Shown here piece after piece: positions 1 through 64,000 of a DNA stretch of 64,000 nucleotides. How positions within the stretch are numbered: position 1 is the first letter of the stretch; each line of letters starts with the position of its first letter. A program made the position numbers and the translations under genes. Source of the stretch: Chloroflexi bacterium bin125. GTDB taxonomy: Bacteria > Chloroflexota > Dehalococcoidia > Bin125. The stretch spans positions 1 through 64,000 of the forward strand of contig MPNM01000004.1 of the NCBI GenBank assembly GCA_002239025.1. The letters are read 5' to 3'. The notes beneath the pieces were generated by a model. The model did not search any database. It was not told where the DNA came from and saw only the letters and a program-made list of their open reading frames with translations.

Positions 1-258
1 GCGTAGGTTGTTGACGGAGGCGTACAGACCGGCGTGCTGAATCTGCATCATCGGGCGCCGCCCGCCGATGATCAGACCAGCCGATACGGCGACGGCCTCG
101 TCTTCGGTCGAACAGTGCACGGTGCGGATCTCCTCGTCGGCCATCAGCAGGTCGAGCACCGTACGCTGATGCGTGTCGGGCACGAGGACGATGTCCTGCA
201 CCCCTGCCTCGCGGATTGCCGACAACAACTGATCCGCAGGAATCGACTGCGCCGTCAT
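1..258 (-). CDS. TPP-dependent decarboxylase alpha subunit-like (N-terminal part, runs off window)
   Basis: The first 86 codons of a gene are visible, starting at an ATG whose complement lies at 256-258; the rest is outside the window. The peptide has the N-terminal pyrimidine-binding fold of thiamine-diphosphate enzymes: a helix and strand (VQDIVLVPD), then the segment STEDEAVAVSAGLIIGG, whose glutamate would activate the TPP cofactor, then MQIQHAGLYASVNNL. This pattern is typical of the alpha subunit of sulfopyruvate or phosphonopyruvate decarboxylase, where alpha and beta are separate polypeptides. The assignment to that subgroup is by family resemblance; the substrate cannot be told from this fragment. 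It is transcribed away from the TlpA-like gene at 320, leaving a 61-bp divergent spacer. Confidence 0.72.
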   Translation of the reverse strand, partial: MTAQSIPADQLLSAIREAGVQDIVLVPDTHQRTVLDLLMADEEIRTVHCSTEDEAVAVSAGLIIGGRRPMMQIQHAGLYASVNNLR

Positions 259-319
259 AGGCTGCCTCCAAGTGCGCTAGCCGCTCAGCGAGTTCTCACC
301 AAGCGTCGAGTCGAACGCC

Positions 320-1423
320 ATGAATGATACCGACGAGTCCAACGAACAATCAGTAGAGCAACCCGTCGATCAACAGGGCGGACTGCCGCACGAGAATCCC
401 AACCGCCCGCGCGAGTATCACGGGGCACGTACGGTCATCGCCGGCGCGGGTGTCGTACTCGCCGTCGCAGCTGCGTTGTGGTTGACACTGCTGCAGCCGT
501 CGGGCGGCGGCGACGGTGGCGTAGTCGATTTGCCGGCCTGGCTGCGGAGCGAAGGTCGGGAGATCGGTTCAAGCATCGGTCAACTCGCGCCGGACTTCGA
601 CCTGGAAACGGTAGATGGCGGTCGATTCCGGCTCTCCGACTGGCGAGGACAGCCGGTGTTGATCAACTTCTGGGCATCCTGGTGTGGTCCCTGCAGGCGC
701 GAGGTTCCGGCACTGATCCGTGCTCAGGAAGCTCTGGCAGCCACCGGATTCACGGTCGTCGGTGTGAACATTGAGGAATCGACTTCGGTGGCACTCGACT
801 TCATCGGTGAATTCGGCATTGAGTACGCAATTCCAATGGACTTCGACGGAGCCGTCTTCCGCGCGTACGGCGGAGGAGGACCGAGCGGCCCGCCGCGATC
901 GTTTTTCGTCGATCCGGACGGCGTGATCGTTCGCATCTGGGCAGGGCAGGCACCTGATGAGGTTGTGGATGAGGACACACAAGATTTCGCCGAGTCCTAC
1001 GCCACCGGTCGCGTAGGTCCGCTACCCGGCTTGAAGTCTCCTCCGCCGGTCGATGCCGAGGACGAGATTTCAGTCGGAATCGAGGTTGGGTCAATCGCTC
1101 CCGACATGCTGCTGTCGCCGAAGCTGGAGCCAGACGGTCGATGGCTGCTGAGCGGAGAGCGCGGGCGGGCAGTTACGATCGCCATCGTGCCGCCGGGCTG
1201 CATGCGCTGTGGTCGCGCGGTCGGCTCCGAAGATGACGCCACAGAAGGCTCGATCATTCTGCTGGGAGAGCCGGGCGGCTCGGAAGATGAGCAGGGAACA
1301 GAGCGACTGGAACTGACGTGGTCCCGCGACGTTGGAAGGCTCTACGCGCCCAGTGGCGACTTACAGTTGATAGAGATAGATGCCCGAGGCGTGATCGTCA
1401 GTATCTCCGGGATGCTGGAGTAG
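320..1423 (+). CDS. Membrane-anchored TlpA/ResA-like thioredoxin protein with a second CxxC region
   Basis: 367 aa. Residues 1-36 are hydrophilic and cytoplasmic, about 38-58 form one transmembrane anchor, and the rest should face outward. Residues 84-225 are a TlpA/AhpC-type thioredoxin fold with the redox motif WCGPC (Cys122, Cys125) and a cis-Pro region near GPPRSFF. Such proteins reduce or oxidise exported thiols, for example in cytochrome c maturation. Unusually, the chain continues for about 110 residues. This tail begins with VGSIAPDMLL, which echoes the IGQLAPDFDL that opens the thioredoxin domain, and carries a further pair PPGCMRC (Cys294, Cys297). It looks like a diverged second redox domain. 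The gene lies 18 bp upstream of the amino acid dehydrogenase. Confidence 0.88.
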   Translation: MNDTDESNEQSVEQPVDQQGGLPHENPNRPREYHGARTVIAGAGVVLAVAAALWLTLLQPSGGGDGGVVDLPAWLRSEGREIGSSIGQLAPDFDLETVDGGRFRLSDWRGQPVLINFWASWCGPCRREVPALIRAQEALAATGFTVVGVNIEESTSVALDFIGEFGIEYAIPMDFDGAVFRAYGGGGPSGPPRSFFVDPDGVIVRIWAGQAPDEVVDEDTQDFAESYATGRVGPLPGLKSPPPVDAEDEISVGIEVGSIAPDMLLSPKLEPDGRWLLSGERGRAVTIAIVPPGCMRCGRAVGSEDDATEGSIILLGEPGGSEDEQGTERLELTWSRDVGRLYAPSGDLQLIEIDARGVIVSISGMLE

Positions 1424-1441
1424 CAGATAGCGAGGTCGCTA

Positions 1442-2500
1442 ATGACCCACTTCCGCACGATTATCAAGCACGGATTTGAAGAAGTTGCCCTGTGGCGCGA
1501 TCCGGACGTCGAGCTAGAGGCGATCTGCGCGATCCACTCAACGGCTCGCGGACCGGCGATTGGCGGGACTCGCTGGCAGCCGTATGAAGATGTCGATGCT
1601 GCATTCGATGACGTCCTGAGGCTGGCTGAGGCGATGACGTTGAAGTCGTCCGCCGCCCGGCTGCCATTCGGCGGCGGTAAGGCGGTCGTGATCGGCGACC
1701 CGTCGAACAAAACCGAAGCTCAGTTGCGCAGCTATGCCGAGTTCGTCAACGAGTTCGAGGGCCGATATCTGACCACGACCGACGTGGGTACCACCACCAG
1801 CGAAATCGATCAGCTCTCGCAGTGGACGCAGCACGTCGTCGGCACATCGCCGGAACTCGGCGGGTCCGGCGACACATCGGCGCTCACCGCCGTGACCGTC
1901 CTGAGCGGGATCTACGCCACGCTTGAAGCACTCGATGGCGACCCCAGTCCAGCCGGCCGCAACATCGTCGTCGTTGGCGTGGGAAAGGTTGGATCGAAAG
2001 TGGCACGGTCGCTCGCCGACGCCGGAGCTCGCGTGATGGTCGCCGATATCCGGGCGATTGCCGCTGGCGTCCTGGCCGCCGAGATCGGTGCGCGGACCGT
2101 CTCAGTCGACGAGGCCTACGTGACACCTTGCGACTTGCTCTCACCCAACGCCCTGGGCGGCGTGTTCGGTGAGACATCGATCCAGGCGCTCCAGTGTCGC
2201 GCAATCTGCGGCGGCGCCAACAACCAGCTTGTCCGCGACCCCGAGGACGCCGCATTAATCGCAGAGCGAGGCATCCTCTACGCACCGGACTACGTCGTGA
2301 ATTCGGGAGGCGTGATCTCCGTGGCGCAGGAGGTCGCTGGTTGGAGCTACGAGCAGTCGGTCGAACACGCTGAGGGTGTCTTCGGGACGACGCGCGAAAT
2401 CTTCGAGCTGGCCGAGCGGCGCAAAATCACCACGGCCGAAGCCGCGAGAGACTTCGCTTTGTCGATGTTGCCACAGAGCGTGCCCAGCAGATCTAGCTGA
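1442..2500 (+). CDS. Leucine/valine dehydrogenase (Glu/Leu/Phe/Val dehydrogenase family)
   Basis: 352 aa, the usual length for leucine, valine or phenylalanine dehydrogenases rather than the longer glutamate dehydrogenases. It catalyses NAD-dependent reversible oxidative deamination of an amino acid to the 2-oxo acid and ammonia. The N-terminal domain has the substrate motif GPAIGGTRW and the catalytic-lysine segment LKSSAARLPFGGGKAV. The C-terminal Rossmann domain has VVVGVGKVGSKVA. The short length and the absence of a glutamate-type N-terminus favour a branched-chain substrate, which fits the ilv genes 18 kb away, but specificity is not proven. Its stop overlaps the convergent gene at 2493 by 8 bp. 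Confidence 0.88.
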   Translation: MTHFRTIIKHGFEEVALWRDPDVELEAICAIHSTARGPAIGGTRWQPYEDVDAAFDDVLRLAEAMTLKSSAARLPFGGGKAVVIGDPSNKTEAQLRSYAEFVNEFEGRYLTTTDVGTTTSEIDQLSQWTQHVVGTSPELGGSGDTSALTAVTVLSGIYATLEALDGDPSPAGRNIVVVGVGKVGSKVARSLADAGARVMVADIRAIAAGVLAAEIGARTVSVDEAYVTPCDLLSPNALGGVFGETSIQALQCRAICGGANNQLVRDPEDAALIAERGILYAPDYVVNSGGVISVAQEVAGWSYEQSVEHAEGVFGTTREIFELAERRKITTAEAARDFALSMLPQSVPSRSS

Positions 2501-3200
2501 GCGACTGCATCGTTTCTCTGGAGGGATCGTCTCCATAGAGGGCAAAGTGCTCTCCCCAAAGACTCCGAAGAAGCCCTTCCATTCGATAATCAACGAGTCC
2601 TTTGTGGTCCATAGACGGCACGATCAGGAAAGCGCGCGGGCTGATTGTTCGAAAGCGAAGAATCTGAGGCGCTGCATGCTGAGGAAGCAACTTCTCCAAC
2701 ACCCGGCTCCATCGCTCCATTTGTGAAGTGTGTGTGGCCTGGCGGCCAAAGCTCTGATAGATCACGACAGTCTGCTCAGGTTCGACATCGAGGTCCGGAA
2801 ACTGAAGGTATCTGCCAGACGATTGATTGGGATTGAATGCCAAGCCAATATCGGGATCGAAAAAAACGACCTCAGTAGGCGGGCGCAAGGGCTGGCCATA
2901 GAACTTGGTGTGTGCCCCAAGAATTCCACTGCCCTCAATCGCTGCCAGATTCCGATCATCGCGTCCGACCAAGCGATGAAGGACATCGAAGAGCTCTACG
3001 TCACAGGCTCCGAACTCTTGCGGCTTTTTCAAGTACTCCGTCTTCCCGCCGTGGCCCGGATGATCGGCTTCGCTGTCGTTCCGGCACCAGATGACACCGA
3101 GTGAGAGCGTTGGCTCTGCCTTTGGGAACTCTCCTGTGAGTGTCCGCAGCAGGCCATACTTGGCAAAGTCGCCGATGTCTCCAACGTACTGATTCTTCAT
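2493..3200 (-). CDS. Conserved protein of unknown function (MKNQYVGDIGDFAKYGLLR family)
   Basis: 235 aa, soluble, no signal peptide. The start (ATG, complement 3198-3200) has AGGA 8 nt upstream. I recognise the N-terminal pattern MKNQYVGDIGDFAKYGLLR followed by LGVIWC and a His/Gly-rich acidic stretch as that of a scattered bacterial family without assigned function. A central strand VVFFDPDIGL resembles the DPP-type loop of nucleotide-modifying enzymes or methyltransferases, but no SAM-binding glycine motif is visible, so this is not a basis for a function. It converges on and overlaps the leucine dehydrogenase gene by 8 bp and is divergent from the amidohydrolase. Its codon use looks less G+C-biased than its neighbours, which may reflect transfer. 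Confidence 0.75.
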   Translation of the reverse strand: MKNQYVGDIGDFAKYGLLRTLTGEFPKAEPTLSLGVIWCRNDSEADHPGHGGKTEYLKKPQEFGACDVELFDVLHRLVGRDDRNLAAIEGSGILGAHTKFYGQPLRPPTEVVFFDPDIGLAFNPNQSSGRYLQFPDLDVEPEQTVVIYQSFGRQATHTSQMERWSRVLEKLLPQHAAPQILRFRTISPRAFLIVPSMDHKGLVDYRMEGLLRSLWGEHFALYGDDPSRETMQSLS

Positions 3201-3292
3201 TGGACGATCCTACCCCAGACCAGCCAGTTCTCAGGTCTTGTGACCCGATACCATGCAGGGGAAGAACCTGGATTCAGCAGCAGGAGCCCCTC

Positions 3293-4489
3293 ATGTCCCT
3301 CACCGTGCACGGCATTCCCGTTATCGACATCGACTCTCACTACACCGAACCGCCCGACCTCTGGACCTCGCGCGCGCCGGCCAAGTACAAGGATGCGGTG
3401 CCGCACATCGTGATCAACGATGAGGGTCAGCAGCGTTGGCAGGTGCTCGACGACATTGACTTTGGACCTCCCGGGTTCACGGTCGTCCGTGACGATGGCA
3501 AGAAGGAGTACGGCACCATCTCGCTCGACAGCTTCGAGCAGATGTCGAAGGCGGCCACCGACCCCAAGGAACGGCTGAAGATGCTTGACAACCTCGGCGT
3601 CGCTCAGCAGATCGTCTATCCGAATGTCGCGGGATTCGGCTCGCAGAACTTCGTCCGCATTGAGGACACCGAGCTGCGCAACGTCTGCTGTACGGTCTAC
3701 AACGACGCGATTGCCGAGTTCCAAGCAGATGGTGGAGGTCGCCTGTATCCGCAGGGCCTGGTGCCGTTCTGGGACATTCCGGCCGCAGTTGAAGAGTTGC
3801 AGCGGATCAAGGATCTCGGCATGACCGGGATCACGATGTGCGACACGCCGGAAGCGTTCGGTCTGCCGCATCTCGGCGATCCGGCCTGGGACCCCTTCTG
3901 GGACGCCTGCCAGGACATGGAGATGCCGGTCAACTTCCACATCGGCGCGGGCGCGGGCGTCGCTGACAAGCTGGTCTGGCCTGGGTACGGTCCTCAGCGC
4001 CGCTTAGCGCTGACCTCGATCAGCCTATTCATCACCAACTTCAAAGTGATCATGAACTTGATCTTCAGCGGCCTCTGTGAGCGCTATCCGAACATCAACT
4101 TCGTCTCCGTGGAGTCGGGCATCGGCTGGGTGCCATTCCTGCTCGAGGCGATGGACTACCAGTTCGAGGAGACCGTGCCGACCGAGCGCGAGGGTCTGAC
4201 GATGAAGCCGTCGGAGTACTTCCGCCGCCAGATCTTCGCCTCGTTCTGGTTCGAAGACTTTGGTCCGCGCGCCGCGATCGCCGAAATCGGCGAGGACAAC
4301 GTGATGTTCGAGACCGACTTCCCGCACCCGACCTGCCTCTACCCAAGGGCGCAGGAGCACATCACCGAGGTCCTGACCGACCTCGATGAGGGCATCCGCG
4401 AGAAGGTCCTGAGAACCACCGCAGAGCGCATCTACCACCTGCCGCCGCCGCCAGCCGAGATCTACGAAAGCGCAGCCGCAGGCGGGTAA
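3293..4489 (+). CDS. Amidohydrolase family 2 metal-dependent hydrolase
   Basis: 398 aa from the ATG at 3293, preceded by CAGGAG at 3281-3286; an open frame extends further upstream but would overlap the divergent gene at 2493-3200. The protein is a TIM-barrel amidohydrolase. It opens with the metal-site variant DSH (Asp14-Ser15-His16 in DIDSHYTEPPDLW), has NFHIGAG in mid-barrel, and ends the active site with FETDFPHP, whose aspartate normally activates the metal-bound water. The DxH-type opening is usual for a subgroup of COG2159-like hydrolases and decarboxylases. The substrate is unknown. A hairpin terminator follows at 4522-4546. Confidence 0.87.
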   Translation: MSLTVHGIPVIDIDSHYTEPPDLWTSRAPAKYKDAVPHIVINDEGQQRWQVLDDIDFGPPGFTVVRDDGKKEYGTISLDSFEQMSKAATDPKERLKMLDNLGVAQQIVYPNVAGFGSQNFVRIEDTELRNVCCTVYNDAIAEFQADGGGRLYPQGLVPFWDIPAAVEELQRIKDLGMTGITMCDTPEAFGLPHLGDPAWDPFWDACQDMEMPVNFHIGAGAGVADKLVWPGYGPQRRLALTSISLFITNFKVIMNLIFSGLCERYPNINFVSVESGIGWVPFLLEAMDYQFEETVPTEREGLTMKPSEYFRRQIFASFWFEDFGPRAAIAEIGEDNVMFETDFPHPTCLYPRAQEHITEVLTDLDEGIREKVLRTTAERIYHLPPPPAEIYESAAAGG

Positions 4490-4521
4490 CAGCAGGAGAT
4501 TGGCCGACCGTCAACGCATGT

Positions 4522-4546
4522 AAGGGCGGCTCTCGTGGCCGCCCTT
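4522..4546 (+). terminator. Hairpin terminator after the amidohydrolase gene
   Basis: Perfect 9-bp inverted repeat: AAGGGCGGC (4522-4530) and GCCGCCCTT (4538-4546) around a 7-nt loop. It is followed by a modestly T-rich stretch. It separates the amidohydrolase from the downstream SDR. Confidence 0.6.
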
Positions 4547-4635
4547 TCCGTGTTTCATCCGATATGCGAGTCCCTCGGGCGGCCACAACGGCCACCCCTG
4601 CAGCGGAACACAGACACAAGAAATGGAGACCTCAC

Positions 4636-5397
4636 ATGCCAGGAAGACTCGAAGGCAAAGTCGCAATCGTCACCGGCGGTGGCGCCGGGATGGGCGCTGC
4701 TGAGTGCCGGCTGTTTGCTCGTGAAGGAGCGGCCGTCGCGATTGTTGATCTCTACGAAGAGGGCGGGCGCGAAGTCGAGGAAGAGATTCGCTCGTCTGGA
4801 GGAGTCGCCAACTTTGTCAAGATGGACGTGACCGCTGAGGAAGAGTGGAATGCCCTGATCTCTTCCACGCTGGAGACGTTCGGCGGACGGCTTGACGTGC
4901 TAGTCAACAACGCCGGACTGTCTTCGACTGTCGTCGACGACCCCAACTCGACTGAGGGCTGGCACCAGATCATGAACGTCAATGCGACGGGTGTGTTTCT
5001 GGGCACCAAGCTGGGGTCGGCGGCGATGATTGCTGCGGGCAACGGTGGCTCGATCGTCAACATTTCATCGATCTACGGGTTCGTCGGATCCGACGCTGGA
5101 CACCCGGCCTATCACGCGTCGAAAGCCGCGGTGCGCAACTTCTCCAAGGCGATGGCGGTCAGGCTGGGACCTCAGGGCATCCGCGTCAACACTGTGCATC
5201 CGGGCTTTATGCCGCCGATGCGCTCCAGCGTCGGCATGTCCGACGAAGCACGAGCGCGGCTCGTGCGCGCGATTCCGCTGAGGCGGACCGGTGAGGTTGA
5301 CGAAGTTGCGAACGGCGTCCTGTTCCTCGCCTCCGACGAGTCCTCGTATGTGACCGGCTCAGAGCTTAAGGTCGACGGAGGATTCCTCGCTCGGTAA
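4636..5397 (+). CDS. Short-chain dehydrogenase/reductase (SDR), classical type
   Basis: 253 aa from the ATG at 4636, chosen because GGAG (4625-4628) precedes it and because the family begins just before the cofactor strand. Cofactor motif TGGGAGMG (13-20), NNAG (91-94), catalytic Ser at 144/145, Tyr159 and Lys163 (YHASK). The acidic residue at the end of beta-2 (VDLY) suggests NAD preference. The substrate is unknown; classical SDRs oxidise or reduce hydroxyl/keto groups. It is one of six SDR genes in the window and is nearest in style to those at 8890 and 46765. Confidence 0.88.
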   Translation: MPGRLEGKVAIVTGGGAGMGAAECRLFAREGAAVAIVDLYEEGGREVEEEIRSSGGVANFVKMDVTAEEEWNALISSTLETFGGRLDVLVNNAGLSSTVVDDPNSTEGWHQIMNVNATGVFLGTKLGSAAMIAAGNGGSIVNISSIYGFVGSDAGHPAYHASKAAVRNFSKAMAVRLGPQGIRVNTVHPGFMPPMRSSVGMSDEARARLVRAIPLRRTGEVDEVANGVLFLASDESSYVTGSELKVDGGFLAR

Positions 5398-5588
5398 CTC
5401 GCCGCGGGCACGGCTTGGTCTGGTTGACAGCCGAGTTATCGGTTGGCAAAGTGGCGAAAGAGAATTCGTAAGCCGAGCGCAAAATCGGTCAACGAGCGTG
5501 GAACGTGTGCAGCGATAATCTGAGTCCGCGATAAGCTAACGTCAACTAACTCCCACCACGGCGGGCGTGGCGCAAGGAGGAGCCGGGA

Positions 5589-6431
5589 ATGCGAAGCATC
5601 TTGTTTGACGGAACGGCAAGGCGGTGGAGCCTGGGCGTGGCGTTGGTCGCTGGCCTGGCGACGCTGTTGATCACGCTGGCGCCGTCGCTCGACGCACAGA
5701 GCCAACCGCTGCCGCCCCAGTATTTCTGGGGAACCGATGCCACAAACTACGCAGGAGCAGAGGTCAAGGTCTTCGACCAAAACGGGAACGAGCTTCCGGC
5801 CTGTCCGGTGAGCGCCCAATGCGAACAAGAAGGCATCGTCTACAGCGATGGCGGATGGCACGTGGCAGTGGATCCACGGGAAGCCACGAAGGTGAAACTC
5901 CGCATCGTTTCGGCCGCCGAGAGCCGCGAGACCAACTTGCTGGACGTCGTTGGCGGAGATGGCCAGGGCGTTTCGATCAGACAGTTCGTCAATGTGGTTC
6001 AGGTTGAAACGGCCCCAACTGAGACGTTACCGATTCGGATCACTGTGCGGCTGCACCCGACCCGACCGTTGAGGACGCTGGAATTCAACATCAGCGTCAA
6101 CAACATCCGAGTCAGCCCGGCGCCGCCGAAGCGGTATCTTACGCCAGGCCTGCGCACTGACAGATGGTTGCAGAGTTCAGTGATTGACGCCGGCAACGGC
6201 TACCAGGTCCGAATCATCGCCTGTAAGCAGACCGATGACGACGTCCTCTTCGGCGTCAGGGTTGCAGGCCACGACGACATCATCCCACGCCTGCATCGGT
6301 TGCGAAGCAGCGTGACCGACAATGAATGGAAGAACAGCAACGTGTTCGAGATCCAGCTCCCGGGCAGCAGTCAGAATGTCGTCCGACTGGGCGCAGATGC
6401 CGACTGCTCCGGAAGCCCGATCAAGCAGTAG
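5589..6431 (+). CDS. Secreted protein with two EFGLR-type modules (unknown function)
   Basis: 280 aa. The start has a strong Shine-Dalgarno sequence (AAGGAGGAG). Residues 12-37 are a signal peptide or signal anchor ending in a possible SLDA cleavage region. Residues 40-145 look like a beta-rich domain with DQNGNEL and two cysteines (Cys72, Cys78). Residues about 148-199 and 206-256 are two diverged copies of a module with the pattern: basic beta strand, polar turn, (E/L)F-hydrophobic strand, a P-x-(R/K)-hydrophobic element and a W followed by a Ser. Clear counterparts occur as pairs in the proteins at 44617 and 51869. This is the most diverged pair (ITVRL / LEFNI / PPKRYL / RWLQSS and VRIIAC / VLFGVRV / IPRLHRL / EWKNS). 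Function unknown; presumably extracytoplasmic. Confidence 0.8.
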   Translation: MRSILFDGTARRWSLGVALVAGLATLLITLAPSLDAQSQPLPPQYFWGTDATNYAGAEVKVFDQNGNELPACPVSAQCEQEGIVYSDGGWHVAVDPREATKVKLRIVSAAESRETNLLDVVGGDGQGVSIRQFVNVVQVETAPTETLPIRITVRLHPTRPLRTLEFNISVNNIRVSPAPPKRYLTPGLRTDRWLQSSVIDAGNGYQVRIIACKQTDDDVLFGVRVAGHDDIIPRLHRLRSSVTDNEWKNSNVFEIQLPGSSQNVVRLGADADCSGSPIKQ

Positions 6432-6454
6432 TGCGGGAGTCCTGGTAGGCAATC

Positions 6455-6488
6455 ACAAAGCCCATCGCGTTCGAGCGGCGGGCTTTGT
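6455..6488. terminator. Bidirectional terminator between convergent genes
   Basis: Inverted repeat ACAAAGCCC (6455-6463) and GGGCTTTGT (6480-6488) with a 16-nt loop. It lies between the ends of the secreted-protein gene (6431) and the MFS gene (6494), so it can serve both strands. Confidence 0.55.
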
Positions 6489-6493
6489 TGTGC

Positions 6494-7852
6494 TCACTCA
6501 GATACCCGATGCTTCTGCGCAGCCGCTCGCACGGCCGGATGTGTCGATGGCGTAATCAGTGCAGCAACGCGGCGCACCAGCGTTTCCAGCGGTGTCCGGC
6601 GCTTGGCAGGCAGCCGCAGCATCAGACAGAGAAGAGCCGATCCAGCCCAGAGGCCCGAACACGTGTAGAAAGCGACCTCATAGGAACCCAGCAAGTCGTA
6701 CGAGAAGGCGACCAGCACCGGCGTGATCGCATTGATCCCCATCGCTACTGGAAAGCCGATGCTGCGCACCGCGCCAAGATATCTGCGGCCAAAGTACTCG
6801 GCCCAAAACATGTCCTGGATCGGGATGTTGCCGCCGATGCCCAGTCCCATCAGAGCCAGAGCGCCGGCAATGATCCACCAGTTACCTGTCGGCGCGGCAT
6901 TGATCACTAGAACGAATCCGATTGCGCCAACCACAAACGACAGGAATCCCACAACACGGGTGTCGAAGCGATCGAGGGCCCATCCCCATGGCGGCTTCGT
7001 CAACATGGATAGCAACGAGAAGGCAGCGATCGCGAGTGCGGCCTCTACTGAATTGAATCCGTGCTCACGCAGGAACAGAACGCCGTTCAAGAGGATCGCG
7101 AAAATGCCGACGACCGAGATCCCGAAAATGAGGACGATCAGATAGAAGCAACTCGTCCGCAGCGCCTCCCGACGTGTCAGCGAGGTCTCCTGATCGCGTT
7201 GGGACGCTTCGATCTGGTCCTGAGTCAGTTGCGTCGGTCCGCCGTCGGGCAGCATCCCATGGTCTTCGGGTCGGCGGCGCATGAGCAGCGCAGACGGGAT
7301 CAGGATCGCGGCCAGACAGGCGCTAAGTACCATCCACGCCGTGCGCCAACCCAGCGGCTCGATCAGGACGGCCGCAGTGAATGAGGGCCAGAAGAACCCT
7401 GCCATCGAGACGCCCATCGACGTCCAACCCAGCGCCTGTCCGCGCTTGGCCACGAACCATTTCGATACGGAGATTGAGACGACGAGGAAGCCAGCGACAG
7501 AGGCTGAGGTCACGAGGAATACGCCGCGCACCAAGAGGTAGTGCCAGTACTCCTCGACCTGACTCATCATGAACAGAGAAGGAATACAAATCACCGCCGC
7601 AGCAAGCATGATCGGTCGGGCGCCGTACCGGTCGATCCGCGGTCCCAGAGCAAAGCCAATGACCATCAGAAATGCTTGGCCCAGAGAGTCAGCAGCGAAG
7701 AACTGAGTGCGCGTCCAGCCAAACTCCTCAATCAACTCAGGAGCAAAGACCGCCACCACCGAAGTCTGGACGCCAACAGTGACAAATTGAGCCGTAAACG
7801 CAGCAGCGACAACCACCCAGCCATAGAAGATCTGGCGACCAAAGATCGTCAT
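6494..7852 (-). CDS. Major facilitator superfamily transporter
   Basis: 452 aa from the ATG at 7852; the frame stays open upstream into the SDR gene at 7899 but that extension is polar and not membrane-like. The chain begins IFYGWVVVAAAF and shows about twelve hydrophobic segments with a charged central loop (MRRRPEDHG... to ...LTRREALRT). The loop after helix 2 (FALGPRIDRYGARP) is the MFS signature that shapes the cytoplasmic gate. The YGW start and overall layout resemble oxalate/formate or monocarboxylate-type MFS carriers. The solute is unknown. It is 46 bp downstream of, and probably cotranscribed with, the SDR at 7899-8753. Confidence 0.85.
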   Translation of the reverse strand: MTIFGRQIFYGWVVVAAAFTAQFVTVGVQTSVVAVFAPELIEEFGWTRTQFFAADSLGQAFLMVIGFALGPRIDRYGARPIMLAAAVICIPSLFMMSQVEEYWHYLLVRGVFLVTSASVAGFLVVSISVSKWFVAKRGQALGWTSMGVSMAGFFWPSFTAAVLIEPLGWRTAWMVLSACLAAILIPSALLMRRRPEDHGMLPDGGPTQLTQDQIEASQRDQETSLTRREALRTSCFYLIVLIFGISVVGIFAILLNGVLFLREHGFNSVEAALAIAAFSLLSMLTKPPWGWALDRFDTRVVGFLSFVVGAIGFVLVINAAPTGNWWIIAGALALMGLGIGGNIPIQDMFWAEYFGRRYLGAVRSIGFPVAMGINAITPVLVAFSYDLLGSYEVAFYTCSGLWAGSALLCLMLRLPAKRRTPLETLVRRVAALITPSTHPAVRAAAQKHRVSE

Positions 7853-7898
7853 GAATGGACTTGCCGCGGGCTCAGATGTGTTGCCGGAAGATTCAGGC

Positions 7899-8753
7899 TC
7901 ATTCCTGTGGAATCTCGATGCCCAGGGCGTCGAACATGCGCTGCATGTTCTCTCCGAACTCGTCCTGTCGTGGACGACCCAGAGTGAGACCACCGTCAAC
8001 GATGAGCGCGTGTCCCGTGACGAATGTGGAGTCGTCGCTGGAAAGCCAGAGTGCGGCGTGCGCGATGTCCGACGGGCGGCCCGAGCGCTTGATTGGCTGC
8101 GCCTGACCCATCACCTCGGCCATGGCCTCGACGGTTTTGTCCGCGTCTTCGGACGTGAGGCCCAGCGACTTGCCAAAGATCGGCGTCGCGATGCCGCCCG
8201 GGCAGATGCAGTTGACACGGATGTTGTGCTCGCCCAGCTCGTATGCGGCAATCTTGGTCAGGTGCATGACCGCGCCCTTGGCGACGCTGTAGATCGCCGG
8301 GCCATTGCCCGCTCCGACACCGGCGATGCTGGCCGTGCTGACGATGGCGCCGCCATCGCCCTGCGCGACCATCGCGCGGGCCGAGTGCTTGATTCCGAAG
8401 AAGACGCCCTTCAGCAGGCCGCCCATGGTCTGCTCGTACTCATCCTCTTCGACCTCCAGGATCCCGCCAAGCGCGCCTGCGTAGCCGGCATTGTTGAAGA
8501 TCGCGTCGATCCGACCGTAACGATCGATGGCGTGCGCCACTGCGCCCTGCACGTCGGCCTCAGCCGAGACATCGGCGTGGACGTAGCTGGTCTCGCCGCC
8601 GATTGATTCGACCAGCGCGTGTCCCCGCTCATCCTGGATGTCAGCCACGACGACGCGCCCGCCCTCTTCGGCGAACAGTCGCACCGATCCCTCGCCGATG
8701 CCACTGGCGCCTCCGGTGATCACCGCCACCTTGCCATCGATACGTCCTGCCAT
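7899..8753 (-). CDS. Short-chain dehydrogenase/reductase (SDR)
   Basis: 284 aa. Cofactor motif TGGASGIG (13-20), acidic VADI after beta-2 (NAD type), NNAG (87-90), Ser142, Tyr155 and Lys159 (YSVAK). The C-terminus is longer than in most SDRs: after the usual final strand VDGGL it adds about 25 residues (GRPRQDEFGENMQRMFDALG). Such tails often cover the active site or the subunit interface. It is divergent from the SDR at 8890 across 136 bp and precedes the MFS gene on the same strand, which suggests import and oxidation of one substrate; this is inference. Confidence 0.87.
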   Translation of the reverse strand: MAGRIDGKVAVITGGASGIGEGSVRLFAEEGGRVVVADIQDERGHALVESIGGETSYVHADVSAEADVQGAVAHAIDRYGRIDAIFNNAGYAGALGGILEVEEDEYEQTMGGLLKGVFFGIKHSARAMVAQGDGGAIVSTASIAGVGAGNGPAIYSVAKGAVMHLTKIAAYELGEHNIRVNCICPGGIATPIFGKSLGLTSEDADKTVEAMAEVMGQAQPIKRSGRPSDIAHAALWLSSDDSTFVTGHALIVDGGLTLGRPRQDEFGENMQRMFDALGIEIPQE

Positions 8754-8889
8754 GATTCAGCCTCCGCCTGGTTAGATGTTGTCGAAATGGTTCGCGTCTG
8801 CGTAGGATACGCACCGCCTCGGCTTTTGGCGCGTCATGAGCAAGTCTCTAGACTGCGCAAGCCACAGCGGACAAGGCAGGAGCAGGATG

Positions 8890-9633
8890 ATGGTCGACCG
8901 ACTGAAGGACAAAGTTGCATTGATCACCGGCGGATCGCGAGGACAGGGCGCGGCCGAAGCAGAGTTGTTCGCTGCCGAGGGAGCAGCAGTGGTCATTGCC
9001 GACGTGCTCGATAGCGATGGCGCACGGACCGCAGCCGACATCGGCGACGCGGCAACGTACCACCACCTCGACGTGACCAACGAAGAGGCCTGGCACGCGC
9101 TGGTCGCCGAAATCGTCGAGCAGCACGGCAAGCTTGATGTGCTGGTCAACAACGCAGGCATCTACCGCAACGCGCCAATCGTCGAGATGACCGAAGACGT
9201 CTACCGCCAGGTGATCGACATCAACCAGATCGGCGTCTGGCTGGGGATGAAGGCGGTCGGTCCGCAGATGATCGCTCAGGAGTCGGGGTCGGTGGTGAAC
9301 ATTTCGTCGACTGCGGGCTTCCGCGGCGGAGCAGGCTCGATTGCTTACACGGCTAGCAAGTTCGCCGTGCGAGGCATGACCAAGGTCGCCGCGCGCGAGT
9401 GGGGTCGGTACAACATCCGCGTGAACAGCATCCATCCCGGCCCAATCGACACGATGATGCTGCACCAGGTCCCCGGCTTCGAAGCTGACAGCGACCGCTT
9501 CCTCAGAAACACTCCACTGAGAAGGGCCGCCGATCCTTCAGAAGTCGCCTATCTCGCACTCTATCTGGCCAGTGAAGAATCCAGCTTCAGCACCGGAGCC
9601 GAGTTCGTCGTTGATGGCGGTGGACTGGCCTAG
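8890..9633 (+). CDS. Short-chain dehydrogenase/reductase (SDR)
   Basis: 247 aa from the second of two adjacent ATG codons (8887, 8890); AGGAG at 8878-8882 gives 7-nt spacing to 8890. Cofactor motif TGGSRGQG (13-20), NNAG (87-90), Ser139/140, Tyr153 and Lys157 (YTASK), final VDGGG. The rare GQG ending of the glycine motif is shared with the tandem SDRs at 46765 and 47571, so these three are probably close paralogues. Its stop overlaps that of the convergent PIN pseudogene by 4 bp. Confidence 0.87.
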   Translation: MVDRLKDKVALITGGSRGQGAAEAELFAAEGAAVVIADVLDSDGARTAADIGDAATYHHLDVTNEEAWHALVAEIVEQHGKLDVLVNNAGIYRNAPIVEMTEDVYRQVIDINQIGVWLGMKAVGPQMIAQESGSVVNISSTAGFRGGAGSIAYTASKFAVRGMTKVAAREWGRYNIRVNSIHPGPIDTMMLHQVPGFEADSDRFLRNTPLRRAADPSEVAYLALYLASEESSFSTGAEFVVDGGGLA

Positions 9634-10037
9634 TGGCGTTCGAGGATTCTAAGAAACTCCGGCGCCCTGACAATCCGCACGCCCTCAAGCTCACCAACGG
9701 GCAGAAGGTGCTTCCGATCGCCCGTGACCAGATAGTCAGCGGAAGCGTGAACTGCACACTCAAGTATCCGGTTGTCGGCATGATCGTCGGCGACAACGGA
9801 CAGTGACCGTGGCGGATTGACGATCATTGCGATCATTCTTAGTTCGTTGACGGTTTACTCAATCTGCCATCTGAACCATCCGAATTTGCGGGCTATTGCT
9901 GATTCGGTCTCCAGCAGAATGAACTCAGAAACCACGAGTTCAAAGTCATTCCGTTCAGCACACTCAAGCACCCGACGCTCTGGCCCGCGAAAGACCCAGC
10001 CAGAGATGATGACGTTCGTGTCGAGGACCACTCTCAC
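9630..10037 (-). pseudogene. PIN-domain toxin (VapC-like) interrupted by an in-frame TAA
   Basis: A PIN ribonuclease of the kind found in toxin-antitoxin pairs. It begins with GTG at 10037 (VVLDTNVIISGW, first catalytic Asp) and would run 135 codons in one frame. A TAA at 9855-9857, codon 61, interrupts it after ARKFGWFRWQIE. The frame then continues with unmistakable PIN sequence: DDHADNRILECA and ADYLVTGDRKHL, which supply the remaining acidic residues. The 60-aa product would lack half of the active site. The GTG overlaps the TGA of the upstream antitoxin gene (GTGA at 10037-10034), the usual coupling in such pairs. TAA is not a selenocysteine codon, so loss of function (or a sequencing error) is the simplest reading. 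Confidence 0.78.
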
Positions 10038-10300
10038 TTCTGGGCAGTTTTAGCTTCTTCGCGATACTCCTCGATCAAGCGCTCAACGTCTTCTCGCTTG
10101 ATGCCAAGGTCTCGAGCCCGTCGCTCTCCGTACGCAAAGATCTTGGACCAACGCTCCTGGCGCTGTGCGTGGAGGAATTCGCACAGTACATCTAGCGCGA
10201 GCTCATCCGGGGCGATTCCCCGGTCGCGGCAGGCGCGGTCGAGGTCAGCGCACATGCCTTCGGGAATCGAGATTGTGATGGTGTCGGAAGCATCTGTCAC
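10034..10300 (-). CDS. Ribbon-helix-helix-type antitoxin of a PIN pair
   Basis: 88 aa. Residues 7-50 (TITISIPEGMCADLDRAC then a helix, ELALDVLCEFLHA) fit a ribbon-helix-helix DNA-binding unit; the charged C-terminal half (ERRARDLGIKREDVERLIEEYR) is typical of an antitoxin segment that wraps its PIN partner. It overlaps the PIN reading frame by 4 nt. Because that toxin is broken, this antitoxin may be an orphan, either decaying or retained as an anti-addiction or regulatory protein. Confidence 0.75.
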   Translation of the reverse strand: MTDASDTITISIPEGMCADLDRACRDRGIAPDELALDVLCEFLHAQRQERWSKIFAYGERRARDLGIKREDVERLIEEYREEAKTAQK

Positions 10301-10369
10301 AGCAAGTTCCTCTGCGGTCGCTTGGCCTCATGGTCTATTGACCAGCATTAGATGTCAACGCCCGCGACC

Positions 10370-11086
10370 TCAAGCTAGCAATTTGCGGGAGAGGTCGGCG
10401 AAGTCGGTGGCGTTGACCGTGAAGGATGGGTCGGGCGACATGTCGGGGTCGTTGCCCTCGCCGCGTTCGCCGACGACTGGCACGTACGCAGTCGGCATAC
10501 CGGCTCTGGCCGCTGCCTGGAGGTCGCCCTTGTGAGCAGCGCACATCATCACTTCGGAGATGTCCAGTCCCAGGTACTTCGCGCTGGCCTGGTAGGCCTC
10601 CGGCTCCGGCTTGTAGTGACCGAGGAACTCGCAGCTCAGGATCCCGTCCCAACTGATCCCGTTGTGCTTACTGCAGTCAACGGCGATCGCCCATGACATC
10701 ACGGTCAGCACCGTCACCTTGTAGCGCGAACGCAGTGCCTCGAGGCACTCGGGCGAGCCCGGCCAGGCGTTCATCCGGTGCCAGACCTGGTTCAACTCGT
10801 CGCGCTCTTTGATGTCGAGCTTGAGCTGCGGGTGCGCGTCCATCACTTCATCGAGCACCCGGCGGTGGAGTTGGTCGGCGTTGAGCCAGGGCAGGTCGCC
10901 ACGACGCACCAGCTGCAGACGCTTGAACATGGTGAAACGCCACATGTTGGTGAACGCGGCCGCGTCCAGTTCAACACCTTGCGCATCGGCGATGGCCGAA
11001 ACTTCGCCCTTGATCGTGTTGTGCCAGTCAAAGATCGTGCCGCCGATATCCCAGGCCAGCGCCTTGACGTTGCTCAGGTCGGTCAT
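10370..11086 (-). CDS. HAD hydrolase, L-2-haloacid dehalogenase-like (type II)
   Basis: 238 aa. Motif I is ALAWDIGGTIFDW, whose first Asp is the nucleophile; the second Asp of phosphatase-type HADs is replaced by Gly, as in dehalogenases. A helical cap follows (about 20-100), then motif II (VTVLTVMS), the motif III lysine (KPEPEAY) and an AAHKGDLQAAARAGM segment equivalent to the HxxD loop. The family releases halide from 2-haloacids, but many members act on other substrates. It is 30 bp upstream of, or cotranscribed with, nothing obvious: the next gene on this strand upstream is the LLM oxidoreductase at 11117. Confidence 0.83.
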   Translation of the reverse strand: MTDLSNVKALAWDIGGTIFDWHNTIKGEVSAIADAQGVELDAAAFTNMWRFTMFKRLQLVRRGDLPWLNADQLHRRVLDEVMDAHPQLKLDIKERDELNQVWHRMNAWPGSPECLEALRSRYKVTVLTVMSWAIAVDCSKHNGISWDGILSCEFLGHYKPEPEAYQASAKYLGLDISEVMMCAAHKGDLQAAARAGMPTAYVPVVGERGEGNDPDMSPDPSFTVNATDFADLSRKLLA

Positions 11087-11116
11087 CTCGAGCTCCTTGC
11101 GAATGAAGACTGCAAT

Positions 11117-12184
11117 CTATGAGAGCGCAGCGAGTTGCTCGCGCACTGCGGGCAGAATCTCACGTGCGACGCGAACGGTATAGCCGTCGTCTGAATCATC
11201 AGGCGAAGGCGGATTTGGTATCGGGTGCAGCACGACGTGTTCAAACTCGATTCCCGAACGCGCCGCCTCGGACAACACTTCAACGAGTTGTCCGATGACC
11301 TGCTCTGCCGTGCCATGCAGCGAGAAGGCGTTGGCGTGAGCTTCGCTCAGGAAATCAACGGCGCGACCGGCCTTGAGCAGTTCCGGGTCGTGATGAAAGT
11401 CCGGCCAAACTCCTTGGTCGTGCTTGAGAATTTCCGGGTCTGGGCCGTCCCAGGTGAGACCCGTTGGCTCGAACAGCATCGGCGAGTACTCGTAGTAGCC
11501 GGCGGCCATCGCTTTGCCCATGGTCAGCGCGTCGTCCGGATCGTCGACAAGCACCGTGTGGAAGATGATGCCGAGCGGGACCGAGAGCGGGTCTCGCCCA
11601 ACGTGCTGCGCTCCGCGCCGAATCTTCGAGACGGTGTCGGCAATCGTGGCCTGATGTGTGCCAACGCGCATGAAGACGCCGTCGGCCACACGACCACCCA
11701 TCTCCAAAGTGCGCGGTCCACCGGCGGTCAGCCAGATCGGCACCGGTCGGTGGAACGGCAGAAACGACGGCCGTTCCGCGCCAACCTCTACCTCTTCACC
11801 AGCCAACAGTTTGCGCATCAGGACGATCGCATCCTCCATCTCGGCAACGCGCGCAGGTCGCAGACCGCTGAGACGCACCGCAGTATCGCCAGCGCCGAAA
11901 CCAAGTGAAACCCTGCCGGGCGCCAGTTCGTCGATGGTGGCGATTGACGACGCCGTGACCGATGGATGTCGCGTAATCGGATTGACCAGCAGTGTGCCCA
12001 GATCGATTAAATCAGTCGCCAGCGCCGCTGCAGCAAGCAAGACATACGTATCGCGGCGGCGAAGTTGCGAGTCGGGCAGCCAGACGCAGTCCCAGCCGAG
12101 AGACTCGATGCGAGTTACATCATCGGCAAAACGCGCAGGAGACTCGGCGTCTTGTCGGTTGATACCGAACTTGGGAATGCGCAC
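11117..12184 (-). CDS. Luciferase-like (LLM class) flavin/F420-dependent oxidoreductase
   Basis: 355 aa TIM-barrel flavin enzyme. It shows FGINRQD at strand 1, LGWDCVWLPDSQL, the barrel strand DLGTLLVNPITRHP, the flavin-phosphate-type segment RVSLGFGAGD and WLTAGGPRTLEMGGRVADG. The overall pattern is nearer to the F420-dependent tetrahydromethanopterin reductase-like branch than to bacterial luciferase. The substrate is unknown. It lies 30 bp upstream of the HAD gene on the same strand, so the two are probably cotranscribed. One of three LLM genes in the window. Confidence 0.85.
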   Translation of the reverse strand: MRIPKFGINRQDAESPARFADDVTRIESLGWDCVWLPDSQLRRRDTYVLLAAAALATDLIDLGTLLVNPITRHPSVTASSIATIDELAPGRVSLGFGAGDTAVRLSGLRPARVAEMEDAIVLMRKLLAGEEVEVGAERPSFLPFHRPVPIWLTAGGPRTLEMGGRVADGVFMRVGTHQATIADTVSKIRRGAQHVGRDPLSVPLGIIFHTVLVDDPDDALTMGKAMAAGYYEYSPMLFEPTGLTWDGPDPEILKHDQGVWPDFHHDPELLKAGRAVDFLSEAHANAFSLHGTAEQVIGQLVEVLSEAARSGIEFEHVVLHPIPNPPSPDDSDDGYTVRVAREILPAVREQLAALS

Positions 12185-12229
12185 CGTGTCACCCTACCGT
12201 TCCTCTTGCAAAGAGTCGGGCACTTCTGT

Positions 12230-12475
12230 TTCTCCTCCCCCTCGCAGGGGGAGGTGCCGAAGGCGGAGGGGGTCCCACTCTGCCACCATTTGTCTGGTGG
12301 TCCCTTGCGAGCAGGCCCCCCCCTCCCCCCCGGGCCCCCCCCCCCCCACGGGGGGGGGGGGGCGGTGCAGGGGGGCGAGCTGCTCCCCACTCTGCCACCA
12401 TTTGTCTGGTGGTCCCTTGCGAGCAGCCCCCTCCGTCACTGCGTGACACCTCCCCCAAGGGGGGAGGTCGAGAGC
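12230..12475. repeat. Composite intergenic repeat with a 41-nt direct repeat and homopolymer core
   Basis: A non-coding spacer between two minus-strand genes. A 41-nt unit is repeated exactly at 12274-12314 and 12386-12426; each copy contains the hairpin CCACCA-TTTGTC-TGGTGG. Between the copies lies a core of long C runs followed by a long G run (about 12315-12362). The outer ends are CTCCCCCTCG/GGGGGAGG-type palindromes (12235-12255 and 12449-12468), which recur at 39136, 42807 and 61380. The homopolymer core may be compressed or misassembled. Confidence 0.8.
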
Positions 12476-12476
12476 G

Positions 12477-14186
12477 TTAGGCCGAAGTCAGCACTTGACC
12501 CGAGGTCACACCAGTCGGTTCGCCGTCGCGCATGGTGATGCCGCCGCTGACGATTGACATGTGATAGCCCTTGGACTTCTGCACGAGGCGGCGCTGGCCG
12601 GCTGGCAGGTCGTGCTCGACCGTTGGACGCTCGGGGCCGACGGTATCAAGGTCGAAGAGGATCATGTCGGCCTTGTAGCCGCGACGCAGCAGTCCACGGT
12701 CGCGCAGCTCCCAGGCGGTTGCCATGTCCCAGGTCAGCATCTTGACGGCCTGTTCGATCGTCAGTTCGCCGGTGCGTCGCACCCAGTGCGCCAGCACATG
12801 CGTCTGCAACGACGAGTCCATGATCTGCGAGACGTGGGCCCCGCCGTCGGAGAAGGTGACCAGCGAGCGCGGCTCACGCATGATCTCGAGCACGGTCTCC
12901 TGGTGCTCATTCGCAAGCGGCACCATGTAGAGCGTCTCAAGATCCTGCTCGACCCCAACGTCGATCATCGTCTTGACCGGATCTTCTTCGCGCTCGCGGG
13001 CGACTTCACCGACGCGGCGGTTTGGCGTGCCGTCGACGTGGTCAAGGATGAAGACCCAGTCCCAATCCGATGGCTTGCGCGCCTGTGCCGGCATCACCTT
13101 CGAGAAGTCTTCCTCTTCGTTGTTGGCGATGTGAACGAGCTGGGCCACGATCTCAGGGTCGCGCAGCAGCTTCATCTGCTCGTCAAGTGGCTGCTTACGA
13201 ATGTCGCGCCACATCGAGAGTCGGTCGAACGGCATCTCGGTACGCCACGACCAGTTGGTCGCGAGCTCACGCGAGTGCGCCTGACCGAACATCCGCCCAC
13301 CTTGATCGGCGGCCTGCTGCGCGTGATCGAACAGTCGCTTCCAGCTCTCCGGCTGCGCGCGACGGCTGTGTAGCGCCGGGAAGAACATTGGACGACCGGA
13401 GTCGATCGCGAGGTCGCGGAAGCGGCGCTCGTAATGGTTGGGGTCGTTCGGGTCCTGACCCATCGTCGGTTCGCCGCTGATTTCGACGACGCCACGGTTG
13501 ATCTCGCCCATCGCCATCACCAGTTGACGGACCTCATCCCAGGTCGCCAGTCGCGACGGCACTGGCGCGCCCTCGCGAGTCTTGTGCGCGGGCGAGCGTG
13601 TCGTAGAGAAGCCCATCCCGCCGGCTTGCACGCCCTCTTTGAGGATTTCCGCCATCTCGGCAATCTCGTCGTCCGAGGCCTGGTCGGTGAAGGCGCGCTC
13701 CCGCATCACGTAGGTACGCAGCGCGGTGTGGCCAACGTAGCCGCCGTAGTTGAGACCCTTGGGCTTGTCCTCAAGGAACTGCATGAACTCAGGGAAGGTC
13801 TGCCAGGTCCAGTCGACGCCGGCGCGCTGGGCATCGGCGGGAATGTCCTCGACCGCCTCCAACGTGCGCATCAGGATGTCCTGGTCGTCGGGATGACAGG
13901 GCGCCAGCGTGAAGCCGCAGTTGCCCATGATCACCGAGGTCACGCCGTGGTAGCAGCTCGAGGTGCCGTACGGGTCCCAGGAAATCTGGGCGTCGAAATG
14001 CGTGTGGCCATCGATAAAGCCGGGCGACACGATTAGACCGCGAGCATCGACTTCTTCCTTGCCCTTCTCGGCAATCCGACCAATTGAGGCGATCCGGTCG
14101 CCCTCAATGGCAATATCAGCCTGGTACCGGGGAGCACTAGAACCATCCACAATGGTTCCGCCGCGGATCACGATGTCGTAGGTCAT
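12477..14186 (-). CDS. N-acyl-D-amino-acid deacylase-like amidohydrolase
   Basis: 569 aa. It starts with the small beta-sandwich of the urease-type amidohydrolases (YDIVIRGGTIVDGSSAPRY), followed by the metal motif GHTHFDAQ (His61, His63), and the segment MGNCGFTLAPC, whose cysteine is the metal ligand characteristic of D-aminoacylases. The end returns to the sandwich (YKADMILFDLDTVGPERP, then SGGITMRDGEPTG). The length and NCG motif match the N-acyl-D-amino-acid deacylase group, which removes acyl groups from D-amino acids; many environmental members have unknown substrates. The gene is preceded by a 137-bp spacer shared with the divergent gene at 14324. Confidence 0.85.
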   Translation of the reverse strand: MTYDIVIRGGTIVDGSSAPRYQADIAIEGDRIASIGRIAEKGKEEVDARGLIVSPGFIDGHTHFDAQISWDPYGTSSCYHGVTSVIMGNCGFTLAPCHPDDQDILMRTLEAVEDIPADAQRAGVDWTWQTFPEFMQFLEDKPKGLNYGGYVGHTALRTYVMRERAFTDQASDDEIAEMAEILKEGVQAGGMGFSTTRSPAHKTREGAPVPSRLATWDEVRQLVMAMGEINRGVVEISGEPTMGQDPNDPNHYERRFRDLAIDSGRPMFFPALHSRRAQPESWKRLFDHAQQAADQGGRMFGQAHSRELATNWSWRTEMPFDRLSMWRDIRKQPLDEQMKLLRDPEIVAQLVHIANNEEEDFSKVMPAQARKPSDWDWVFILDHVDGTPNRRVGEVAREREEDPVKTMIDVGVEQDLETLYMVPLANEHQETVLEIMREPRSLVTFSDGGAHVSQIMDSSLQTHVLAHWVRRTGELTIEQAVKMLTWDMATAWELRDRGLLRRGYKADMILFDLDTVGPERPTVEHDLPAGQRRLVQKSKGYHMSIVSGGITMRDGEPTGVTSGQVLTSA

Positions 14187-14323
14187 TCCATGCTCGATTC
14201 CGTCTCAATCAGTACGTTGCCGACATGATAGGGAAGCGCCGAGTCGGCTGGCTGGCCGATTCGGATACCGTTGACGGCAGGACCTGATGCCTGGCGCAAA
14301 GCAGTCAAGGAAGCAGTCGCACC

Positions 14324-14740
14324 ATGGTCAATCGCTCTCCCCTGATTCTTCCTCCTGGCGCCGTGCCAACACAGCCGCCGCCGACTCCGTCGGGACCACC
14401 GTTCGATCGCAACTTCTTCGAGTCGGTGTTGCCCAGCGCGATTCAGTCCTACTGTTCGCAGGTGGCATGCACGATGCCGCTCGTCCAGTTGTTCACCTCC
14501 GACGGCGCACGTCACTACATCCGCGCGATTTCCGGAGTCACCGATCAGTGGGTCGCGCTGCATACGCAGGAGGAAGTGAACGAACAGCCCGTCCAGGTCT
14601 TCATCCCATATGCGACCGTGATCCGGGTCGAAATTCACCCGGATCTGAGTCCCGACCTACGCCGCTTCGGGTTTCTGACCGACAATGCAGAGCCATCAGC
14701 GGAGCGGATAACTGCGGGTGAGACCGACGCGCCGGACTAG
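14324..14740 (+). CDS. Small protein of unknown function with an Sm/SH3-like core
   Basis: 138 aa. A Pro-rich N-terminus (about 9-25) is followed by a helix with two cysteines (SYCSQVAC). Then comes a compact beta pattern: VQLFTSDGARHYIRAISGV, QWVALHT and VFIPYATVIRVEIHP. The alternation of a short DG turn, a WVAL strand and a closing IPY-x-x-I-x-x-V-E-I strand resembles small Sm- or SH3-like barrels, but this is an inference from pattern only. No neighbour suggests a role. An open frame on the opposite strand exists but has no protein-like features. Confidence 0.5.
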   Translation: MVNRSPLILPPGAVPTQPPPTPSGPPFDRNFFESVLPSAIQSYCSQVACTMPLVQLFTSDGARHYIRAISGVTDQWVALHTQEEVNEQPVQVFIPYATVIRVEIHPDLSPDLRRFGFLTDNAEPSAERITAGETDAPD

Positions 14741-14785
14741 GTTCTATCTGTTGGGGACTGGTTCAGAAGCGAGAGCTTTGAACGC

Positions 14786-15202
14786 TTAAACCCTCAATAG
14801 GGGCCGATCAGGCGACTCAGGGCGTGGACCGAGTGTTTGGCCCACACAGTCGGCGACCAGGTCCATCCGCTCCATGACGATTTGACCTACGAGAGCATCT
14901 GTTCCTCGGGGCAACACGATGCACTCAGTGTCCATGCGGCGTTGGCCAATACGAATTGTCACCGTTCCTGCAATCGAAAGTTGACCGCTCCGGCCATCCG
15001 CATAGGTCGTCGAAATCGTATCCAGGTTCTGCAACCCCAGATGCTCCACGACTTCTTCAGGAAGAGCCAGCATTGAGGCACCGGTATCTGCGATTGCAGG
15101 TATCGTCGCTCCCCTAATCTCGCTCTCGAGCCCGAAGCCACGCTCGAAGAGACCACGATCGAGCCGATTCTCCAGCTCGATATCAACGACGATCTCGCCC
15201 AT
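14786..15202 (-). CDS. Clan AA (retropepsin-like) aspartic protease
   Basis: 138 aa, one domain. The catalytic loop is ADTGAS (Asp39-Thr40-Gly41-Ala42) followed by MLALPEEVVEHLGL, and the matching second-half element is VGQIVMERMDL, the equivalent of the hydrophobic-hydrophobic-Gly motif in retropepsins. Such single-domain enzymes act as homodimers with one aspartate from each chain. There is no signal peptide, so it is probably cytoplasmic. A diverged paralogue is intact at 49417 and another is broken at 17486. The natural substrate is unknown. Confidence 0.8.
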   Translation of the reverse strand: MGEIVVDIELENRLDRGLFERGFGLESEIRGATIPAIADTGASMLALPEEVVEHLGLQNLDTISTTYADGRSGQLSIAGTVTIRIGQRRMDTECIVLPRGTDALVGQIVMERMDLVADCVGQTLGPRPESPDRPLLRV

Positions 15203-15303
15203 GAACTGCTCCGTTGAGTTGAATGTACGCCCCTCTCTGTAGCCCAGCCCACCTATCGAACTACTGTTCTCTATCAGAAACGCGTCCTGTTCAGCTCCGA
15301 GAA

Positions 15304-16332
15304 CTACAGCACGTTCTCCTCGTGTGGCGTGACCATGATCTTGCAGTGCTCTTCAGGATCTCCGAGGGTCTCGAAGGCTCCCTCGACTCCGTCCAGACCC
15401 ACTCTCCCAGTGACGATTGGTCCCGGCTTGATGCCTCCGTTCGTTATGGCTCCGAGGGTCTCGGCGTACTCGTCCGGCGTGTAACCGAGGACGAACTTCA
15501 TCTGGATTTCCTTCTCGATGCCGGCCATTGGGACGATCGTGTCCTCCTGCATGCAAACACCGACGATCACCAGGCGTGCGCCTCGCGAGGGGGCTTCCTT
15601 CATCAGCAGCGCGATCGTTCCCTTGAACCCGATCGCGTCAAACATCACGACCTCGTTGCCGTCCGTGTAGCCGCGTTGCTCGAGCGCCGAGATTGGCGGC
15701 GTCTCGCGCGGGTCGACAACCACGTCGGCGCCCATGATTCCGGCTAGTTCTCGGCGGCGCGGAGAGAAGTCAGAGGCGATAATCATGCCCGCGCCCTCGT
15801 TGCGCAGGCTGGCGATCGTGGCCAGGCCGACCGGTCCACAGCCGTAGACAACCGTGGGCTCGCCGCCGCTCAGCTGCCCTGCGCGGACCGCATGCATGCC
15901 GACGGCCATCGGCTCGGTCGTGGCGGCGTGTTCTGTCTCGACGCTGTCTTCAACTGGCAGCAGCATCGAGGCGTCGAGCACCATGTATTCGCTGTAGCCG
16001 CCGGGATAGTCGTTGCTGTACGCGCCACGACTCGGGACCGAGGTCACACGGTCTCCGATTCCAACCGGTCCGGTCGTGTTCGGTCCGTAGCCGACGACTT
16101 CCACACAAAACTCGTGGCCCATGATGATGTCTCGGCTGAGGTCGGGCGCGAACCGCGCGTTGCCGGAATCCATCGATCCCTTGACGATGTCCTCGCCAAA
16201 TCTGACGAAGTGCAGATCGGAGCCGCAGATGCCGCAGGCCAGCACTTTGACCAGTGCCTCTCCCTCGACGGGTTCGGGTTGCGGAACGTCGGTAACTCGA
16301 AGCTGTCCATTCCGTGATGCGACGGCGCGCAT
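15304..16332 (-). CDS. Zinc-dependent alcohol dehydrogenase-like (MDR) protein lacking the structural-zinc cysteines
   Basis: 342 aa from the ATG at 16332, preceded by GGAGAGGAG with 6-nt spacing; an in-frame ATG 27 nt upstream lacks such a site. Catalytic-zinc residues are visible (CGICGSDLHF, then GHEFCVEVVG) and the Rossmann segment is VVYGCGPVGLATI. The usual structural-zinc loop with four cysteines is absent: the equivalent region reads SRGAYSNDYPGGYSEY. The oxidised substrate is unknown; sorbitol- or threonine-dehydrogenase-like enzymes are the nearest relatives by pattern. Confidence 0.85.
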   Translation of the reverse strand: MRAVASRNGQLRVTDVPQPEPVEGEALVKVLACGICGSDLHFVRFGEDIVKGSMDSGNARFAPDLSRDIIMGHEFCVEVVGYGPNTTGPVGIGDRVTSVPSRGAYSNDYPGGYSEYMVLDASMLLPVEDSVETEHAATTEPMAVGMHAVRAGQLSGGEPTVVYGCGPVGLATIASLRNEGAGMIIASDFSPRRRELAGIMGADVVVDPRETPPISALEQRGYTDGNEVVMFDAIGFKGTIALLMKEAPSRGARLVIVGVCMQEDTIVPMAGIEKEIQMKFVLGYTPDEYAETLGAITNGGIKPGPIVTGRVGLDGVEGAFETLGDPEEHCKIMVTPHEENVL

Positions 16333-16438
16333 GGCGGTCTCCTCTCCAGTCTTCGTCACTCATCGATTTGCGAGCAGGCTAACCGCTAGCCTGTCGCCAG
16401 GTTGAAGCAAGGTTGTGGCAAGTAAGAGGAAGAACGAG

Positions 16439-16801
16439 ATGGCGGACTTCGACGCATTGCAACGCGCCTACCGCGCGACCGACGGTTGGGTGCATCTGAC
16501 CATCACGACAGACGAAGAATGGCGCCGCCTGCGTGACACGCTGGGCGAGGCGGCGCTCGCCGATCACATGTGGGACCACCACGAGCGTCACCCCGCCGAC
16601 GGAGAGGCCTACCTACCCGAGTTCCAACTCCAGATCGAGGACGATCCGCGCTTCGCAACCGTTGCGCTACGGCTGGAAAACGCTTCAGAGTTATCCACCG
16701 TCATCACTGAGGCGCTGCGCAATCGCACACAGAAGGAATGGGTCGATCTATTCGAGGCTCGGGGCGTCCCACACGAGATCAGGACGCCGGCCGGGGCTTG
16801 A
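16439..16801 (+). CDS. Stand-alone fragment resembling the small/C-terminal region of CaiB/BaiF CoA-transferases
   Basis: 120 aa from the ATG at 16439 (AGAGGA at 16425-16430). The sequence follows the pattern found late in family III CoA-transferases: WVHLTITTDEEWRRLRDTLG, LADHMW, then DDPRFATVALRLENASEL, ITEALRNRTQKEWVDLFEARGVP. The CoA-binding Rossmann region and the catalytic aspartate of the family, which lie in the N-terminal half, are absent. There is no sign of the missing part upstream. It could be a relic of a full-length gene or a small protein derived from one. It is 12 bp upstream of the Panacea gene and may share its transcript. Confidence 0.55.
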   Translation: MADFDALQRAYRATDGWVHLTITTDEEWRRLRDTLGEAALADHMWDHHERHPADGEAYLPEFQLQIEDDPRFATVALRLENASELSTVITEALRNRTQKEWVDLFEARGVPHEIRTPAGA

Positions 16802-16813
16802 TCGGAGCAACAA

Positions 16814-17305
16814 ATGACCACTCTGAGAACATTCACATCGGAGCTTGCGGAAGTTAAGCTGCGAGAGTTGATCATCTACCTCTGCGAGCGACGGATCACG
16901 GCCCGTTCATTCGGGACGAGCCAACTGAACACACTGCTCTGCTTGAGCGACTTCCTCCACTTCCGCCGCCACGGCGAGTCGATCACCGGCGCGGACTATG
17001 TCGTCGCCGAGCATGGGCCATGGCTAGTCAAGTTCGAGCTGCACCTTGACCCGCTGCTTGACAACGGCAGCATCGTCATCCAATCGTCCGATCTGGGTGG
17101 ATTCACGCAGTACCGTCCGATGGCATTGGCCAGCGCCGACCTGTTCGGCTTCAACGGCGCAGAGGTCGCGACAACGGAACAGATTTTGCGAGCCACTGAA
17201 GGTCAGTCGGCCACAGAATTGGCCGACCTCGCGCATTCGCTCACCCATTGGCGAGACGGAGTTCTGGGATCCCCGCTGTCTTACGATCTGGCCCGGGACG
17301 AGTAG
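16814..17305 (+). CDS. Panacea-domain protein (SocA/DUF4065-like antitoxin family)
   Basis: 163 aa. The pattern KLRELIIYLCERR, then LNTLLCLSDFLHFRRHGESITGADYVVAEHGPW, and a closing ADLAHSLTHWRD with a PLSYD segment fits the Panacea domain (formerly DUF4065). This domain neutralises unrelated toxins in many toxin-antitoxin loci and also forms the SocA antitoxin/adaptor. No obvious toxin gene adjoins it: upstream is the CoA-transferase fragment, and downstream is a decayed region containing a broken aspartic protease. It may be an orphan antitoxin, or one of its odd neighbours may be the partner. Confidence 0.68.
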   Translation: MTTLRTFTSELAEVKLRELIIYLCERRITARSFGTSQLNTLLCLSDFLHFRRHGESITGADYVVAEHGPWLVKFELHLDPLLDNGSIVIQSSDLGGFTQYRPMALASADLFGFNGAEVATTEQILRATEGQSATELADLAHSLTHWRDGVLGSPLSYDLARDE

Positions 17306-17339
17306 CGGAAACGCTCCGGCGAAGGTCAGTCCGAAGGAA

Positions 17340-17527
17340 GTGAACGCGGATCTGCTTACCCTGCTCGTGCAGTTCTATGTTGGCCTAGACAGCGGCGCGA
17401 TTCCGAGAAAGCCGAATGGATGCTACTCACCAGAGCCGAGCCCGAAGTGCAGACGCGCTGGTTACGTCTGCTTGAGGAGATGCCGATGGGCGAAGTACGG
17501 GTGCCGGTCAGAGTCATCAATCCATAA
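17340..17527 (+). pseudogene. Possible frameshifted small gene upstream of the broken protease
   Basis: A GTG at 17340, preceded by GAAGGAA, opens a frame reading NADLLTLLVQFYVGLDSG. Around 17400 this frame loses protein character, while the neighbouring frame continues with SEKAEWMLLTRAEPEVQ and RWLRLLEE directly into the start of the protease relic at 17486. A single-base shift would join the two parts. I do not recognise the product. Small genes precede aspartic proteases elsewhere in this window (49085/49417), so this may be the remains of such a partner. Low confidence. Confidence 0.25.
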
Positions 17528-17845
17528 GAACCGACCCGTCACTGGGAGGGCGCCTTCCTTGTCGACAGCGGAGCCACAAGCTCCCATGTGCCGACAACAA
17601 TTCTGGAGTCCATCGGCATCCAGCCGACAGGCGTACGCGAGGTCTGGCTGGGCGACAGTCGTCCTATCCGACGTCTGATCAGCTTTGCCGGATTCACTGT
17701 CCTCGGCCAGACGGACTACGCCACAGTCTTCTTCGTCGGCGATGATGTTGAGCCGATTCTCGGCTTGACAGTGCTGGAATCCCTGGGTCTCCTCATCGAC
17801 CCGGCACGCGAGCGGCTGCTACTCGCCAGCGCGGCTACGGACTAG
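17486..17845 (+). pseudogene. Clan AA aspartic protease interrupted by an in-frame TAA
   Basis: From the ATG at 17486 the frame reads GEVRVPVRVINP, then TAA at 17525-17527, then EPTRHWEGAFLVDSGATSSHVP without any shift. VDSGATS is the catalytic Asp loop of retropepsin-like proteases and the remainder is a normal second half, ending with PILGLTVLESLGLLIDP. A GTG at 17588 could start a protein but it would lack the catalytic aspartate. The simplest reading is a nonsense mutation after 13 codons. The start MGE-(V/I)-x-V is shared with the intact paralogue at 14786. Confidence 0.72.
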
Positions 17846-17847
17846 AG

Positions 17848-18735
17848 TCAACCTGCGCGTCGCTTCAACGCGAATGCGGATGCTGAGAGTGTCAGCGCGC
17901 CGAAGCCGACAATTGCTACGAACGCCAGAATCACTCGCTCAGGATCCCAGCCGTTTCCGGCTGCCTCAGCGATCGCTGCTGCACTTCCACCGACATCCTC
18001 AACCGCTGCAGAAGCGGCAAAGTCACCGAGCACGATTTCCCGCATGCCTTCCATCATGTACGTGACCGGATTAACCGTCGCGATCCAACGCAGCCAATCG
18101 GAGAAGATCTCCCTCGGGACATATGCCGGCGCCATGAAGAGCAATGGGTAGAAGAGCATGAAGCTGGCCTGGGCCGCCTCGGCGCTGGCGGTTCGTAGTG
18201 CAATGAAGATACCGACGCCCGAATAAGCCACACCAAAGAGCCCAGCCATCAACAGCAGCACCAACACCCCACCTACACCTGCCACAACGCCCGAACCAAA
18301 GGTGAGCGCAACCGCGACAACAATGGAGCTGTACAGCACGGCACGCAACCCGTCTGCTGCAACTCGACCGAAGATGATCGACCACCTTGAAGCCGGCGTG
18401 AGCAGCAGCTTGTCGAAATATCCGCGCTGCAGATCCGAAACGATGGCAAACCCCGACGCGCTCGACGGCCCGGCAACGATCTGCAACACAGCCATCGGCA
18501 CCAGGAAGCCCAAATAGTTCGACACACCGAATCCACGATCAGCAAGGAACCCGAAGCCTGCGATCCCGACTGCCAGGAAGAAGTGCGGGATAAAGACGTT
18601 CGTGACCTCTATCCAAGGTTGCCGGAACCACGAGCGAACCGTCCTCCCCGCCAGACGACGTGAATGTCCGATTACTTGTAGTCGTCCAGTGTGAACAAGG
18701 CCATACGCCGGTGCGGTGTGTGTTGCGATTGCCAT
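17848..18735 (-). CDS. ABC-2 type transporter permease
   Basis: 295 aa with about six membrane segments. It starts with a cytoplasmic part carrying RTVRSWFRQPWIEVTNV, followed by the first membrane helices and the amphipathic segment ISDWLRWIATVNPVTYMMEGMRE that is the signature of ABC-2 permeases (DrrB, NodJ). It should form the channel of an exporter with the ATPase encoded just upstream. Its ATG overlaps the ATPase stop by one base (TGATG at 18737-18733), so the two are translationally coupled. The cargo is unknown: drugs, lipids or polysaccharides are all known for the family. Confidence 0.88.
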   Translation of the reverse strand: MAIATHTAPAYGLVHTGRLQVIGHSRRLAGRTVRSWFRQPWIEVTNVFIPHFFLAVGIAGFGFLADRGFGVSNYLGFLVPMAVLQIVAGPSSASGFAIVSDLQRGYFDKLLLTPASRWSIIFGRVAADGLRAVLYSSIVVAVALTFGSGVVAGVGGVLVLLLMAGLFGVAYSGVGIFIALRTASAEAAQASFMLFYPLLFMAPAYVPREIFSDWLRWIATVNPVTYMMEGMREIVLGDFAASAAVEDVGGSAAAIAEAAGNGWDPERVILAFVAIVGFGALTLSASAFALKRRAG

Positions 18736-19790
18736 CAGCGACTGCCGTCCGTCTCTACAGCTTGGCCTGTATCGTCCATGCGGTGGCCGGTTGCCTCAAG
18801 GAACACGTCGTCAAGCGTCGCATGGGAGAGTGTGAGGTGGTCAAAGCTGACGGCGATGTCGTCGAGAAGTCGCACAATCATCGGGAAGGCGTCTGTGCCG
18901 CTTTTCGTATACACAGAGACTTTGGAAACGCCGTCTCCCCTTGCGCTTTCGACAAGCGGCAACGCGTTGACCCGGTCAATCGCGTTCTGACGGTCTCCGG
19001 CCGTGACTTCGAAGGAAATCACGTCGTCAGAGACCGTGTCTTTGAGCGCCTGAGGGGTGTCCTGCAAGACGATTCGACCGGCGTCAAGAATGGCGATCTC
19101 GTCGCAAAGTTGATCGGCTTCTTCGAGATATTGCGTAGTCAGGAAGAAAGTGACACCGTCTACCAAGTTGAGACGACGGATGTATTCCCAGAGTCGCTGT
19201 CGGCTCAGAGGGTCCAGCCCCGTAGTCGGTTCGTCGAGAAAAACGATTGCGGGACCATGGACCAGAGCGGCTGCGAGGTCGATGCGCCGCTGCATGCCAC
19301 CGGAGTACTCGCCAACGCACCGATCCGCGTCACCCGACAAATTGATCACGTCGAGTAGATGCGAGATTCGATCCTCGATGAGTTCTCCTCGTACGTTGTA
19401 CAGCTGGGCCGAGAGGCGCAACAGTTCGCGGCCAGTTTGGAAGGGGTCAAGCCCAGCGTCCTGCAGCGCCACACCAATTGATTGGCGTACCGCGTCGGCT
19501 TCGCTGACCACATCGAACCCACCAACCTCCGCGGCCCCGGCAGTCGGCTTGAGCAAAGTAGTCAGCATCCTCACGGTGGTCGTTTTGCCCGACCCGTTCT
19601 CACCCAAGAAACCGAAGATCTGGCCAGTGGCGACCCGCAAGTCTATGCCGTTGACGGCATGCACTTCGCCATAGTGCATGGTTAAGCCATTGGCGACGAT
19701 CGCTATCTCCGAGCCTTCACCGGGAAGAGGGTCAGCGACAGTACTTCCAGAGCTGCGTTCGCGTCGAAAGAGATGAGTGAGTCGTGACAT
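18735..19790 (-). CDS. ABC transporter ATP-binding protein, DrrA-like
   Basis: 351 aa from the ATG at 19790; an upstream in-frame ATG at 19919 would add a Cys/His-rich stretch not seen in the family. Walker A GENGSGKTT, Q-loop after VALQDAG, signature YSGGMQRR, Walker B AIVFLDEPTTGLDPLS. The C-terminal 90 residues (VISFEVTAGDRQNAIDRV... DHLTLSHATLDDVFLEATG) are the regulatory tail typical of DrrA-type exporters. It works with the permease at 17848. The 225-bp spacer upstream (19791-20015) is comparatively A+T-rich around 19845-19920 and contains no gene that I can support. Confidence 0.88.
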   Translation of the reverse strand: MSRLTHLFRRERSSGSTVADPLPGEGSEIAIVANGLTMHYGEVHAVNGIDLRVATGQIFGFLGENGSGKTTTVRMLTTLLKPTAGAAEVGGFDVVSEADAVRQSIGVALQDAGLDPFQTGRELLRLSAQLYNVRGELIEDRISHLLDVINLSGDADRCVGEYSGGMQRRIDLAAALVHGPAIVFLDEPTTGLDPLSRQRLWEYIRRLNLVDGVTFFLTTQYLEEADQLCDEIAILDAGRIVLQDTPQALKDTVSDDVISFEVTAGDRQNAIDRVNALPLVESARGDGVSKVSVYTKSGTDAFPMIVRLLDDIAVSFDHLTLSHATLDDVFLEATGHRMDDTGQAVETDGSR

Positions 19791-20015
19791 GGGCACGAGC
19801 TTAGGAATTTCAGCAAACCTCGTTTGCAACCCATGCACCTTGGAATACGCAAGATGAGTACTACAATTTACATAAATGAGCCAATGAAAACTACTTTGCG
19901 CCTTTTGTCGGACACGCACGCTTGCTCGACCGAGCCCAAGGGGGCGTCGGCACCATACTCAACGAGATTCCCTTGGCGGAGTGTGGGAATAACGAAACTG
20001 GCTTCGTCGCCTCGC

Positions 20016-21020
20016 CTAGTCAGCCTCTTCGTTGAGCCACGACATCATGCCTCGGAGTTCGGCTCCGACTTCCTCTGATGGATGCCTCGCGGCCCGAGCT
20101 CGGAGCTTGTCGAAACCGGGACGGCCGGTCTGGTTTTCCATGATCCATTCGCGGGCGAAGGTGCCGTCCTGGATGTCGGAGAGGATCTGCTGCATCCTCT
20201 CCTTGACCGACGCATCCACGATGCGCGGGCCACGGGTCAGGTCGCCGTACTCGGCCGTGTCCGACACCGAGTATCGCATGTTGGCGAATCCGCCCTCGTA
20301 GATCAGGTCGACGATCAGCTTGACCTCGTGAATCGTCTCGAAGTACGCAGACTCAGGCTGGTATCCAGCCTCGACCAGCGTCTCGAATCCGGCCTGCATC
20401 AGGGCGGTCACACCGCCGCAAAGGACAGACTGCTCGCCGAACAGGTCGGTCTCGGTTTCCTCAAGGAAGGTCGTCTCGAGTACTCCTGCCCGCGTGCCGC
20501 CGATGCCCTTCGCGTAAGCCAGCGCGACCTCTTTGGCCGTCTCGGACGCATCCTGGTAGATGGCTAGCAGCGCGGGGACGCCGCCGCCTTCTTCAAACAC
20601 GCGGCGGACCAGGTGGCCGGGGCCCTTGGGCGCGATCATTGTCACGTCGACCTCAGGCGGCGGGGCGACCTGGTTGTAGTGAATTGCGAAGCCGTGAGCG
20701 AACATCAGCGTCTTGCCCTCGGTCATTGAGGGAGCGATGTGCTGGTCGTAGATCGACTTCTGCACGTGGTCGGGCGTCAGCACCATGACAATGTCGGCTG
20801 CGGCAGCCGCGTCGGCGACCGTGTCGACCTGGAGGCCAGAGTCCTGCACCTTGGTCCAGCTACGCGAACCGGGGTAGAGGCCGACAATCACGTCGCAGCC
20901 GGAATCGCGCAGGTTCAGCGCGTGCGCGTGACCCTGCGATCCGAAGCCGATCACGGCAATCTTCTTGTCCTTGAGCAGATCAAGGTCGGCGTCCTGGTCG
21001 TAGTACATCTGGGCGGGCAT
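20016..21020 (-). CDS. ilvC: Ketol-acid reductoisomerase
   Basis: 334 aa, a class I enzyme. It isomerises and reduces 2-acetolactate (or 2-aceto-2-hydroxybutyrate) to the dihydroxy acid in valine and isoleucine synthesis, using NADPH and two magnesium ions. The Rossmann motif is [15 protein letters not shown], with the cofactor-specificity loop GLYPGSRSW. The C-terminal knotted domain shows the acidic metal ligands within [11 protein letters not shown] and the segment [18 protein letters not shown]. It is the last gene of ilvB-ilvN-ilvC, 80 bp after ilvN. Confidence 0.96.
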
Positions 21021-21100
21021 ACAGGTCTCCTGCAGGTTGAGATTTCAGATTCAGGTGTTCTCGCCTGAGTGTAGGCGTGGATCTCAGTTCAGAGTGTTCG

Positions 21101-21688
21101 TCAGTCGCTGGCGAAGGGCAGGGCGCCCTCCGGCCGCCGACCGAGCATGGCCCGAATCGCAGCGGCTGCCTGTTGCGAGTCGGAAATCGCCGGCGGTTTA
21201 GTCGTGGTGAGACCGCGCCGCATGGCCACGCGACCGGTTCTGACCATCTCGAGGACGCCGAACTGTTCGAACATCCTGACGGCAGCATCGACTTTGCCCT
21301 CGTCGCCGAGCACCTGGACGATCAACGCCTCAGCGTGGACATCAACCACATCGGCGCGGAAGACCTCGACGACATCGAGCACTTCGCGGCGGTTGAAGTT
21401 GGTCGCCGAGACTTTGATCAGCGCGAGCTCACGGTCGACCATCGGCGTGTAGGTGATGTCCTGGACAGAGATCACGTCGATCAGCTTGAATAGCTGGCGG
21501 CAGACCTGGTCGACCTGGTGATCGTCGCCGTCGACGACGATCGTCATCCGGCTCAGGCCCGGCTCTTCGCAGTGGCCGACGGTCAGCGACTCGATATTGA
21601 AGCCACGGCGTCGGAACAGCGATGCGACACGGGCCAGGACGCCCGGCCGGTCCTCAACGTGGGCAACGATGGTATTACGGGAAGCCAT
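21101..21688 (-). CDS. ilvN: Acetolactate synthase small (regulatory) subunit
   Basis: 195 aa. The N-terminal ACT domain (NTIVAHVEDRPGVLARVASLFRRRGFNIESL) binds valine and gives feedback control; a second ACT-like half follows (about 80-160) with DVHAEALIVQVLG. It activates and regulates the catalytic subunit encoded 46 bp upstream. The C-terminus is slightly longer than usual (RGLTTTKPPAI... RRPEGALPFASD). Some genomes call this gene ilvH. Confidence 0.94.
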   Translation of the reverse strand: MASRNTIVAHVEDRPGVLARVASLFRRRGFNIESLTVGHCEEPGLSRMTIVVDGDDHQVDQVCRQLFKLIDVISVQDITYTPMVDRELALIKVSATNFNRREVLDVVEVFRADVVDVHAEALIVQVLGDEGKVDAAVRMFEQFGVLEMVRTGRVAMRRGLTTTKPPAISDSQQAAAAIRAMLGRRPEGALPFASD

Positions 21689-21734
21689 TCGTCCGAACCC
21701 TTCTAGGTCAGGTTCTCAGTCGTTCCTGTTGGCG

Positions 21735-23414
21735 TTAGATTTCTTCGGCGGACTCGATCGTCTCCGACAAGGCGGCGCCGGCCGGCACCATCGGCCAGAC
21801 ATTTTCGTCGCGCTCGAGCTGGTAGTCGATCACGACTGGTCCGTCATAGCCTTCGAGGTCGCGGAACAGTTGGGTCGCTTCGGCGCGCGTGGATACGCGG
21901 ATGCCCTTGATTCCATACGCCTCGGCGAGTTTGACGAAGTCGGGCTGCCCGAGGTCCACCGAGTGGTAGTTCTCCTCGTAGAAGAGCTCTTGCCACTGCC
22001 GGACCATGCCGAGGAAACCGTTGTTGAAGATGGCGAAGCGAACCGGCAAGTTGTGATCGGCGACCGTCTGCAACTCCTGGGAGGTCATCTGGAAGCCGCC
22101 GTCGCCGCAGAGCGACCAGATCGGCTCCTTCTGCGCAAACTGTGCGCCCATTGCCGCCGGAACCTCGTAGCCCATCGTGCCCAGTCCACCCGAGGTGACC
22201 CACTGTCGAGCCCTGGTGTACGGGTAGTACTGCGCGCCCCACATCTGGTGCTGTCCGACGCCGGTGACGATTGTCGCCTGGCCCTCGGTCGCCTCGGCCA
22301 GCGCTCGCACCAGCCAGGGACCACCGAGTCCGGTGCCCTCTTCGATGTAGTCGGTCGGATGCTGATCCATGATCTGATTGATCTCGGCCCGCCACTCCGG
22401 ATGCGTGGCCGGTTCGAGCTGTGGAATCAGCCGGGTGAGCGTCTCCTTGACGTCGCCGTTAACCGGCGCGTGAGTCTTGAAGTTCTTGCCGATTTCGGCT
22501 GGGTCAATGTCGATGTGGACGATCTTCGCCGTCGGATTGAAGTCGCTAAACCGACCCATGGCACGGTCGTCAAAACGCATGCCGATGCCGATCACAACAT
22601 CTGCCTTGTCGGCGGCCATGTTGGCATAGAAGTGCCCGTGCATTCCGAGGAAGCCGTAGGACAACTCGTGGTCTTCGGGCATACCGGAGATACCCAGCAG
22701 CGTCGTCAACACCGGCGTGTCGGAGCGCTCGGCAAACTCGATCAACTCGTCCTGTGCTTCCGACTGAACCACGCCGTGACCGGCGATCACGATCGGCTTT
22801 TTCGCCGCATTGATGATCTCAGCAGCCTTGTCCACTTCCTCCTCACGCGGGACATCCATGATCGGGTAGCCGCGCAGCGAGACGCCCTGGGGATAACCAT
22901 CCCACTCGGCCTCTTCGATGAATACATCCTTGGGAATGTCGACCAGGACCGGACCCTTGCGGCCTGTCGAGGCGATGTGGAACGCTTCCTTGACCGCCGG
23001 AGCAATCTCGGAGGCGCGCATCAGCAGGTAGTTGTGCTTGGTAATTGGCAGCGTGATACCGGTGATGTCGGCTTCCTGGAAGCCGTCGCGACCGATCAGA
23101 TCGCGCGCGACGTTCCCGGTCAACACCACCATGGGCACGGAGTCCATGTAGGCGGTGGTGATACCAGTGACGAGATTGGTCGCGCCGGGACCTGAGGTGG
23201 CCAGGCATACGCCGGTGCGTCCGGCGACGCGAGCGTAACCGTCGGCGGCGTGTGCGGCGGCCTGCTCGTGGCGGACGAGGACGTGTTTGATGTCGGGATA
23301 CTCGCCCAACGTGTTGTAAAGAGGCAAGACCACGCCGCCGGGGTAGCCGAAGAAGACCTCGACTCCCTCCGCGCGCAGGCACTCCATCAAGATTCGGGCG
23401 CCGGTCAGACGCAT
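21735..23414 (-). CDS. ilvB: Acetolactate synthase large (catalytic) subunit
   Basis: 559 aa, standard length. It joins two pyruvates (or pyruvate and 2-oxobutyrate) using TPP, FAD and magnesium, the first common step of branched-chain amino acid synthesis. Visible features are the TPP-activating glutamate region VRHEQAAAHAADGYARV, the FAD/middle domain with GIGMRFDDRAMG, and the TPP-Mg motif GDGGFQMTSQEL with FAIFNNG. It heads the ilvB-ilvN-ilvC operon on the minus strand, with an unusually long 325-bp spacer upstream. Confidence 0.96.
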   Translation of the reverse strand: MRLTGARILMECLRAEGVEVFFGYPGGVVLPLYNTLGEYPDIKHVLVRHEQAAAHAADGYARVAGRTGVCLATSGPGATNLVTGITTAYMDSVPMVVLTGNVARDLIGRDGFQEADITGITLPITKHNYLLMRASEIAPAVKEAFHIASTGRKGPVLVDIPKDVFIEEAEWDGYPQGVSLRGYPIMDVPREEEVDKAAEIINAAKKPIVIAGHGVVQSEAQDELIEFAERSDTPVLTTLLGISGMPEDHELSYGFLGMHGHFYANMAADKADVVIGIGMRFDDRAMGRFSDFNPTAKIVHIDIDPAEIGKNFKTHAPVNGDVKETLTRLIPQLEPATHPEWRAEINQIMDQHPTDYIEEGTGLGGPWLVRALAEATEGQATIVTGVGQHQMWGAQYYPYTRARQWVTSGGLGTMGYEVPAAMGAQFAQKEPIWSLCGDGGFQMTSQELQTVADHNLPVRFAIFNNGFLGMVRQWQELFYEENYHSVDLGQPDFVKLAEAYGIKGIRVSTRAEATQLFRDLEGYDGPVVIDYQLERDENVWPMVPAGAALSETIESAEEI

Positions 23415-23739
23415 GGCAGTCTCCTCAACCGTGGCTCGGCGCTATCTCCGAGCGTTGTCGACTCATTCATCATGTCGTGTGGTTAGTCGCGATGGTTCGG
23501 CGGTTGCGATGGGGTCAGAGGCGGCGGCGCTGGTTCCGTGGCTGTTCCTCGTGCGCCGAATCACTCAGGCGCGGAACGCTAGGCCGCCGGCTACAGCAAC
23601 CTGTACCCAGCGCACACGCTGCGTAATCAGGCCTGAAACCGTGGGGCGTCCAGATTCACTCGATGGCAATGGCGCGCACGTTGTCATGATTGACCATGAC
23701 TCTACTAGCTGGCTCTCATTACGTCTGTTACCGCAATGA
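23415..23739 (-). promoter_or_regulatory. Leader/promoter region of the ilvBNC operon (no gene supported)
   Basis: This 325-bp spacer lies between the end of the gene at 23740 and the ilvB start. On the minus strand there is a 13-codon open frame from an ATG at about 23697, encoding MVNHDNVRAIAIE, followed by a G+C-rich stretch with several possible short hairpins (about 23520-23640). Branched-chain operons are often controlled by leader-peptide attenuation, and this frame has two Val and two Ile codons. That is far fewer than classical leaders, so a regulatory role is only a possibility. Confidence 0.25.
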
Positions 23740-24387
23740 TCACGATCTCGCTTTGGCGCCCTCGATCACCTGGAGTTCGTAGGCTTGCTCGATCTCTGGG
23801 TAGTCGTAGTAGCGCTCACGCAGCAACTTGTTCATGTCGCGCGGCGGGAAGAATCGGCGTGCCCACTCGGTGTCCTCTGCCAATTCGTTCGGCTCACCGG
23901 CTTCAGCCATCACGACCATTTCGTAACGGCGCGATCCCACCTCAACCTGATCCTGCAACTCTCGCGCCGTCATTTGGACACGCGTGTGCTGCGACCACTC
24001 GACGATCGGCACCTGCCAGGTGTCCGCTACGACCGCGGAAATCGTCTGCGTCAGAGCAGCGCGTCGAGCGTCCTGATCCAGTTCCGGATCCAGTGGTTCG
24101 GGCCGCGGGTCGATGTCGAACTCAAGAATCGGCAGCACCCAGGGCTGGTGCCGGTCGCCATGCCGAACGGCCAGGCAGCGTTCGCCACGCCTGATCACCA
24201 GGAAGATGCGTTCGACCAGATCGGGCTCGGGCAACTCTTCGGTCTGGTCGCGGTACTGCAGGTAGACGTCGTCGACCAGCTTCTCCTGCCGCCAGATCTT
24301 GCGCCGCGGCTTGGGGATGTGTTTCATCACCTCGGCAGGATCCATCTCTCCCATACCGCCGCCGAGCGGGTGTTCGCCAAATGCCAT
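23740..24387 (-). CDS. Conserved-looking protein of unknown function, possibly a degenerate Nudix-like fold
   Basis: 215 aa from the ATG at 24387 (GAGGACAAGCAC upstream); the frame is open further up but this would overlap the hydrolase at 24423. The N-terminus is Gly/Met-rich (GGGMGEMDPAEVM). Residues from about 50 on read VERIFLVIRRGERCLAV, then VLPILEFDID and a helix RRAALTQTISAVVADTW. This order recalls Nudix proteins, but the catalytic Nudix box with its REUxEE motif is absent, so I would not assign an activity. It is 35 bp downstream of the metallo-beta-lactamase gene on the same strand and probably cotranscribed. Confidence 0.6.
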   Translation of the reverse strand: MAFGEHPLGGGMGEMDPAEVMKHIPKPRRKIWRQEKLVDDVYLQYRDQTEELPEPDLVERIFLVIRRGERCLAVRHGDRHQPWVLPILEFDIDPRPEPLDPELDQDARRAALTQTISAVVADTWQVPIVEWSQHTRVQMTARELQDQVEVGSRRYEMVVMAEAGEPNELAEDTEWARRFFPPRDMNKLLRERYYDYPEIEQAYELQVIEGAKARS

Positions 24388-24422
24388 GTGCTTGTCCTCG
24401 TACGCTCTCTTGAATTGCTTCC

Positions 24423-25328
24423 CTAGTCGGTCCCAACTGCGTCCCGAAGTTCGGCCACGGCGTGCGGCTCTTCCGAGGTCCACACATTGCGACCGCGCTC
24501 TCCGGCGCTCATTCGACCGACACCCGGAAACGGGTTATGTACAGCTACCAGCAGTGAACGATTCTTGATCGCATCGGCGATCAAGCGCTTCTTGGTCTCC
24601 AGGTTGATCAATGGCAAGACGTCAAACGCCGACAACCAGGCGACGCGCTCAAGTTGCACCTGATGCTGGATCATGTCGCCGAGATAGACAGCCGACTCTC
24701 CGCCGTTGGCGATCACCACCGAAGCATGCTCGGCAGTGTGGCCTGGCGTCTCGATGACGGTGATATCTGAGGTGACCTGCGTCTCGCCATCAATGAAATC
24801 GATCTGTCCAGCCGCCTCGACCGGCAGCAGATTCTCGGGCAGATAAGTTGCGCGGGTGCGTTCGTTGGGGTGCATCGCGTCTTCCCATTCGCCGCGCTGG
24901 ATGTAGTAGCGAGCATTGGGGAATGTGACAGCGAGTTCGCCGTCGCCGCGTTCAATCGTGTTCCAGCCGGTGTGATCATTGTGCAGATGCGTATTGATCA
25001 CGATGTCAACATCGGCCGGCTGCACACCGTTGCGGGCCAGGTCGTCGATCAGCTTGCCATGATCGGGCTCCCAGCCACGACGCCGGGTTTGCTCGAAGTC
25101 TTTGTTGCCCTGTCCGGTTTCGATCAGCACAGTCTTACCGTCGGATTCGAGCAAGAGGCAGTTCAGAGCTAGCGGGATCTGATTGAGATCGTTGGTCTCG
25201 CCGGTCACACGTTGCCACATGACCTTGGGCACGAGCCCAAAGACGGCTCCGGCATCGAGCCAGATCACGCCGTCCGAGAGCACGCGCACCTCGCGCGATC
25301 CCACCCGATAGATTGGCGTTGCACTCAT
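24423..25328 (-). CDS. MBL-fold metallo-hydrolase (lactonase-like)
   Basis: 301 aa. The zinc motif is HLHNDH (residues 114-119 in INTHLHNDHTGW), with further ligands in ETPGHTAEH and the late histidine in VAVHNPFPG. The arrangement of an N-terminal strand pair, SDGVIWLDAGAVFGLVP, and the ALNCLLLESDGKTVLIETGQG segment matches the AiiA/lactonase-like and related metallo-beta-lactamase hydrolases. The substrate could be a lactone or another ester. It is divergent from the thioesterase gene across 66 bp. Confidence 0.86.
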   Translation of the reverse strand: MSATPIYRVGSREVRVLSDGVIWLDAGAVFGLVPKVMWQRVTGETNDLNQIPLALNCLLLESDGKTVLIETGQGNKDFEQTRRRGWEPDHGKLIDDLARNGVQPADVDIVINTHLHNDHTGWNTIERGDGELAVTFPNARYYIQRGEWEDAMHPNERTRATYLPENLLPVEAAGQIDFIDGETQVTSDITVIETPGHTAEHASVVIANGGESAVYLGDMIQHQVQLERVAWLSAFDVLPLINLETKKRLIADAIKNRSLLVAVHNPFPGVGRMSAGERGRNVWTSEEPHAVAELRDAVGTD

Positions 25329-25394
25329 GGCGTGACGTTATCACCACCCGCGGTTTTGGTTCACTCAATGCCGCTGAATCGGAAGGATCGGCCG

Positions 25395-25808
25395 ATGACC
25401 GACGCACCAGGCCTGGATACGGAACCGTTCCGACAAGGGTTTCGAGGGCTGCTGCCGGAGCACCTGGGCGTTCGTCTCGCGTCGGTCGCACCCGACCTTG
25501 TCGTCGCCGAGATCGAGGTCACGCGAAATCTCTGCACGGCCCCAGGCCTGATGCACGGCGGAGCGATCATGGCCTTCGCCGACACCCTCGGAGCGGTCGG
25601 CACCAGCGCCAACTTGCCACCAGGTGCCGGTACGACGACGATCGAGTCAAAGACAAACTTCTTCCGAGGCGGAGTCGAAGGGACCACCCTGAGAGGCGAA
25701 TGCCGCCCGATGCATCGGGGCCGTCGCACGCAAGTCTGGCAGACGACAATCTTGAATCCGGATGGCAAACTGGTCGCCCAGGTGACGCAAACCCAGATGG
25801 TGCTGTGA
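25395..25808 (+). CDS. PaaI-type hotdog thioesterase
   Basis: 137 aa from the ATG at 25395 (GGAAGG at 25381-25386). The core pattern GLMHGGAIMAFADTLGAV carries the hotdog helix with the catalytic acidic residue in the FAD position and the HGG turn, and the closing strands are TTTIESKTNFFRG and VWQTTILNPDGKLVAQVTQTQ. The family hydrolyses aryl- or acyl-CoA thioesters to free acid and CoA, for example during phenylacetate or menaquinone metabolism. The substrate is unknown here. Confidence 0.86.
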   Translation: MTDAPGLDTEPFRQGFRGLLPEHLGVRLASVAPDLVVAEIEVTRNLCTAPGLMHGGAIMAFADTLGAVGTSANLPPGAGTTTIESKTNFFRGGVEGTTLRGECRPMHRGRRTQVWQTTILNPDGKLVAQVTQTQMVL

Positions 25809-25830
25809 AGAATCTGCGTAAACTGAACTC

Positions 25831-26190
25831 ATGGAACACACGACCAAACGATGCAAGAAGCACGCCGAGACTACTGAGTACCCCGAGCGGTCAGTGAGTC
25901 TCGACGCCGCGCTGGTCGATTCTGTCGAAGAACACGCGCAAGCACTGGGGATCTCTCTCGAGGTTTACGTCACTAATGCTCTCGGAGCTCGTCTCCAGGA
26001 AGATCCGCTCCCTGAGGAACAGCGAAGGATTGACGAATTCCTGGCAGAACCGGGGCGCAGGGAGTGGCTTGAGCACTGGAGGGTGAAGAACGCGCTAAAG
26101 GATCCGCCCACAATGGCCGATATCGCCGCCGCCCACAAGGCCGAAGACCGCGAGTCCCGTTACGAGTACCTACAGCAAAAGTACTCGTAG
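25831..26190 (+). CDS. Antitoxin of a VapBC-like pair
   Basis: 119 aa. A Lys/Arg/His-rich start (EHTTKRCKKHAETT) is followed by SVSLDAALVDSVEEHAQALG and a helix YVTNALGARL, which fits a ribbon-helix-helix DNA-binding unit. The long, charged, helical C-terminus (RRIDEFLAEPGRREWLEHWR) would wrap the toxin. It overlaps the PIN toxin start by one base, so the pair is coupled. The N-terminal extension is unusual for small VapB-like antitoxins. Confidence 0.7.
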   Translation: MEHTTKRCKKHAETTEYPERSVSLDAALVDSVEEHAQALGISLEVYVTNALGARLQEDPLPEEQRRIDEFLAEPGRREWLEHWRVKNALKDPPTMADIAAAHKAEDRESRYEYLQQKYS

Positions 26191-26597
26191 TGATCCTCAT
26201 CGACTCTGACGTCCTGCTCGACGTGGCGTTGGTTCGCGAACCTCACTTTGCTGATTCTGAGCGGCTCCTCTTGGCGATCGAGGGCGGTACGGAGGAGGCG
26301 GCGATGGCCTGGCACACCGTCGCCAATATCAGCTATTTCGTGGGCCGCTACAAGAGCGATGCGGCAGCCCGCGAATTCATCGAACGACTCCAGCGGTCGC
26401 TCGGTGTGCCAGCAACAGGCAGCGAGGATCTCGTTTTCGGTCTCTCACTGCCTATGAATGACTTTGAGGACGCGATGCAGGTCGCTGCTGCCCGTACATG
26501 CGGCGCAAGATTCATCGTGTCGAGAAATGAGCGGGACTACGCGAATTCGCCCATCAAGTCTTACCTGCCAAGCAGTGCGCTGGCAATGCTGCGCTGA
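26190..26597 (+). CDS. PIN-domain ribonuclease toxin (VapC-like)
   Basis: 135 aa, GTG start at 26190 sharing its G with the antitoxin stop TAG. The PIN acidic residues are visible: ILIDSDVLLDVAL (first Asp), the central Glu region, NDFEDAMQVAAARTCGARFIVSRNERDY (last Asp residues). PIN toxins cleave tRNA or rRNA when not bound by their antitoxin. It is intact, unlike the copy at 9630. It belongs to a two-gene unit with 25831. Confidence 0.82.
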   Translation: MILIDSDVLLDVALVREPHFADSERLLLAIEGGTEEAAMAWHTVANISYFVGRYKSDAAAREFIERLQRSLGVPATGSEDLVFGLSLPMNDFEDAMQVAAARTCGARFIVSRNERDYANSPIKSYLPSSALAMLR

Positions 26598-26676
26598 CCA
26601 CGCCTCCATCCAGACCCCGCGTGTATCGTGACGGATAATGCTTTCGCACTGACTTCATGTTCCCGAGGAGCTCGCG

Positions 26677-27618
26677 ATGTCCGGCACCGAAATGGCCTAC
26701 CTCAAAGGTGAAGTGATGCCCTTGGCCGACGCCAAGATCGGCGTCATGACCCATGCCTTGCATTACGGCACCGCTGTATTCGAGGGAATCCGCGCCAATT
26801 GGAACGCCGAGCACGAGCAGCTCTACCTGTTCCGCATGCGCGAGCACTACGAGCGCCTGCGCAAGTCCGCCCACGCGCTGATGATGGAGCTGCCATTGTC
26901 GGATGAGGAGCTCTGCGAGATCACTGTCGACCTCGTCCGCCGCAGCGACTTCCGACAGGATGTCTACATCCGGCCCATGGTCTACAAATCGGCCGAAGCA
27001 CTGGGCGTGCGCCTGCACGGCATTGAGGACGACTTCCTCTGCTTCCTGATCCCCTGGGGCGCATACCTCGACACAACCGGCGGTGTCCATGTTGTCACGT
27101 CGTCGTGGCGGCGAACCGAAGATCAGTCGATTCCGGTACGGGCAAAAGTGACCGGCGCGTACATCAACTCCGCCCTGGCCAAGACTGAGGCGGAGACGGC
27201 CGGCTTCGACGAAGCGATCATGCTCAACGAGGACGGTCACGTCTCTGAGGGCTCGGGCGAGAACATCTTCATCGTCAATGACGGAGTGATCTACACGCCG
27301 CCCAGCTCCGACAACATCCTGGTCGGTATCACCCGCAACACCGTGATGGAGCTGGCCGACACCGAGCTGGGCATCCAGACGGTCGAACGCACGCTCGACC
27401 GCTCCGAGCTCTGGTTGGCAGACGAAGTCTTCATGACCGGCACAGCGGCCCACGTGACACCGATTTCCTCGGTAGACCGGCGAACAATTGGTAACGGCGA
27501 GACCGGGCCGATCACTGCCCAGCTTGAGCGGCTCTACTTCGACGCGATCATTGGCAACCGTGACGCCTATTCGCACTGGCTCACGCCCGTGTACACAAAC
27601 AACAGCAGCGGCGACTAG
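26677..27618 (+). CDS. ilvE: Branched-chain amino acid aminotransferase
   Basis: 313 aa, fold-type IV PLP enzyme. It transfers an amino group between glutamate and 2-oxo acids in the last step of leucine, isoleucine and valine synthesis. HYGTAVFEGIRA lies at the N-terminus, the Schiff-base lysine is Lys157 in SIPVRAKVTGAY, and the phosphate-binding turn is GSGENIFIV. The start has GAGGAG 10 nt upstream. It is about 6 kb from ilvBNC and on the other strand, so it is separately transcribed; plsY follows 29 bp later. Confidence 0.93.
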   Translation: MSGTEMAYLKGEVMPLADAKIGVMTHALHYGTAVFEGIRANWNAEHEQLYLFRMREHYERLRKSAHALMMELPLSDEELCEITVDLVRRSDFRQDVYIRPMVYKSAEALGVRLHGIEDDFLCFLIPWGAYLDTTGGVHVVTSSWRRTEDQSIPVRAKVTGAYINSALAKTEAETAGFDEAIMLNEDGHVSEGSGENIFIVNDGVIYTPPSSDNILVGITRNTVMELADTELGIQTVERTLDRSELWLADEVFMTGTAAHVTPISSVDRRTIGNGETGPITAQLERLYFDAIIGNRDAYSHWLTPVYTNNSSGD

Positions 27619-27647
27619 CCGTCTGAGCCGCCGCCGAAGGAGCAGTC

Positions 27648-28217
27648 ATGCCCGAGGCGGTCACGCTCATCCTGGCCTACCTGCTGGGATCGATTCCGGT
27701 CTCCTGGCTGGTCTTTCGCTGGCGCACCGGACAGGACCTGCGCCTCGTCGGCGATGGCAACGTCGGTGCAGCGAATGCCGCTCGCGAGGGCGCCGGACAC
27801 TTCATGGGCGCCGTGATCATCGTGCTCGACATCGGCAAAGGCTTGCTGGCCGTCTCAATCGCCAGGTTCTGGGAACTCGAACTCGGCTGGTGGATGGCAG
27901 CCGGCGGCATCGTGATGGTCGGTCATATGTGGCCGCTCTTTCTCCGATTCAACGGCGGTCGCGCGGCCGCGACCGGCCTCGGCGCTGCCGGAGCATTCCT
28001 GCCGTGGCAGTTTGCAATCACCTTCGTCATTGGTGGGTTGACCTACCTGGTGACCAGAATCGCCGAACTGGGCATCCTGCTCGTGGCCGCGCCGCTGCCC
28101 TTCCTGGCCATCGCGTTCGGTGAGCCAATCGAATCAATCATCTTCTGCTTCGCCGCACCGATCGCCGCCGGACTCAAGACTGGATGGGACAAGTGGCAAG
28201 AAGCTGGGACGTCATAG
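27648..28217 (+). CDS. plsY: Glycerol-3-phosphate acyltransferase PlsY
   Basis: 189 aa integral membrane protein with about five membrane helices. It transfers the acyl group from acyl-phosphate to glycerol-3-phosphate, the first step of phospholipid synthesis, and works with PlsX, which is not in the window. Family features are AYLLGSIPVSWLVFRW, the GNVGAANAAREG loop (usually GSGNxGATN), and the FNGGRAAATGLGA motif corresponding to FxGGKGVAT. The slightly divergent loops are a reason for caution, but the layout is that of PlsY. It overlaps the next gene by 34 bp. Confidence 0.87.
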   Translation: MPEAVTLILAYLLGSIPVSWLVFRWRTGQDLRLVGDGNVGAANAAREGAGHFMGAVIIVLDIGKGLLAVSIARFWELELGWWMAAGGIVMVGHMWPLFLRFNGGRAAATGLGAAGAFLPWQFAITFVIGGLTYLVTRIAELGILLVAAPLPFLAIAFGEPIESIIFCFAAPIAAGLKTGWDKWQEAGTS

Positions 28218-29386
28218 TCGTCGGTGCGGGTCCCGGCGGTTCAACCGCGGCCTACGACCTCGCACAGGCCGGGGCCGAGGTCTTGCTCCTCGACCGCGCT
28301 CAGTTTCCCCGCGACAAACCGTGTGGCGGAGGCGTCCTGCTATCAGCGGTCAAGCTGCTGCCGTATTCGCTCGATCCTGTCACCGAACAGACCATCACCA
28401 GCTTTCGTGTCCGCTACAAGCGCAGATGGGAGTTTGAACATCATTACGACGCCCCGCTCGCAATCATGACGCAACGAGCCCGCCTCGACGCCTACATGGT
28501 CGATCAGGCTGCCGGCGTCGGAGCCGAGTTCCGCGACGCTTCCGCCGTGCGAAGCATCGACAACACCACTCTGACGCTGGCCAACGGCGACTCCCACAGC
28601 GCAAGCGTGATCATCGCCGCCGACGGAGCCAACGGCATCGTCCGGCGGGCGCTTGGTCTACCGCGCTTACGGGGCGCTGTAGCGCTCGAGGGCAACGCAG
28701 CGAGGGCAGCGTCGAGCGGTGTTGCAGATCCCGGCGATCGCTGGACCGACGCCGTCGGATTGGAGCTTGGATCCGTGCCTGGCGGATACGGCTGGGTCTT
28801 TCCCAAGGGGGACCATTGCAACGTCGGAGTGGGAGGCTATCCGGCGGCCGCATCGACGCTCAAGCGAGAGCTCGGCCTCTACGCAGCCTGTGAGTCGTTC
28901 GACGGATCAACCCTGACCAACCTCCGCGCTCATCACCTGCCATTGCGAGACCCCGACAGCACCCTGCTCCACGGTCCGGTGGCATTCATCGGGGACGCCG
29001 CCGGCCTCGTTGATCCACTCTCGGGTGAGGGCATCGGCAACGCGATCCGCAGCGCCCAGTTGGCAGTGCAATCCGCTCTGGAGTGCCTACATGGGGACGC
29101 TTCAGATCTGTCGGGTTACGAACACGCCGTACTCGCAGAGATCGAACCGGAGCTCAGAGTCGCCCGACAGCTTCAAGCCCTTTTCCAGCAGACACCCTGG
29201 CCATACGTCCAACTCCTCCGCCGCTCAGAAAGGTTCTGGGGAGCCTTCTGCCGAATTGTGAGAGGCGAGTCGACCTACACCAGCTTCCAAAATCGCCTGG
29301 GACCAGCGAAGGCCGTCGTGGACGCAGCGGCGTCGTTAGCTGCGCGTCGTGAACGCCGTGGCGCCTCGTGGCAGACCGAGGACTGA
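28184..29386 (+). CDS. Geranylgeranyl reductase-family FAD oxidoreductase
   Basis: 400 aa. FAD motifs: VIVVGAGPGGSTAAYDLAQAG (dinucleotide fold; only the GAGPGG core is diagnostic), LLLDRAQFPRDKPCGGGV, and the late FIGDAAGLVDPLSGEGIGNA. This is the geranylgeranyl/digeranylgeranyl reductase pattern; such enzymes saturate isoprenoid chains of lipids, chlorophyll or menaquinone. With menaquinone genes 8 kb away, a role in menaquinone side-chain reduction is conceivable but unproven. The start within plsY (34-bp overlap) implies coupled translation. Confidence 0.86.
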   Translation: MGQVARSWDVIVVGAGPGGSTAAYDLAQAGAEVLLLDRAQFPRDKPCGGGVLLSAVKLLPYSLDPVTEQTITSFRVRYKRRWEFEHHYDAPLAIMTQRARLDAYMVDQAAGVGAEFRDASAVRSIDNTTLTLANGDSHSASVIIAADGANGIVRRALGLPRLRGAVALEGNAARAASSGVADPGDRWTDAVGLELGSVPGGYGWVFPKGDHCNVGVGGYPAAASTLKRELGLYAACESFDGSTLTNLRAHHLPLRDPDSTLLHGPVAFIGDAAGLVDPLSGEGIGNAIRSAQLAVQSALECLHGDASDLSGYEHAVLAEIEPELRVARQLQALFQQTPWPYVQLLRRSERFWGAFCRIVRGESTYTSFQNRLGPAKAVVDAAASLAARRERRGASWQTED

Positions 29387-29387
29387 C

Positions 29388-30635
29388 TCAGCCCTCGATC
29401 TCGCGAGCCGTCGCCAGCGCTTCTTCCCACGTGGTCCGATCTCTGATCATCCCCTGGTATCGACGCAGCATGCGCGGCCAACCGACTGCGACCACGCCGC
29501 TCAGGTATCCGCGCAGACCGTAGATGGCCGCGAACCGATTCGACTCCAGCGTTCCATGAACGAGCTGGAAGTTGTCTCTCGGCGCAGTGATGCCCGACGC
29601 CATGATGCTCAGTCCGTGTTGGTCGGACCAGAAGTAGGGCACCGGCGAGAAGGGCTCCAGCGACTCACCACGCGACTCCAGCAACAGATTCCTGGCAGCC
29701 GCCATGCCCTGTTCGACGGCGTTGGTCCAGTGCTCAATCCGCATCGTCCGTTGCGGTTCCGAGTAGGCGAATGGGCCAAACAGGCCGTTGGGCCATCGAG
29801 CGACATCACCTGCCGCAAAGATGCCCGGCGCAGCGCGGCAGTACTGGTCGCAGATCACGCCGTCGCCAATCGTGAGTCCCGAGTCAGCCAACCACTCAAC
29901 ATTCGGTCGCACACCAATGCCAACGACGACAGTGTCGGCTTCGATTCTTGTTCCGTCCTCCAGTTCAACGGCTTCGACCTGTCCATCGCCGACCAGGTCC
30001 GACACCATCGCGTTCATCCGCAGGCCGACTCCCGCGCCAGCGTGCAATTCGGCGGCCCAACCAGCCAGTTCCTCGCCAAGCGGTCCGATCATGGGCGCTG
30101 ACAGCGCTTCGATCATCGTCACGTCGAGACCTCGGGCTCGAGCCGAGGAGGCAACTTCGGACCCGATAAACCCCGCGCCGATCACGGCCACTCGAGTGCC
30201 CGCCTGTAGTTCGTCGCGAATGCGTAGTGCGTCAGCCTGCGTCCGCAGCATGTGAACCCCGGTTAGTTGCCGACCGAACGGCAGCCCCAATGCCCTGGCA
30301 CCGGTGGCGATGATCAGACCGTCGAATTCAACTGGCTCACCTCCCTCAAGCAGGACCTTCTGGTCCGCCACATCGAGCGCTTCCGCAGTGCGGCCATTGA
30401 GGAAATCGAGCTGCAGGTCATCGAACTCTGCCGCTGAACGCAGCGGCAGCCGGTCCACGTCCCATTCTCCGGTCAGCAATTGCTTGGACAACGGTGGCCG
30501 GTCGTACGGGTACTCGCGCTCGTCGCCGATCAGCGTGATCTTGCCCTGGAACCCCTCGGTGCGCAGCGACTCGGCTGCGTTCAATCCGGCAAGGGAAGCG
30601 CCAACGATGACAACCCGGTCCATAGGACGTTCCAT
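29388..30635 (-). CDS. FAD-dependent ferredoxin/rubredoxin-NAD(P) reductase-like protein
   Basis: 415 aa. Two Rossmann folds: RVVIVGASLAGLNAAESL for FAD near the N-terminus and VAVIGAGFIGSEVA for NAD(P)H near residue 150, with the conserved DRPPLSKQLL segment and FAAGDVARWPN. The C-terminal domain with YFWSDQHGLSI is that of putidaredoxin/ferredoxin reductases. It would deliver electrons to a ferredoxin for an oxygenase; no ferredoxin or oxygenase gene adjoins it. It converges on the gene at 28184 with one base between. Confidence 0.88.
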   Translation of the reverse strand: MERPMDRVVIVGASLAGLNAAESLRTEGFQGKITLIGDEREYPYDRPPLSKQLLTGEWDVDRLPLRSAAEFDDLQLDFLNGRTAEALDVADQKVLLEGGEPVEFDGLIIATGARALGLPFGRQLTGVHMLRTQADALRIRDELQAGTRVAVIGAGFIGSEVASSARARGLDVTMIEALSAPMIGPLGEELAGWAAELHAGAGVGLRMNAMVSDLVGDGQVEAVELEDGTRIEADTVVVGIGVRPNVEWLADSGLTIGDGVICDQYCRAAPGIFAAGDVARWPNGLFGPFAYSEPQRTMRIEHWTNAVEQGMAAARNLLLESRGESLEPFSPVPYFWSDQHGLSIMASGITAPRDNFQLVHGTLESNRFAAIYGLRGYLSGVVAVGWPRMLRRYQGMIRDRTTWEEALATAREIEG

Positions 30636-30740
30636 GCGCAGAGGCTACTGCTGACTGCTCCGAGTCTCGTTTGTGAAATCCTTCGCTATGATGCTTCCAA
30701 ACACAATCCATAGACCCCGACCACCAGACTGGAGACAACC

Positions 30741-31598
30741 ATGGGCAAGATGGACGGCAAAGTTGCCATCGTGACAGGCGCAAGCCGCGGCATCGGCGCC
30801 GCGATCGCAGAGTGCTTCGCAGCCGAAGGCGCGAAGGTCATCGCGACTGCTCGCACGGTGCAAGAGGGCACACACCCGCTGCCCGGTTCGCTTGAGATGA
30901 CGATCAAGAACATCCGCGACGCCGGTGGCGAGGCCACCGCGGTCGCCGGCAACGTGTCCGAGTACGAAGAGTGCGCCAGCATTGTTCAGGCCTGTATCGA
31001 CACCTACGGTCCGCCTGACGTGTTGGTCAACAACGCGGCGCTGACCTACTTCATCCCGGTCAAGGACTTTCCGGTCCGCCGTTGGCTACGCTCGACCGCT
31101 GTCAACTTCCACGGACCCTTCTACATGAGCCAGCTCTGCCTCAATGAGGGCGGCATGATCGAGCGCGGCTCCGGTGCGATCGTCAACGTCTCCTCGGCTG
31201 CGGCCATCGGCCCAGGCCGTGGACCGTACGAAGGCGACGGCGGCGGCGGCACGCTCTACGGCGCCGAGAAAGCCGCGCTCGAGCGCTTCACCCAGGGTCT
31301 CGCCTCTGAGGTGCATCAGCACGGCGTCTCGGTCACCTGCTACAGCCCGTCTCAGATCGTCCCAACTCCGGGTGTGGTTCACCACCGCCTGATGGAGGGC
31401 CGTGACCCCAACGATGCTGAAAGCGTCGAGATCATGGCACAGGCAGCGTTGCTGCTCGCGACTGAGCCGCTGGACAAGGTTTCCGGCCGCGTCACCTATT
31501 CCCAGGAAATCCTCAAGGAGTTCGGCTGGGACATGGGCGGCAAAGAGCCGGCTGGCACAGGTGTCACCTCGCCGGGTTCGGGCTACTCTCAGATCTAA
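30741..31598 (+). CDS. Short-chain dehydrogenase/reductase (SDR) with an insert before the active-site Tyr
   Basis: 285 aa. TGASRGIG (12-19), basic/neutral ATART after beta-2 (NADP-type), NNAA in place of NNAG (97-100), Ser151/152, Tyr173 and Lys177 (YGAEK). Between the serine and tyrosine there are 21 residues including a glycine-rich loop (GPYEGDGGGG), longer than in the other SDRs here. The C-terminus lacks the usual VDGG strand and instead has SGRVTYSQEIL. It is probably specific for a different substrate than its paralogues, perhaps a CoA ester. Confidence 0.85.
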   Translation: MGKMDGKVAIVTGASRGIGAAIAECFAAEGAKVIATARTVQEGTHPLPGSLEMTIKNIRDAGGEATAVAGNVSEYEECASIVQACIDTYGPPDVLVNNAALTYFIPVKDFPVRRWLRSTAVNFHGPFYMSQLCLNEGGMIERGSGAIVNVSSAAAIGPGRGPYEGDGGGGTLYGAEKAALERFTQGLASEVHQHGVSVTCYSPSQIVPTPGVVHHRLMEGRDPNDAESVEIMAQAALLLATEPLDKVSGRVTYSQEILKEFGWDMGGKEPAGTGVTSPGSGYSQI

Positions 31599-31651
31599 TC
31601 GCCGCCGGTCAATGGGCGGACCCTGCCAAGGCGATCTAGAGCGAGGTAGCC

Positions 31652-32860
31652 GTGGCTTCCGCAGATGTCGAGCGAGTCGAACAGTGGTTTCGCGACGGAG
31701 ACTTGTTGCATCCGTTCGAGGGCGGCGCGCCGCCCTCGACGGTCGATCTTGCGCGCGCCATAGCCTCGATCGGCGGAGTTCCGCTCTCCGATCATGACGC
31801 CAGGGCCGCCGAGCTTGCCGAACGAATCGGTCGTGATCGACCCTTGCTCTTTGTCCTGGTTGACGGCCTGGGCTGCATCTTTGACGAGCTGGCGAACCCA
31901 GGTGGCTTGATCGCTGGCGCGGAGGGCATTCAGCTTCGCTCAGTGTTTCCTTCGACCACGGCAGCTGCGCTGACCACACTCGCCACGGGCGCGTGGCCGG
32001 CTCAGCACGGCGTGCCAGCCTGGTACACGCACCTACACCGCAACGACATCACGGCCACGATCCTCCCATTCGTCGAGCGCGACTCCGAGCGCAAGCTGCA
32101 GGAATTTGGGATTCGGCCAAGCGAAGCGTTCGCCTATCCATCACGCATGGCCACAATCGAGGGTCGATTCCGCACCTATCACCCGCGAGCGATCTCCAAC
32201 AGCGAGTTCACCAGTTACCAGCGCGGATCTGCCCCAACCGACCCATACGACCACCTACGTGATGCCGCCGCGACCGTCGTCTCAAGAATCGTCGAGCAGG
32301 ATGAACCGGGCATTCACTATCTATACCTGCCGATGGTCGACTCTGCTTCCCACCGGGACGGACCCAATGCATCGGCCACCCTGCGGGCGCTTGAGGCAGT
32401 CGATCAGGCTCTGGAGCTGATCGCCGAGCAACTCGATGGTCGCGCCCGGATCGCGATCAGCGCGGACCACGGCGAGCTGTATGTTTCGGCTGCCGAGAAG
32501 TCACTGTTTCTGCCTGACGATCCGCTGCTCGACGAGCTTCACACACCCCCGCACGGCGAGCCGCGGGTGCCAATGTTCTGCGTCAAACAAGGTCGCGAGG
32601 CCGCATTCGAGAACGAGTTTCGAGAACGCTGGGGCCGACACTGGGCGCTCCTGACACGAGCGGACGCTGAGGAGATGCAGCTCTTCGGACCAGAACCGAT
32701 GAGTCCGTTAACTGCCGAGCGGATCGGCAGCCATCTGGCGCTTTCTGCGAAGAAGAATGTCCTCGTCTACGGCGAGGCCGGCAACAAGGTCTCCGCGCTC
32801 AACGGCTACCACGCCGGCATGCGCTCCGAGGAGATGGAAATCCCGCTGCTGTTGGCATGA
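31652..32860 (+). CDS. Alkaline phosphatase-superfamily phosphodiesterase (NPP-like)
   Basis: 402 aa. The first metal site and nucleophile are visible as FVLVDGLG and FPSTTAAALTTLATG, with the nucleophilic threonine in the latter; further ligands are in LPMVDSASHRDG and ISADHGELY. It matches the type I phosphodiesterase/nucleotide pyrophosphatase group, which cleaves phosphodiester or pyrophosphate bonds. No signal peptide is visible, so it is probably cytoplasmic. Substrate unknown. Follows the SDR by 53 bp. Confidence 0.83.
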   Translation: MASADVERVEQWFRDGDLLHPFEGGAPPSTVDLARAIASIGGVPLSDHDARAAELAERIGRDRPLLFVLVDGLGCIFDELANPGGLIAGAEGIQLRSVFPSTTAAALTTLATGAWPAQHGVPAWYTHLHRNDITATILPFVERDSERKLQEFGIRPSEAFAYPSRMATIEGRFRTYHPRAISNSEFTSYQRGSAPTDPYDHLRDAAATVVSRIVEQDEPGIHYLYLPMVDSASHRDGPNASATLRALEAVDQALELIAEQLDGRARIAISADHGELYVSAAEKSLFLPDDPLLDELHTPPHGEPRVPMFCVKQGREAAFENEFRERWGRHWALLTRADAEEMQLFGPEPMSPLTAERIGSHLALSAKKNVLVYGEAGNKVSALNGYHAGMRSEEMEIPLLLA

Positions 32861-32883
32861 AGCGATTCCTGTAGCGTTGTTTG

Positions 32884-33108
32884 GTGAGAGAGCGTCATCC
32901 GAAGAAGGAGGTTGAGCGCGTGCTCAGCGCTGTTGAAGGCGCTGGATGGCGTATAGAATTGAGCCGTCGAGGCCACCTCTGGGGTCACTTGCTGTGTAAC
33001 GAGAGAAGCCGGTCGGGGTGTCGAATCAGAATCGATTCAACGCCTCGGAGCCCCGGAGATCATGCCAAGGACATTATGCGAGCCTTGGCGACCTGCAGCC
33101 ACGGATAG
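32884..33108 (+). CDS. Small HicA-like protein (toxin candidate)
   Basis: 74 aa from a GTG at 32884. The pattern RHPKKEVERVLSAVEGAGWRIE, then GHLWGHLLCNE, a Cys-containing turn, and IRIDSTPRSPGDHAKDIMRAL matches a family of small conserved proteins with a HicA-like double-stranded-RNA-binding fold (alpha-beta-beta-beta-alpha). The usual catalytic His of HicA corresponds to the GH. The gene is followed 14 bp later by a larger protein with a HicB-like layout. The pairing suggests a toxin-antitoxin unit. Confidence 0.6.
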   Translation: MRERHPKKEVERVLSAVEGAGWRIELSRRGHLWGHLLCNERSRSGCRIRIDSTPRSPGDHAKDIMRALATCSHG

Positions 33109-33122
33109 GCCACAACGCTGAG

Positions 33123-33662
33123 ATGACCACTTGGCACTTTTCCTTTGCCTTGGAGTTGCAAGACGTGGACGTGGATGACGCGTTCGACGACCTTCACAGT
33201 GCTGGCTGCCACGATGCCTTGTTTAGTCGAAGAGACGATCAGGAGTACGTCACGTTCTCGCGACAGGCTGGAACACTGGAAGAGGCAATCCTGACTGCGA
33301 TTGCAGACCTGGAGAGTGTTGTCGGTATTGCCGTCACAAACATCAGCGATAGTTCCCTCGTCACTGCGGAAGAGATTGCGCTACGCAGCGGGCGAAGCGA
33401 AGAATCGCTTCGCACGCTGATCGAGCAACACCGGGTTGCAAGACCGTTCCCTTCGCCACTCGGTTGGAGTGACGATGAGCTTCAGGAGTGGGAATGGAGC
33501 GCTGTTGCCAACTGGTTCATTGGCGAACTCGGGGAGCACTTGCAAGATCCCAATGCGGCAATGTTCGCTGCAATTGAAGACACCCTGCACGCCCGCCGCA
33601 GCTGTGGCAGGTTGCTTCCGGACCAGCGCCGCAAGATCAGCGCATTACTTGCCACTGACTAG
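33123..33662 (+). CDS. Probable antitoxin/regulator paired with the HicA-like protein
   Basis: 179 aa from the ATG at 33123. Residues 1-65 form a beta-alpha-rich unit (WHFSFALELQDVDVDDAFDDL ... TFSRQAGTLEEAILTAIADL), the HicB-like partially degraded RNase H pattern. Residues about 79-100 read VTAEEIALRSGRSEESLRTLI, a helix-turn-helix of the AlpA/excisionase style. A C-terminal helical part follows. The combination fits an autoregulating antitoxin. Its stop overlaps the convergent dehydrogenase by 4 bp. Confidence 0.6.
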   Translation: MTTWHFSFALELQDVDVDDAFDDLHSAGCHDALFSRRDDQEYVTFSRQAGTLEEAILTAIADLESVVGIAVTNISDSSLVTAEEIALRSGRSEESLRTLIEQHRVARPFPSPLGWSDDELQEWEWSAVANWFIGELGEHLQDPNAAMFAAIEDTLHARRSCGRLLPDQRRKISALLATD

Positions 33663-34765
33663 TCGTCGAACTCCATGATCGCCCGGCCGAAGATCTCGCC
33701 CTGCTCTAAGGCCGCCGTGGCCTCGTTGATCTGACCGATCTTGAAGCGCTCCGTGACCATCGCGTCCAGGTCCAGGGCTCCGTCATCAGCCCAGGCAAGG
33801 AACATCGGGAAGTCTCGGTCCGGCCGGCAACTGCCGCCGATCGAGCCGATGTACTTCTTCTCGTTAATCAGCATGCCGCGCATGTCGTCATCGGTGAAGC
33901 TAACGCCCGACTGAGGCACGCCGACCAGCACCGCCGTGCCGCCGGTTTCGGCGCCAAGGATGCCGGGTCGGACGGCGCGCAGAATCTGATTCATCGTGAC
34001 CTCGCGGCCGATGCAGTCGAATGCGAAGTCCACGCCCGAGACGGGCTCGCCGAAGCTGGTCAGCCCGCCCGTCTGGGTCAGCGCATGAATCTGCTCAACC
34101 GCGTCGCCGCCCGAGGCGTTGACACCGATCGTCGCGCCGAACTTCTTGGCGAACTCAAGCTTTTCCTCATCCAGGTCAACGGCGATGATCGGGTCTGCCT
34201 TTACGACGGACGCCGCTACCACGGCTGATAGTCCCACGCCACCCACACCGAAGACCGCCACACTCTGTCCTTCGCGCACAGCGGCCGTGTTGTAGACCGC
34301 GCCCGAGCCGGTCAGCACGGCGCAACCAATAATCGAAGTCACGTCGCGGCGCGTGTCCTGCGGCACCTTGACGACGTACTTCTCGTCGGCGATCGTCGTG
34401 TCGGCCCAGGTGAAGACGTTGCGCGTCGTCGCCGTGCGTCCATTGGGACGCTCGACCACAATCGCGTCGACTTCTCGCTTGGCAGTCTCCGCGTTGCGCG
34501 GCACCCAGGTAACGAACACAACGTCCCCGACCTGCACGTTGGTCACCTGCGAGCCGACCTTGATCACCTCACCGGTCGCCTCGTGGCCCAGGATCTGGTC
34601 GCCGTTGCGAGGATTGTGCATCTGGTGCAACTGCGAGTGGCAGATGCCCGACGCGTACTGCCGCACCACCACTTGGAAATCGGTTGGGTCCGGGAGATCA
34701 ACGCGTTCAATGGCCAGCGGCTCATCGGCCTCAGGAAGAAAGATCACGCGCGCGGGGGTCGGCAT
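33659..34765 (-). CDS. Class III-like zinc alcohol dehydrogenase
   Basis: 368 aa from the ATG at 34765 (AGGA upstream); an in-frame ATG 36 nt further up gives only a short, atypical extension. Catalytic-zinc elements are GICHSQLHQM and LGHEATGEV, and the Rossmann motif is VAVFGVGGVGLSAV. The domain layout, with CAVLTGSGAVYN before the dinucleotide fold, is that of class III (formaldehyde/mycothiol or glutathione-linked) and related dehydrogenases. The structural-zinc cysteines are not evident: the loop reads VTWVPRNAETAKREVD. Substrate unknown. Confidence 0.84.
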   Translation of the reverse strand: MPTPARVIFLPEADEPLAIERVDLPDPTDFQVVVRQYASGICHSQLHQMHNPRNGDQILGHEATGEVIKVGSQVTNVQVGDVVFVTWVPRNAETAKREVDAIVVERPNGRTATTRNVFTWADTTIADEKYVVKVPQDTRRDVTSIIGCAVLTGSGAVYNTAAVREGQSVAVFGVGGVGLSAVVAASVVKADPIIAVDLDEEKLEFAKKFGATIGVNASGGDAVEQIHALTQTGGLTSFGEPVSGVDFAFDCIGREVTMNQILRAVRPGILGAETGGTAVLVGVPQSGVSFTDDDMRGMLINEKKYIGSIGGSCRPDRDFPMFLAWADDGALDLDAMVTERFKIGQINEATAALEQGEIFGRAIMEFDD

Positions 34766-34868
34766 GGGAGTTGGTCCTAACTTGTCTCTGCAGATCTGCA
34801 AACTAGTCGGTGCATCCGTGATGCACGAAGTGTCTAGGGGATTCTAGTCTGCCATTCGAGGATGGGAC

Positions 34869-35489
34869 ATGGACATCATCACGCGCCGCGGCCCGCAGAG
34901 AATGTCGCAGGCTGAGTTCACCGAATTGCGCGGACGATACTCCTCCACGTTGGTCGACCTCGGCACCGGCGACGGCGCCTGGCCGCGACGATTCGCGCGC
35001 GAGCATGGCAACGTCCTCGCCATTGGCATCGACGCCGACCGTGACGCCCTGCGCGACGCCGCCAAGCGAGCCGAACGCAAGCCCGCCCGCGGCGGCGCGC
35101 CCAACGCACTCTATGTCGCGGCGAGCGCAGAATCGCTTCCGTCCGAACTGCAAGGCGCAGCCGACTGGATCACCATCTACTTCCCCTGGGCCGCGCTGCT
35201 GCGGATGATCCTCGACGGCGATCCGGCGCTGGTCGTCGTGCTGCACCATCTCTCCGCTCCACACGCTCGCTTCAGCTTGGTGCTTAACGCCGAGGCAACG
35301 CCGGAGGGCTACTCGGCGCCCAGCCCGGACTCGCTGCGCTCAGCACTCGAAACACCGCTCGCCAGCGGCCAATTCCGCGTTGCAACCTGCGACTGGATCG
35401 AGTCGTCGCAAGCCCCGGCAACGACATGGGCGGGCAGACTGGTGAAGGGCAGCAACCGCGCCATACTCGGCCTAGACGCATTGCGCTGA
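34869..35489 (+). CDS. KamB/NpmA-like 16S rRNA (adenine-1408) methyltransferase homologue
   Basis: 206 aa class I SAM methyltransferase. The SAM motif is VDLGTGDG (29-36). The specific signature of the A1408 methyltransferases is present: an ID-A-D-R-D-A-L-R stretch (54-62), KPARGGAPNALYV (71-83), AESLP, and TIYFPW (102-107). The two tryptophans that sandwich the target adenine in NpmA/KamB appear to be kept: Trp107 of FPW and Trp187 of TTWAGRL. In actinomycete producers and plasmid-borne forms this enzyme confers resistance to kanamycin- and apramycin-type aminoglycosides. Here it is chromosomal with no antibiotic cluster nearby, so its role may be different; the homology is strong, the phenotype is inference. 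Confidence 0.78.
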   Translation: MDIITRRGPQRMSQAEFTELRGRYSSTLVDLGTGDGAWPRRFAREHGNVLAIGIDADRDALRDAAKRAERKPARGGAPNALYVAASAESLPSELQGAADWITIYFPWAALLRMILDGDPALVVVLHHLSAPHARFSLVLNAEATPEGYSAPSPDSLRSALETPLASGQFRVATCDWIESSQAPATTWAGRLVKGSNRAILGLDALR

Positions 35490-35637
35490 GCCTCTCAGCC
35501 GACCAAATGGCCTTCACCACTGACCGCCAGGATCAGACTAGCGATAGAGAAGGCTCCAAGAGCGCTTGAGTCCGAACCTCCGAGGCCAGATGACGCGCCT
35601 AGAATGCGAATCAGGCGACTGAAGCTTGGATAGCAGC

Positions 35638-36351
35638 ATGACCAACGAACCGGAAGACATGGGTGCAATGTCAGCCCGATTGGTCGCTGCTCTATCAGGC
35701 GTAACTCGCCATCAACTGAAACTGTGGCGGCGCTCGGGAGTCGTCTGTTCAAGTGCGCTTCCCCCCCGGAGAGGAGCGCCTTCTGCCTACAGCTGGGACG
35801 ACTATCGGCGAGCGAGACTGGCGGCTCTCCTTCTGTCGCATGGGCTGGAGCCGCGTCGACTACGATCGGTTCTCGATGAGTATTGCGAAGTAATCGAAGC
35901 GCAGCTTGAGTTGCCAACTACAGTCGCCGGACAGCGCGCCATCGTCAAGCGCGCTGACGGTCGTGCGCATACCGCGCAACGAGACCAACAAAGCGCCGCC
36001 TTCGATTTCATTACCTCTGCACCTCTCGATGAAGAAGCGATTGCCAAACACCTCAGCAGTAGGCTTCCTGATGGAGTCTCATCCATCGAATGTCTACGCG
36101 AACTCCGGGACAGCTGGCCTCTGGGACGACTCCAGGAATACGCCGACATCATAGATATACGACCGGAGGTCTTAGGCGGTTCGCCCACCCTCAAAGGCAG
36201 GAGATTGCAAACAGCAGCATTGTCATCGCTTCATCGGGCAGGTGACTCAGTTGACGCAATTGCCGATGCATATCGACTAGCTCGGTCTCTCGTTGAACGA
36301 GTGCTCGCCTTCGAAGCGGCCTTGGAACAGCATGCGTCTACTGCTGGATGA
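35638..36351 (+). CDS. MerR-type HTH protein with C-terminal DUF433-like domain (antitoxin)
   Basis: 237 aa from the ATG at 35638 (a TTG lies 12 nt upstream). Residues about 10-70 are a MerR-like winged helix (LVAALSGVTRHQLKLWRRSG, then YSWDDYRRARLAALLLSHG). The C-terminal 60 residues (IIDIRPEVLGGSPTLKGRRL, DSVDAIADAY, LVERVLAFEAAL) match DUF433, a domain that pairs with DUF5615-type toxins. The next gene, overlapping by 20 bp, is such a protein. Base composition here is noticeably lower in G+C than the flanks, consistent with acquisition. Confidence 0.75.
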   Translation: MTNEPEDMGAMSARLVAALSGVTRHQLKLWRRSGVVCSSALPPRRGAPSAYSWDDYRRARLAALLLSHGLEPRRLRSVLDEYCEVIEAQLELPTTVAGQRAIVKRADGRAHTAQRDQQSAAFDFITSAPLDEEAIAKHLSSRLPDGVSSIECLRELRDSWPLGRLQEYADIIDIRPEVLGGSPTLKGRRLQTAALSSLHRAGDSVDAIADAYRLARSLVERVLAFEAALEQHASTAG

Positions 36352-36754
36352 AATGGTGCCCGTGGAGTTCGTGGACCTCCTAGCGGACCTGGGTCATCGA
36401 TCTCAGCACGTCATTGCGCTCGGACTGAGCAGCAGTAGCGACGAAGAAGTCTTTACATACTCTCTTCCGAGAGAACTCGTAGTGCTCACGTCTAACAAAT
36501 ACAAGAACGAACCCGATCGTAAGGCCGCCCTTACCGCTATGACCAGAGGCCAGCGCATCGTTTGTGTCACGGCGAGAGGACTGCAGCGACAGAGACAAGC
36601 CATTCTACGATCCATAGCCGATGTTGAAGCGCAATTCCAGGAGCAGTCGATTCTCCGACGCGCTACCATTATGAACAACTTTCAGGTCAGATATGAGGAT
36701 GTAGCAGACATACGCAAGAAGTTGCATGGAGATCGTATCGATATGGAACCCTAG
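36332..36754 (+). CDS. DUF5615-like (PIN-superfamily) toxin
   Basis: 140 aa from the ATG at 36332, inside the end of the upstream gene. The start MRLLLDEMVPVEFVDLLADL followed by LGLSSSSDEEVF and LVVLTSNKYK corresponds to the DUF5615 pattern (LLDEN-LP ... SDEEIL ... VLTxDxDF). The third acidic position normally in the TxDxDF motif is changed here to TSNKYK, so a catalytic acidic residue seems replaced; activity is therefore uncertain. Overlap and partnership with a DUF433 protein argue for a toxin-antitoxin pair, perhaps with a weakened toxin. Confidence 0.7.
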   Translation: MRLLLDEMVPVEFVDLLADLGHRSQHVIALGLSSSSDEEVFTYSLPRELVVLTSNKYKNEPDRKAALTAMTRGQRIVCVTARGLQRQRQAILRSIADVEAQFQEQSILRRATIMNNFQVRYEDVADIRKKLHGDRIDMEP

Positions 36755-36808
36755 CGGACAATATCACCAGCGATTGCGCTGGCGTCAAAACAGCTCACTT
36801 CCTCTCGC

Positions 36809-37510
36809 CTACCCCTTCCGACCCACATGCAGCGCCACGGCCCCCATTGACAACCTCCGATACGACACATCCACCAAGCCCACATCCGCCAACATTTCCG
36901 ACAACTCCTCTGCCGTTGGATAGCCGCTCAGAGAGTTTGGCAGATACCGATAAGCCGACCGATCTCCTGACACTAATCCCGCCACTCTCGTCACACCCTG
37001 CTCGAAGCCCAGGCGCAGCATCTGACCCCAGAGTGTGTCCGGTGGATGAGTGATATCCAGCCCGACCAGCCGGCCGCCGGGTCGCAGGACACGCGCCATC
37101 TCTGCAAACGAACCTGCCAGATCGGGCAAGTTACGCAGCACAAACGCCGATGCCACCGCATCAAACGACTCGTCCGGAAACGGCAAGCGCAGCGCGTCGC
37201 CTTGAAGCCAGTCAATGCGGCTGCTTCCGTACTTCTGCCTGGCCCGGATGAGCATCTCGCCAGAGACATCCAGCCCGACCACGCGCCGAGCGCCCTGCCG
37301 TCGAAACTCCTCGCTCAGGTCGCCGGTGCCCGCGCCAAGGTCAAGGACTGTCGCATCTCGCGGCTCAGCAGCGGCGACGGCGAGCGTCCGCCAACGACCG
37401 TCCCGACCAGCTGTCATCAGCCGATTCATCCGGTCATAGTGCGGGACCAGACGGCTAAACATCTGACCAATGTTGCGCGTGCGCTCCTGAGTTATCGGAT
37501 CGTCGGGCAT
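36809..37510 (-). CDS. menG: Demethylmenaquinone methyltransferase
   Basis: 233 aa from the ATG at 37510. Family signature: [20 protein letters not shown] near the start, SAM motif [11 protein letters not shown], later [18 protein letters not shown] and [17 protein letters not shown]. This is the UbiE/MenG methyltransferase, which methylates demethylmenaquinone to menaquinone. With menB and menA 1-2.5 kb away and no ubiquinone genes, the menaquinone role is the likely one. It is divergent from the TetR regulator over a 106-bp control region. Confidence 0.9.
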
Positions 37511-37562
37511 GCTGACCGTTTCAGTGCTGACCGTTCTGCTCGCTGGTGGTACGTTACAGAAA

Positions 37563-37578
37563 CCGACCGAAGCGTCGG
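37563..37578. promoter_or_regulatory. Candidate TetR operator between menG and the TetR gene
   Basis: In the 106-bp divergent spacer, CCGAC (37563-37567) and GTCGG (37574-37578) form an inverted repeat with a 6-nt centre, extended by AA/TT outside. TetR-type regulators commonly bind such palindromes in the intergenic region next to their own gene. Nearby, GCTGACCGTT is directly repeated at 37511 and 37526. No footprint exists; this is inference from position and symmetry. Confidence 0.35.
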
Positions 37579-37616
37579 ATTTGTTTTGTCTCGGATGTGC
37601 TTCTGGGGAGCGGCCG

Positions 37617-38270
37617 ATGACCACGAGCCCACCGCGTCAGGCCCGAGCCGTTGAGCGGCGTGAGCTGCTGCTCGACTCCGCAGCCCGAGTGTTCGCCCAG
37701 CGCGGCTTTGCCGAGGCGCAGATGGACGAGATCGCAGCCGCGGCCGACACGTCCAAAGGCGGTCTCTACTTCCACTTCCCGACCAAGGAGGCGCTCGTCG
37801 CCGCCGTGATCGGTCGCGCCGGCGACATCCTGCGACGCCGCGTGAACAGGGCCATGACCGCCGCCGGAGACGACCCGGTCACTCGCGCCGATGCTGCGCT
37901 GGCGACACTGATTGAGACGCTATCGGCGCATCGTTCCCTCGCACGCGTCCTGGTCAGTGAAACGCTTGGTGGATCAGCAGCGGCGCATCAACATGTGGCG
38001 GAGATCGAGGACGAATTCACCGATCTTGTCGCCCACGAACTGCGCCGAGCGCTCGACTCAGGACAACTGACGCTGCTCGACGCGCCGCTGGACCCCGAGC
38101 TCACCGCCCGAGCCTGGGTCGGCATGGTCCAATCGACACTCGCCGCCTGGGCCGCCGGCCGCCTGAATACGCCAATCGACCGCATCTATCCCGAACTCCG
38201 CCGACTGCTGCTACGCAGCGCTGGCGTGCCGCTTCGGACCGTCAATCGCACTCACGCAACGAAGGAGTAG
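37617..38270 (+). CDS. TetR/AcrR-family transcriptional regulator
   Basis: 217 aa from the ATG at 37617 (GGGAG with 7-nt spacing). Residues about 10-58 form the TetR helix-turn-helix: [44 protein letters not shown]. The C-terminal part is the ligand-binding helical bundle. It stands between menG (divergent) and menB (6 bp downstream, same strand), so it may control the menaquinone genes or respond to a lipid or CoA-ester ligand. Confidence 0.9.
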
Positions 38271-38276
38271 TCACAC

Positions 38277-39128
38277 GTGTCACGACCAACCGTCACCATC
38301 GAGAACACCGGCCTGCCCGACTGGCAGCGCTCGGACGACTACGGCGATATCTACTACGACGTCGCCGAAGGCATCGCCAAGATCACCATTGCTCGACCGG
38401 AAGTGCGCAACGCCTTCCGGCCCAAGACGCTCTTCGAACTGCTGGACGCGTTCAAACGCGCCCACGAGGACATGTCCGTCGGCGCAATCATCCTGACCGG
38501 CGAGGGCAAGGAAGCCTTCTGCTCGGGCGGCGATCAGCGAATCCGCGGCGACGGCGGTTATGTCGGCGATGACGGCGTGCCTCGGCTCAATGTGCTGGAC
38601 CTGCATCGCTACATGCGATCAATTCCCAAACCGGTGATTGCCATGGTCGCGGGCTACGCCATCGGCGGCGGGAACGTGCTCGCCACCGTCTGCGACCTCA
38701 CCTACGCCGCCGACAATGCCTGGTTCGGACAGACCGGACCAAAGGTCGGATCGTTCGACGCCGGCTACGGCACGATGCTGCTGGCCCGCCTCGTCGGACA
38801 CAAGAAGGCTGCCGAAATCTGGATGCAGTGCCGCCAGTACAGCGGCGCCGAAGCGGTCGAGATGGGCCTCGCGTGCGAGGTCTTCCCCGTCGATGATCTC
38901 GAACTCGAAGTCGTCAACCGCTGCCGCGAGATGCTCTGCATGTCGCCCACCGCACTGCGTTTCATCAAGCGAGCCCTCGTCGCCGACACTGACGGACTCT
39001 CGGGCATGCAAATGTTCGCCGGCGACTCGACCCTGCTCTACTACCTCTCCGAGGAAGCCAAAGAAGGCAAGACCGCCTTCCTCGAGAAGCGCAAGCCCGA
39101 CTTCTCCAAGTACCCCCGCTTCCCCTAG
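38277..39128 (+). CDS. menB: 1,4-dihydroxy-2-naphthoyl-CoA synthase
   Basis: 283 aa, GTG start at 38277. Crotonase fold with the MenB-specific features: [51 protein letters not shown] (oxyanion hole), [25 protein letters not shown] and the C-terminal [13 protein letters not shown]. It closes the second ring in menaquinone synthesis, converting o-succinylbenzoyl-CoA to dihydroxynaphthoyl-CoA. Only 6 bp separate it from the TetR gene and menA follows after a repeat-bearing spacer. Confidence 0.94.
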
Positions 39129-39245
39129 CCAAGACCTCCCCCTCTGGGGGAGGTGCCCGAAGGGCGGAGGGGGCCGCCTGGCGAACAGGGAAAGTAACCG
39201 CCAAAAGCCCCCTCAGTCGCTTCGCGACAGCTCCCCCAGAAGAGA
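39129..39245. repeat. Intergenic palindromic repeat (GGGGGAGGTGCCCGAAG type)
   Basis: Between menB and menA. Left part: CTCCCCCTCTGGGGGAGGTG (39137-39156) then CCCGAAGGGCGGAGGGGG. Right part: CCCCCTCAGTCGCTTCGCGAC followed by AGCTCCCCCAGA. The two parts are roughly inverted and can fold into separate hairpins. Related units are at 12230, 42780 and 61376; all are in spacers. Confidence 0.75.
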
Positions 39246-39266
39246 GCTCTTGCACACAGGTCTCAC

Positions 39267-40178
39267 ATGGCAACGGCAACGCCTCCAACACCTAGCAAAC
39301 GACGAGCCTGGCTGCTCGCTGTCCGACCACCGACTCTTCCGGCAGCCATTGCTCCGGTACTCGCCGGAACAGGCATCGCCGCTGTCGATGGCGACTTCGA
39401 GGTCGGACGATTCTTTCTCGCTATGTTCGGTGCGATCCTCATTCAGATCGTGGTCAACTTCGCCAACGACCTCTCCGACTTCCGCCGTGGCGCCGATACG
39501 CCCGACAGACTCGGTCCGCCGCGAGCCGTCGCCCAGGGATGGTTGTCGCAGCGCGAGATGACCATTGGCATCGCCATTGTCACGGCCGCCGCGATGGTCG
39601 TGGGCATCGTGCTGACGATCATCGTCGGTTGGCCCATCCTGATCATCGGCGCAGCCTCACTGATCGCCGCCGTCACGTACACCGGAGGTCCCCTTCCTTA
39701 CGGCTACCGAGGCCTCGGCGACATCATCTGTTTCCTCTTCTTCGGCTTCGTCGCCGTGATGGGCGCCGGATACGTCCAGATCGAGGTGCTGACCTGGGAA
39801 CTCGCAGCAGCATCAGTGCCCGTCGGCTGCCTGGTGACCGCCATCCTGGTCGTCAACAACCTGCGCGATATCGAGACCGACCGAGCCAGTGACAAGGTGA
39901 CCCTTGCCGTCATCCTGGGCGAGCGCAACACGAGAATCGAGTACGTCACCCTGATCCTCAGCGCATTCGTCAGCATTGCCATATTCGCGGCGGTCGGCCT
40001 GATTCCCTACTACTGCTTCATCGCCTTGATCGCCCTGCCACCGGGCATGTGGCTGACTCGTGAGATCGCTAACGGGCGCTCAGGCGCAGCGTTAAATCCG
40101 ATGCTGAAGCGCACAGCGCAGTTACATTTGCTCGTCGGCGCATTGATCGGATTGGGCGGGGTTCTGGGTACGTTGTAG
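39267..40178 (+). CDS. menA: 1,4-dihydroxy-2-naphthoate polyprenyltransferase
   Basis: 303 aa UbiA-superfamily membrane protein with about nine hydrophobic helices. The two aspartate-rich motifs are in VNFANDLSDFRRGADTPDR and NNLRDIETDRASDK. The entry AWLLAVRPPTLPAAIAPVLAG is typical of MenA. It attaches the isoprenoid tail to dihydroxynaphthoate, giving demethylmenaquinone, the substrate for MenG. Follows menB with a 138-bp spacer that carries a palindromic repeat. Confidence 0.93.
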   Translation: MATATPPTPSKRRAWLLAVRPPTLPAAIAPVLAGTGIAAVDGDFEVGRFFLAMFGAILIQIVVNFANDLSDFRRGADTPDRLGPPRAVAQGWLSQREMTIGIAIVTAAAMVVGIVLTIIVGWPILIIGAASLIAAVTYTGGPLPYGYRGLGDIICFLFFGFVAVMGAGYVQIEVLTWELAAASVPVGCLVTAILVVNNLRDIETDRASDKVTLAVILGERNTRIEYVTLILSAFVSIAIFAAVGLIPYYCFIALIALPPGMWLTREIANGRSGAALNPMLKRTAQLHLLVGALIGLGGVLGTL

Positions 40179-40193
40179 GCAGAGGCTGAGCAC

Positions 40194-40697
40194 ATGCCAA
40201 TCTTCAGGCTGGAAGCGTCCCAGACCCTCTCCACTGACCTGGCGACCGCCTGGGAGTTTTTCTCCGACCCCAACAACCTTGCGGTGATCACTCCACCCGA
40301 GATGCGCTTCCGTGTCACCGGCGAGCCACCCGCGACGATTCATCCGGGCCTGATCATCACCTATCGCCTGACTCCGCTGCCGGCCCTGCCGCTCCGGGTT
40401 TCCTGGGCGACCGAAATCACTCAGGTCAACCCGCCCCACTACTTCGCCGACGACCAGATCGCCGGGCCCTATGCGCTCTGGCATCACGAGCACCACTTCC
40501 AGCAGACCGATGACGGCGTCTATGCCACCGACAAGGTTCATTGGTCACTGCCGATCGACCCGCTCTCCGCTCCAATCGCTCATCTCGCCGTCGTGCCCCA
40601 ACTGCGGCACATCTTCGACTTCCGCGCGAAGAAGCTGGATGAGATCTTTTCTTCGCCGGTCGCCAACGCTGCCCGATTGCAGATCCGCGCGCTCTGA
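40194..40697 (+). CDS. SRPBCC-family (START-like) protein
   Basis: 167 aa. The pattern FRLEASQTLSTDLATAWEFFSDPNNLAVITPPEM, WATEITQVNPPHYFADDQ and YALWHHEHHFQQTDDG is that of a common SRPBCC subgroup with a deep hydrophobic cavity. Such proteins bind or cyclise lipophilic or polyketide molecules, and some members accompany NAD-dependent epimerases. It lies only 15 bp after menA, so cotranscription with the menaquinone genes is likely. No precise role is known. Confidence 0.8.
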   Translation: MPIFRLEASQTLSTDLATAWEFFSDPNNLAVITPPEMRFRVTGEPPATIHPGLIITYRLTPLPALPLRVSWATEITQVNPPHYFADDQIAGPYALWHHEHHFQQTDDGVYATDKVHWSLPIDPLSAPIAHLAVVPQLRHIFDFRAKKLDEIFSSPVANAARLQIRAL

Positions 40698-40761
40698 CCA
40701 TCCCGCCGGCGCTTGTCCAAATCCCTACAATTCGTTCACCTACATGAACGCGAGGGATTGT

Positions 40762-42774
40762 ATGTCAGAGCGACTCAACTATTGGCAACGCATGCAGCGC
40801 AGGAAGCTGAGTCGACGCACTCTGTTGCGAGCCTCATCCCGCGCCGGCGTCGGAGCAGCCGGGCTGGCATTGGTCGGTTGTGGCGGCGATGACGACGATG
40901 ACGGTCAGCAGGCTGCATCTGCCACGCAACAACAGCAGCAGCAACAGCAACAAGCCATGCAACAGCAGGCCATGCAGCAGCAACAGCAGCAGGCTATGCA
41001 AGAGCAGGAGGATCAACAGGCCGACCAACAGGCGGCCCAGGCTGACCAGCAGGAGGAGATGCAGCAGGACCAGGCCGACCAGCAGCAGACGGTTGCCGAT
41101 ACCTCAGGGCTGACCCGTGGCGGCACGCTGCGCTTCTCCACCCCCGCCGCCACGCACGACTACTTCGACCCGCACCGCGGCGTCTTCGGTCCCACCCAGT
41201 TCTGGATGGGGCTCTACATGAACTACCTCATCCGCTGGCAGAACAAGGAGAAGGGGCTCATGCAGAGCGACATCGCGTCGCTGCCTGAGATTCCCGACAA
41301 CACGACATACATCTTCTCGGTCGACCAGGGCGCGGCCTTCTGGGACCGCTACCCAACCGAGGGCGGCAGGCTAGTCACTGCCGAGGACATCGCTTTCAAC
41401 GCGCAGCGCCAGATCGACTCGGTCGACGCCGACGGCGTCGAGGACACGTCGTTCCTCTCCGCCAGCAAGTACCAGCAGACCGACACCATGGAAGTCGTCG
41501 ACGAGACGACGATCAAGTTCACCACCGCAGAGCCAGACTCCACCTATCTCGGCGCGCACCTCGGCCCGTTCTCCTGGATCACCTCACCGGAGGCCATCTC
41601 CGAGTTCGGCAACCGCTGGCGCGACGAGCAGACCAATGTCGAACTCTCCTCCGGCACAGGAGCGTACATCCCGCTGGACTACGACCCTGACCTCGGCATC
41701 AATCTCGATGCCAACCCCAACTACTGGAAGAACGGCGCCGACGGCGGACCGTTGCCCTACCTCGATCGAATCGAATTCACCAACCTGCTCGACGCCACGG
41801 CAGTAGACGCCGCCTATCGCGGCAAGGGCATCGACATCGGCGGGTTCCCGCTGTCCAGCCTGCAGGTCGAGGGCATCCAGCAGGACTTCCCCGAGCATAA
41901 CTCGTTCGATGTCCCATTCGGCTTCACCATCCAGATCCGCTACAACTTCAATTCCGACTGGCCCGGTGAGGACGGCGAAGGCAACCCCTGGGCCGACCGA
42001 CGACTGGCCTACGCCTTCCATGTCGCCACCGACCGCTACCTCTTGATTGATGCCGTCTACCTCGGCTCGGCCAAGATCAGCGCGATCGCGCAGGCGCCTT
42101 GGTTCAACCAGGCCTGGACCGTCCCGCCCGACGAACTCGCCACCTGGCCCGGTTACCGGCCCAACCGCGATGAAGACCTGCAGATGGCCAACGAGTTGCT
42201 CGATGCTGCCGGCATCGACCGCGACTCCAAGACCTTCTACTGGATCACGCCCGATGTCTGGGAGCAGACCTACCCCGGTATCACCGAGACCGTCCGCTCG
42301 ATGTACGAGCAGGCGCTCGGCGTCTCGCTATCGATGGACATCCAGCCCTACACGGTCATTCTCCAGCGGCTGCTCGAAGGTACCCACCCCGGACAGACGC
42401 CTGCCTGGACCAACCCGCCCCAGGACCTCGACCCGACCGGTGAATGGAACATCACGCACGTCGCTGGCGGCAGCTCCAACTTCTCGCAGTACAACTACCC
42501 GCCTGCCGAGGAGATGATTAAGGGCATGCGCGGCGAGCTCGATGTCGACAAGCGCAAAGAGACCGCGACCGAACTGCTCAGGATCTTCCTCGGAGTCCAC
42601 CCCGACCACGGAGTCGAAGGCATGACCGGCCAGCCGTCGGTGATGAACGCCATCTCACCACAGGTCGAGTGGCCCTACGTGCACAACTCCGAGGACGTCT
42701 ACCAGTTCGCCCACGCCTCACACCGCTACGACGACACCTGGCTCGACACGTCGCATCCGGAATACCCGGCGTAA
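40762..42774 (+). CDS. Tat-exported peptide/nickel-type ABC substrate-binding lipoprotein with poly-Gln linker
   Basis: 670 aa from the ATG at 40762 (GAGGG upstream). The signal has twin arginines (SRRTLLRAS, Arg18-Arg19) and a lipobox LALVGC with Cys40 as the lipidation site. From about 49 to 109 the chain is mostly Gln with Ala, Met, Glu and Asp, a flexible low-complexity tether. From about 118 it is a family 5 extracellular solute-binding protein (GGTLRFSTPAATHDYFDPH, VSLSMDIQPY). It would capture a peptide or related solute for an ABC importer, but no permease or ATPase gene is adjacent. Confidence 0.88.
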   Translation: MSERLNYWQRMQRRKLSRRTLLRASSRAGVGAAGLALVGCGGDDDDDGQQAASATQQQQQQQQQAMQQQAMQQQQQQAMQEQEDQQADQQAAQADQQEEMQQDQADQQQTVADTSGLTRGGTLRFSTPAATHDYFDPHRGVFGPTQFWMGLYMNYLIRWQNKEKGLMQSDIASLPEIPDNTTYIFSVDQGAAFWDRYPTEGGRLVTAEDIAFNAQRQIDSVDADGVEDTSFLSASKYQQTDTMEVVDETTIKFTTAEPDSTYLGAHLGPFSWITSPEAISEFGNRWRDEQTNVELSSGTGAYIPLDYDPDLGINLDANPNYWKNGADGGPLPYLDRIEFTNLLDATAVDAAYRGKGIDIGGFPLSSLQVEGIQQDFPEHNSFDVPFGFTIQIRYNFNSDWPGEDGEGNPWADRRLAYAFHVATDRYLLIDAVYLGSAKISAIAQAPWFNQAWTVPPDELATWPGYRPNRDEDLQMANELLDAAGIDRDSKTFYWITPDVWEQTYPGITETVRSMYEQALGVSLSMDIQPYTVILQRLLEGTHPGQTPAWTNPPQDLDPTGEWNITHVAGGSSNFSQYNYPPAEEMIKGMRGELDVDKRKETATELLRIFLGVHPDHGVEGMTGQPSVMNAISPQVEWPYVHNSEDVYQFAHASHRYDDTWLDTSHPEYPA

Positions 42775-43249
42775 GCCCGATCTCCCCTCTGCCCCTCTGC
42801 TTTCCCTTCTCCCCCCTTGCGGGGGAGATGCCGTAGGCAGAGGGGGGTCCTTCCCCCTCCGTCATTCCTGCGTAGGCAGGAATCACGAACGACCTCTGTC
42901 CATCAACAACAACAAGCTCCAGCCGTCCCCCAGCCGTCGCCACGCGATCCCCCTCCGTCACTCCCCTCCGTCATTCCTGCGCAGGCAGGAATCAAGAACC
43001 ACTCGACGCCGACCGCTAAACGAACAAACTCCTCCAACGAGTCCCCGCACCCACAAGACCCAAGGGGCATCTCCAGATCATCACCAAACCGAGAGTCCAA
43101 GACACTCGCTGCAGAGAACATTGATCGACCAGATTGACACTGACCCATGTCGTTCAATACCTTGCCCCAGAGACCGCCTACCGGACGGGCGCTAAGCGTG
43201 CGTGATCTTCCTCGCACCACCCTGACGACGGAACTGAACGGAGTTGGCG
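42775..43249. repeat. 475-bp spacer with palindromic repeats
   Basis: No gene is supported here. It contains a GGGGGAGATGCCGTAGGCAG-type unit (about 42806-42846) of the family at 12230 and 39129, then two copies of the hairpin ATTCCTGC-(GTAG/GCAG)-GCAGGAAT at 42864-42883 and 42973-42992, both preceded by CCTCCGTC. The latter resemble the REP-like CGTCATTCCTGCG repeats common in bacteria. The remainder (43000-43230) shows nothing except the upstream region of the next gene. Confidence 0.75.
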
Positions 43250-44542
43250 ATGAAATTTGAATTCTTCCATTTGATGCCATACCGGGACCTCCCGGCGGAC
43301 TTCGCCGAGACGAACAACTCGGTCTGGGTTGACGTCGACTCGAAGCTGTTCGACCCGGTCAAAGCTCACCAGATGTACAACGACGGTCTGGACGAACTCG
43401 AGGCCGCCGCTGCCGCCGGCTATGACGGCATCTGCGTCAACGAGCACCACCAGAACGCCTACGGTCTGATGCCGTCGCCGAACCTGATGGCTGCCAACCT
43501 CTGCCGTCGCACCAAGGATGTCGCCATCGTGGTGCTTGGCAACTCGATCGCGCTTTACAACCCGCCGACCCGTGTGGCCGAAGAGTTCGCCATGCTCGAC
43601 TGCATCTCCGGCGGTCGCCTGGTCGCCGGCTTCCCCGTTGGTACGCCAATGGACGACTGCTTCTGCTACGGCGCCAACCCGTCGCACCTGCGCGACAAGT
43701 ACTACGAGGCCGCCGACGTCATCACGCAGGCCTGGACGCGACCGGAAATGTTCTCCTACAACGGTCGCTACAACCAGCTCCGCTACATCAACATCTGGCC
43801 GCGACCGCTCCAGGACCCACACCCGCCGGTCTGGATCCCCGGCGGCGGCTCGGTTGAGACGTGGGAATGGTGCGCCGACCACAACTACGTCTACTGCTAC
43901 CTCTCCTACGGTGGCTACAAGGCCGGTCAGAAGAACGTAGACGGTTTCTGGCGAACGATGCAGCAGCGCGAGAAGCCGCTTAACCCGTACCACGCCGGTT
44001 TCCTCCAACTCGTCGCCGTCGGCGAGACCGAGCAGGAAGTCGCCGACAAGTTCGGACCGCACGCCGAGTACTTCTACAACAAAATGCTGCACATCGACCC
44101 GCGCTACGCCGACCCGCCCGGCTACCGCACCGTGCGCACCATCGAGCAGGGCTTCACTCGCAGTCAGGGCCTCAAGCCCGTCTTTGGTGAGTCCAAGAAG
44201 TTCGAAGGCGAAAAGACCGCCGAGAAGATGGTCGAGTCCAAGGCCAACTCCGAAATCACCTGGAATGACCTGATCCGCGAAGGCAACATCGTTGCCGGCA
44301 CGCCGAGTCAGGTCACTGAACAGCTCGAGGAAGTCATCAAGACGCTCCACGTCGGACACCTGATGATCCTCAACCAGTTCGGTTCGATTCCGAAGGAACT
44401 GGCTATCCCGAACATCGAGATGACCGCCCAGCAGGTGCTGCCCAACCTCAAGCACATCTGGGACGACGAAGGCTGGGAAGATCACTGGTGGCCGCAGGGC
44501 CTCCCCGGTGGCCAGGCCCAGCCGGCGGCGCTGAAAATCTAG
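43250..44542 (+). CDS. Luciferase-like (LLM class) flavin-dependent monooxygenase
   Basis: 430 aa from the ATG at 43250 (GGAG with 6-nt spacing). TIM-barrel flavin enzyme with MKFEFFHLMPYRDLP at strand 1, YDGICVNEHHQNAYG, VVLGNSIALYNPPTRVAEE and ISGGRLVAGFPVG, plus HPPVWIPGGGSVET. The EHH motif and length are typical of the luciferase-type monooxygenase branch (alkanesulfonate or nitrilotriacetate type). The FMNH2 could be supplied by the flavin reductase at 54081. Ends in a strong hairpin at 44569. Confidence 0.87.
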   Translation: MKFEFFHLMPYRDLPADFAETNNSVWVDVDSKLFDPVKAHQMYNDGLDELEAAAAAGYDGICVNEHHQNAYGLMPSPNLMAANLCRRTKDVAIVVLGNSIALYNPPTRVAEEFAMLDCISGGRLVAGFPVGTPMDDCFCYGANPSHLRDKYYEAADVITQAWTRPEMFSYNGRYNQLRYINIWPRPLQDPHPPVWIPGGGSVETWEWCADHNYVYCYLSYGGYKAGQKNVDGFWRTMQQREKPLNPYHAGFLQLVAVGETEQEVADKFGPHAEYFYNKMLHIDPRYADPPGYRTVRTIEQGFTRSQGLKPVFGESKKFEGEKTAEKMVESKANSEITWNDLIREGNIVAGTPSQVTEQLEEVIKTLHVGHLMILNQFGSIPKELAIPNIEMTAQQVLPNLKHIWDDEGWEDHWWPQGLPGGQAQPAALKI

Positions 44543-44568
44543 CGCCGCTCGCTTTCCGGCGAACCTCA

Positions 44569-44598
44569 CAAGGGGCGGAGCTCAGGCTCCGCCCCTTG
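44569..44598 (+). terminator. 13-bp perfect hairpin
   Basis: CAAGGGGCGGAGC (44569-44581), loop TCAG, GCTCCGCCCCTTG (44586-44598). It lies 27 bp after the LLM gene and 19 bp before the selenoprotein start. No T-run follows, so it may terminate weakly or act as a 3'-end stabiliser, and could sit in the 5' end of the next transcript. Confidence 0.6.
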
Positions 44599-44616
44599 TC
44601 ATATGATCAGACCAAG

Positions 44617-45717
44617 ATGATCAAACGAACCGTCATGACCGTACTCCTGAGCGCGGTGACACTGGTCGCCGCGGCATCGCTCGCGGGCCTGGCCTCGGCC
44701 AGCGGTCACGACGGTGATGACGGTGAAACCGTTCGCATCATGGCCAGGTTGCGGAGCAACGACTCGATAGAATTCGGTATCAGATCAAGCGCAGGGCCGC
44801 AGATCCCACGACTGCGTTTCCTCTCCGCAAGCGTGAATGATGGTGCGTGGAAGCGAAGCTCGCCAATCGAGCTGCCCAACGGCACAGTGGTCAAGATCAT
44901 CGTGCGGCGAGCAGAAGGCGAGCGAGCCGAGTTTGGACTGCGAATCGAGGATCCGCTGCAGCAGTTCCTACCACCGAAGCGCTACTTCCCGCGCAACGCC
45001 ACAGTCGACAAGTGGCTCTTCAGTACGCCAATGCTGATTCCGGCTCCGGAGCAGGCAGGCGAAGCAGACGAACCAGCGCCACCGCCCGAACCCGAGACCA
45101 CGCCGACACCAGAGGAGGAGCCATCGACTCCAGACGAATCTGATGGCGAAGAAAGTTCAGACGAGGGCGCCAGTGTCGAGCGAATCAGCGGCGGCCATCG
45201 AGATGGCTTGATCGTCGAGGGCAACATCGTTGGCGACCCGGACGCGCCGGTGCTGATTGTCGAGTACGGCGATCCATTTTGACCAAACTGCAAGAGGATT
45301 GCGACTCAGGTTGAGCCGCTCTTGATCGAAGAGTACCTCCGGACTGGCATCGCTCGGTTCCAGTTCGTGAACATCGCCTACCTCGGTGCAGCGTCTGAAC
45401 GGGTCGGTTACGCGATGGTCTGCGCCGTCGAGCAGAGCGGCGCTGCGTTCTGGCGAATCCACGATCGCTTCCTGGTGGACGGCAGTCGTGCCGCATCGCG
45501 CGGGCAGCTCATCGACTACGCAGGGGAAATCGGTCTCGACGCCGATAGCTTCACCGAGTGTTTCGAGGATCCCGCTACTCGCCAGGCTCATAACAAGATC
45601 GTCCGCGATGCCGCGGCGATCGGTGTTACCTATGGTCCTCGGGTTCATGTCAACGGAGTGAACGCCGGTACGACGTTTGATGGCATCAAGCGACGAGTCG
45701 AAGCAGCAACCCCCTAA
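44617..45717 (+). CDS. Putative secreted selenoprotein: two EFGLR modules fused to a DsbA-like UPNC domain
   Basis: 366 aa if the TGA at 45280-45282 is read as selenocysteine (Sec222). Signal peptide 1-29 (TVLLSAVTLVAAASLAGLASA). EFGLR module pair at about 38-85 and 91-141. Acidic Pro/Glu linker 143-188. From about 198 a DsbA/Thioredoxin_4-type domain: NIVGDPDAPVLIVEYGDPF, then U-P-N-C (Sec222, Cys225) KRI, the inserted helical part, and GPRVHVNGV with the cis-Pro. Both sides of the TGA are in one frame and each alone is half of a thioredoxin fold. Homologous DsbA domains have Cys at the TGA position. A hairpin downstream fits a bacterial SECIS. Alternative: a Cys (TGC/TGT) codon mutated or misread to TGA. 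Sec machinery genes are not in this window. Confidence 0.78.
45301..45319 (+). promoter_or_regulatory. Candidate bacterial SECIS hairpin
   Basis: Downstream of the TGA, GCG-A-CUCA (45301-45308), loop GGU (45309-45311), UGAG-C-CGC (45312-45319): seven base pairs with one A-C mismatch. The apical loop begins 26 nt after the TGA and its first two bases are G. Published constraints for bacterial SECIS elements are a 3-14 nt loop, a G among its first two bases and 16-37 nt spacing; all are met. An outer pairing CAAGAG (45291-45296) with CUCUUG (45319-45324) is also possible, sharing one base. Confidence 0.6.
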
Positions 45718-45737
45718 TCCGGCGCTACGCTGACTCC

Positions 45738-46148
45738 ATGAAGCCGAAGATCAGCATCATCACGCTGGGCGTAACCAATCTCGCGGCGTCTGTGGCGTTC
45801 TATCGCGACGGACTCGGATTCCCCGCGCCGAACTACAACGACGGCGACGACATCTGCTTCCTCGAGATGGAGGGAACCTGGTTATCGCTCTACCGGCGCG
45901 AGAAGTTTCCCGACGAGGCCGACGTCGAATTCGCCCCACCCTCAGCAGGCACACCGACGATCACACTCGCCCACAATCTGCCTTCGGCAGAAGCAGTCGA
46001 CGCAGCCATGACAGAGGCCGTCAACGCCGGCGCCACGCTGGTCAAACAGCCTGAGGAAGTCTTCTGGGGCGGCTACAGCGGATACTTCAGTGATCCCGAC
46101 GGTTACCTCTGGGAGCTCGCCTACAACCCCTTCACTGATCTCAGTTAA
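45738..46148 (+). CDS. VOC (glyoxalase/bleomycin-resistance fold) protein
   Basis: 136 aa, two beta-alpha-beta-beta-beta units. Opening strand KISIITLGVTNLAASVAFY, then DICFLEMEGTWLSLY, the second half TITLAHNLPSAEAVDAAM, and the closing metal-ligand strand FSDPDGYLWELAYNP with its Glu. Members of this fold include glyoxalase I, dioxygenases and antibiotic-binding proteins. The activity is unknown. It starts 20 bp after the selenoprotein and is followed by a second VOC gene, so the three may share a transcript. Confidence 0.83.
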   Translation: MKPKISIITLGVTNLAASVAFYRDGLGFPAPNYNDGDDICFLEMEGTWLSLYRREKFPDEADVEFAPPSAGTPTITLAHNLPSAEAVDAAMTEAVNAGATLVKQPEEVFWGGYSGYFSDPDGYLWELAYNPFTDLS

Positions 46149-46165
46149 GATCAGCTAACGTCGCC

Positions 46166-46528
46166 ATGCCGAACGTCACTGCCCTCAGCGCCGTCACCAT
46201 CGTCGTCACTGACATGGCCGCCTCGACCTCGTTCTACGAGTCGCTGGGCTTCGAGAAAATCTACGGAGGCCCTGATGCCGGCTTCACCTCATACCGAGCC
46301 GGCCAGAGCTACCTCAACCTGATGTTCGGCACGCTCCAGGATGAAGCGCTGCGATTCCGAGCCATCTTCTACGTCGACGATGTCGACGAATTCCATGACC
46401 ACGCCGTCAACGCCGGTATCAAGCCCATGTTCGAACCCCGCGACGCTCCCTGGCGAGAGCGCTATTTTCACGTCAAGGATCCCGACGGAAACGAAATCTC
46501 CTTCGCTAAACCACTGCAATCAGATTGA
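46166..46528 (+). CDS. VOC-fold protein
   Basis: 120 aa. ALSAVTIVVTDMAASTSFYESLGF opens the first unit, and YFHVKDPDGNEISFAKP closes the second with the metal-ligand glutamate. It is shorter than its neighbour at 45738 and not a recent duplicate by sequence. Function unknown within the glyoxalase/dioxygenase superfamily. Confidence 0.82.
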   Translation: MPNVTALSAVTIVVTDMAASTSFYESLGFEKIYGGPDAGFTSYRAGQSYLNLMFGTLQDEALRFRAIFYVDDVDEFHDHAVNAGIKPMFEPRDAPWRERYFHVKDPDGNEISFAKPLQSD

Positions 46529-46578
46529 GTCAAGGACCGCGTCCTGCAAGAGAGACTGACGCCCGGACTCTCAACCGC

Positions 46579-46713
46579 CCCCGCCTCCGCGCGGGGGCCC
46601 GCTCCTGCCCTGGCTCATGCACGGCAGCAAGACCTGTCACGAACGTCAGGTCGACAGGAACTAGTCGGTGCCGCCCAAGCCTGGCCAAAGTGGGTCCCCG
46701 CTCGGAGGCGGGG
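46579..46713. repeat. 135-bp long-hairpin (MITE-like or structured RNA) element
   Basis: The ends are an imperfect terminal inverted repeat of about 27 bp: CCCCGCCTCCGCGCGGGG at 46579-46596 matches the complement of CCCCGCTCGGAGGCGGGG at 46696-46713 with one change, and pairing resumes inside it (CCC/GGG, CCTGGCT/AGCCTGG, CGGCA/TGCCG, CCTGTC/GACAGG). The whole can fold into one long hairpin followed on the plus strand by GATTCAGTTTTGTTT. It occupies the otherwise empty spacer 46529-46764 between convergent genes. No open frame of note and no second copy seen in the window. Confidence 0.6.
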
Positions 46714-46764
46714 CGGGGGATTCAGTTTTGTTTCGGTCATACGCAGGGAAGCGGATTGGAAGCC

Positions 46765-47535
46765 TTAGTCGCCAATCTGCAGCGTCCGCGCTGCCGTCAG
46801 GCCTCCGTCGATCACAAACTCCGAGCCGGTACTGTACGTCGCGTCCGCTGCGATGAACAGCATCATCTTGGCCACTTCGTCTGCGCGGCCCAGTCGTGGA
46901 ATCGCCGTGTTCGTGCCGATCTCGCCGTCCGACCGACGCGGCGTATCTGGATTCACGATCATCGGTGTATCGATTGGTCCTGGATGTACCGAGTTGACGC
47001 GGATGTTGTACTGGCCAAGCTCCAGCGCCGCGACCTTCGTTAGACCGCGCACCGCAAACTTCGACGCCACATATGCGCCGGCGCCGAAGTAGCCCTCCAG
47101 CCCCGCCGTCGACGACGTATTGATGATGCAGCCGCCACCTGCCTCGCGCATTGGTTTGATCGCGGCTCGAATGCCCAGCCAGACGCCGACCTGGTTGATC
47201 TTGATGGTCTCCAGGTACTCCTGCACGGTCGTCGTCTCAATCAACCCACCGCGCAGGATGCCGGCATTATTGACCAGGATGCTGAGCTTGCCGAACTGTT
47301 CAGTCGTGTGCTCGACCATCTCCGCCCAGTTCGACTGGTCGGATACATCGAGCTTGCGGAACGTCGCCTGCCCGCCGGTGTCATTGATGCTCTCGGCGAC
47401 TCGATTGCCGTCTTCCTCCAACACATCGCCGATCGCGACCGCCGCCCCCTCACGAGCGAACAAGCGAGCCTGCGCCTCGCCTTGACCACGCGCGCCACCG
47501 GAAATCAGTGCGACCTGTCCATCAAGCTTGCCCAT
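46765..47535 (-). CDS. Short-chain dehydrogenase/reductase (SDR), tandem copy 2
   Basis: 256 aa. Cofactor motif SGGARGQG (12-19), acidic residue after beta-2 (IGDV, NAD type), NNAG (89-92), Ser141/142, Tyr155 and Lys159 (YVASK), final VIDGG. It is very similar to the SDR immediately upstream (47571-48344), so the two arose by tandem duplication. The substrate-facing segments differ (ILRGGLIETTTVQ against IARVKLIEESTLE; NPDTPRRSDGEIG against DPQIARRDTDDFG), suggesting that substrates or subunits diverged. Confidence 0.88.
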   Translation of the reverse strand: MGKLDGQVALISGGARGQGEAQARLFAREGAAVAIGDVLEEDGNRVAESINDTGGQATFRKLDVSDQSNWAEMVEHTTEQFGKLSILVNNAGILRGGLIETTTVQEYLETIKINQVGVWLGIRAAIKPMREAGGGCIINTSSTAGLEGYFGAGAYVASKFAVRGLTKVAALELGQYNIRVNSVHPGPIDTPMIVNPDTPRRSDGEIGTNTAIPRLGRADEVAKMMLFIAADATYSTGSEFVIDGGLTAARTLQIGD

Positions 47536-47570
47536 GTCGTTCCCCCTGTTGCCGAACTGCTGGCAAAGAC

Positions 47571-48344
47571 TTAGTCGTTGGCTCGCGCGATCATCGAGCC
47601 GGCCGTAACGCCGCCGTCGATCACGAACTCGGAACCGGTGCTGTAGGTCGCGTCGGCGGCGATGAACAGCATCATCGCGGCAACTTCGTCGACGTGGCCC
47701 ACTCGAGGAATTGGCGCACTCAAACCGAAGTCGTCTGTGTCCCGCCGCGCTATCTGCGGGTCGCGGATCATCGGCGTGTCAATCGGACCAGGATGCACCG
47801 AGTTGACGCGGATGTTGTATCGCCCCAGCTCTTGCGCCGCGACCTTGGTCATCCCTCGCACGGCAAACTTTGAAGACACATATGCGCCGAGACCCGAGTA
47901 GCCCTCAAGTCCGGCCGTCGACGACGTATTGATGATGCAACCGCCGCCCGCCTCTTTGAGCGCCGGAATCGCCGCCTGCATCCCCAACCAGACGCCGACC
48001 TGGTTGATCCGGATCACTTCAAGGTACTCCTCAAGCGTAGATTCTTCGATCAACTTGACCCGCGCGATGCCGGCGTTATTGATCACGACATCCAGGCGAC
48101 CAAACTGGACCACGGTCTCTTCAACCATCGACTGCCAGCTTGAGACCTCGGTCACATCGAGCTTCTGGAACATCGCCTGACCGCCGGTGTCGTTGATGCT
48201 CTCGGCGACGCGCTGACCGTCCTCCTCCAGCACATCGCCCAGGGCGACCGCGGCTCCTTCCTTGGCAAACAACCGAGCCTGAGCCTCGCCCTGTCCCCGT
48301 GCGGCGCCGGAAATCAGCGCCACCTGTCCATCGAGCTTGCCCAT
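47571..48344 (-). CDS. Short-chain dehydrogenase/reductase (SDR), tandem copy 1
   Basis: 257 aa, with SGAARGQG (12-19), NNAG (89-92), Ser141/142, Tyr155 and Lys159 (YVSSK), and a final VIDGG. It is 35 bp upstream of its duplicate and 35 bp downstream of the thiol dioxygenase gene on the same strand. That makes a possible three-gene operon. Like the SDR at 8890, the glycine motif ends GQG. Confidence 0.88.
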   Translation of the reverse strand: MGKLDGQVALISGAARGQGEAQARLFAKEGAAVALGDVLEEDGQRVAESINDTGGQAMFQKLDVTEVSSWQSMVEETVVQFGRLDVVINNAGIARVKLIEESTLEEYLEVIRINQVGVWLGMQAAIPALKEAGGGCIINTSSTAGLEGYSGLGAYVSSKFAVRGMTKVAAQELGRYNIRVNSVHPGPIDTPMIRDPQIARRDTDDFGLSAPIPRVGHVDEVAAMMLFIAADATYSTGSEFVIDGGVTAGSMIARAND

Positions 48345-48379
48345 CAGATCCTCCCGACGTCCTCTTGATTGTTGGGCTG

Positions 48380-48967
48380 TTACTTAGCACCCTGTGCGCT
48401 GGCCAGTTGTCGCCGCGTCCGCATCCCGAACGGTTCGACTTCGCCCGTCTCGAGGTTGAAGCGGTAGCGCCACTGCCTCAGCAAGTCCAAGCCGTACACG
48501 TGGATTGCGAGGGTCTTGCCCTGGTTGATCTCCACTGCGTGGATATCCGCCGGCGGCTCGCGCAGATAGGTCGTCGTGCCGGCCGGCACCAGCGACGGCT
48601 CCAGCTCTTCCAAGTCCGCGCGCCAGGGTGTCAAGCCGTCGTCGACGCGCTGGTAGTTGCGGTTGAACTCGACACCCGAGATCACGCCCTCCATCGCCCA
48701 GCCATTGTGATTGTGAATCGGTGCGCCGGAATCGGGCTGCCAGACCACCGCCGAGACGGTCAGATTGTCGGAGCGATGAATGATGAATCCCTGCTCCGGA
48801 TCGGCGTCGTCGCAGTCCGGCAAGTCGAGCAGGCAATCCTTGCGCTGAATCAACCGCTCCAGCGGACCGGCAATCTGAGCAATCTGCTGATCGCCGGAGT
48901 CGCCCCGGTCAACAATGCGCTGAGCGTCGCGGACAAAATCCTGGACTGTGTAGGTCGCTGTGGTCAT
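48380..48967 (-). CDS. Cysteine dioxygenase-family (cupin) thiol dioxygenase
   Basis: 195 aa. Cupin motif 1 is PIHNHNGWAMEGVISGVEF, with two His ligands for iron and the Glu that is Cys-crosslinked or arginine-paired in relatives. Motif 2 ends with LAIHVYGLD, supplying the third His. Members oxidise cysteine or 3-mercaptopropionate to sulfinic acids with Fe(II) and oxygen. The exact thiol is not clear. Downstream on the same strand are two SDRs. Confidence 0.82.
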   Translation of the reverse strand: MTTATYTVQDFVRDAQRIVDRGDSGDQQIAQIAGPLERLIQRKDCLLDLPDCDDADPEQGFIIHRSDNLTVSAVVWQPDSGAPIHNHNGWAMEGVISGVEFNRNYQRVDDGLTPWRADLEELEPSLVPAGTTTYLREPPADIHAVEINQGKTLAIHVYGLDLLRQWRYRFNLETGEVEPFGMRTRRQLASAQGAK

Positions 48968-49084
48968 GTCTCAACCCTCTCATCCCACGAGTGTTCTGGC
49001 GTCGAGTATAGGTAGTCCGCTTGCGCCCACGCGCCGCTAGCCAATTCAGGAACTCGGTAGAATGGAGATACGGGAGGCTGAGTC

Positions 49085-49417
49085 ATGTCGTGCGACGTGG
49101 TGGAGCAGCGAACAGGTCAGCGGCCGGCGATTAAGGCGCTTCCTCCTAGGGAGTACAGCGAAGATGAGCTGGCGATGATGCGGCAGCGTCGGAAGAATCG
49201 TGCGCTGTACCAGGAGCAAGGAGCCGAGATTTTCCGTAGTCATCCCGACAAACATCTACTGATCGTTGGGACTGGAACGGTCCACGCTTTTGAGAAACGT
49301 TCTGAGATGTTCCAGTTCATGGAGGAGCTCGAATCGTTGACGCGTAAGACAGTGTTCATGGTTCCTCGCTGGCAGCCAGTGGGGATCAACACCGGCTACC
49401 GGCGCGTCATCCGATAG
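49085..49417 (+). CDS. Small protein with a DUF5678-like core, coupled to an aspartic protease
   Basis: 110 aa, with GGGAGG upstream of the ATG. A basic, helical N-terminal half (EDELAMMRQRRKNRALYQEQG) leads to HPDKHLLIVGTGTVHAFEKRSEMFQFMEELE. The latter recalls the DUF5678 pattern (a ...GKWVAI-x-G...VVA... strand pair then a helix). Its stop TAG shares a base with the GTG of the protease gene, so the two are translationally coupled. A regulator, chaperone or substrate for that protease would be natural guesses but nothing decides. Confidence 0.6.
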   Translation: MSCDVVEQRTGQRPAIKALPPREYSEDELAMMRQRRKNRALYQEQGAEIFRSHPDKHLLIVGTGTVHAFEKRSEMFQFMEELESLTRKTVFMVPRWQPVGINTGYRRVIR

Positions 49418-49911
49418 TGCGTAAGTTCTATGGGGCGTTTCTGAATTTCGAGGTCCGTTCAGAATCGATCCCGCCCGAGCGATACGCTCCTTCGATTGAG
49501 GTGAATGTCCGGTGGGAGGACCGCGAAAAGAGCTTCGATTTTCTCATCGACACCGGCTCTGAAGTCACTTTGTTGTTTCCTGGGCAAGCCCAGGCGTTGT
49601 TCGGCGCTGCCTTCCGAGACTTCGAATTCGATCGACCCGGAGACCGAGAGCTGGTCGCGGGTATAGACGGTGTCATGAGCGCCGTCTTGCCTGTCCCTGT
49701 CAGCTTGAACTTCCATGATGAGGTTGACAGCCCGGAACCGTTCGATGTCGATATTCTCGTTGTTCAACCCAATCCGTCGAACCTCGATGATTCTGACCTT
49801 GGACTGGGGAACTGGGACAATCCATCCATCCTCGGGCGCGACTTGCTGCTTCACTTCGACCTCTTCGTCTCAGGCTCGACCAGCGAGGTCTACCTCTCCT
49901 TGCCTGAGTAG
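49417..49911 (+). CDS. Clan AA (retropepsin-like) aspartic protease
   Basis: 164 aa from a GTG at 49417. The catalytic loop is FLIDTGSEVTLLFPGQAQAL (Asp45-Thr46-Gly47-Ser48), with the second-half element SILGRDLLLHFDLFV. It is longer and more diverged than the paralogue at 14786, with about 25 extra N-terminal residues and an insert before DSDLGLGN. A single domain implies a homodimer. No signal peptide; substrate unknown. Confidence 0.78.
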   Translation: MRKFYGAFLNFEVRSESIPPERYAPSIEVNVRWEDREKSFDFLIDTGSEVTLLFPGQAQALFGAAFRDFEFDRPGDRELVAGIDGVMSAVLPVPVSLNFHDEVDSPEPFDVDILVVQPNPSNLDDSDLGLGNWDNPSILGRDLLLHFDLFVSGSTSEVYLSLPE

Positions 49912-49970
49912 TCCCCAGCACCTGCGCTAGCCTGCCCTGACGACTGAGTGAGCTGGAGCGGAGAGTGTCG

Positions 49971-51026
49971 ATGACTGGTGAACGCGCCGAGTTTGGCCTC
50001 TTTTTCCAGCTTCCGCAAGCCGACGGTCAGGATGTGCCCCAGCGATACCGCGACACGCTGGCGCAGATTGCCCACGCCGACCGCATCGGCTGGGATGCCG
50101 CCTGGCTCGCCGAGATGCACTTTGTCCGCGAATTCTCGGTGCTGCCCTCACCGCTGGTGACGATGGCAGCCGCTGCGGCGCAGACCGAGCAGATCCGGCT
50201 CGGTACCGGCGTCGCCCTGCTCGCGCTGACCGACCCCATTCGCGCCGCCGAAGACGCGGCCACGGTCGACATCATCTCCGGCGGACGGCTGGAGTATGGC
50301 GTGGGACGCGGGAGCATTGCCGAGCACTTCGCTGGCTTCAACGTCAGCATGGGTGATCGCGCCGGGCGATTCAATGAAGCGCTTGCGGTGATCCAGCAAG
50401 CCTGGGGCGATGGCCCGGTGAACTTCGAAGGCGACCACTTCAGCTACCGCAACGTGCAGGTCGTGCCTAAGCCAATCCAGCGTCCGGGACCACCGTTACG
50501 AATGGCTGCCAACAGCGATGAATCATTCGTCCGCGCCTGCAACGAACAGTGGCGCGTCTTCGCCAGTCCGATTACCGCCTTCGAAGATGACCTCGACCGC
50601 CGCTTCGCCATGTACCAGCAAGCAAGACCCGACGCTCCTGCCAGCGACGCTGGTCTCCTGTTGCCTGTACACGTGCACGAGTCGTCGGAAACGGCCAAAG
50701 ATGAGCTCAGGACCAGTCTGATGAGCTACATGAGGGTCGTCAGCGACACCGGCTTCCGGGGCTGGACCAAACGCGGCGGCGACCCTAATGACCTGCCGCC
50801 GCTGCTGGCTCGAAATCGCAACGCTAGCTACGAAGAGGTCATTGACACGCTGTGTGCAGTCGGCAATCCCGACGAAGTCACGGCCAAACTCTCGGAGCTG
50901 GGCGCTCGATATGGCGTCGGGCACTTCCTCACCTGGTGCAATGCGGGCGGGATGGTCCCCAACGATCAGGTGACCAGGTCCATGAGCCTGTTCATGAAGG
51001 AATGCGCGCCCAACATCACTGTCTGA
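49971..51026 (+). CDS. Luciferase-like (LLM class) flavin-dependent oxidoreductase
   Basis: 351 aa from the ATG at 49971 (GGAG with 7-nt spacing; a GTG 6 nt earlier is possible). AEFGLFFQLPQ at strand 1, WDAAWLAEMHFVREFSV, the strand RLGTGVALLALTDPIRAAEDAATVD, SGGRLEYGVGRGS and PPLRMAANSDES. This is the third LLM enzyme of the window, of the luciferase-like monooxygenase type. Its 3' end overlaps the convergent DNA methyltransferase gene by 11 bp. Confidence 0.86.
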   Translation: MTGERAEFGLFFQLPQADGQDVPQRYRDTLAQIAHADRIGWDAAWLAEMHFVREFSVLPSPLVTMAAAAAQTEQIRLGTGVALLALTDPIRAAEDAATVDIISGGRLEYGVGRGSIAEHFAGFNVSMGDRAGRFNEALAVIQQAWGDGPVNFEGDHFSYRNVQVVPKPIQRPGPPLRMAANSDESFVRACNEQWRVFASPITAFEDDLDRRFAMYQQARPDAPASDAGLLLPVHVHESSETAKDELRTSLMSYMRVVSDTGFRGWTKRGGDPNDLPPLLARNRNASYEEVIDTLCAVGNPDEVTAKLSELGARYGVGHFLTWCNAGGMVPNDQVTRSMSLFMKECAPNITV

Positions 51027-51921
51027 CGACATCAGCGTCGGGCAGTCGCTGTCGCATCACATCAATCGCTTCAGGGTTGCTGTCGATCAGCAGATACCGT
51101 CGGTCTAGCGCCAGCGCAGCTTCACCTACGGTCCCACTTCCCGCAAACGGATCCAGGACGAGTTCGCCCGTCTCGCTCGATGCGCGGATGATTCGCTCCG
51201 CAAGTGCCATTGGCTTTTGCGTGGGGTAGCCGGTTCGCTCGTGAGCATTCGTGCCGACAATCGTGTGCCACCAGACATCTGTGGGTAGCTTGCCGCGCTC
51301 TGCTTTTTCCTTACCAACGAGACCGGGCGCCATGTAGGGAATCCGGTCGATCGCATCTTGATCGAATATGTATCGCTCTTTGTCTTTGACGTACACGAGG
51401 ATGTTGTCATGCTTGGCCGGCCAGCGCCGCTTTGGTCGCCCGCCGAAGTCGTACGCCCAGATGATTTCATTAAGAAAGCAGTCGCGACCGAACATGCTGT
51501 CGAGCAGGACCTTCACATAGTGAACTTCGCGCGCATCGAGATGTAAGTACAGGGTGCCGTCGGGTCGTAGGACGCGCCAGAGTTCGGCGAGACGGGGCCG
51601 GAGAAACTCGATGTACTGTTCGAACGCATCCGCGTAGGCGTGCGACGACGCCTGCTCAGTCCGATAGCGCCGACCGCCGAATCCGGAACGGTCTCCGTCA
51701 TCATCCTGGACCGTGCGCAATCGTTGATACGTGCGCACGTTGCCGGTGTTGAAGGGCGGATCGGTGTAGACGAGTTGCACACTCTCGCCGGGCAGCGCCT
51801 GCAGGACCGGAAGGTTGTCACTTTCGACAATCCGGCCGGCGCGCTCAGCGGGCACAGTGGACAATCCGCTAACCGGTCCCCACGGCAACAGCGCCTGGCT
51901 GGTGCAGTGCCTCGGGGACAT
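51016..51921 (-). CDS. Solitary DNA adenine/cytosine-N methyltransferase (beta-class order)
   Basis: 301 aa from the ATG at 51921; later GTG/TTG starts near 51855-51864 are also possible and would avoid the 53-bp overlap with the upstream RCC1 gene. Motif IV TDPPF comes before motif I DPFAGSGTVGEAAL, so this is a beta-class N6-adenine or N4-cytosine enzyme. A variable region (about 55-190) is the likely target-recognition part. TGYPTQKPMALAERII is the motif X-like segment typical of Type III or orphan MTases. No restriction gene is adjacent, which favours an orphan regulatory or protective role. Confidence 0.8.
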   Translation of the reverse strand: MSPRHCTSQALLPWGPVSGLSTVPAERAGRIVESDNLPVLQALPGESVQLVYTDPPFNTGNVRTYQRLRTVQDDDGDRSGFGGRRYRTEQASSHAYADAFEQYIEFLRPRLAELWRVLRPDGTLYLHLDAREVHYVKVLLDSMFGRDCFLNEIIWAYDFGGRPKRRWPAKHDNILVYVKDKERYIFDQDAIDRIPYMAPGLVGKEKAERGKLPTDVWWHTIVGTNAHERTGYPTQKPMALAERIIRASSETGELVLDPFAGSGTVGEAALALDRRYLLIDSNPEAIDVMRQRLPDADVVRQ

Positions 51922-54088
51922 CGGTGTTGCCGTACTTGTTGATGCCCCAGCAGACGACTTCGCCGTCCTCGTTCAGCGCACAACTGTGCTCAGCGCCCAC
52001 TGTCAAGGCGGTAAAGACACCCTCCGGCGGATTCGCCTGACCCCAGACGTCGCGACCCCAGCAGGAGATCTCTCCCGACGCGGTCATCGCGCATGTGTGT
52101 TCTCCACCGCAAGACACGGAGACGTATGTGCCGTCTCCGATTTCGAGCTTGCCGTAGTCATCGTCGCCCCAGCAAGTGATTTCGCCCGCGTCGTTCAACG
52201 CGCAAGAATGTGCGTATCCCGCCGAGATGGCCACAAACGGACCCTCGGGCGCTTCCGACTGTCCAAAGGCATTCGCACCCCAACAAGAGACCTCGCCAGC
52301 TTCGTTGAGAGCGCAGGAGTGGGCATAACCGACGCTGAGGCTCTGCCATTGACCTGTTGGCGGTTCAAGCTGTCCGCTCCGACCGGTACCCCAACAATCA
52401 ATTGTTCCTTCGAGGGTCAGCGCGCAGGAGAATGAGGCTCCGCTGCCGACCATCTGATAATGACTCACGGTGGGCGGGCTCAGCGCCGATCCCTCTCCCG
52501 TGCCCCAACAGGTGTCCCGACTAAAGGCGCCGAACTCATCGCGATCACAGTCACTCTCGCCGATTCTGAATGGAGTCAATCTCGATGCGTCCTCGGGCAG
52601 CTCGCTGGCCGGCGCGTCGGTCTGTCCGTATCCGTCCCAACCCCAACAGACCAGCTCATTGTCCTGGTCAACCGCGCAAGTATGTGAGAGGCCGGGACCG
52701 ATCGAGACAAACGATCCGGCAGGTGCGTCCGACTGACCATCGCCATTCGATCCCCAGCAAGAGGCGCTGCCATCTTCGTCCAACGCACAGGTGTGCAACG
52801 CTCCCGCGACAAGAGTGCTAAACGTCCCACCGGGCGACGTCGTCTGTCCGCTGCCGTTCGATCCCCAACAGCGAACGGTGCCATCACTCGTAAATCCGCA
52901 GGTATGCGCGTTGCCGGCGCCCACTGCTGAGTAGCTCCCTGGCGGCGGGCTGCTCTGACCATGACCGTCCCAGCCCCAACAACCGAGCTCGCCATCGCCA
53001 TCGATTGCGCAGGTATGCCAGTCTCCTGCTACAAAGCTCGCATACGCTCCGGGCGGAATGTCCAACTGTCCGTCGCCGCCATAGCCCCAGCAGTGGATCG
53101 CGCCTTCGCTGTCCTGGGCGCAACTATGAGCGCCGCCCACATCAAGGGCGACGAATCGTCCATTGGGAGCATCGGTTTGACCAAACAGATTGTCGCCCCA
53201 ACATGCCACTTCACCAGACGTTGAAAGTGCGCAGCTGTGGCCCGGACCAGAACTCAGAGAAACATACGTCCCGTCCGGCGGCGAGGCCTGTCCGTAGAGG
53301 TCCACTCCCCAGCAATCAATCGAGCCGCTGGGGTCCAGGGCGCAACCATGGAGTGAGCCCATGCTGACCGCCACATAGCGTCCCACGGGCGCATCTAGCT
53401 GACCCAGGCTGTTGTCGCCCCAGCAGACGATGCCACCGCCAACATTCAGCGCGCAATTGTGACCTGCATCCGCAGTCAGTGTGAGGAACTTGCCCTCCGG
53501 CGGATCGTTCTGACCAAACTCATGCGATCCCCAGCATTCGATGGTCCCATCGGCAATCACTGCGCAACTATGGTTGCTACCGAGCCCAAGGAGTTGGGGC
53601 GACTTGACCGTGACAGTTCGCAATCTCGGGGGATGCGGAATCGTCACCGCAGTGCTTCCTAGCCAGCGTCCGTGATCGATGTCGGCCGGGATGAATCTCA
53701 GCCTGGGTAGCACATCATCGTCGACACCTTCGACGCGGAGGCCAAGTTCCGTGCGTCCATCATCCAGTTGCCGCGCGCGGACAAACAGCGTCCGGCCATC
53801 GGCGATGACAATCTCGGAACTCGTTCTCCAATTCGTACTCGTCGTGTTCCGAGATAGGTAACGGAGGTCAGGCAGGTAAGTTCGCTCGCCAATACGCAGG
53901 CCAAACTCGCTGCGCTCGCCTTCAACAACTCGAGCAACGATGCGCGCGCTCAGGTCGTCATCGCTAGTCTGAGCAACGCCAGGCTTGACCGATCCCGGCA
54001 ACGTCAAGAGCGCTACCAACAGCGAAATCCCTAGAAGCCCCAGCGTTAACACGCTGGCAGTCCCTCTGCTGATGCCTGTCCTAGGCAT
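51869..54088 (-). CDS. Secreted RCC1-repeat (propeller) protein with N-terminal EFGLR module pair
   Basis: 739 aa from the ATG at 54088, which overlaps the flavin reductase stop by 8 bp. A longer in-frame start exists but would lie inside that gene. N-terminal hydrophobic signal at about 14-40, ending VAQTSDDD. EFGLR modules at about 48-95 and 100-150 (SEFGLRI, TELGLRV, LPDLRYL, LPRLRFI). Then fourteen RCC1-type repeats of about 37 residues, each with a paired (H-x-C-A) ... (C-W-G) core, plus one degenerate unit around DTCWGTGEGS. Two seven-bladed propellers would need fourteen blades. Each repeat has one cysteine pair, which suggests disulfide-stabilised export. Function unknown. Confidence 0.85.
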   Translation of the reverse strand: MPRTGISRGTASVLTLGLLGISLLVALLTLPGSVKPGVAQTSDDDLSARIVARVVEGERSEFGLRIGERTYLPDLRYLSRNTTSTNWRTSSEIVIADGRTLFVRARQLDDGRTELGLRVEGVDDDVLPRLRFIPADIDHGRWLGSTAVTIPHPPRLRTVTVKSPQLLGLGSNHSCAVIADGTIECWGSHEFGQNDPPEGKFLTLTADAGHNCALNVGGGIVCWGDNSLGQLDAPVGRYVAVSMGSLHGCALDPSGSIDCWGVDLYGQASPPDGTYVSLSSGPGHSCALSTSGEVACWGDNLFGQTDAPNGRFVALDVGGAHSCAQDSEGAIHCWGYGGDGQLDIPPGAYASFVAGDWHTCAIDGDGELGCWGWDGHGQSSPPPGSYSAVGAGNAHTCGFTSDGTVRCWGSNGSGQTTSPGGTFSTLVAGALHTCALDEDGSASCWGSNGDGQSDAPAGSFVSIGPGLSHTCAVDQDNELVCWGWDGYGQTDAPASELPEDASRLTPFRIGESDCDRDEFGAFSRDTCWGTGEGSALSPPTVSHYQMVGSGASFSCALTLEGTIDCWGTGRSGQLEPPTGQWQSLSVGYAHSCALNEAGEVSCWGANAFGQSEAPEGPFVAISAGYAHSCALNDAGEITCWGDDDYGKLEIGDGTYVSVSCGGEHTCAMTASGEISCWGRDVWGQANPPEGVFTALTVGAEHSCALNEDGEVVCWGINKYGNTDVPEALHQPGAVAVGTG

Positions 54089-54818
54089 CTGGAAGCTCAC
54101 GAGGCAAGCTCGAGGAGTCAGGCTCCGACTCTCCACGTCGTTCTGCATCTTCCCGCCGCTCTGCTTCTTCTTCGCGCTTGATACGTCGTTCAGCCTCAGC
54201 CTCTTCCAGTTCACGACCGATACCTTCCTCGATCATTTGCTCAACTGGACGTTGCTCAACGGTGGAATCGAAGCCATCATCGAGAATGCTATATCTGCGG
54301 CCTCCGAGGTACATCAACGGCTTGTACTCATCATCGTCAAGCGACCACATGCCGGTATTGAAGTCGAACCCATCGGTGTCAGCCTGGGCAGATACTACTT
54401 TGCCGATGAACAATGTATGATCGCCCATGGTGTAGAAATCGTGCAACGTACATTCAATCCAGCCGAGGCAACCTTCCAATAGCGGCGAATCGATCTCCTT
54501 GCCCTTGAACGTGGGCACGCCAGAGGCCTCAATCTTGTCGCCAATCGTGTTCGACACCATACCCAGCCACTGCGTGTGATTGAGTAGCACCTTGGAGGGA
54601 ATGTTTATTGCGAACTCTTCGCCGAATTTGATCATGTCGTGAGTTCGGCGAGACGGATGCACCGCGACCGCGACCAGGGGCGGATTGACCGACACCGGCA
54701 TCACATAGGCGATCGGCGCTGCATTGCCGACTCCGCGCCAATTCGTGGTCACCAGCGCGACCGGCGAGCCGCCGAGTATGCGTCGGGCGTCTTCTTCGAG
54801 CATGCGTTTGCGTACCAT
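54081..54818 (-). CDS. Flavin reductase-family protein with charged C-terminal tail
   Basis: 245 aa. Residues about 10-170 are the FMN-binding split-barrel of flavin:NAD(P)H reductases: SPVALVTTNWRGVGNAAPIAYVMPV, VAVAVHPSRRTHDMI, FAINIPSKVL and the closing CLGWIECTLHDFYTMGDHTLFIGKV. Such proteins deliver reduced FMN to LLM monooxygenases, of which three are encoded nearby. The last 55 residues are almost all Glu, Arg and Ala (EEAEAERRIKREEEAERRED), a coiled-coil-like tail not normal for the family. It precedes and overlaps the RCC1 gene. Confidence 0.83.
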   Translation of the reverse strand: MVRKRMLEEDARRILGGSPVALVTTNWRGVGNAAPIAYVMPVSVNPPLVAVAVHPSRRTHDMIKFGEEFAINIPSKVLLNHTQWLGMVSNTIGDKIEASGVPTFKGKEIDSPLLEGCLGWIECTLHDFYTMGDHTLFIGKVVSAQADTDGFDFNTGMWSLDDDEYKPLMYLGGRRYSILDDGFDSTVEQRPVEQMIEEGIGRELEEAEAERRIKREEEAERREDAERRGESEPDSSSLPRELPDA

Positions 54819-54890
54819 TGACCAATTCTAGCCGCACGACCCGTTCGGTGAGATACGCTGCGGTGAACGCCCCCGAGATGGAGACGAACG

Positions 54891-56072
54891 ATGGTTGATT
54901 TCCACGACAACACCGAAGAAGCCGAATTTCGCGGCGTAGTGCGCTCGTTCATCAGGGACGAGTTCCAGCCGCGCCGAACGAAGATGCGCGAGGAAGCTCG
55001 TGCAGCGCAGGCGTTTGATCGCCCTCCCGCCCAACGCGAGTGGGAGAAGCAACTTGCTAACCGCGGCTGGATCGCGCCCGCCTGGCCCAAGCAGTATGGC
55101 GGTGCCGGTCTCCCGGTGATGCAGCAGTTCATCTTCAACGAAGAAATGGCCGAAGCCCGCGCCCCGCGACCCGGCGGCATTGCCATCGGCATGGTCGGTC
55201 CGACGCTCATCACCATCGGCACCGACGAGCAGCAGGAAGAGCACCTGCCGCCGATCCTTAGTGGAGACGCGATCTGGTGCCAGGGTTATTCAGAGCCGGG
55301 TTCGGGCTCCGACCTCGCCTCCCTGCAGACTCGAGCCGTCAAGGACGGCGACGACTTCGTCATCAACGGACAGAAAATCTGGACCTCGGGTGCACACAAG
55401 TCGGACTGGATGATCCTGCTCGCCCGCACCGATCCCGATGCGCCCAAGCACCGAGGCATTACCTACTTCGTCCTCGACATGCATTCACCGGGCGTCTCGA
55501 CGCGACCGCTGGTCAATATGGCCGGGACACACGAGTTCAATGAGGTCTTTTTCGAGGATGTCCGTATCCCGCAGCACAACGTCCTGGGCGAGGTCAACCG
55601 CGGCTGGTACGGCGCTGTGACCACGCTCGACTTCGAGCGTTCCAGCATCGGCTCGGCCGTCGGCATGCAGCAGTCGGTCGAGGACATCATCCGCTACGCC
55701 AAGGACAACCGAGGCGGTGTCTCAACCGTCGACAAGCGCGAGACGCAGCTCGCCCTGACCGACCGCTACATCGAAACTCAGACGGCGCGGATGATCTCGT
55801 ACCGGATCGTCTCGATGCAGAACCAGGGCCTCATTCCCAACCACGAGGCTTCGATGGCAAAGTTGTTCGCGATGGAACTGAACCAGCGCATCCAGAGCAC
55901 CGCCGTCAAGGTGCTGGGCCTGCACGGCCAGCTCCAGGGCAAGGACGCGCCGCGCCGAGGCCGACACGCCTACGCCTTCATCCGCAGCATCGCGAACACG
56001 ATCGAGGGCGGAACCTCCGAGATCCAGCGAAACATCATCGCGACACGCGGTCTGGGCCTGCCCAGGGGATAA
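54891..56072 (+). CDS. Acyl-CoA dehydrogenase
   Basis: 393 aa, standard length. FAD-dependent alpha,beta-dehydrogenation of acyl-CoA. Landmarks: GWIAPAWPKQYGGAGLP, the substrate loop CQGYSEPGSGSDLASL, INGQKIWTSGAH and the C-terminal TIEGGTSEIQRNIIATRGLG. The acyl chain is not evident from sequence. Divergent from the flavin reductase over 72 bp. Confidence 0.92.
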   Translation: MVDFHDNTEEAEFRGVVRSFIRDEFQPRRTKMREEARAAQAFDRPPAQREWEKQLANRGWIAPAWPKQYGGAGLPVMQQFIFNEEMAEARAPRPGGIAIGMVGPTLITIGTDEQQEEHLPPILSGDAIWCQGYSEPGSGSDLASLQTRAVKDGDDFVINGQKIWTSGAHKSDWMILLARTDPDAPKHRGITYFVLDMHSPGVSTRPLVNMAGTHEFNEVFFEDVRIPQHNVLGEVNRGWYGAVTTLDFERSSIGSAVGMQQSVEDIIRYAKDNRGGVSTVDKRETQLALTDRYIETQTARMISYRIVSMQNQGLIPNHEASMAKLFAMELNQRIQSTAVKVLGLHGQLQGKDAPRRGRHAYAFIRSIANTIEGGTSEIQRNIIATRGLGLPRG

Positions 56073-56105
56073 GTCAGACGGGTACCATTGAGCCTGGAGA
56101 TGACA

Positions 56106-56327
56106 ATGTCCAGGAAGCCCACCCGAAACGGCACAGACCCTGGGGACGCAAGCCAGCGCCCCGACTGGTACGTGCCAATCGCGCCTATGGAGGACGACGG
56201 GCAAACCGTGCAGGAACTGCTGCAGAAGCTGGAAGTCGTCGTCGAACCAGGTGATTTATCGGATGATCTGCGCGCGGAGCTCGCAGAGTATCTCGATCAG
56301 TTCCTCCTACCTCGTCCATCTCCGTGA
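56106..56327 (+). CDS. Antitoxin-like small protein paired with a PIN toxin
   Basis: 73 aa from the ATG at 56106 (GGAG at 56096-56099). A basic N-terminus (SRKPTRNG) leads to YVPIAPMEDDGQTVQELLQKLEVVV and an acidic helical tail. No clear ribbon-helix-helix motif is seen, but the position, size and 4-bp overlap (GTGA at 56324) with a PIN gene are those of an antitoxin. Confidence 0.55.
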   Translation: MSRKPTRNGTDPGDASQRPDWYVPIAPMEDDGQTVQELLQKLEVVVEPGDLSDDLRAELAEYLDQFLLPRPSP

Positions 56328-56761
56328 CTCCACCAGAGCCGATCTTCGTTGACAGTGTGCATTTCATCGCCTTGTACGCGAAAAACGACAATTGGGGCGA
56401 AGCTGCACGCCAGGCGGCAAGATCATTGCATCCGCATCAACGTCTGGTCACTTCACACGGCATATTGAGCGAAACCCTTGCGCACTTCGCACGTGCTTCT
56501 AGGTCATTTCGATCGCGGCTCGCCATGCAGCTTCGACAACTAACGCATGATTCTCAGTACACCGTCGTCACCCAAAACCGGAGTCTGATGGAAAGCGCAC
56601 TCGATGCGTACGGGAACGAATTTGCCAACTCCTCACTCTCCCTGCAGGACTGCGTTGCGATTCTGATTATGCGCGAGTACGGCATCACCTCGATCCTCAC
56701 AGCCGATCAAGAGTTCACTCGTGCCGGTTTCACGCCGTTGCTTCGCCGCTACGTCGATTGA
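56324..56761 (+). CDS. PIN-domain ribonuclease toxin
   Basis: 145 aa, GTG start at 56324. The PIN pattern is clear: IFVDSVHFIALYAKNDNWGEAA (first Asp), SETLAHFARAS (central Glu), SLQDCVAILIMREYGITSILTADQEFTRAGF (last Asp residues). It is the intact third PIN toxin of the window, with no detected truncation. Its antitoxin candidate overlaps upstream. Confidence 0.8.
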   Translation: MTPPEPIFVDSVHFIALYAKNDNWGEAARQAARSLHPHQRLVTSHGILSETLAHFARASRSFRSRLAMQLRQLTHDSQYTVVTQNRSLMESALDAYGNEFANSSLSLQDCVAILIMREYGITSILTADQEFTRAGFTPLLRRYVD

Positions 56762-56784
56762 AGTCTTTGCCCTAGCCGTGCCGC

Positions 56785-57249
56785 TCAACCAACAGTCAGA
56801 TTGGCCTGTAGGTCCTCGGGCTGGACCTGTCCGGGCGCGTTGAACCAGGCGGCAAGGCCAACCACGAGGTCACCTGCGTCGCCACAACCGATTCGAACAC
56901 TGGCCGACTGCCAAGCAGCGTTCAAGTAGATCCCGCCGCGTCGCTGACCAGGGATACGTCGCTGAAAAATCAAATCGTCCGGCTCTCGCGGATCGTGGAT
57001 GATCAATCGCGCGGCCCCGCTGACATCGGAAACTACTGCGGCGATTCCCGCGGCGGCTGAGTCATCACCCCTGGTCGCAACAATCCATGTCCGCTGAGTC
57101 AGCGGAACGCCGACCTGATCCAACCGATCGCAGATCAACCCGACGAGTCTCGAAGCCAAATCCGGATTGAGTTGGTCGGAGACTGCGACTGCCACATAGT
57201 CGTCGTACTCGACCGAAAGAGCTGCAAGTGCTGCTTCCACATCGCTCAT
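56785..57249 (-). CDS. Protein of unknown function coupled to an esterase gene
   Basis: 154 aa from the ATG at 57249, which shares a base with the TGA of the upstream esterase (TGATG). The sequence is soluble with alternating strands (YVAVAVSDQL, RTWIVATRGD, ARLIIHDPREPDD) and a C-terminal region GIYLNAAWQSASVRIGCGDAGD. I do not recognise it. Tight coupling suggests a role linked to the esterase, such as regulation or a cofactor. Confidence 0.55.
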   Translation of the reverse strand: MSDVEAALAALSVEYDDYVAVAVSDQLNPDLASRLVGLICDRLDQVGVPLTQRTWIVATRGDDSAAAGIAAVVSDVSGAARLIIHDPREPDDLIFQRRIPGQRRGGIYLNAAWQSASVRIGCGDAGDLVVGLAAWFNAPGQVQPEDLQANLTVG

Positions 57250-58172
57250 CAGCGACCTGCCTCTTCCAGCAACCAGCCGACGACTCGTTCGCCAATCAGT
57301 TCGGAGTCGAACGTGGGTGTGTGTTCGCCACCAACAATGCGCCAATGCTCAATGGTTACGCCCTCGGCGCATCCCTGACGATAGCGAACAACCCTTGTGT
57401 CAACGCCCTGAATCGCGACGTCAAGATCGATGTCATCCAACGTTTCGGCGTTGTTGAAGTCACATCCCAGTCGCCTCGCCCATCGCATCACGGTTTCGGG
57501 AGCTCTCGGGTATTCGTCGCCGTCGTAAAGGATGACGTCATCCGCGTCGCCGTGGATCTGCAGCATTGAGACGGGCGCGGCATCGGCGCAACGCGACTCA
57601 TCGGAGAACGTGGTTCCGGCGAGCGAGACGATACCTGCCAGCCCTGGCAAGCTCTCGCAGGCGAGTCGAAACGACATGAATCCTCCGTTGGATTGCCCGA
57701 CAGCGTAAATCGAACCGAGACGGACGAGCTCCGACGCCTCGTCGATCAGGGAGCGCAAGTACTGCACGTCGTCTACTTCCGAATCCTCGAAGTCGCAACA
57801 GTAGTCTGTGGCGTTCCAGAAGCGATTGCCATCGCTGTCTCGCGTGCCGTTGGGCATCAGCAACAGGAAACGATCAAGATTGACTCGCGGAATCAGGCCC
57901 ATGTACTGCGAGTGCTCCCAAACATTCGACCCGTAACCATGAAGCGCAATGATCAACGGAAGTTCCTGCGAAGGATCGGAGCCGAATGGTGCGACGAGGG
58001 CAGCGCGGCGGCCTTCCAGATCGAGGCCATAGACCGTGTGATCGGACGCTAGCTGTTGTGTGGCGTCCTCAAAGGTCGGCTCGGTTTCACCGAAAAAAAA
58101 CAGGTAGCCCAACGCGACGATGATTGCGATCAACGGAACGCCGAGACCGAGGATGCCTAACTTGCGCAGCAT
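57249..58172 (-). CDS. PHB-depolymerase/feruloyl-esterase-like hydrolase, single domain, membrane-anchored
   Basis: 307 aa. An N-terminal membrane anchor (LGLGVPLIAIIVALGYLFFF) is followed by an alpha/beta hydrolase domain: PLIIALHGYGSN (oxyanion), YCCDFEDSEVDDVQYLRSLIDEA, YAVGQSNGGFMS with the nucleophilic serine, and a late TPTF segment with the histidine likely in GGEHTP. Conserved cysteines (CCD, RRLGCDF, GCAEG) match the neighbouring tandem protein. The family is LpqC/esterase-PHB-like and cleaves polyesters or feruloyl esters; here probably acting at the outer face of the membrane. It is 6 bp from the two-domain paralogue. Confidence 0.82.
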   Translation of the reverse strand: MLRKLGILGLGVPLIAIIVALGYLFFFGETEPTFEDATQQLASDHTVYGLDLEGRRAALVAPFGSDPSQELPLIIALHGYGSNVWEHSQYMGLIPRVNLDRFLLLMPNGTRDSDGNRFWNATDYCCDFEDSEVDDVQYLRSLIDEASELVRLGSIYAVGQSNGGFMSFRLACESLPGLAGIVSLAGTTFSDESRCADAAPVSMLQIHGDADDVILYDGDEYPRAPETVMRWARRLGCDFNNAETLDDIDLDVAIQGVDTRVVRYRQGCAEGVTIEHWRIVGGEHTPTFDSELIGERVVGWLLEEAGR

Positions 58173-58178
58173 CGACCG

Positions 58179-60158
58179 CTAGTTCGTCCGCGAATCGTTG
58201 AACAGCCAGTTGAGCAGATGGTCGGGCCAGTCCTCATGGAAGTCCGGGAAGTGGTTTCCACCTTCGATCGTCCACAGTTCAATCGTGATTCCATCGCTGC
58301 AGCCTGCTCGGCGCCTCTCTACGGAAGTCTCGGATCCATCAATAGCACGCTCCAGATCGATGTTGGCGAGCGCTTCCGCCGACGCATCCCGACAGTCGGC
58401 TCGCCCTGCCCAACGGTCGACCAGCTCCACAGCGCCGGGATATCCGCCAGCGTATTCGAGCGTGCCGGCGTATGGGATCTGCATGTCATCCGTGCCGTGG
58501 ATTTGAAGCAGGGAGATGGGGCCTGCGTCTTCGCAGCGCTCCAGATCGCCATAGGACGAGCCGGCCAGGCTGGCGATCGCGACCAGGCCATCCAGACCGT
58601 CGCACGCGAGCCGATAGGCCATGAATCCGCCATTGGAGTATCCGACGACGTATACGCCTGAGATATTCACTGTCTCCTGGGCCTCCTCGACCAGGCTGGT
58701 GATCCAGGCGTAGTCATCAAATCCACTGCCGTAGAAGTCGCAGCAGCCGTCAGCCCCATTCCAGAACTGGTTGCCAGCCTGATCGACCGTGCCCTGAGGC
58801 GTGATCAATGCAAAGTGGTACTGCAGGATCCGATCCGACAGTCCGAAGAACCAGTCCTGCGCCTGGGCATCACTGCCATATCCATGGAGCGAGACGACGA
58901 GTGGAATCGGTTCTGCACCACGGTCGGCAGGGAACATCAGCGATACCATGCGTTCTCCGCCGATGGTCCGTTGCTCAATCTCAGATAACGACTCGTCAGC
59001 CGCACCCAGACCCTCATAACGCTCGGTTAGCCACTTCAGGATTCCCTCGGTGAACTGCGTATCCCAGACGATCGGTACATGGCCACCTTCCTCGATCGTC
59101 CAGAGCTCCGTGACCACACCATCCGCACACTCACTGGACCAGCGCCAGACCGTGGTTTCGTCGCCCTCAACTGCCGAGTCGGTGTCGATTGGCGGTCGCT
59201 TCTCGGCGGCTTCGATGTCGCAACCGGCACGTTCCGCCCATCGCAGCACCGAACCTTTGGCGCTCGGCACGGGTCTGCGATGAGGATCGGGATGTGTTGG
59301 CAACCGTCCGCCTTCATAGAGGACCAGTGCGTCCTCGGTGCCGTGAATCTGCAGCACCGAGAGCGGCGTCGGTACCCGACATTCCGCCCCGTCGGAGTGT
59401 GCGCCGCCAGCCAGACTGACGATGGCTGTCAGGCCCTCAACATCCTCGCAGGCCAGGCGATAGGCCATGAACCCGCCGTTGGAGTGTCCGACGGCGAAGA
59501 CCTGATCGAATGCAGCGATGGTTCGCGCCTCATCGATCAGGGACTTGATGTAGCCAACATCGTCGGTCTCAGCGCCGAAAATGTCGCAGCACTCGGGTGT
59601 GCCGTTCCAGAAGCGAGCGATGTTGCGATCCTGGGTACCGTTGGGAAGCAGCAACCCAAAACCACGCTTGTCAACCTCACTAGAGAAGCGGAAGTAGCCA
59701 TCGGCCTCTGCTGCATTACTCCCGTAGCCGTGGAGCAGGACGATGAGCAGTCGCGGTTCCGCCCGATCAGCGCCTTTGGGCAACAGCAACGTCGCCGGTC
59801 TGTCCACACCGATTACGAGCTTGGTTTCTTCCTCAGGCTGTGCCTGCTGCTGTGCATGCTGCTGGTCTTGCTGCTCGGATTGCGCCGGCTCGGCCTGATC
59901 GGGCTGATCGGGCTGATCGGCATGTTGCTGCTGGCCTTGATCGGCGGTGTCTGCGACTTGCTCAGTTTGATCTTGCCCAGTCGACTGCTCAGGCGCCGGC
60001 GATTGCGTCTCTTGCTTTGCTGCGTCTGCTTGCTGCTCAACAGAAACCGTCTGGGCCTGTTCCTCCGCCTGGCGTTCTTCGCGCTCGTCCCCGCTGCAGC
60101 CCATGACGACCAACGCCGCGAAGAGCAATCCCAGCAGGAGCATCACAATTGGGCGCAT
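58179..60158 (-). CDS. Secreted lipoprotein with two fused PHB-depolymerase-like esterase domains
   Basis: 659 aa from the ATG at 60158; the frame is open upstream but not protein-like. Signal with lipobox LVVMGC (Cys about 21) and a Gln/Glu/Asp/Pro-rich linker of about 90 residues (QAEEQAQTVSVEQQ, DQPDQPDQAEPAQSEQQ). Two copies of the esterase follow: domain 1 with LLHGYGSN, ECCDIFGAE, AVGHSNGGFMAYRLAC, and domain 2 with SLHGYGSD, GCCDFYGSG, VVGYSNGGFMAYRLAC. Both keep the nucleophile Ser and the terminal GGHVP/GGNHFP histidine segment. Together with the adjacent gene there are three copies of this domain, evidently from tandem duplication and fusion. Confidence 0.85.
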   Translation of the reverse strand: MRPIVMLLLGLLFAALVVMGCSGDEREERQAEEQAQTVSVEQQADAAKQETQSPAPEQSTGQDQTEQVADTADQGQQQHADQPDQPDQAEPAQSEQQDQQHAQQQAQPEEETKLVIGVDRPATLLLPKGADRAEPRLLIVLLHGYGSNAAEADGYFRFSSEVDKRGFGLLLPNGTQDRNIARFWNGTPECCDIFGAETDDVGYIKSLIDEARTIAAFDQVFAVGHSNGGFMAYRLACEDVEGLTAIVSLAGGAHSDGAECRVPTPLSVLQIHGTEDALVLYEGGRLPTHPDPHRRPVPSAKGSVLRWAERAGCDIEAAEKRPPIDTDSAVEGDETTVWRWSSECADGVVTELWTIEEGGHVPIVWDTQFTEGILKWLTERYEGLGAADESLSEIEQRTIGGERMVSLMFPADRGAEPIPLVVSLHGYGSDAQAQDWFFGLSDRILQYHFALITPQGTVDQAGNQFWNGADGCCDFYGSGFDDYAWITSLVEEAQETVNISGVYVVGYSNGGFMAYRLACDGLDGLVAIASLAGSSYGDLERCEDAGPISLLQIHGTDDMQIPYAGTLEYAGGYPGAVELVDRWAGRADCRDASAEALANIDLERAIDGSETSVERRRAGCSDGITIELWTIEGGNHFPDFHEDWPDHLLNWLFNDSRTN

Positions 60159-60297
60159 AGAAGTCAGCCTATCGGCAGGAGTCAATCGCACCATGCCTTG
60201 GGACCGCCCCTTCGGACCGAGACTTCGGACTACATAGCCGACTGTTAGCCTTGCGGCGCACGGGCAGATGCCTGAATGCAGCCGATTGGAGCCGACA

Positions 60298-61338
60298 ATG
60301 CGACGCGCTGCCTGGAATACCGACCGATCATTGAGCGTCCACGACGATCCCCAGCGAGCGCCCGGCGAGGGCGAAGTCCGCGTCCAGGTCGTCAATGCAG
60401 GTATCTGCGGTTCCGACTTGCACTGGTACCGAGGCGACTTCGAGCCAACCTCACTGCGAACGCCAGGCCACGAAATCGGTGGCATTGTCTCGGCCGTCGG
60501 TGCAGGCGTCGATCACGTCAAAGAAGGCGATGTTGTCGGCGTCGAGCCGTTGTTGCGCTGCGGCGAGTGCGGACACTGCATTTCCGGTCACTACAACCAG
60601 TGCCAGGTCGCCGGCGGACTGATCGGCATCGCGGTGGACGGCGGCATAGCCCAGGACGTCTTCGCCCCGGCGCCGGCGGTCTTCAAAGCGCCTCGAGGCA
60701 TCGACGGCGAAGTCGCGGCTATGGCCGAACCGCTGGCCTGCGGAGTCCACGGCTACAACATGGCCACGCTCGGACAGGGCGAGACCGTTCTGGTCATTGG
60801 CGCCGGCACCATCGGGCTCACTGCCCAGCTCGCCGCCCAGGCCGCCGGAGCCAACGTGATCGTCCTCGCCCGACACCCACATCAGCAGGAGTCAGCGCGC
60901 CAACTCGGCGCTGCCGAAGTGATCGGCGAGGACGAGGCCGGCCAACAGCGACTGGAAGAATTGACCCGAGACGACGCCATCGACGTCGTCGCCGAATGCG
61001 TCGGCGGCCACGCTGACACCATCCGCCAATCAGTAGACGTTGTCCGTCGGCTGGGACGTGTGATCGTGCTCGGAGTCTTCGCCATCGACAACGCCGGCTT
61101 CAACCCGCTCACGCTGCTGGGCAAAGAGATCACCATGGTCGGCGCAGTCACCTACGGAGCCATCGGCGGTCGAGCGCCCGACTATCAGCAGGCGTTGGAA
61201 GTTCTCACCGGCTGCACCGAAGAAGCGCGCTCGCTAATCACACACCGCTACGGTCTCGACGACGTCAACAAAGCCTTCGATACTGCGCTCAACAAGTCGT
61301 CGAAGTCAATCAAGGTGCACATCACACCGAACGCATAA
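60298..61338 (+). CDS. Zinc-dependent alcohol/polyol dehydrogenase
   Basis: 346 aa from the ATG at 60298 (GGAG upstream). Catalytic-zinc residues in GICGSDLHW and PGHEIGG, a full structural-zinc set in CGECGHCISGHYNQC, and Rossmann motif VIGAGTIGLTAQLAAQ. It is the classical medium-chain dehydrogenase layout, nearest to sorbitol/threonine dehydrogenase types. Substrate unknown. Unlike the two other such enzymes in the window it retains the structural zinc site. Confidence 0.88.
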   Translation: MRRAAWNTDRSLSVHDDPQRAPGEGEVRVQVVNAGICGSDLHWYRGDFEPTSLRTPGHEIGGIVSAVGAGVDHVKEGDVVGVEPLLRCGECGHCISGHYNQCQVAGGLIGIAVDGGIAQDVFAPAPAVFKAPRGIDGEVAAMAEPLACGVHGYNMATLGQGETVLVIGAGTIGLTAQLAAQAAGANVIVLARHPHQQESARQLGAAEVIGEDEAGQQRLEELTRDDAIDVVAECVGGHADTIRQSVDVVRRLGRVIVLGVFAIDNAGFNPLTLLGKEITMVGAVTYGAIGGRAPDYQQALEVLTGCTEEARSLITHRYGLDDVNKAFDTALNKSSKSIKVHITPNA

Positions 61339-61375
61339 GCGCGAAATCGCATCAGAGGTTTACTAGCACTCCCAT

Positions 61376-61490
61376 TTGCTCCCCCTTGCAGGGGGAGCTG
61401 TCGCGAAGCGGCTGAGGGGGTCTCTCCCCTTCCGCCCCCTTTTGTCTCTGCGTGACATCTCCCTCCGTAAGCGGGGGGAGCAAACTCAAT
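61376..61490. repeat. Intergenic palindromic repeat (GGGGGAGCTGTCGCGAAGC type)
   Basis: GCTCCCCCTTGCAGGGGGAGC (hairpin, 61378-61398) then TGTCGCGAAGCGGCTGAGGGGG, and on the far side CTCCCTCCGTAAGCGGGGGGAGCA. The central part also has TCTGCGTGACATCTCCC. It belongs to the family at 39129, and the right end mirrors the CTCAGTCGCTTCGCGAC of that copy. Lies between convergent genes. Confidence 0.75.
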
Positions 61491-61514
61491 CACACCTACT
61501 AGCTGACATGCTGT

Positions 61515-62465
61515 CTAGAAAATCGCCAGAGGATTCGCCGGACTGCCAGTACCACCGATGATCCTCAACGGACTGAGCACAAACTGGAACTCGTGGCGGC
61601 CGTAGCGGTTTGCAGCTTCAGCGACATCCTCGAGCTGCATGTTGTCCATCAGCCAGAGTCCCATGTGCACGATTCCGACCGCGTGGATTGGTATGCCCAG
61701 CGTTTCGTAGCCCGATGGGTTGACATCGGTAGCGGTGTCGGCGCCGATCACGGCTGCTCCGCGCTCGTGCAGCCAGGGCAGACAGGCGACGTGGTAGCCG
61801 GGGAAGCCGGTTTCCAGCAGCGCCTCGCGTCCGACCTGCCGCTTGCGTTTGCCGTAGCCCGTACGCAGCAGGACGGCGTCGCCCTCGCGGACGCGGACGC
61901 CCTGCCGCTCTTCAGCCGCTTCCAGATCCTCGGGGAAGACGCCCTCGCCCGGCTCCATCCAGTCGACGCCCTTGGCTGCTGCCACATCCAACAGCACGCC
62001 GCGCGTGACGATGCCATCGCGTAGCTCGGTGATCGGCAGGTTCGTTGCTCCGCCGGTTGCATTCACCAGGCGCGCCGGCTGGCCGTTGTACATCTTGCCG
62101 TCCCAGAAGATGTGACAGAGGCCGTCGAGATGGGTGATCGCGTAGCCGTGATAGACCAGCCCAAAGAACTCCATTGCGCCGCCCATGCGCGAGACGCCGG
62201 CCTCAGCAATGGCCGCTGCCGATTCGCCGGTCGCGACCATGAACCGCTGCGGCGTGCCCATTGCATGGTCAGGCTGATGGGTGTTCTCGATGTCCCAGGC
62301 GCAAGAGACCGAAACGCCTTCCGAGACCAGCCCTGCAGCAGCCTTGCGCACCTCGGGAGTGACCAGGTTGAGCGTGCCCAACTGATCATCGTCGCCCCAG
62401 CGTCCCCAGTTGGAGAGCGAGTCCATCATCGCCATCACTTCAGCTTCAGTCGGAATACTCGGCAT
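61515..62465 (-). CDS. Cyclase-family (kynurenine formamidase-like) metal-dependent hydrolase
   Basis: 316 aa. The metal-binding pattern is HLDGLCHIFWDGKMYNG (corresponding to HxGTHxDxP in the family), later GDAVLLRTGYG and VIGADTATDVNPSG. Members of the cyclase/KynB fold hydrolyse amides or esters such as N-formylkynurenine or form lactones; this longer subgroup (about 300 aa) is often of unknown substrate. It converges on the alcohol dehydrogenase gene and is divergent from the serine hydrolase. Confidence 0.84.
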   Translation of the reverse strand: MPSIPTEAEVMAMMDSLSNWGRWGDDDQLGTLNLVTPEVRKAAAGLVSEGVSVSCAWDIENTHQPDHAMGTPQRFMVATGESAAAIAEAGVSRMGGAMEFFGLVYHGYAITHLDGLCHIFWDGKMYNGQPARLVNATGGATNLPITELRDGIVTRGVLLDVAAAKGVDWMEPGEGVFPEDLEAAEERQGVRVREGDAVLLRTGYGKRKRQVGREALLETGFPGYHVACLPWLHERGAAVIGADTATDVNPSGYETLGIPIHAVGIVHMGLWLMDNMQLEDVAEAANRYGRHEFQFVLSPLRIIGGTGSPANPLAIF

Positions 62466-62573
62466 TCGGAAGTCCTTTCAAGGTCAGATTGACGTGGTCA
62501 GGCTACTCGTTGGCCGACCTGTTAGCGTTGCCTGCGGACAGACGAACACTCATTCAGCACAAGGAATCCAACC

Positions 62574-63737
62574 ATGACCGACGCACCGATTGGTGGATGG
62601 AACGAACCAAAATTTGACGCAGTCCGCGAGGCCTTTGCGACCAACTTTGCCGAGCATGGCGAAGTCGGCGCGGCCGTCGCCGTCTACCTGAATGGCGAGC
62701 CAGTCGTCGACCTCTGGGGCGGCTGGTATGACACCGACCACGAGCGCGAGTGGGACCGCAACACGCTGGTCAACGTCTTCTCGACGACCAAGGGTCTGGC
62801 CGCGTTCTGCGCGCACCGATTGGCCGAGCAAGGCCTGCTCGACTTCGACGCGCCGGTCGCCGAGTATTGGCCCGAATTCGCTCAGGCTGGCAAGGGCGAC
62901 ATCCCTGTCCGCTGGTTGATGTCGCACCGCGCCGGCATGGCCGCCGTGCGCCGACCGCTGGTGATGGAAGACCTGTACAACTGGGACACCATGTGTGAGG
63001 CGCTGGCTGAACAGGAGCCCTGGTGGACGCCGGGTGAGCAACATGGCTACCACGCATTGACTTACGGCTGGCTCGTAGGCGAAGTCGTGCGGCGTATCGA
63101 TGGCCGCTCAGTCGGCAACTACTGGCGCGAAGAGTTTGCAGGACCGCTCGGTCTCGATGCGCACATCGGCACCGGGGCCGAGTTTGACGGCCGCATCTCA
63201 ACACTGATGGACGCGCCCGTCGATCCCGAAGCGCCGAATATCATCGACGTCTTTGGTGGGCCCGACAGTGTCGGCGCGGCAGCCTTCTCGAATCCACCAC
63301 TCGGCGGTCCCGATGACCAGAACATCACCGCCAGCCGGGGCTGGCGAGGAGCGGAAATCCCAGCCGCCAACGGTCACGCCACGGCACGTGCGCTAGCCCG
63401 CGTCTACGGCGGAGCAGCCAACGGCGGCAGCATCGACGGGATCCACGTGATCAATCCCGAGACGCTGGACAACGCGTTGGTCGAGCAGTCCTTCGGCCCG
63501 GATACTTGTCTGCAGATCGAGACTCGTTTTGGTCTCGGCTGGATGCTGACCTCCGAGTTCATGCCGCTCGGACCGAACCCGCGCGCATTCGGACATCCCG
63601 GCGCCGGAGGCTCCCTCGGCTACGCCGACCTCGACGCCGGCATCGGCTTCGGTTACACGATGAACCAGATGCAGCAAAACCTTAGCGGTGACCCCCGTGT
63701 CAACGGCCTGATCGACGCAATCTATGGGTCGTTGTAG
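62574..63737 (+). CDS. Beta-lactamase-fold serine hydrolase (EstB-like)
   Basis: 387 aa. The nucleophile is Ser70 in VFSTTKG with Lys73, and the base is probably Tyr159 in GEQHGYHALTYGWLVGE. A family end pattern HPGAGGSLGYADLDAGIGFGYTMNQM gives the third active-site strand. There is no signal peptide. The family of class C-like esterases and peptidases hydrolyses small esters or D-amino peptides; the substrate is unknown. Confidence 0.86.
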   Translation: MTDAPIGGWNEPKFDAVREAFATNFAEHGEVGAAVAVYLNGEPVVDLWGGWYDTDHEREWDRNTLVNVFSTTKGLAAFCAHRLAEQGLLDFDAPVAEYWPEFAQAGKGDIPVRWLMSHRAGMAAVRRPLVMEDLYNWDTMCEALAEQEPWWTPGEQHGYHALTYGWLVGEVVRRIDGRSVGNYWREEFAGPLGLDAHIGTGAEFDGRISTLMDAPVDPEAPNIIDVFGGPDSVGAAAFSNPPLGGPDDQNITASRGWRGAEIPAANGHATARALARVYGGAANGGSIDGIHVINPETLDNALVEQSFGPDTCLQIETRFGLGWMLTSEFMPLGPNPRAFGHPGAGGSLGYADLDAGIGFGYTMNQMQQNLSGDPRVNGLIDAIYGSL

Positions 63738-63769
63738 GCGCTCGCTCATTTGGCGCTGGAGGTGCCACA

Positions 63770-63830
63770 CTCTTGCCTCTCTCCCCGCGCTCGGTGAGGG
63801 AAGTGCTGAAGGAGGGTTTGGTCTGAACCA
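63770..63830. repeat. Weak member of the intergenic palindromic repeat family
   Basis: The sequence CTCCCCGCGCTCGGTGAGGGAAGTGCTGAAGGAGGG is similar in layout to the units at 12230 and 39129 but shorter and diverged. It lies in the spacer after the serine hydrolase gene. Confidence 0.35.
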
Positions 63831-63871
63831 TCTGCGCACGTTGCAGATTGCAAGCCGTAGCGATCAAACCC

Positions 63872-64000
63872 ATGTCAGACCGCCGTTCCTTGAATAAGCA
63901 AGTAGTGCCACCTTTATGGCCAGAGGAACTGGTTGGCTGGCTGCTTCTCCTTTCAGTCGTGCTGGCCGCGACGCATGCGTTCGGTGTGTACCTTGCGGCC
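63872..64000 (+). CDS. Start of a membrane protein (runs off window)
   Basis: 43 codons from an ATG at 63872 to the window edge. A short polar start (SDRRSLNKQVVPPLWPEE) is followed by the beginning of a hydrophobic helix (WLLLLSVVLAATHAFGVYLA). The rest is missing, so no family can be named. Confidence 0.55.
   Translation, partial: MSDRRSLNKQVVPPLWPEELVGWLLLLSVVLAATHAFGVYLAA

Follow-up and report, generated by a model that had tools for sequence, protein, structure and literature searches.

Does the in-frame TGA within the DsbA-like gene at 44617-45717 end a protein, mark a broken gene, or encode selenocysteine (Sec)? The gene lies in a 64,000-nucleotide stretch of DNA, which we refer to as the window. 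The initial annotation had proposed a probable DsbA-like selenoprotein with a UPNC active site, and this proposal is supported by conservation of the TGA, by the Sec machinery of the genome, and by a hairpin downstream of the codon. We conclude with very high confidence that the TGA at 45280-45282 codes for Sec and, almost as firmly, that its product is a secreted thiol-disulfide oxidoreductase, a selenoprotein with the DsbA/BdbD fold, in which UGA is read as Sec by way of a downstream stem-loop. The gene has the following parts:

44617..45717, + strand: whole selenoprotein gene, 366 aa with the TGA at 45280-45282 taken as Sec; architecture kept in orthologues
44617..44706, + strand: predicted Sec-type signal peptide, approximately residues 1-30, without a lipobox Cys; read from the sequence
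44725..45051, + strand: N-terminal domain of two beta-rich repeats of ~54 aa, residues 37-145; conserved in orthologues
45052..45186, + strand: acidic, Pro-rich linker, residues 146-190; poorly conserved, pLDDT <50 at 147-185
45187..45714, + strand: DsbA-like thioredoxin domain (Pfam Thioredoxin_4, residues 203-359); from profile and fold
45280..45282, + strand: in-frame TGA, very probably the Sec codon for residue U222, the first active-site residue of UPNC; TGA in orthologues, Cys in non-Sec homologues and BdbD
45289..45291, + strand: resolving Cys C225 of UPNC; invariant in 52/52 Sec sequences compared
45301..45319, + strand: putative bacterial SECIS stem-loop GCGACUCA-GGU-UGAGCCGC, with one A.C mismatch in the window copy; from comparative evidence
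45637..45639, + strand: Pro341 (GPR), putative cis-Pro of the thioredoxin fold; invariant in orthologues, with cis geometry predicted

Translation of the frame 44617-45717 gave the TGA as the sole internal stop and a terminal TAA at 45715-45717. NIVGDPDAPVLIVEYGDPF precedes the TGA, and PNCKRIATQVEPLLIEEYL and, later, GPRVHVNG follow it; the initial description of the gene, its TGA, both flanks, and the GPRVHVNG segment was exact. The Pfam profile Thioredoxin_4 (PF13462) matched the read-through protein with 65.1 bits (cut-off 23.2) over residues 203-359, a match that crosses the active site, and the post-TGA part alone with 37.9 bits; the pre-TGA part alone had no Pfam match. The hydrophobic N-terminus, for which a signal-peptide cleavage site is predicted, is common to the orthologues of the selenoprotein.

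Within the genus, a genome search recovered these orthologues from 12 further genomes, at 46-81% identity; every copy contains a single TGA, which scripted placement put at the UPxC position in 12/12. A codon alignment of nine sequences has one single TGA column. The nearest public records, MAG contigs JAPPFB010000012.1 and JAJEJC010000005.1 (labelled Chloroflexota bacterium and Dehalococcoidia bacterium), belong among these same-genus genomes and contain the gene with this TGA, at 79-81% protein identity. Independent genomes thus read TGA at the codon where, by the initial annotation, TGC or TGT in independent reads would have refuted the proposal. Since these genomes were assembled independently, their shared TGA excludes an artefact of frameshift or sequencing. 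The sharing of one alignment column by the 12 orthologues and by four paralogues from the same genome places the TGA far beyond chance. Past the TGA, dN/dS was 0.13-0.16 for the five nearest orthologues and 0.21-0.46 for three more distant ones (eight compared), and these low values indicate that the post-TGA part is translated and under selection; the thioredoxin-domain part preceding the TGA gave 0-0.30 (eight orthologues). The downstream conservation that had been held against decay of the gene is borne out as purifying selection.

An ordinary pseudogene, with the TGA as a strain-specific nonsense mutation of a CPNC gene or an assembly error, would be expected to look like this, with a TGA in mid-gene, but the same TGA in 12 orthologues and four paralogues together with purifying selection downstream of it refutes this reading, and the conserved hairpin and Sec machinery described below also count against it, which leaves it a negligible probability. 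Scarcely more probable is a real stop that separates two proteins, an N-terminal secreted repeat protein and a separately started C-terminal fragment. A TTG start is indeed present at 45322, but a fragment beginning there would miss both the active site and the first strand of the thioredoxin fold. Moreover, conservation runs without a break across the TGA, taking in the UPxC motif and the codons that precede the TTG, and the Pfam match spans both sides. Sequencing error, decay, and a real stop at the TGA are effectively excluded.

The residue that other family members carry at this position is Cys. In a class-wide alignment of 52 Sec and 22 Cys domains, the TGA column is Cys in 22/22 Cys forms, and the CPSC of Bacillus subtilis BdbD aligns in sequence with UPNC, its first Cys falling in the TGA column. 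Both comparisons confirm the earlier assignment of the TGA to the first Cys of CPxC. A quick tree of Sec and Cys forms needs at least three state changes, compared with a shuffled mean of 19.4, which makes Sec an inherited trait of the clade, with a few Sec forms elsewhere among Cys forms.

The initial annotation had mentioned neither the hairpin that follows the TGA, nor the conserved repeats of the N-terminal domain, nor a tandem set of four Sec paralogues located on a different contig. Rules for bacterial SECIS elements (bSECIS) cover loop size, a G in the loop, a spacing of 16-37 nt, and a minimum free energy of at most -7.5 kcal/mol (PMC13188914). The window hairpin fits them in loop size, loop G, and spacing, with a stem of eight positions (one of them mismatched in the window copy) and an apical GGU loop at 45309-45311 that begins 26 nt past the TGA. 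Forty-nine aligned Sec genes share the consensus hairpin GCGGCUCA-GGU-UGAGCCGC over the 19 nt that match 45301-45319; 91.9% of cells are paired, and four of the eight pairs have changed on both sides. None of 500 shuffles matched the covariation score, shifting the partner out of register by 1-3 bases lowered the pairing to 27-38%, and RNAalifold independently returned the identical hairpin core. Synonymous codons within the hairpin are near-frozen, with GTT in 37 of 38 Val codons (background 10%), GCT in 28 of 31 Ala codons (background 8%), and ACT in 10 of 16 Thr codons (background 8%), counts that come from related and hence non-independent sequences, including paralogues only 33-40% identical in protein. 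Outside the hairpin, codon use in the gene varies freely. A near-invariant GGU hairpin across paralogues that have diverged this far is a clear RNA-level constraint inside a coding region.

The energy of the window hairpin is borderline relative to the -7.5 kcal/mol threshold, at -7.2 kcal/mol alone and -8.0 kcal/mol with a short extension. Over 44-48 nt, the window copy folds best into a competing structure of lower energy (-10.5), so the evidence for the hairpin is comparative and not energetic. The fold energy of the window copy is no better than that of synonymous shuffles (z-score +0.57), and the mean z-score of the Sec sequences is a weak -0.77; it is codon bias by position and covariation, not fold-energy z-scores, that show the putative SECIS. 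Two more distant members of the class (L051 and L052) have Sec-type DsbA genes of other families, with a hairpin of different sequence (GCCCU..AGGGC, with a G-containing loop) at about the same place past the TGA.

The Sec machinery that the initial annotation had proposed to look for is present in the host genome (3.68 Mb, 66 contigs, 96.7% complete). It comprises a tRNA-Sec gene (selC) with anticodon TCA (66.4 bits), selB (328 bits, cut-off 242), selA (516 bits), and selD (351 bits), and is complete. The selD gene (L061 from 2639, + strand) has an in-frame TGA at 2768 in the motif CGG-U-GSKFGP, at the usual Sec/Cys site of SelD. With an in-frame TGA at this catalytic site (CGGUGSK), the host SelD is probably a selenoprotein itself. 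Across genomes, selA was above cut-off in 38 of 42 tested; three of the four genomes without it have Cys forms only, and one (72% complete) has a TGA form that is a candidate Sec form. Since most genomes with Cys forms have selA too, its co-occurrence with Sec forms says little by itself.

Hairpin and machinery also bear on whether the TGA could stand for a standard amino acid (Trp, Arg, or Cys), through reassignment or read-through, given that the read-through protein alone cannot tell Sec from another residue. We consider this about as improbable as a real stop: the TGA sits specifically at the catalytic Cys site, the genome holds a complete Sec pathway and a SECIS-like element, selD too has one TGA at its known Sec/Cys site, and the neighbours of the orthologues and the long ORFs of the window were found by ordinary table-11 reading.

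Reading the TGA as Sec places the protein in an already known kind, for DsbA-like UxxC selenoproteins have been reported since 2005. DsbA-like and DsbG-like UxxC selenoproteins were described from the Sargasso Sea in that year (PMC1088965) and again, GOS DsbA 1 among them, from GOS data in 2008 (PMC2398784), and a 2026 review lists both kinds, as DsbA-like form 1 and as DsbG-like protein, UxxC (PMC13188914). The replacement of Cys by Sec, which had been put forward as a known pattern, is thus documented (PMC1088965, PMC2398784, PMC13188914), and the known proteins likewise combine a DsbA fold, a first active-site Cys replaced by Sec, and a SECIS in the coding region. Compared by description, they differ from the window protein and its genome in the fusion to an N-terminal two-repeat domain and in the four tandem Sec paralogues. 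The best curated match is NF041057 (Rcas_1661 family thioredoxin-like (seleno)lipoprotein), which has the same motif and domain and aligns with residues 149-348. Its name refers to a gene of Roseiflexus castenholzii (Rcas), a Chloroflexota organism. At 103.7 bits against a curated cut-off of 190, the window protein falls outside this family, as does the tandem paralogue tested (108.6 bits, same cut-off); the window protein also differs in having an extra N-terminal domain and, on inspection, no Cys in the signal region and hence no lipobox. NF041057 is listed as a DsbG-like protein, UxxC (PMC13188914).

The AlphaFold model (mean pLDDT 76, mostly 80-92 in the DsbA-like domain and very low at linker residues 147-185) has an all-beta N-terminal domain and a C-terminal DsbA fold, that is, a thioredoxin fold with an inserted helical domain. 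Residue 222 immediately precedes the first active-site helix (223-241). Structural searches with the whole model gave matches to the C-terminal domain only, the closest being B. subtilis BdbD (VIA-align Z 20.6, rmsd 2.5 A over 167 residues), followed by Chlamydia DsbA, Corynebacterium DsbA/TsdA, and S. aureus DsbA. BdbD (3eu3) and S. aureus DsbA (3bci) are the closest solved folds, but they have Cys where the window protein has Sec, share only ~20-23% identity with it, and are without the N-terminal repeat domain.

On the strength of motif and fold, the most likely role would be extracytoplasmic thiol-disulfide exchange via the Sec222-Cys225 pair, and, given Sec coding, we regard a disulfide-exchange function as probable. 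SelB and Sec-tRNA-Sec(UCA) would be recruited by the stem-loop just downstream, within the coding region, and the ribosome would read the UGA at 45280-45282 as selenocysteine. The product would then be exported, its redox domain tethered by the flexible linker to the two beta-rich repeats of the N-terminal domain. Sec222 and Cys225 may cycle between a selenenylsulfide and the selenol/thiol form, and the pair may swap disulfides with extracytoplasmic proteins, acting on a presumed partner as an oxidase, isomerase, or reductase.

The alternative that survives best accepts the Sec protein and assigns it a peroxidase-like, selenium-carrying, or metal-binding role in place of disulfide exchange. 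UxxC motifs are able to support different redox reactions, neither the N-terminal domain nor the linker resembles those of DsbA proteins, and a search of the host genome for VKOR found none. On the other hand, fold, motif, and best structural neighbours all point to disulfide oxidoreductases, and the host genome encodes a CcdA-type transmembrane protein. We therefore rate such a role as unlikely, though it deserves more weight than any other alternative to a disulfide-exchanging selenoprotein.

The host genome has five PF13462 members, each with one TGA, and a search for Cys-type Thioredoxin_4 genes in it found none. Besides the window gene, they are four head-to-tail genes on contig 11 at 28166-31267 (between 2831 and 6295 of the segment 25000-35000), with the motifs UGGC, UPSC, UPNC, and UGGC and, on inspection, lipobox-like N-termini that mark them as putative lipoproteins. 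The four-gene array recurs in further genomes of the genus. We found no report of a tandem Sec-DsbA array in the literature covered, which lay mostly outside subscription journals; the fusion to an N-terminal two-repeat domain and the all-Sec five-gene Thioredoxin_4 set are new. With five Thioredoxin_4 proteins all of the Sec form and no Cys copy of this family as back-up, one may speculate, with more doubt than confidence, that the entire DsbA-type disulfide system outside the cytoplasm has switched to selenium in this genus. If this were true, the cell would need a supply of selenium to handle disulfides in its envelope. A genome with only Sec Thioredoxin_4 proteins offers a case for why Sec, and not Cys, is kept in extracytoplasmic disulfide chemistry. 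Gene finders blind to Sec would split the window gene, and likewise its four tandem paralogues, into two useless fragments; once these genes are recognised, the redox gene inventory of this little-known lineage of Chloroflexota is put right.

The N-terminal repeat domain follows the pattern VRIxAR...EFGLR...LPRxRxF...WxxSSPIEL and had no match in Pfam or PDB sequence searches; compared with the orthologues, its dN/dS is ~0.14-0.37. Relatives of the repeat occur in seven further places in the genome, two of them inside the window. Within the window, the repeat is found in a secreted protein with RCC1-like repeats (window 51869-54232, - strand) and in an apparently exported protein (window 5550-6431, + strand), and its presence in these proteins suggests an extracytoplasmic domain that is mobile in the lineage.

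Scans of the window found no Rfam match at gathering cut-offs, no tRNA (ARAGORN), and nothing in the promoter and terminator scan. A scan for stops between coding-like flanks yielded antisense frames for the most part, and no further TGA selenoprotein among its hits was convincing. One in-frame TAA at window position 17525 (+ strand) lies between coding-like flanks (VPVRVINP*EPTRHWEGAFLVDSG) and is perhaps one of the TAA-interrupted genes of the initial annotation. Between the luciferase-like gene and the selenoprotein gene is a perfect inverted repeat, ACAAGGGGCGGAGC..GCTCCGCCCCTTGT, at 44568-44599, with no T run after it; it is possibly a terminator or a repeat element. The gene order luciferase-like (LLM) monooxygenase, selenoprotein gene, VOC, VOC (glyoxalase-like), and SDR is kept wherever contigs reach. 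The adjoining luciferase-like monooxygenase (window 43244-44542) has 95-97% protein identity where the selenoprotein orthologues have only 46-81%.
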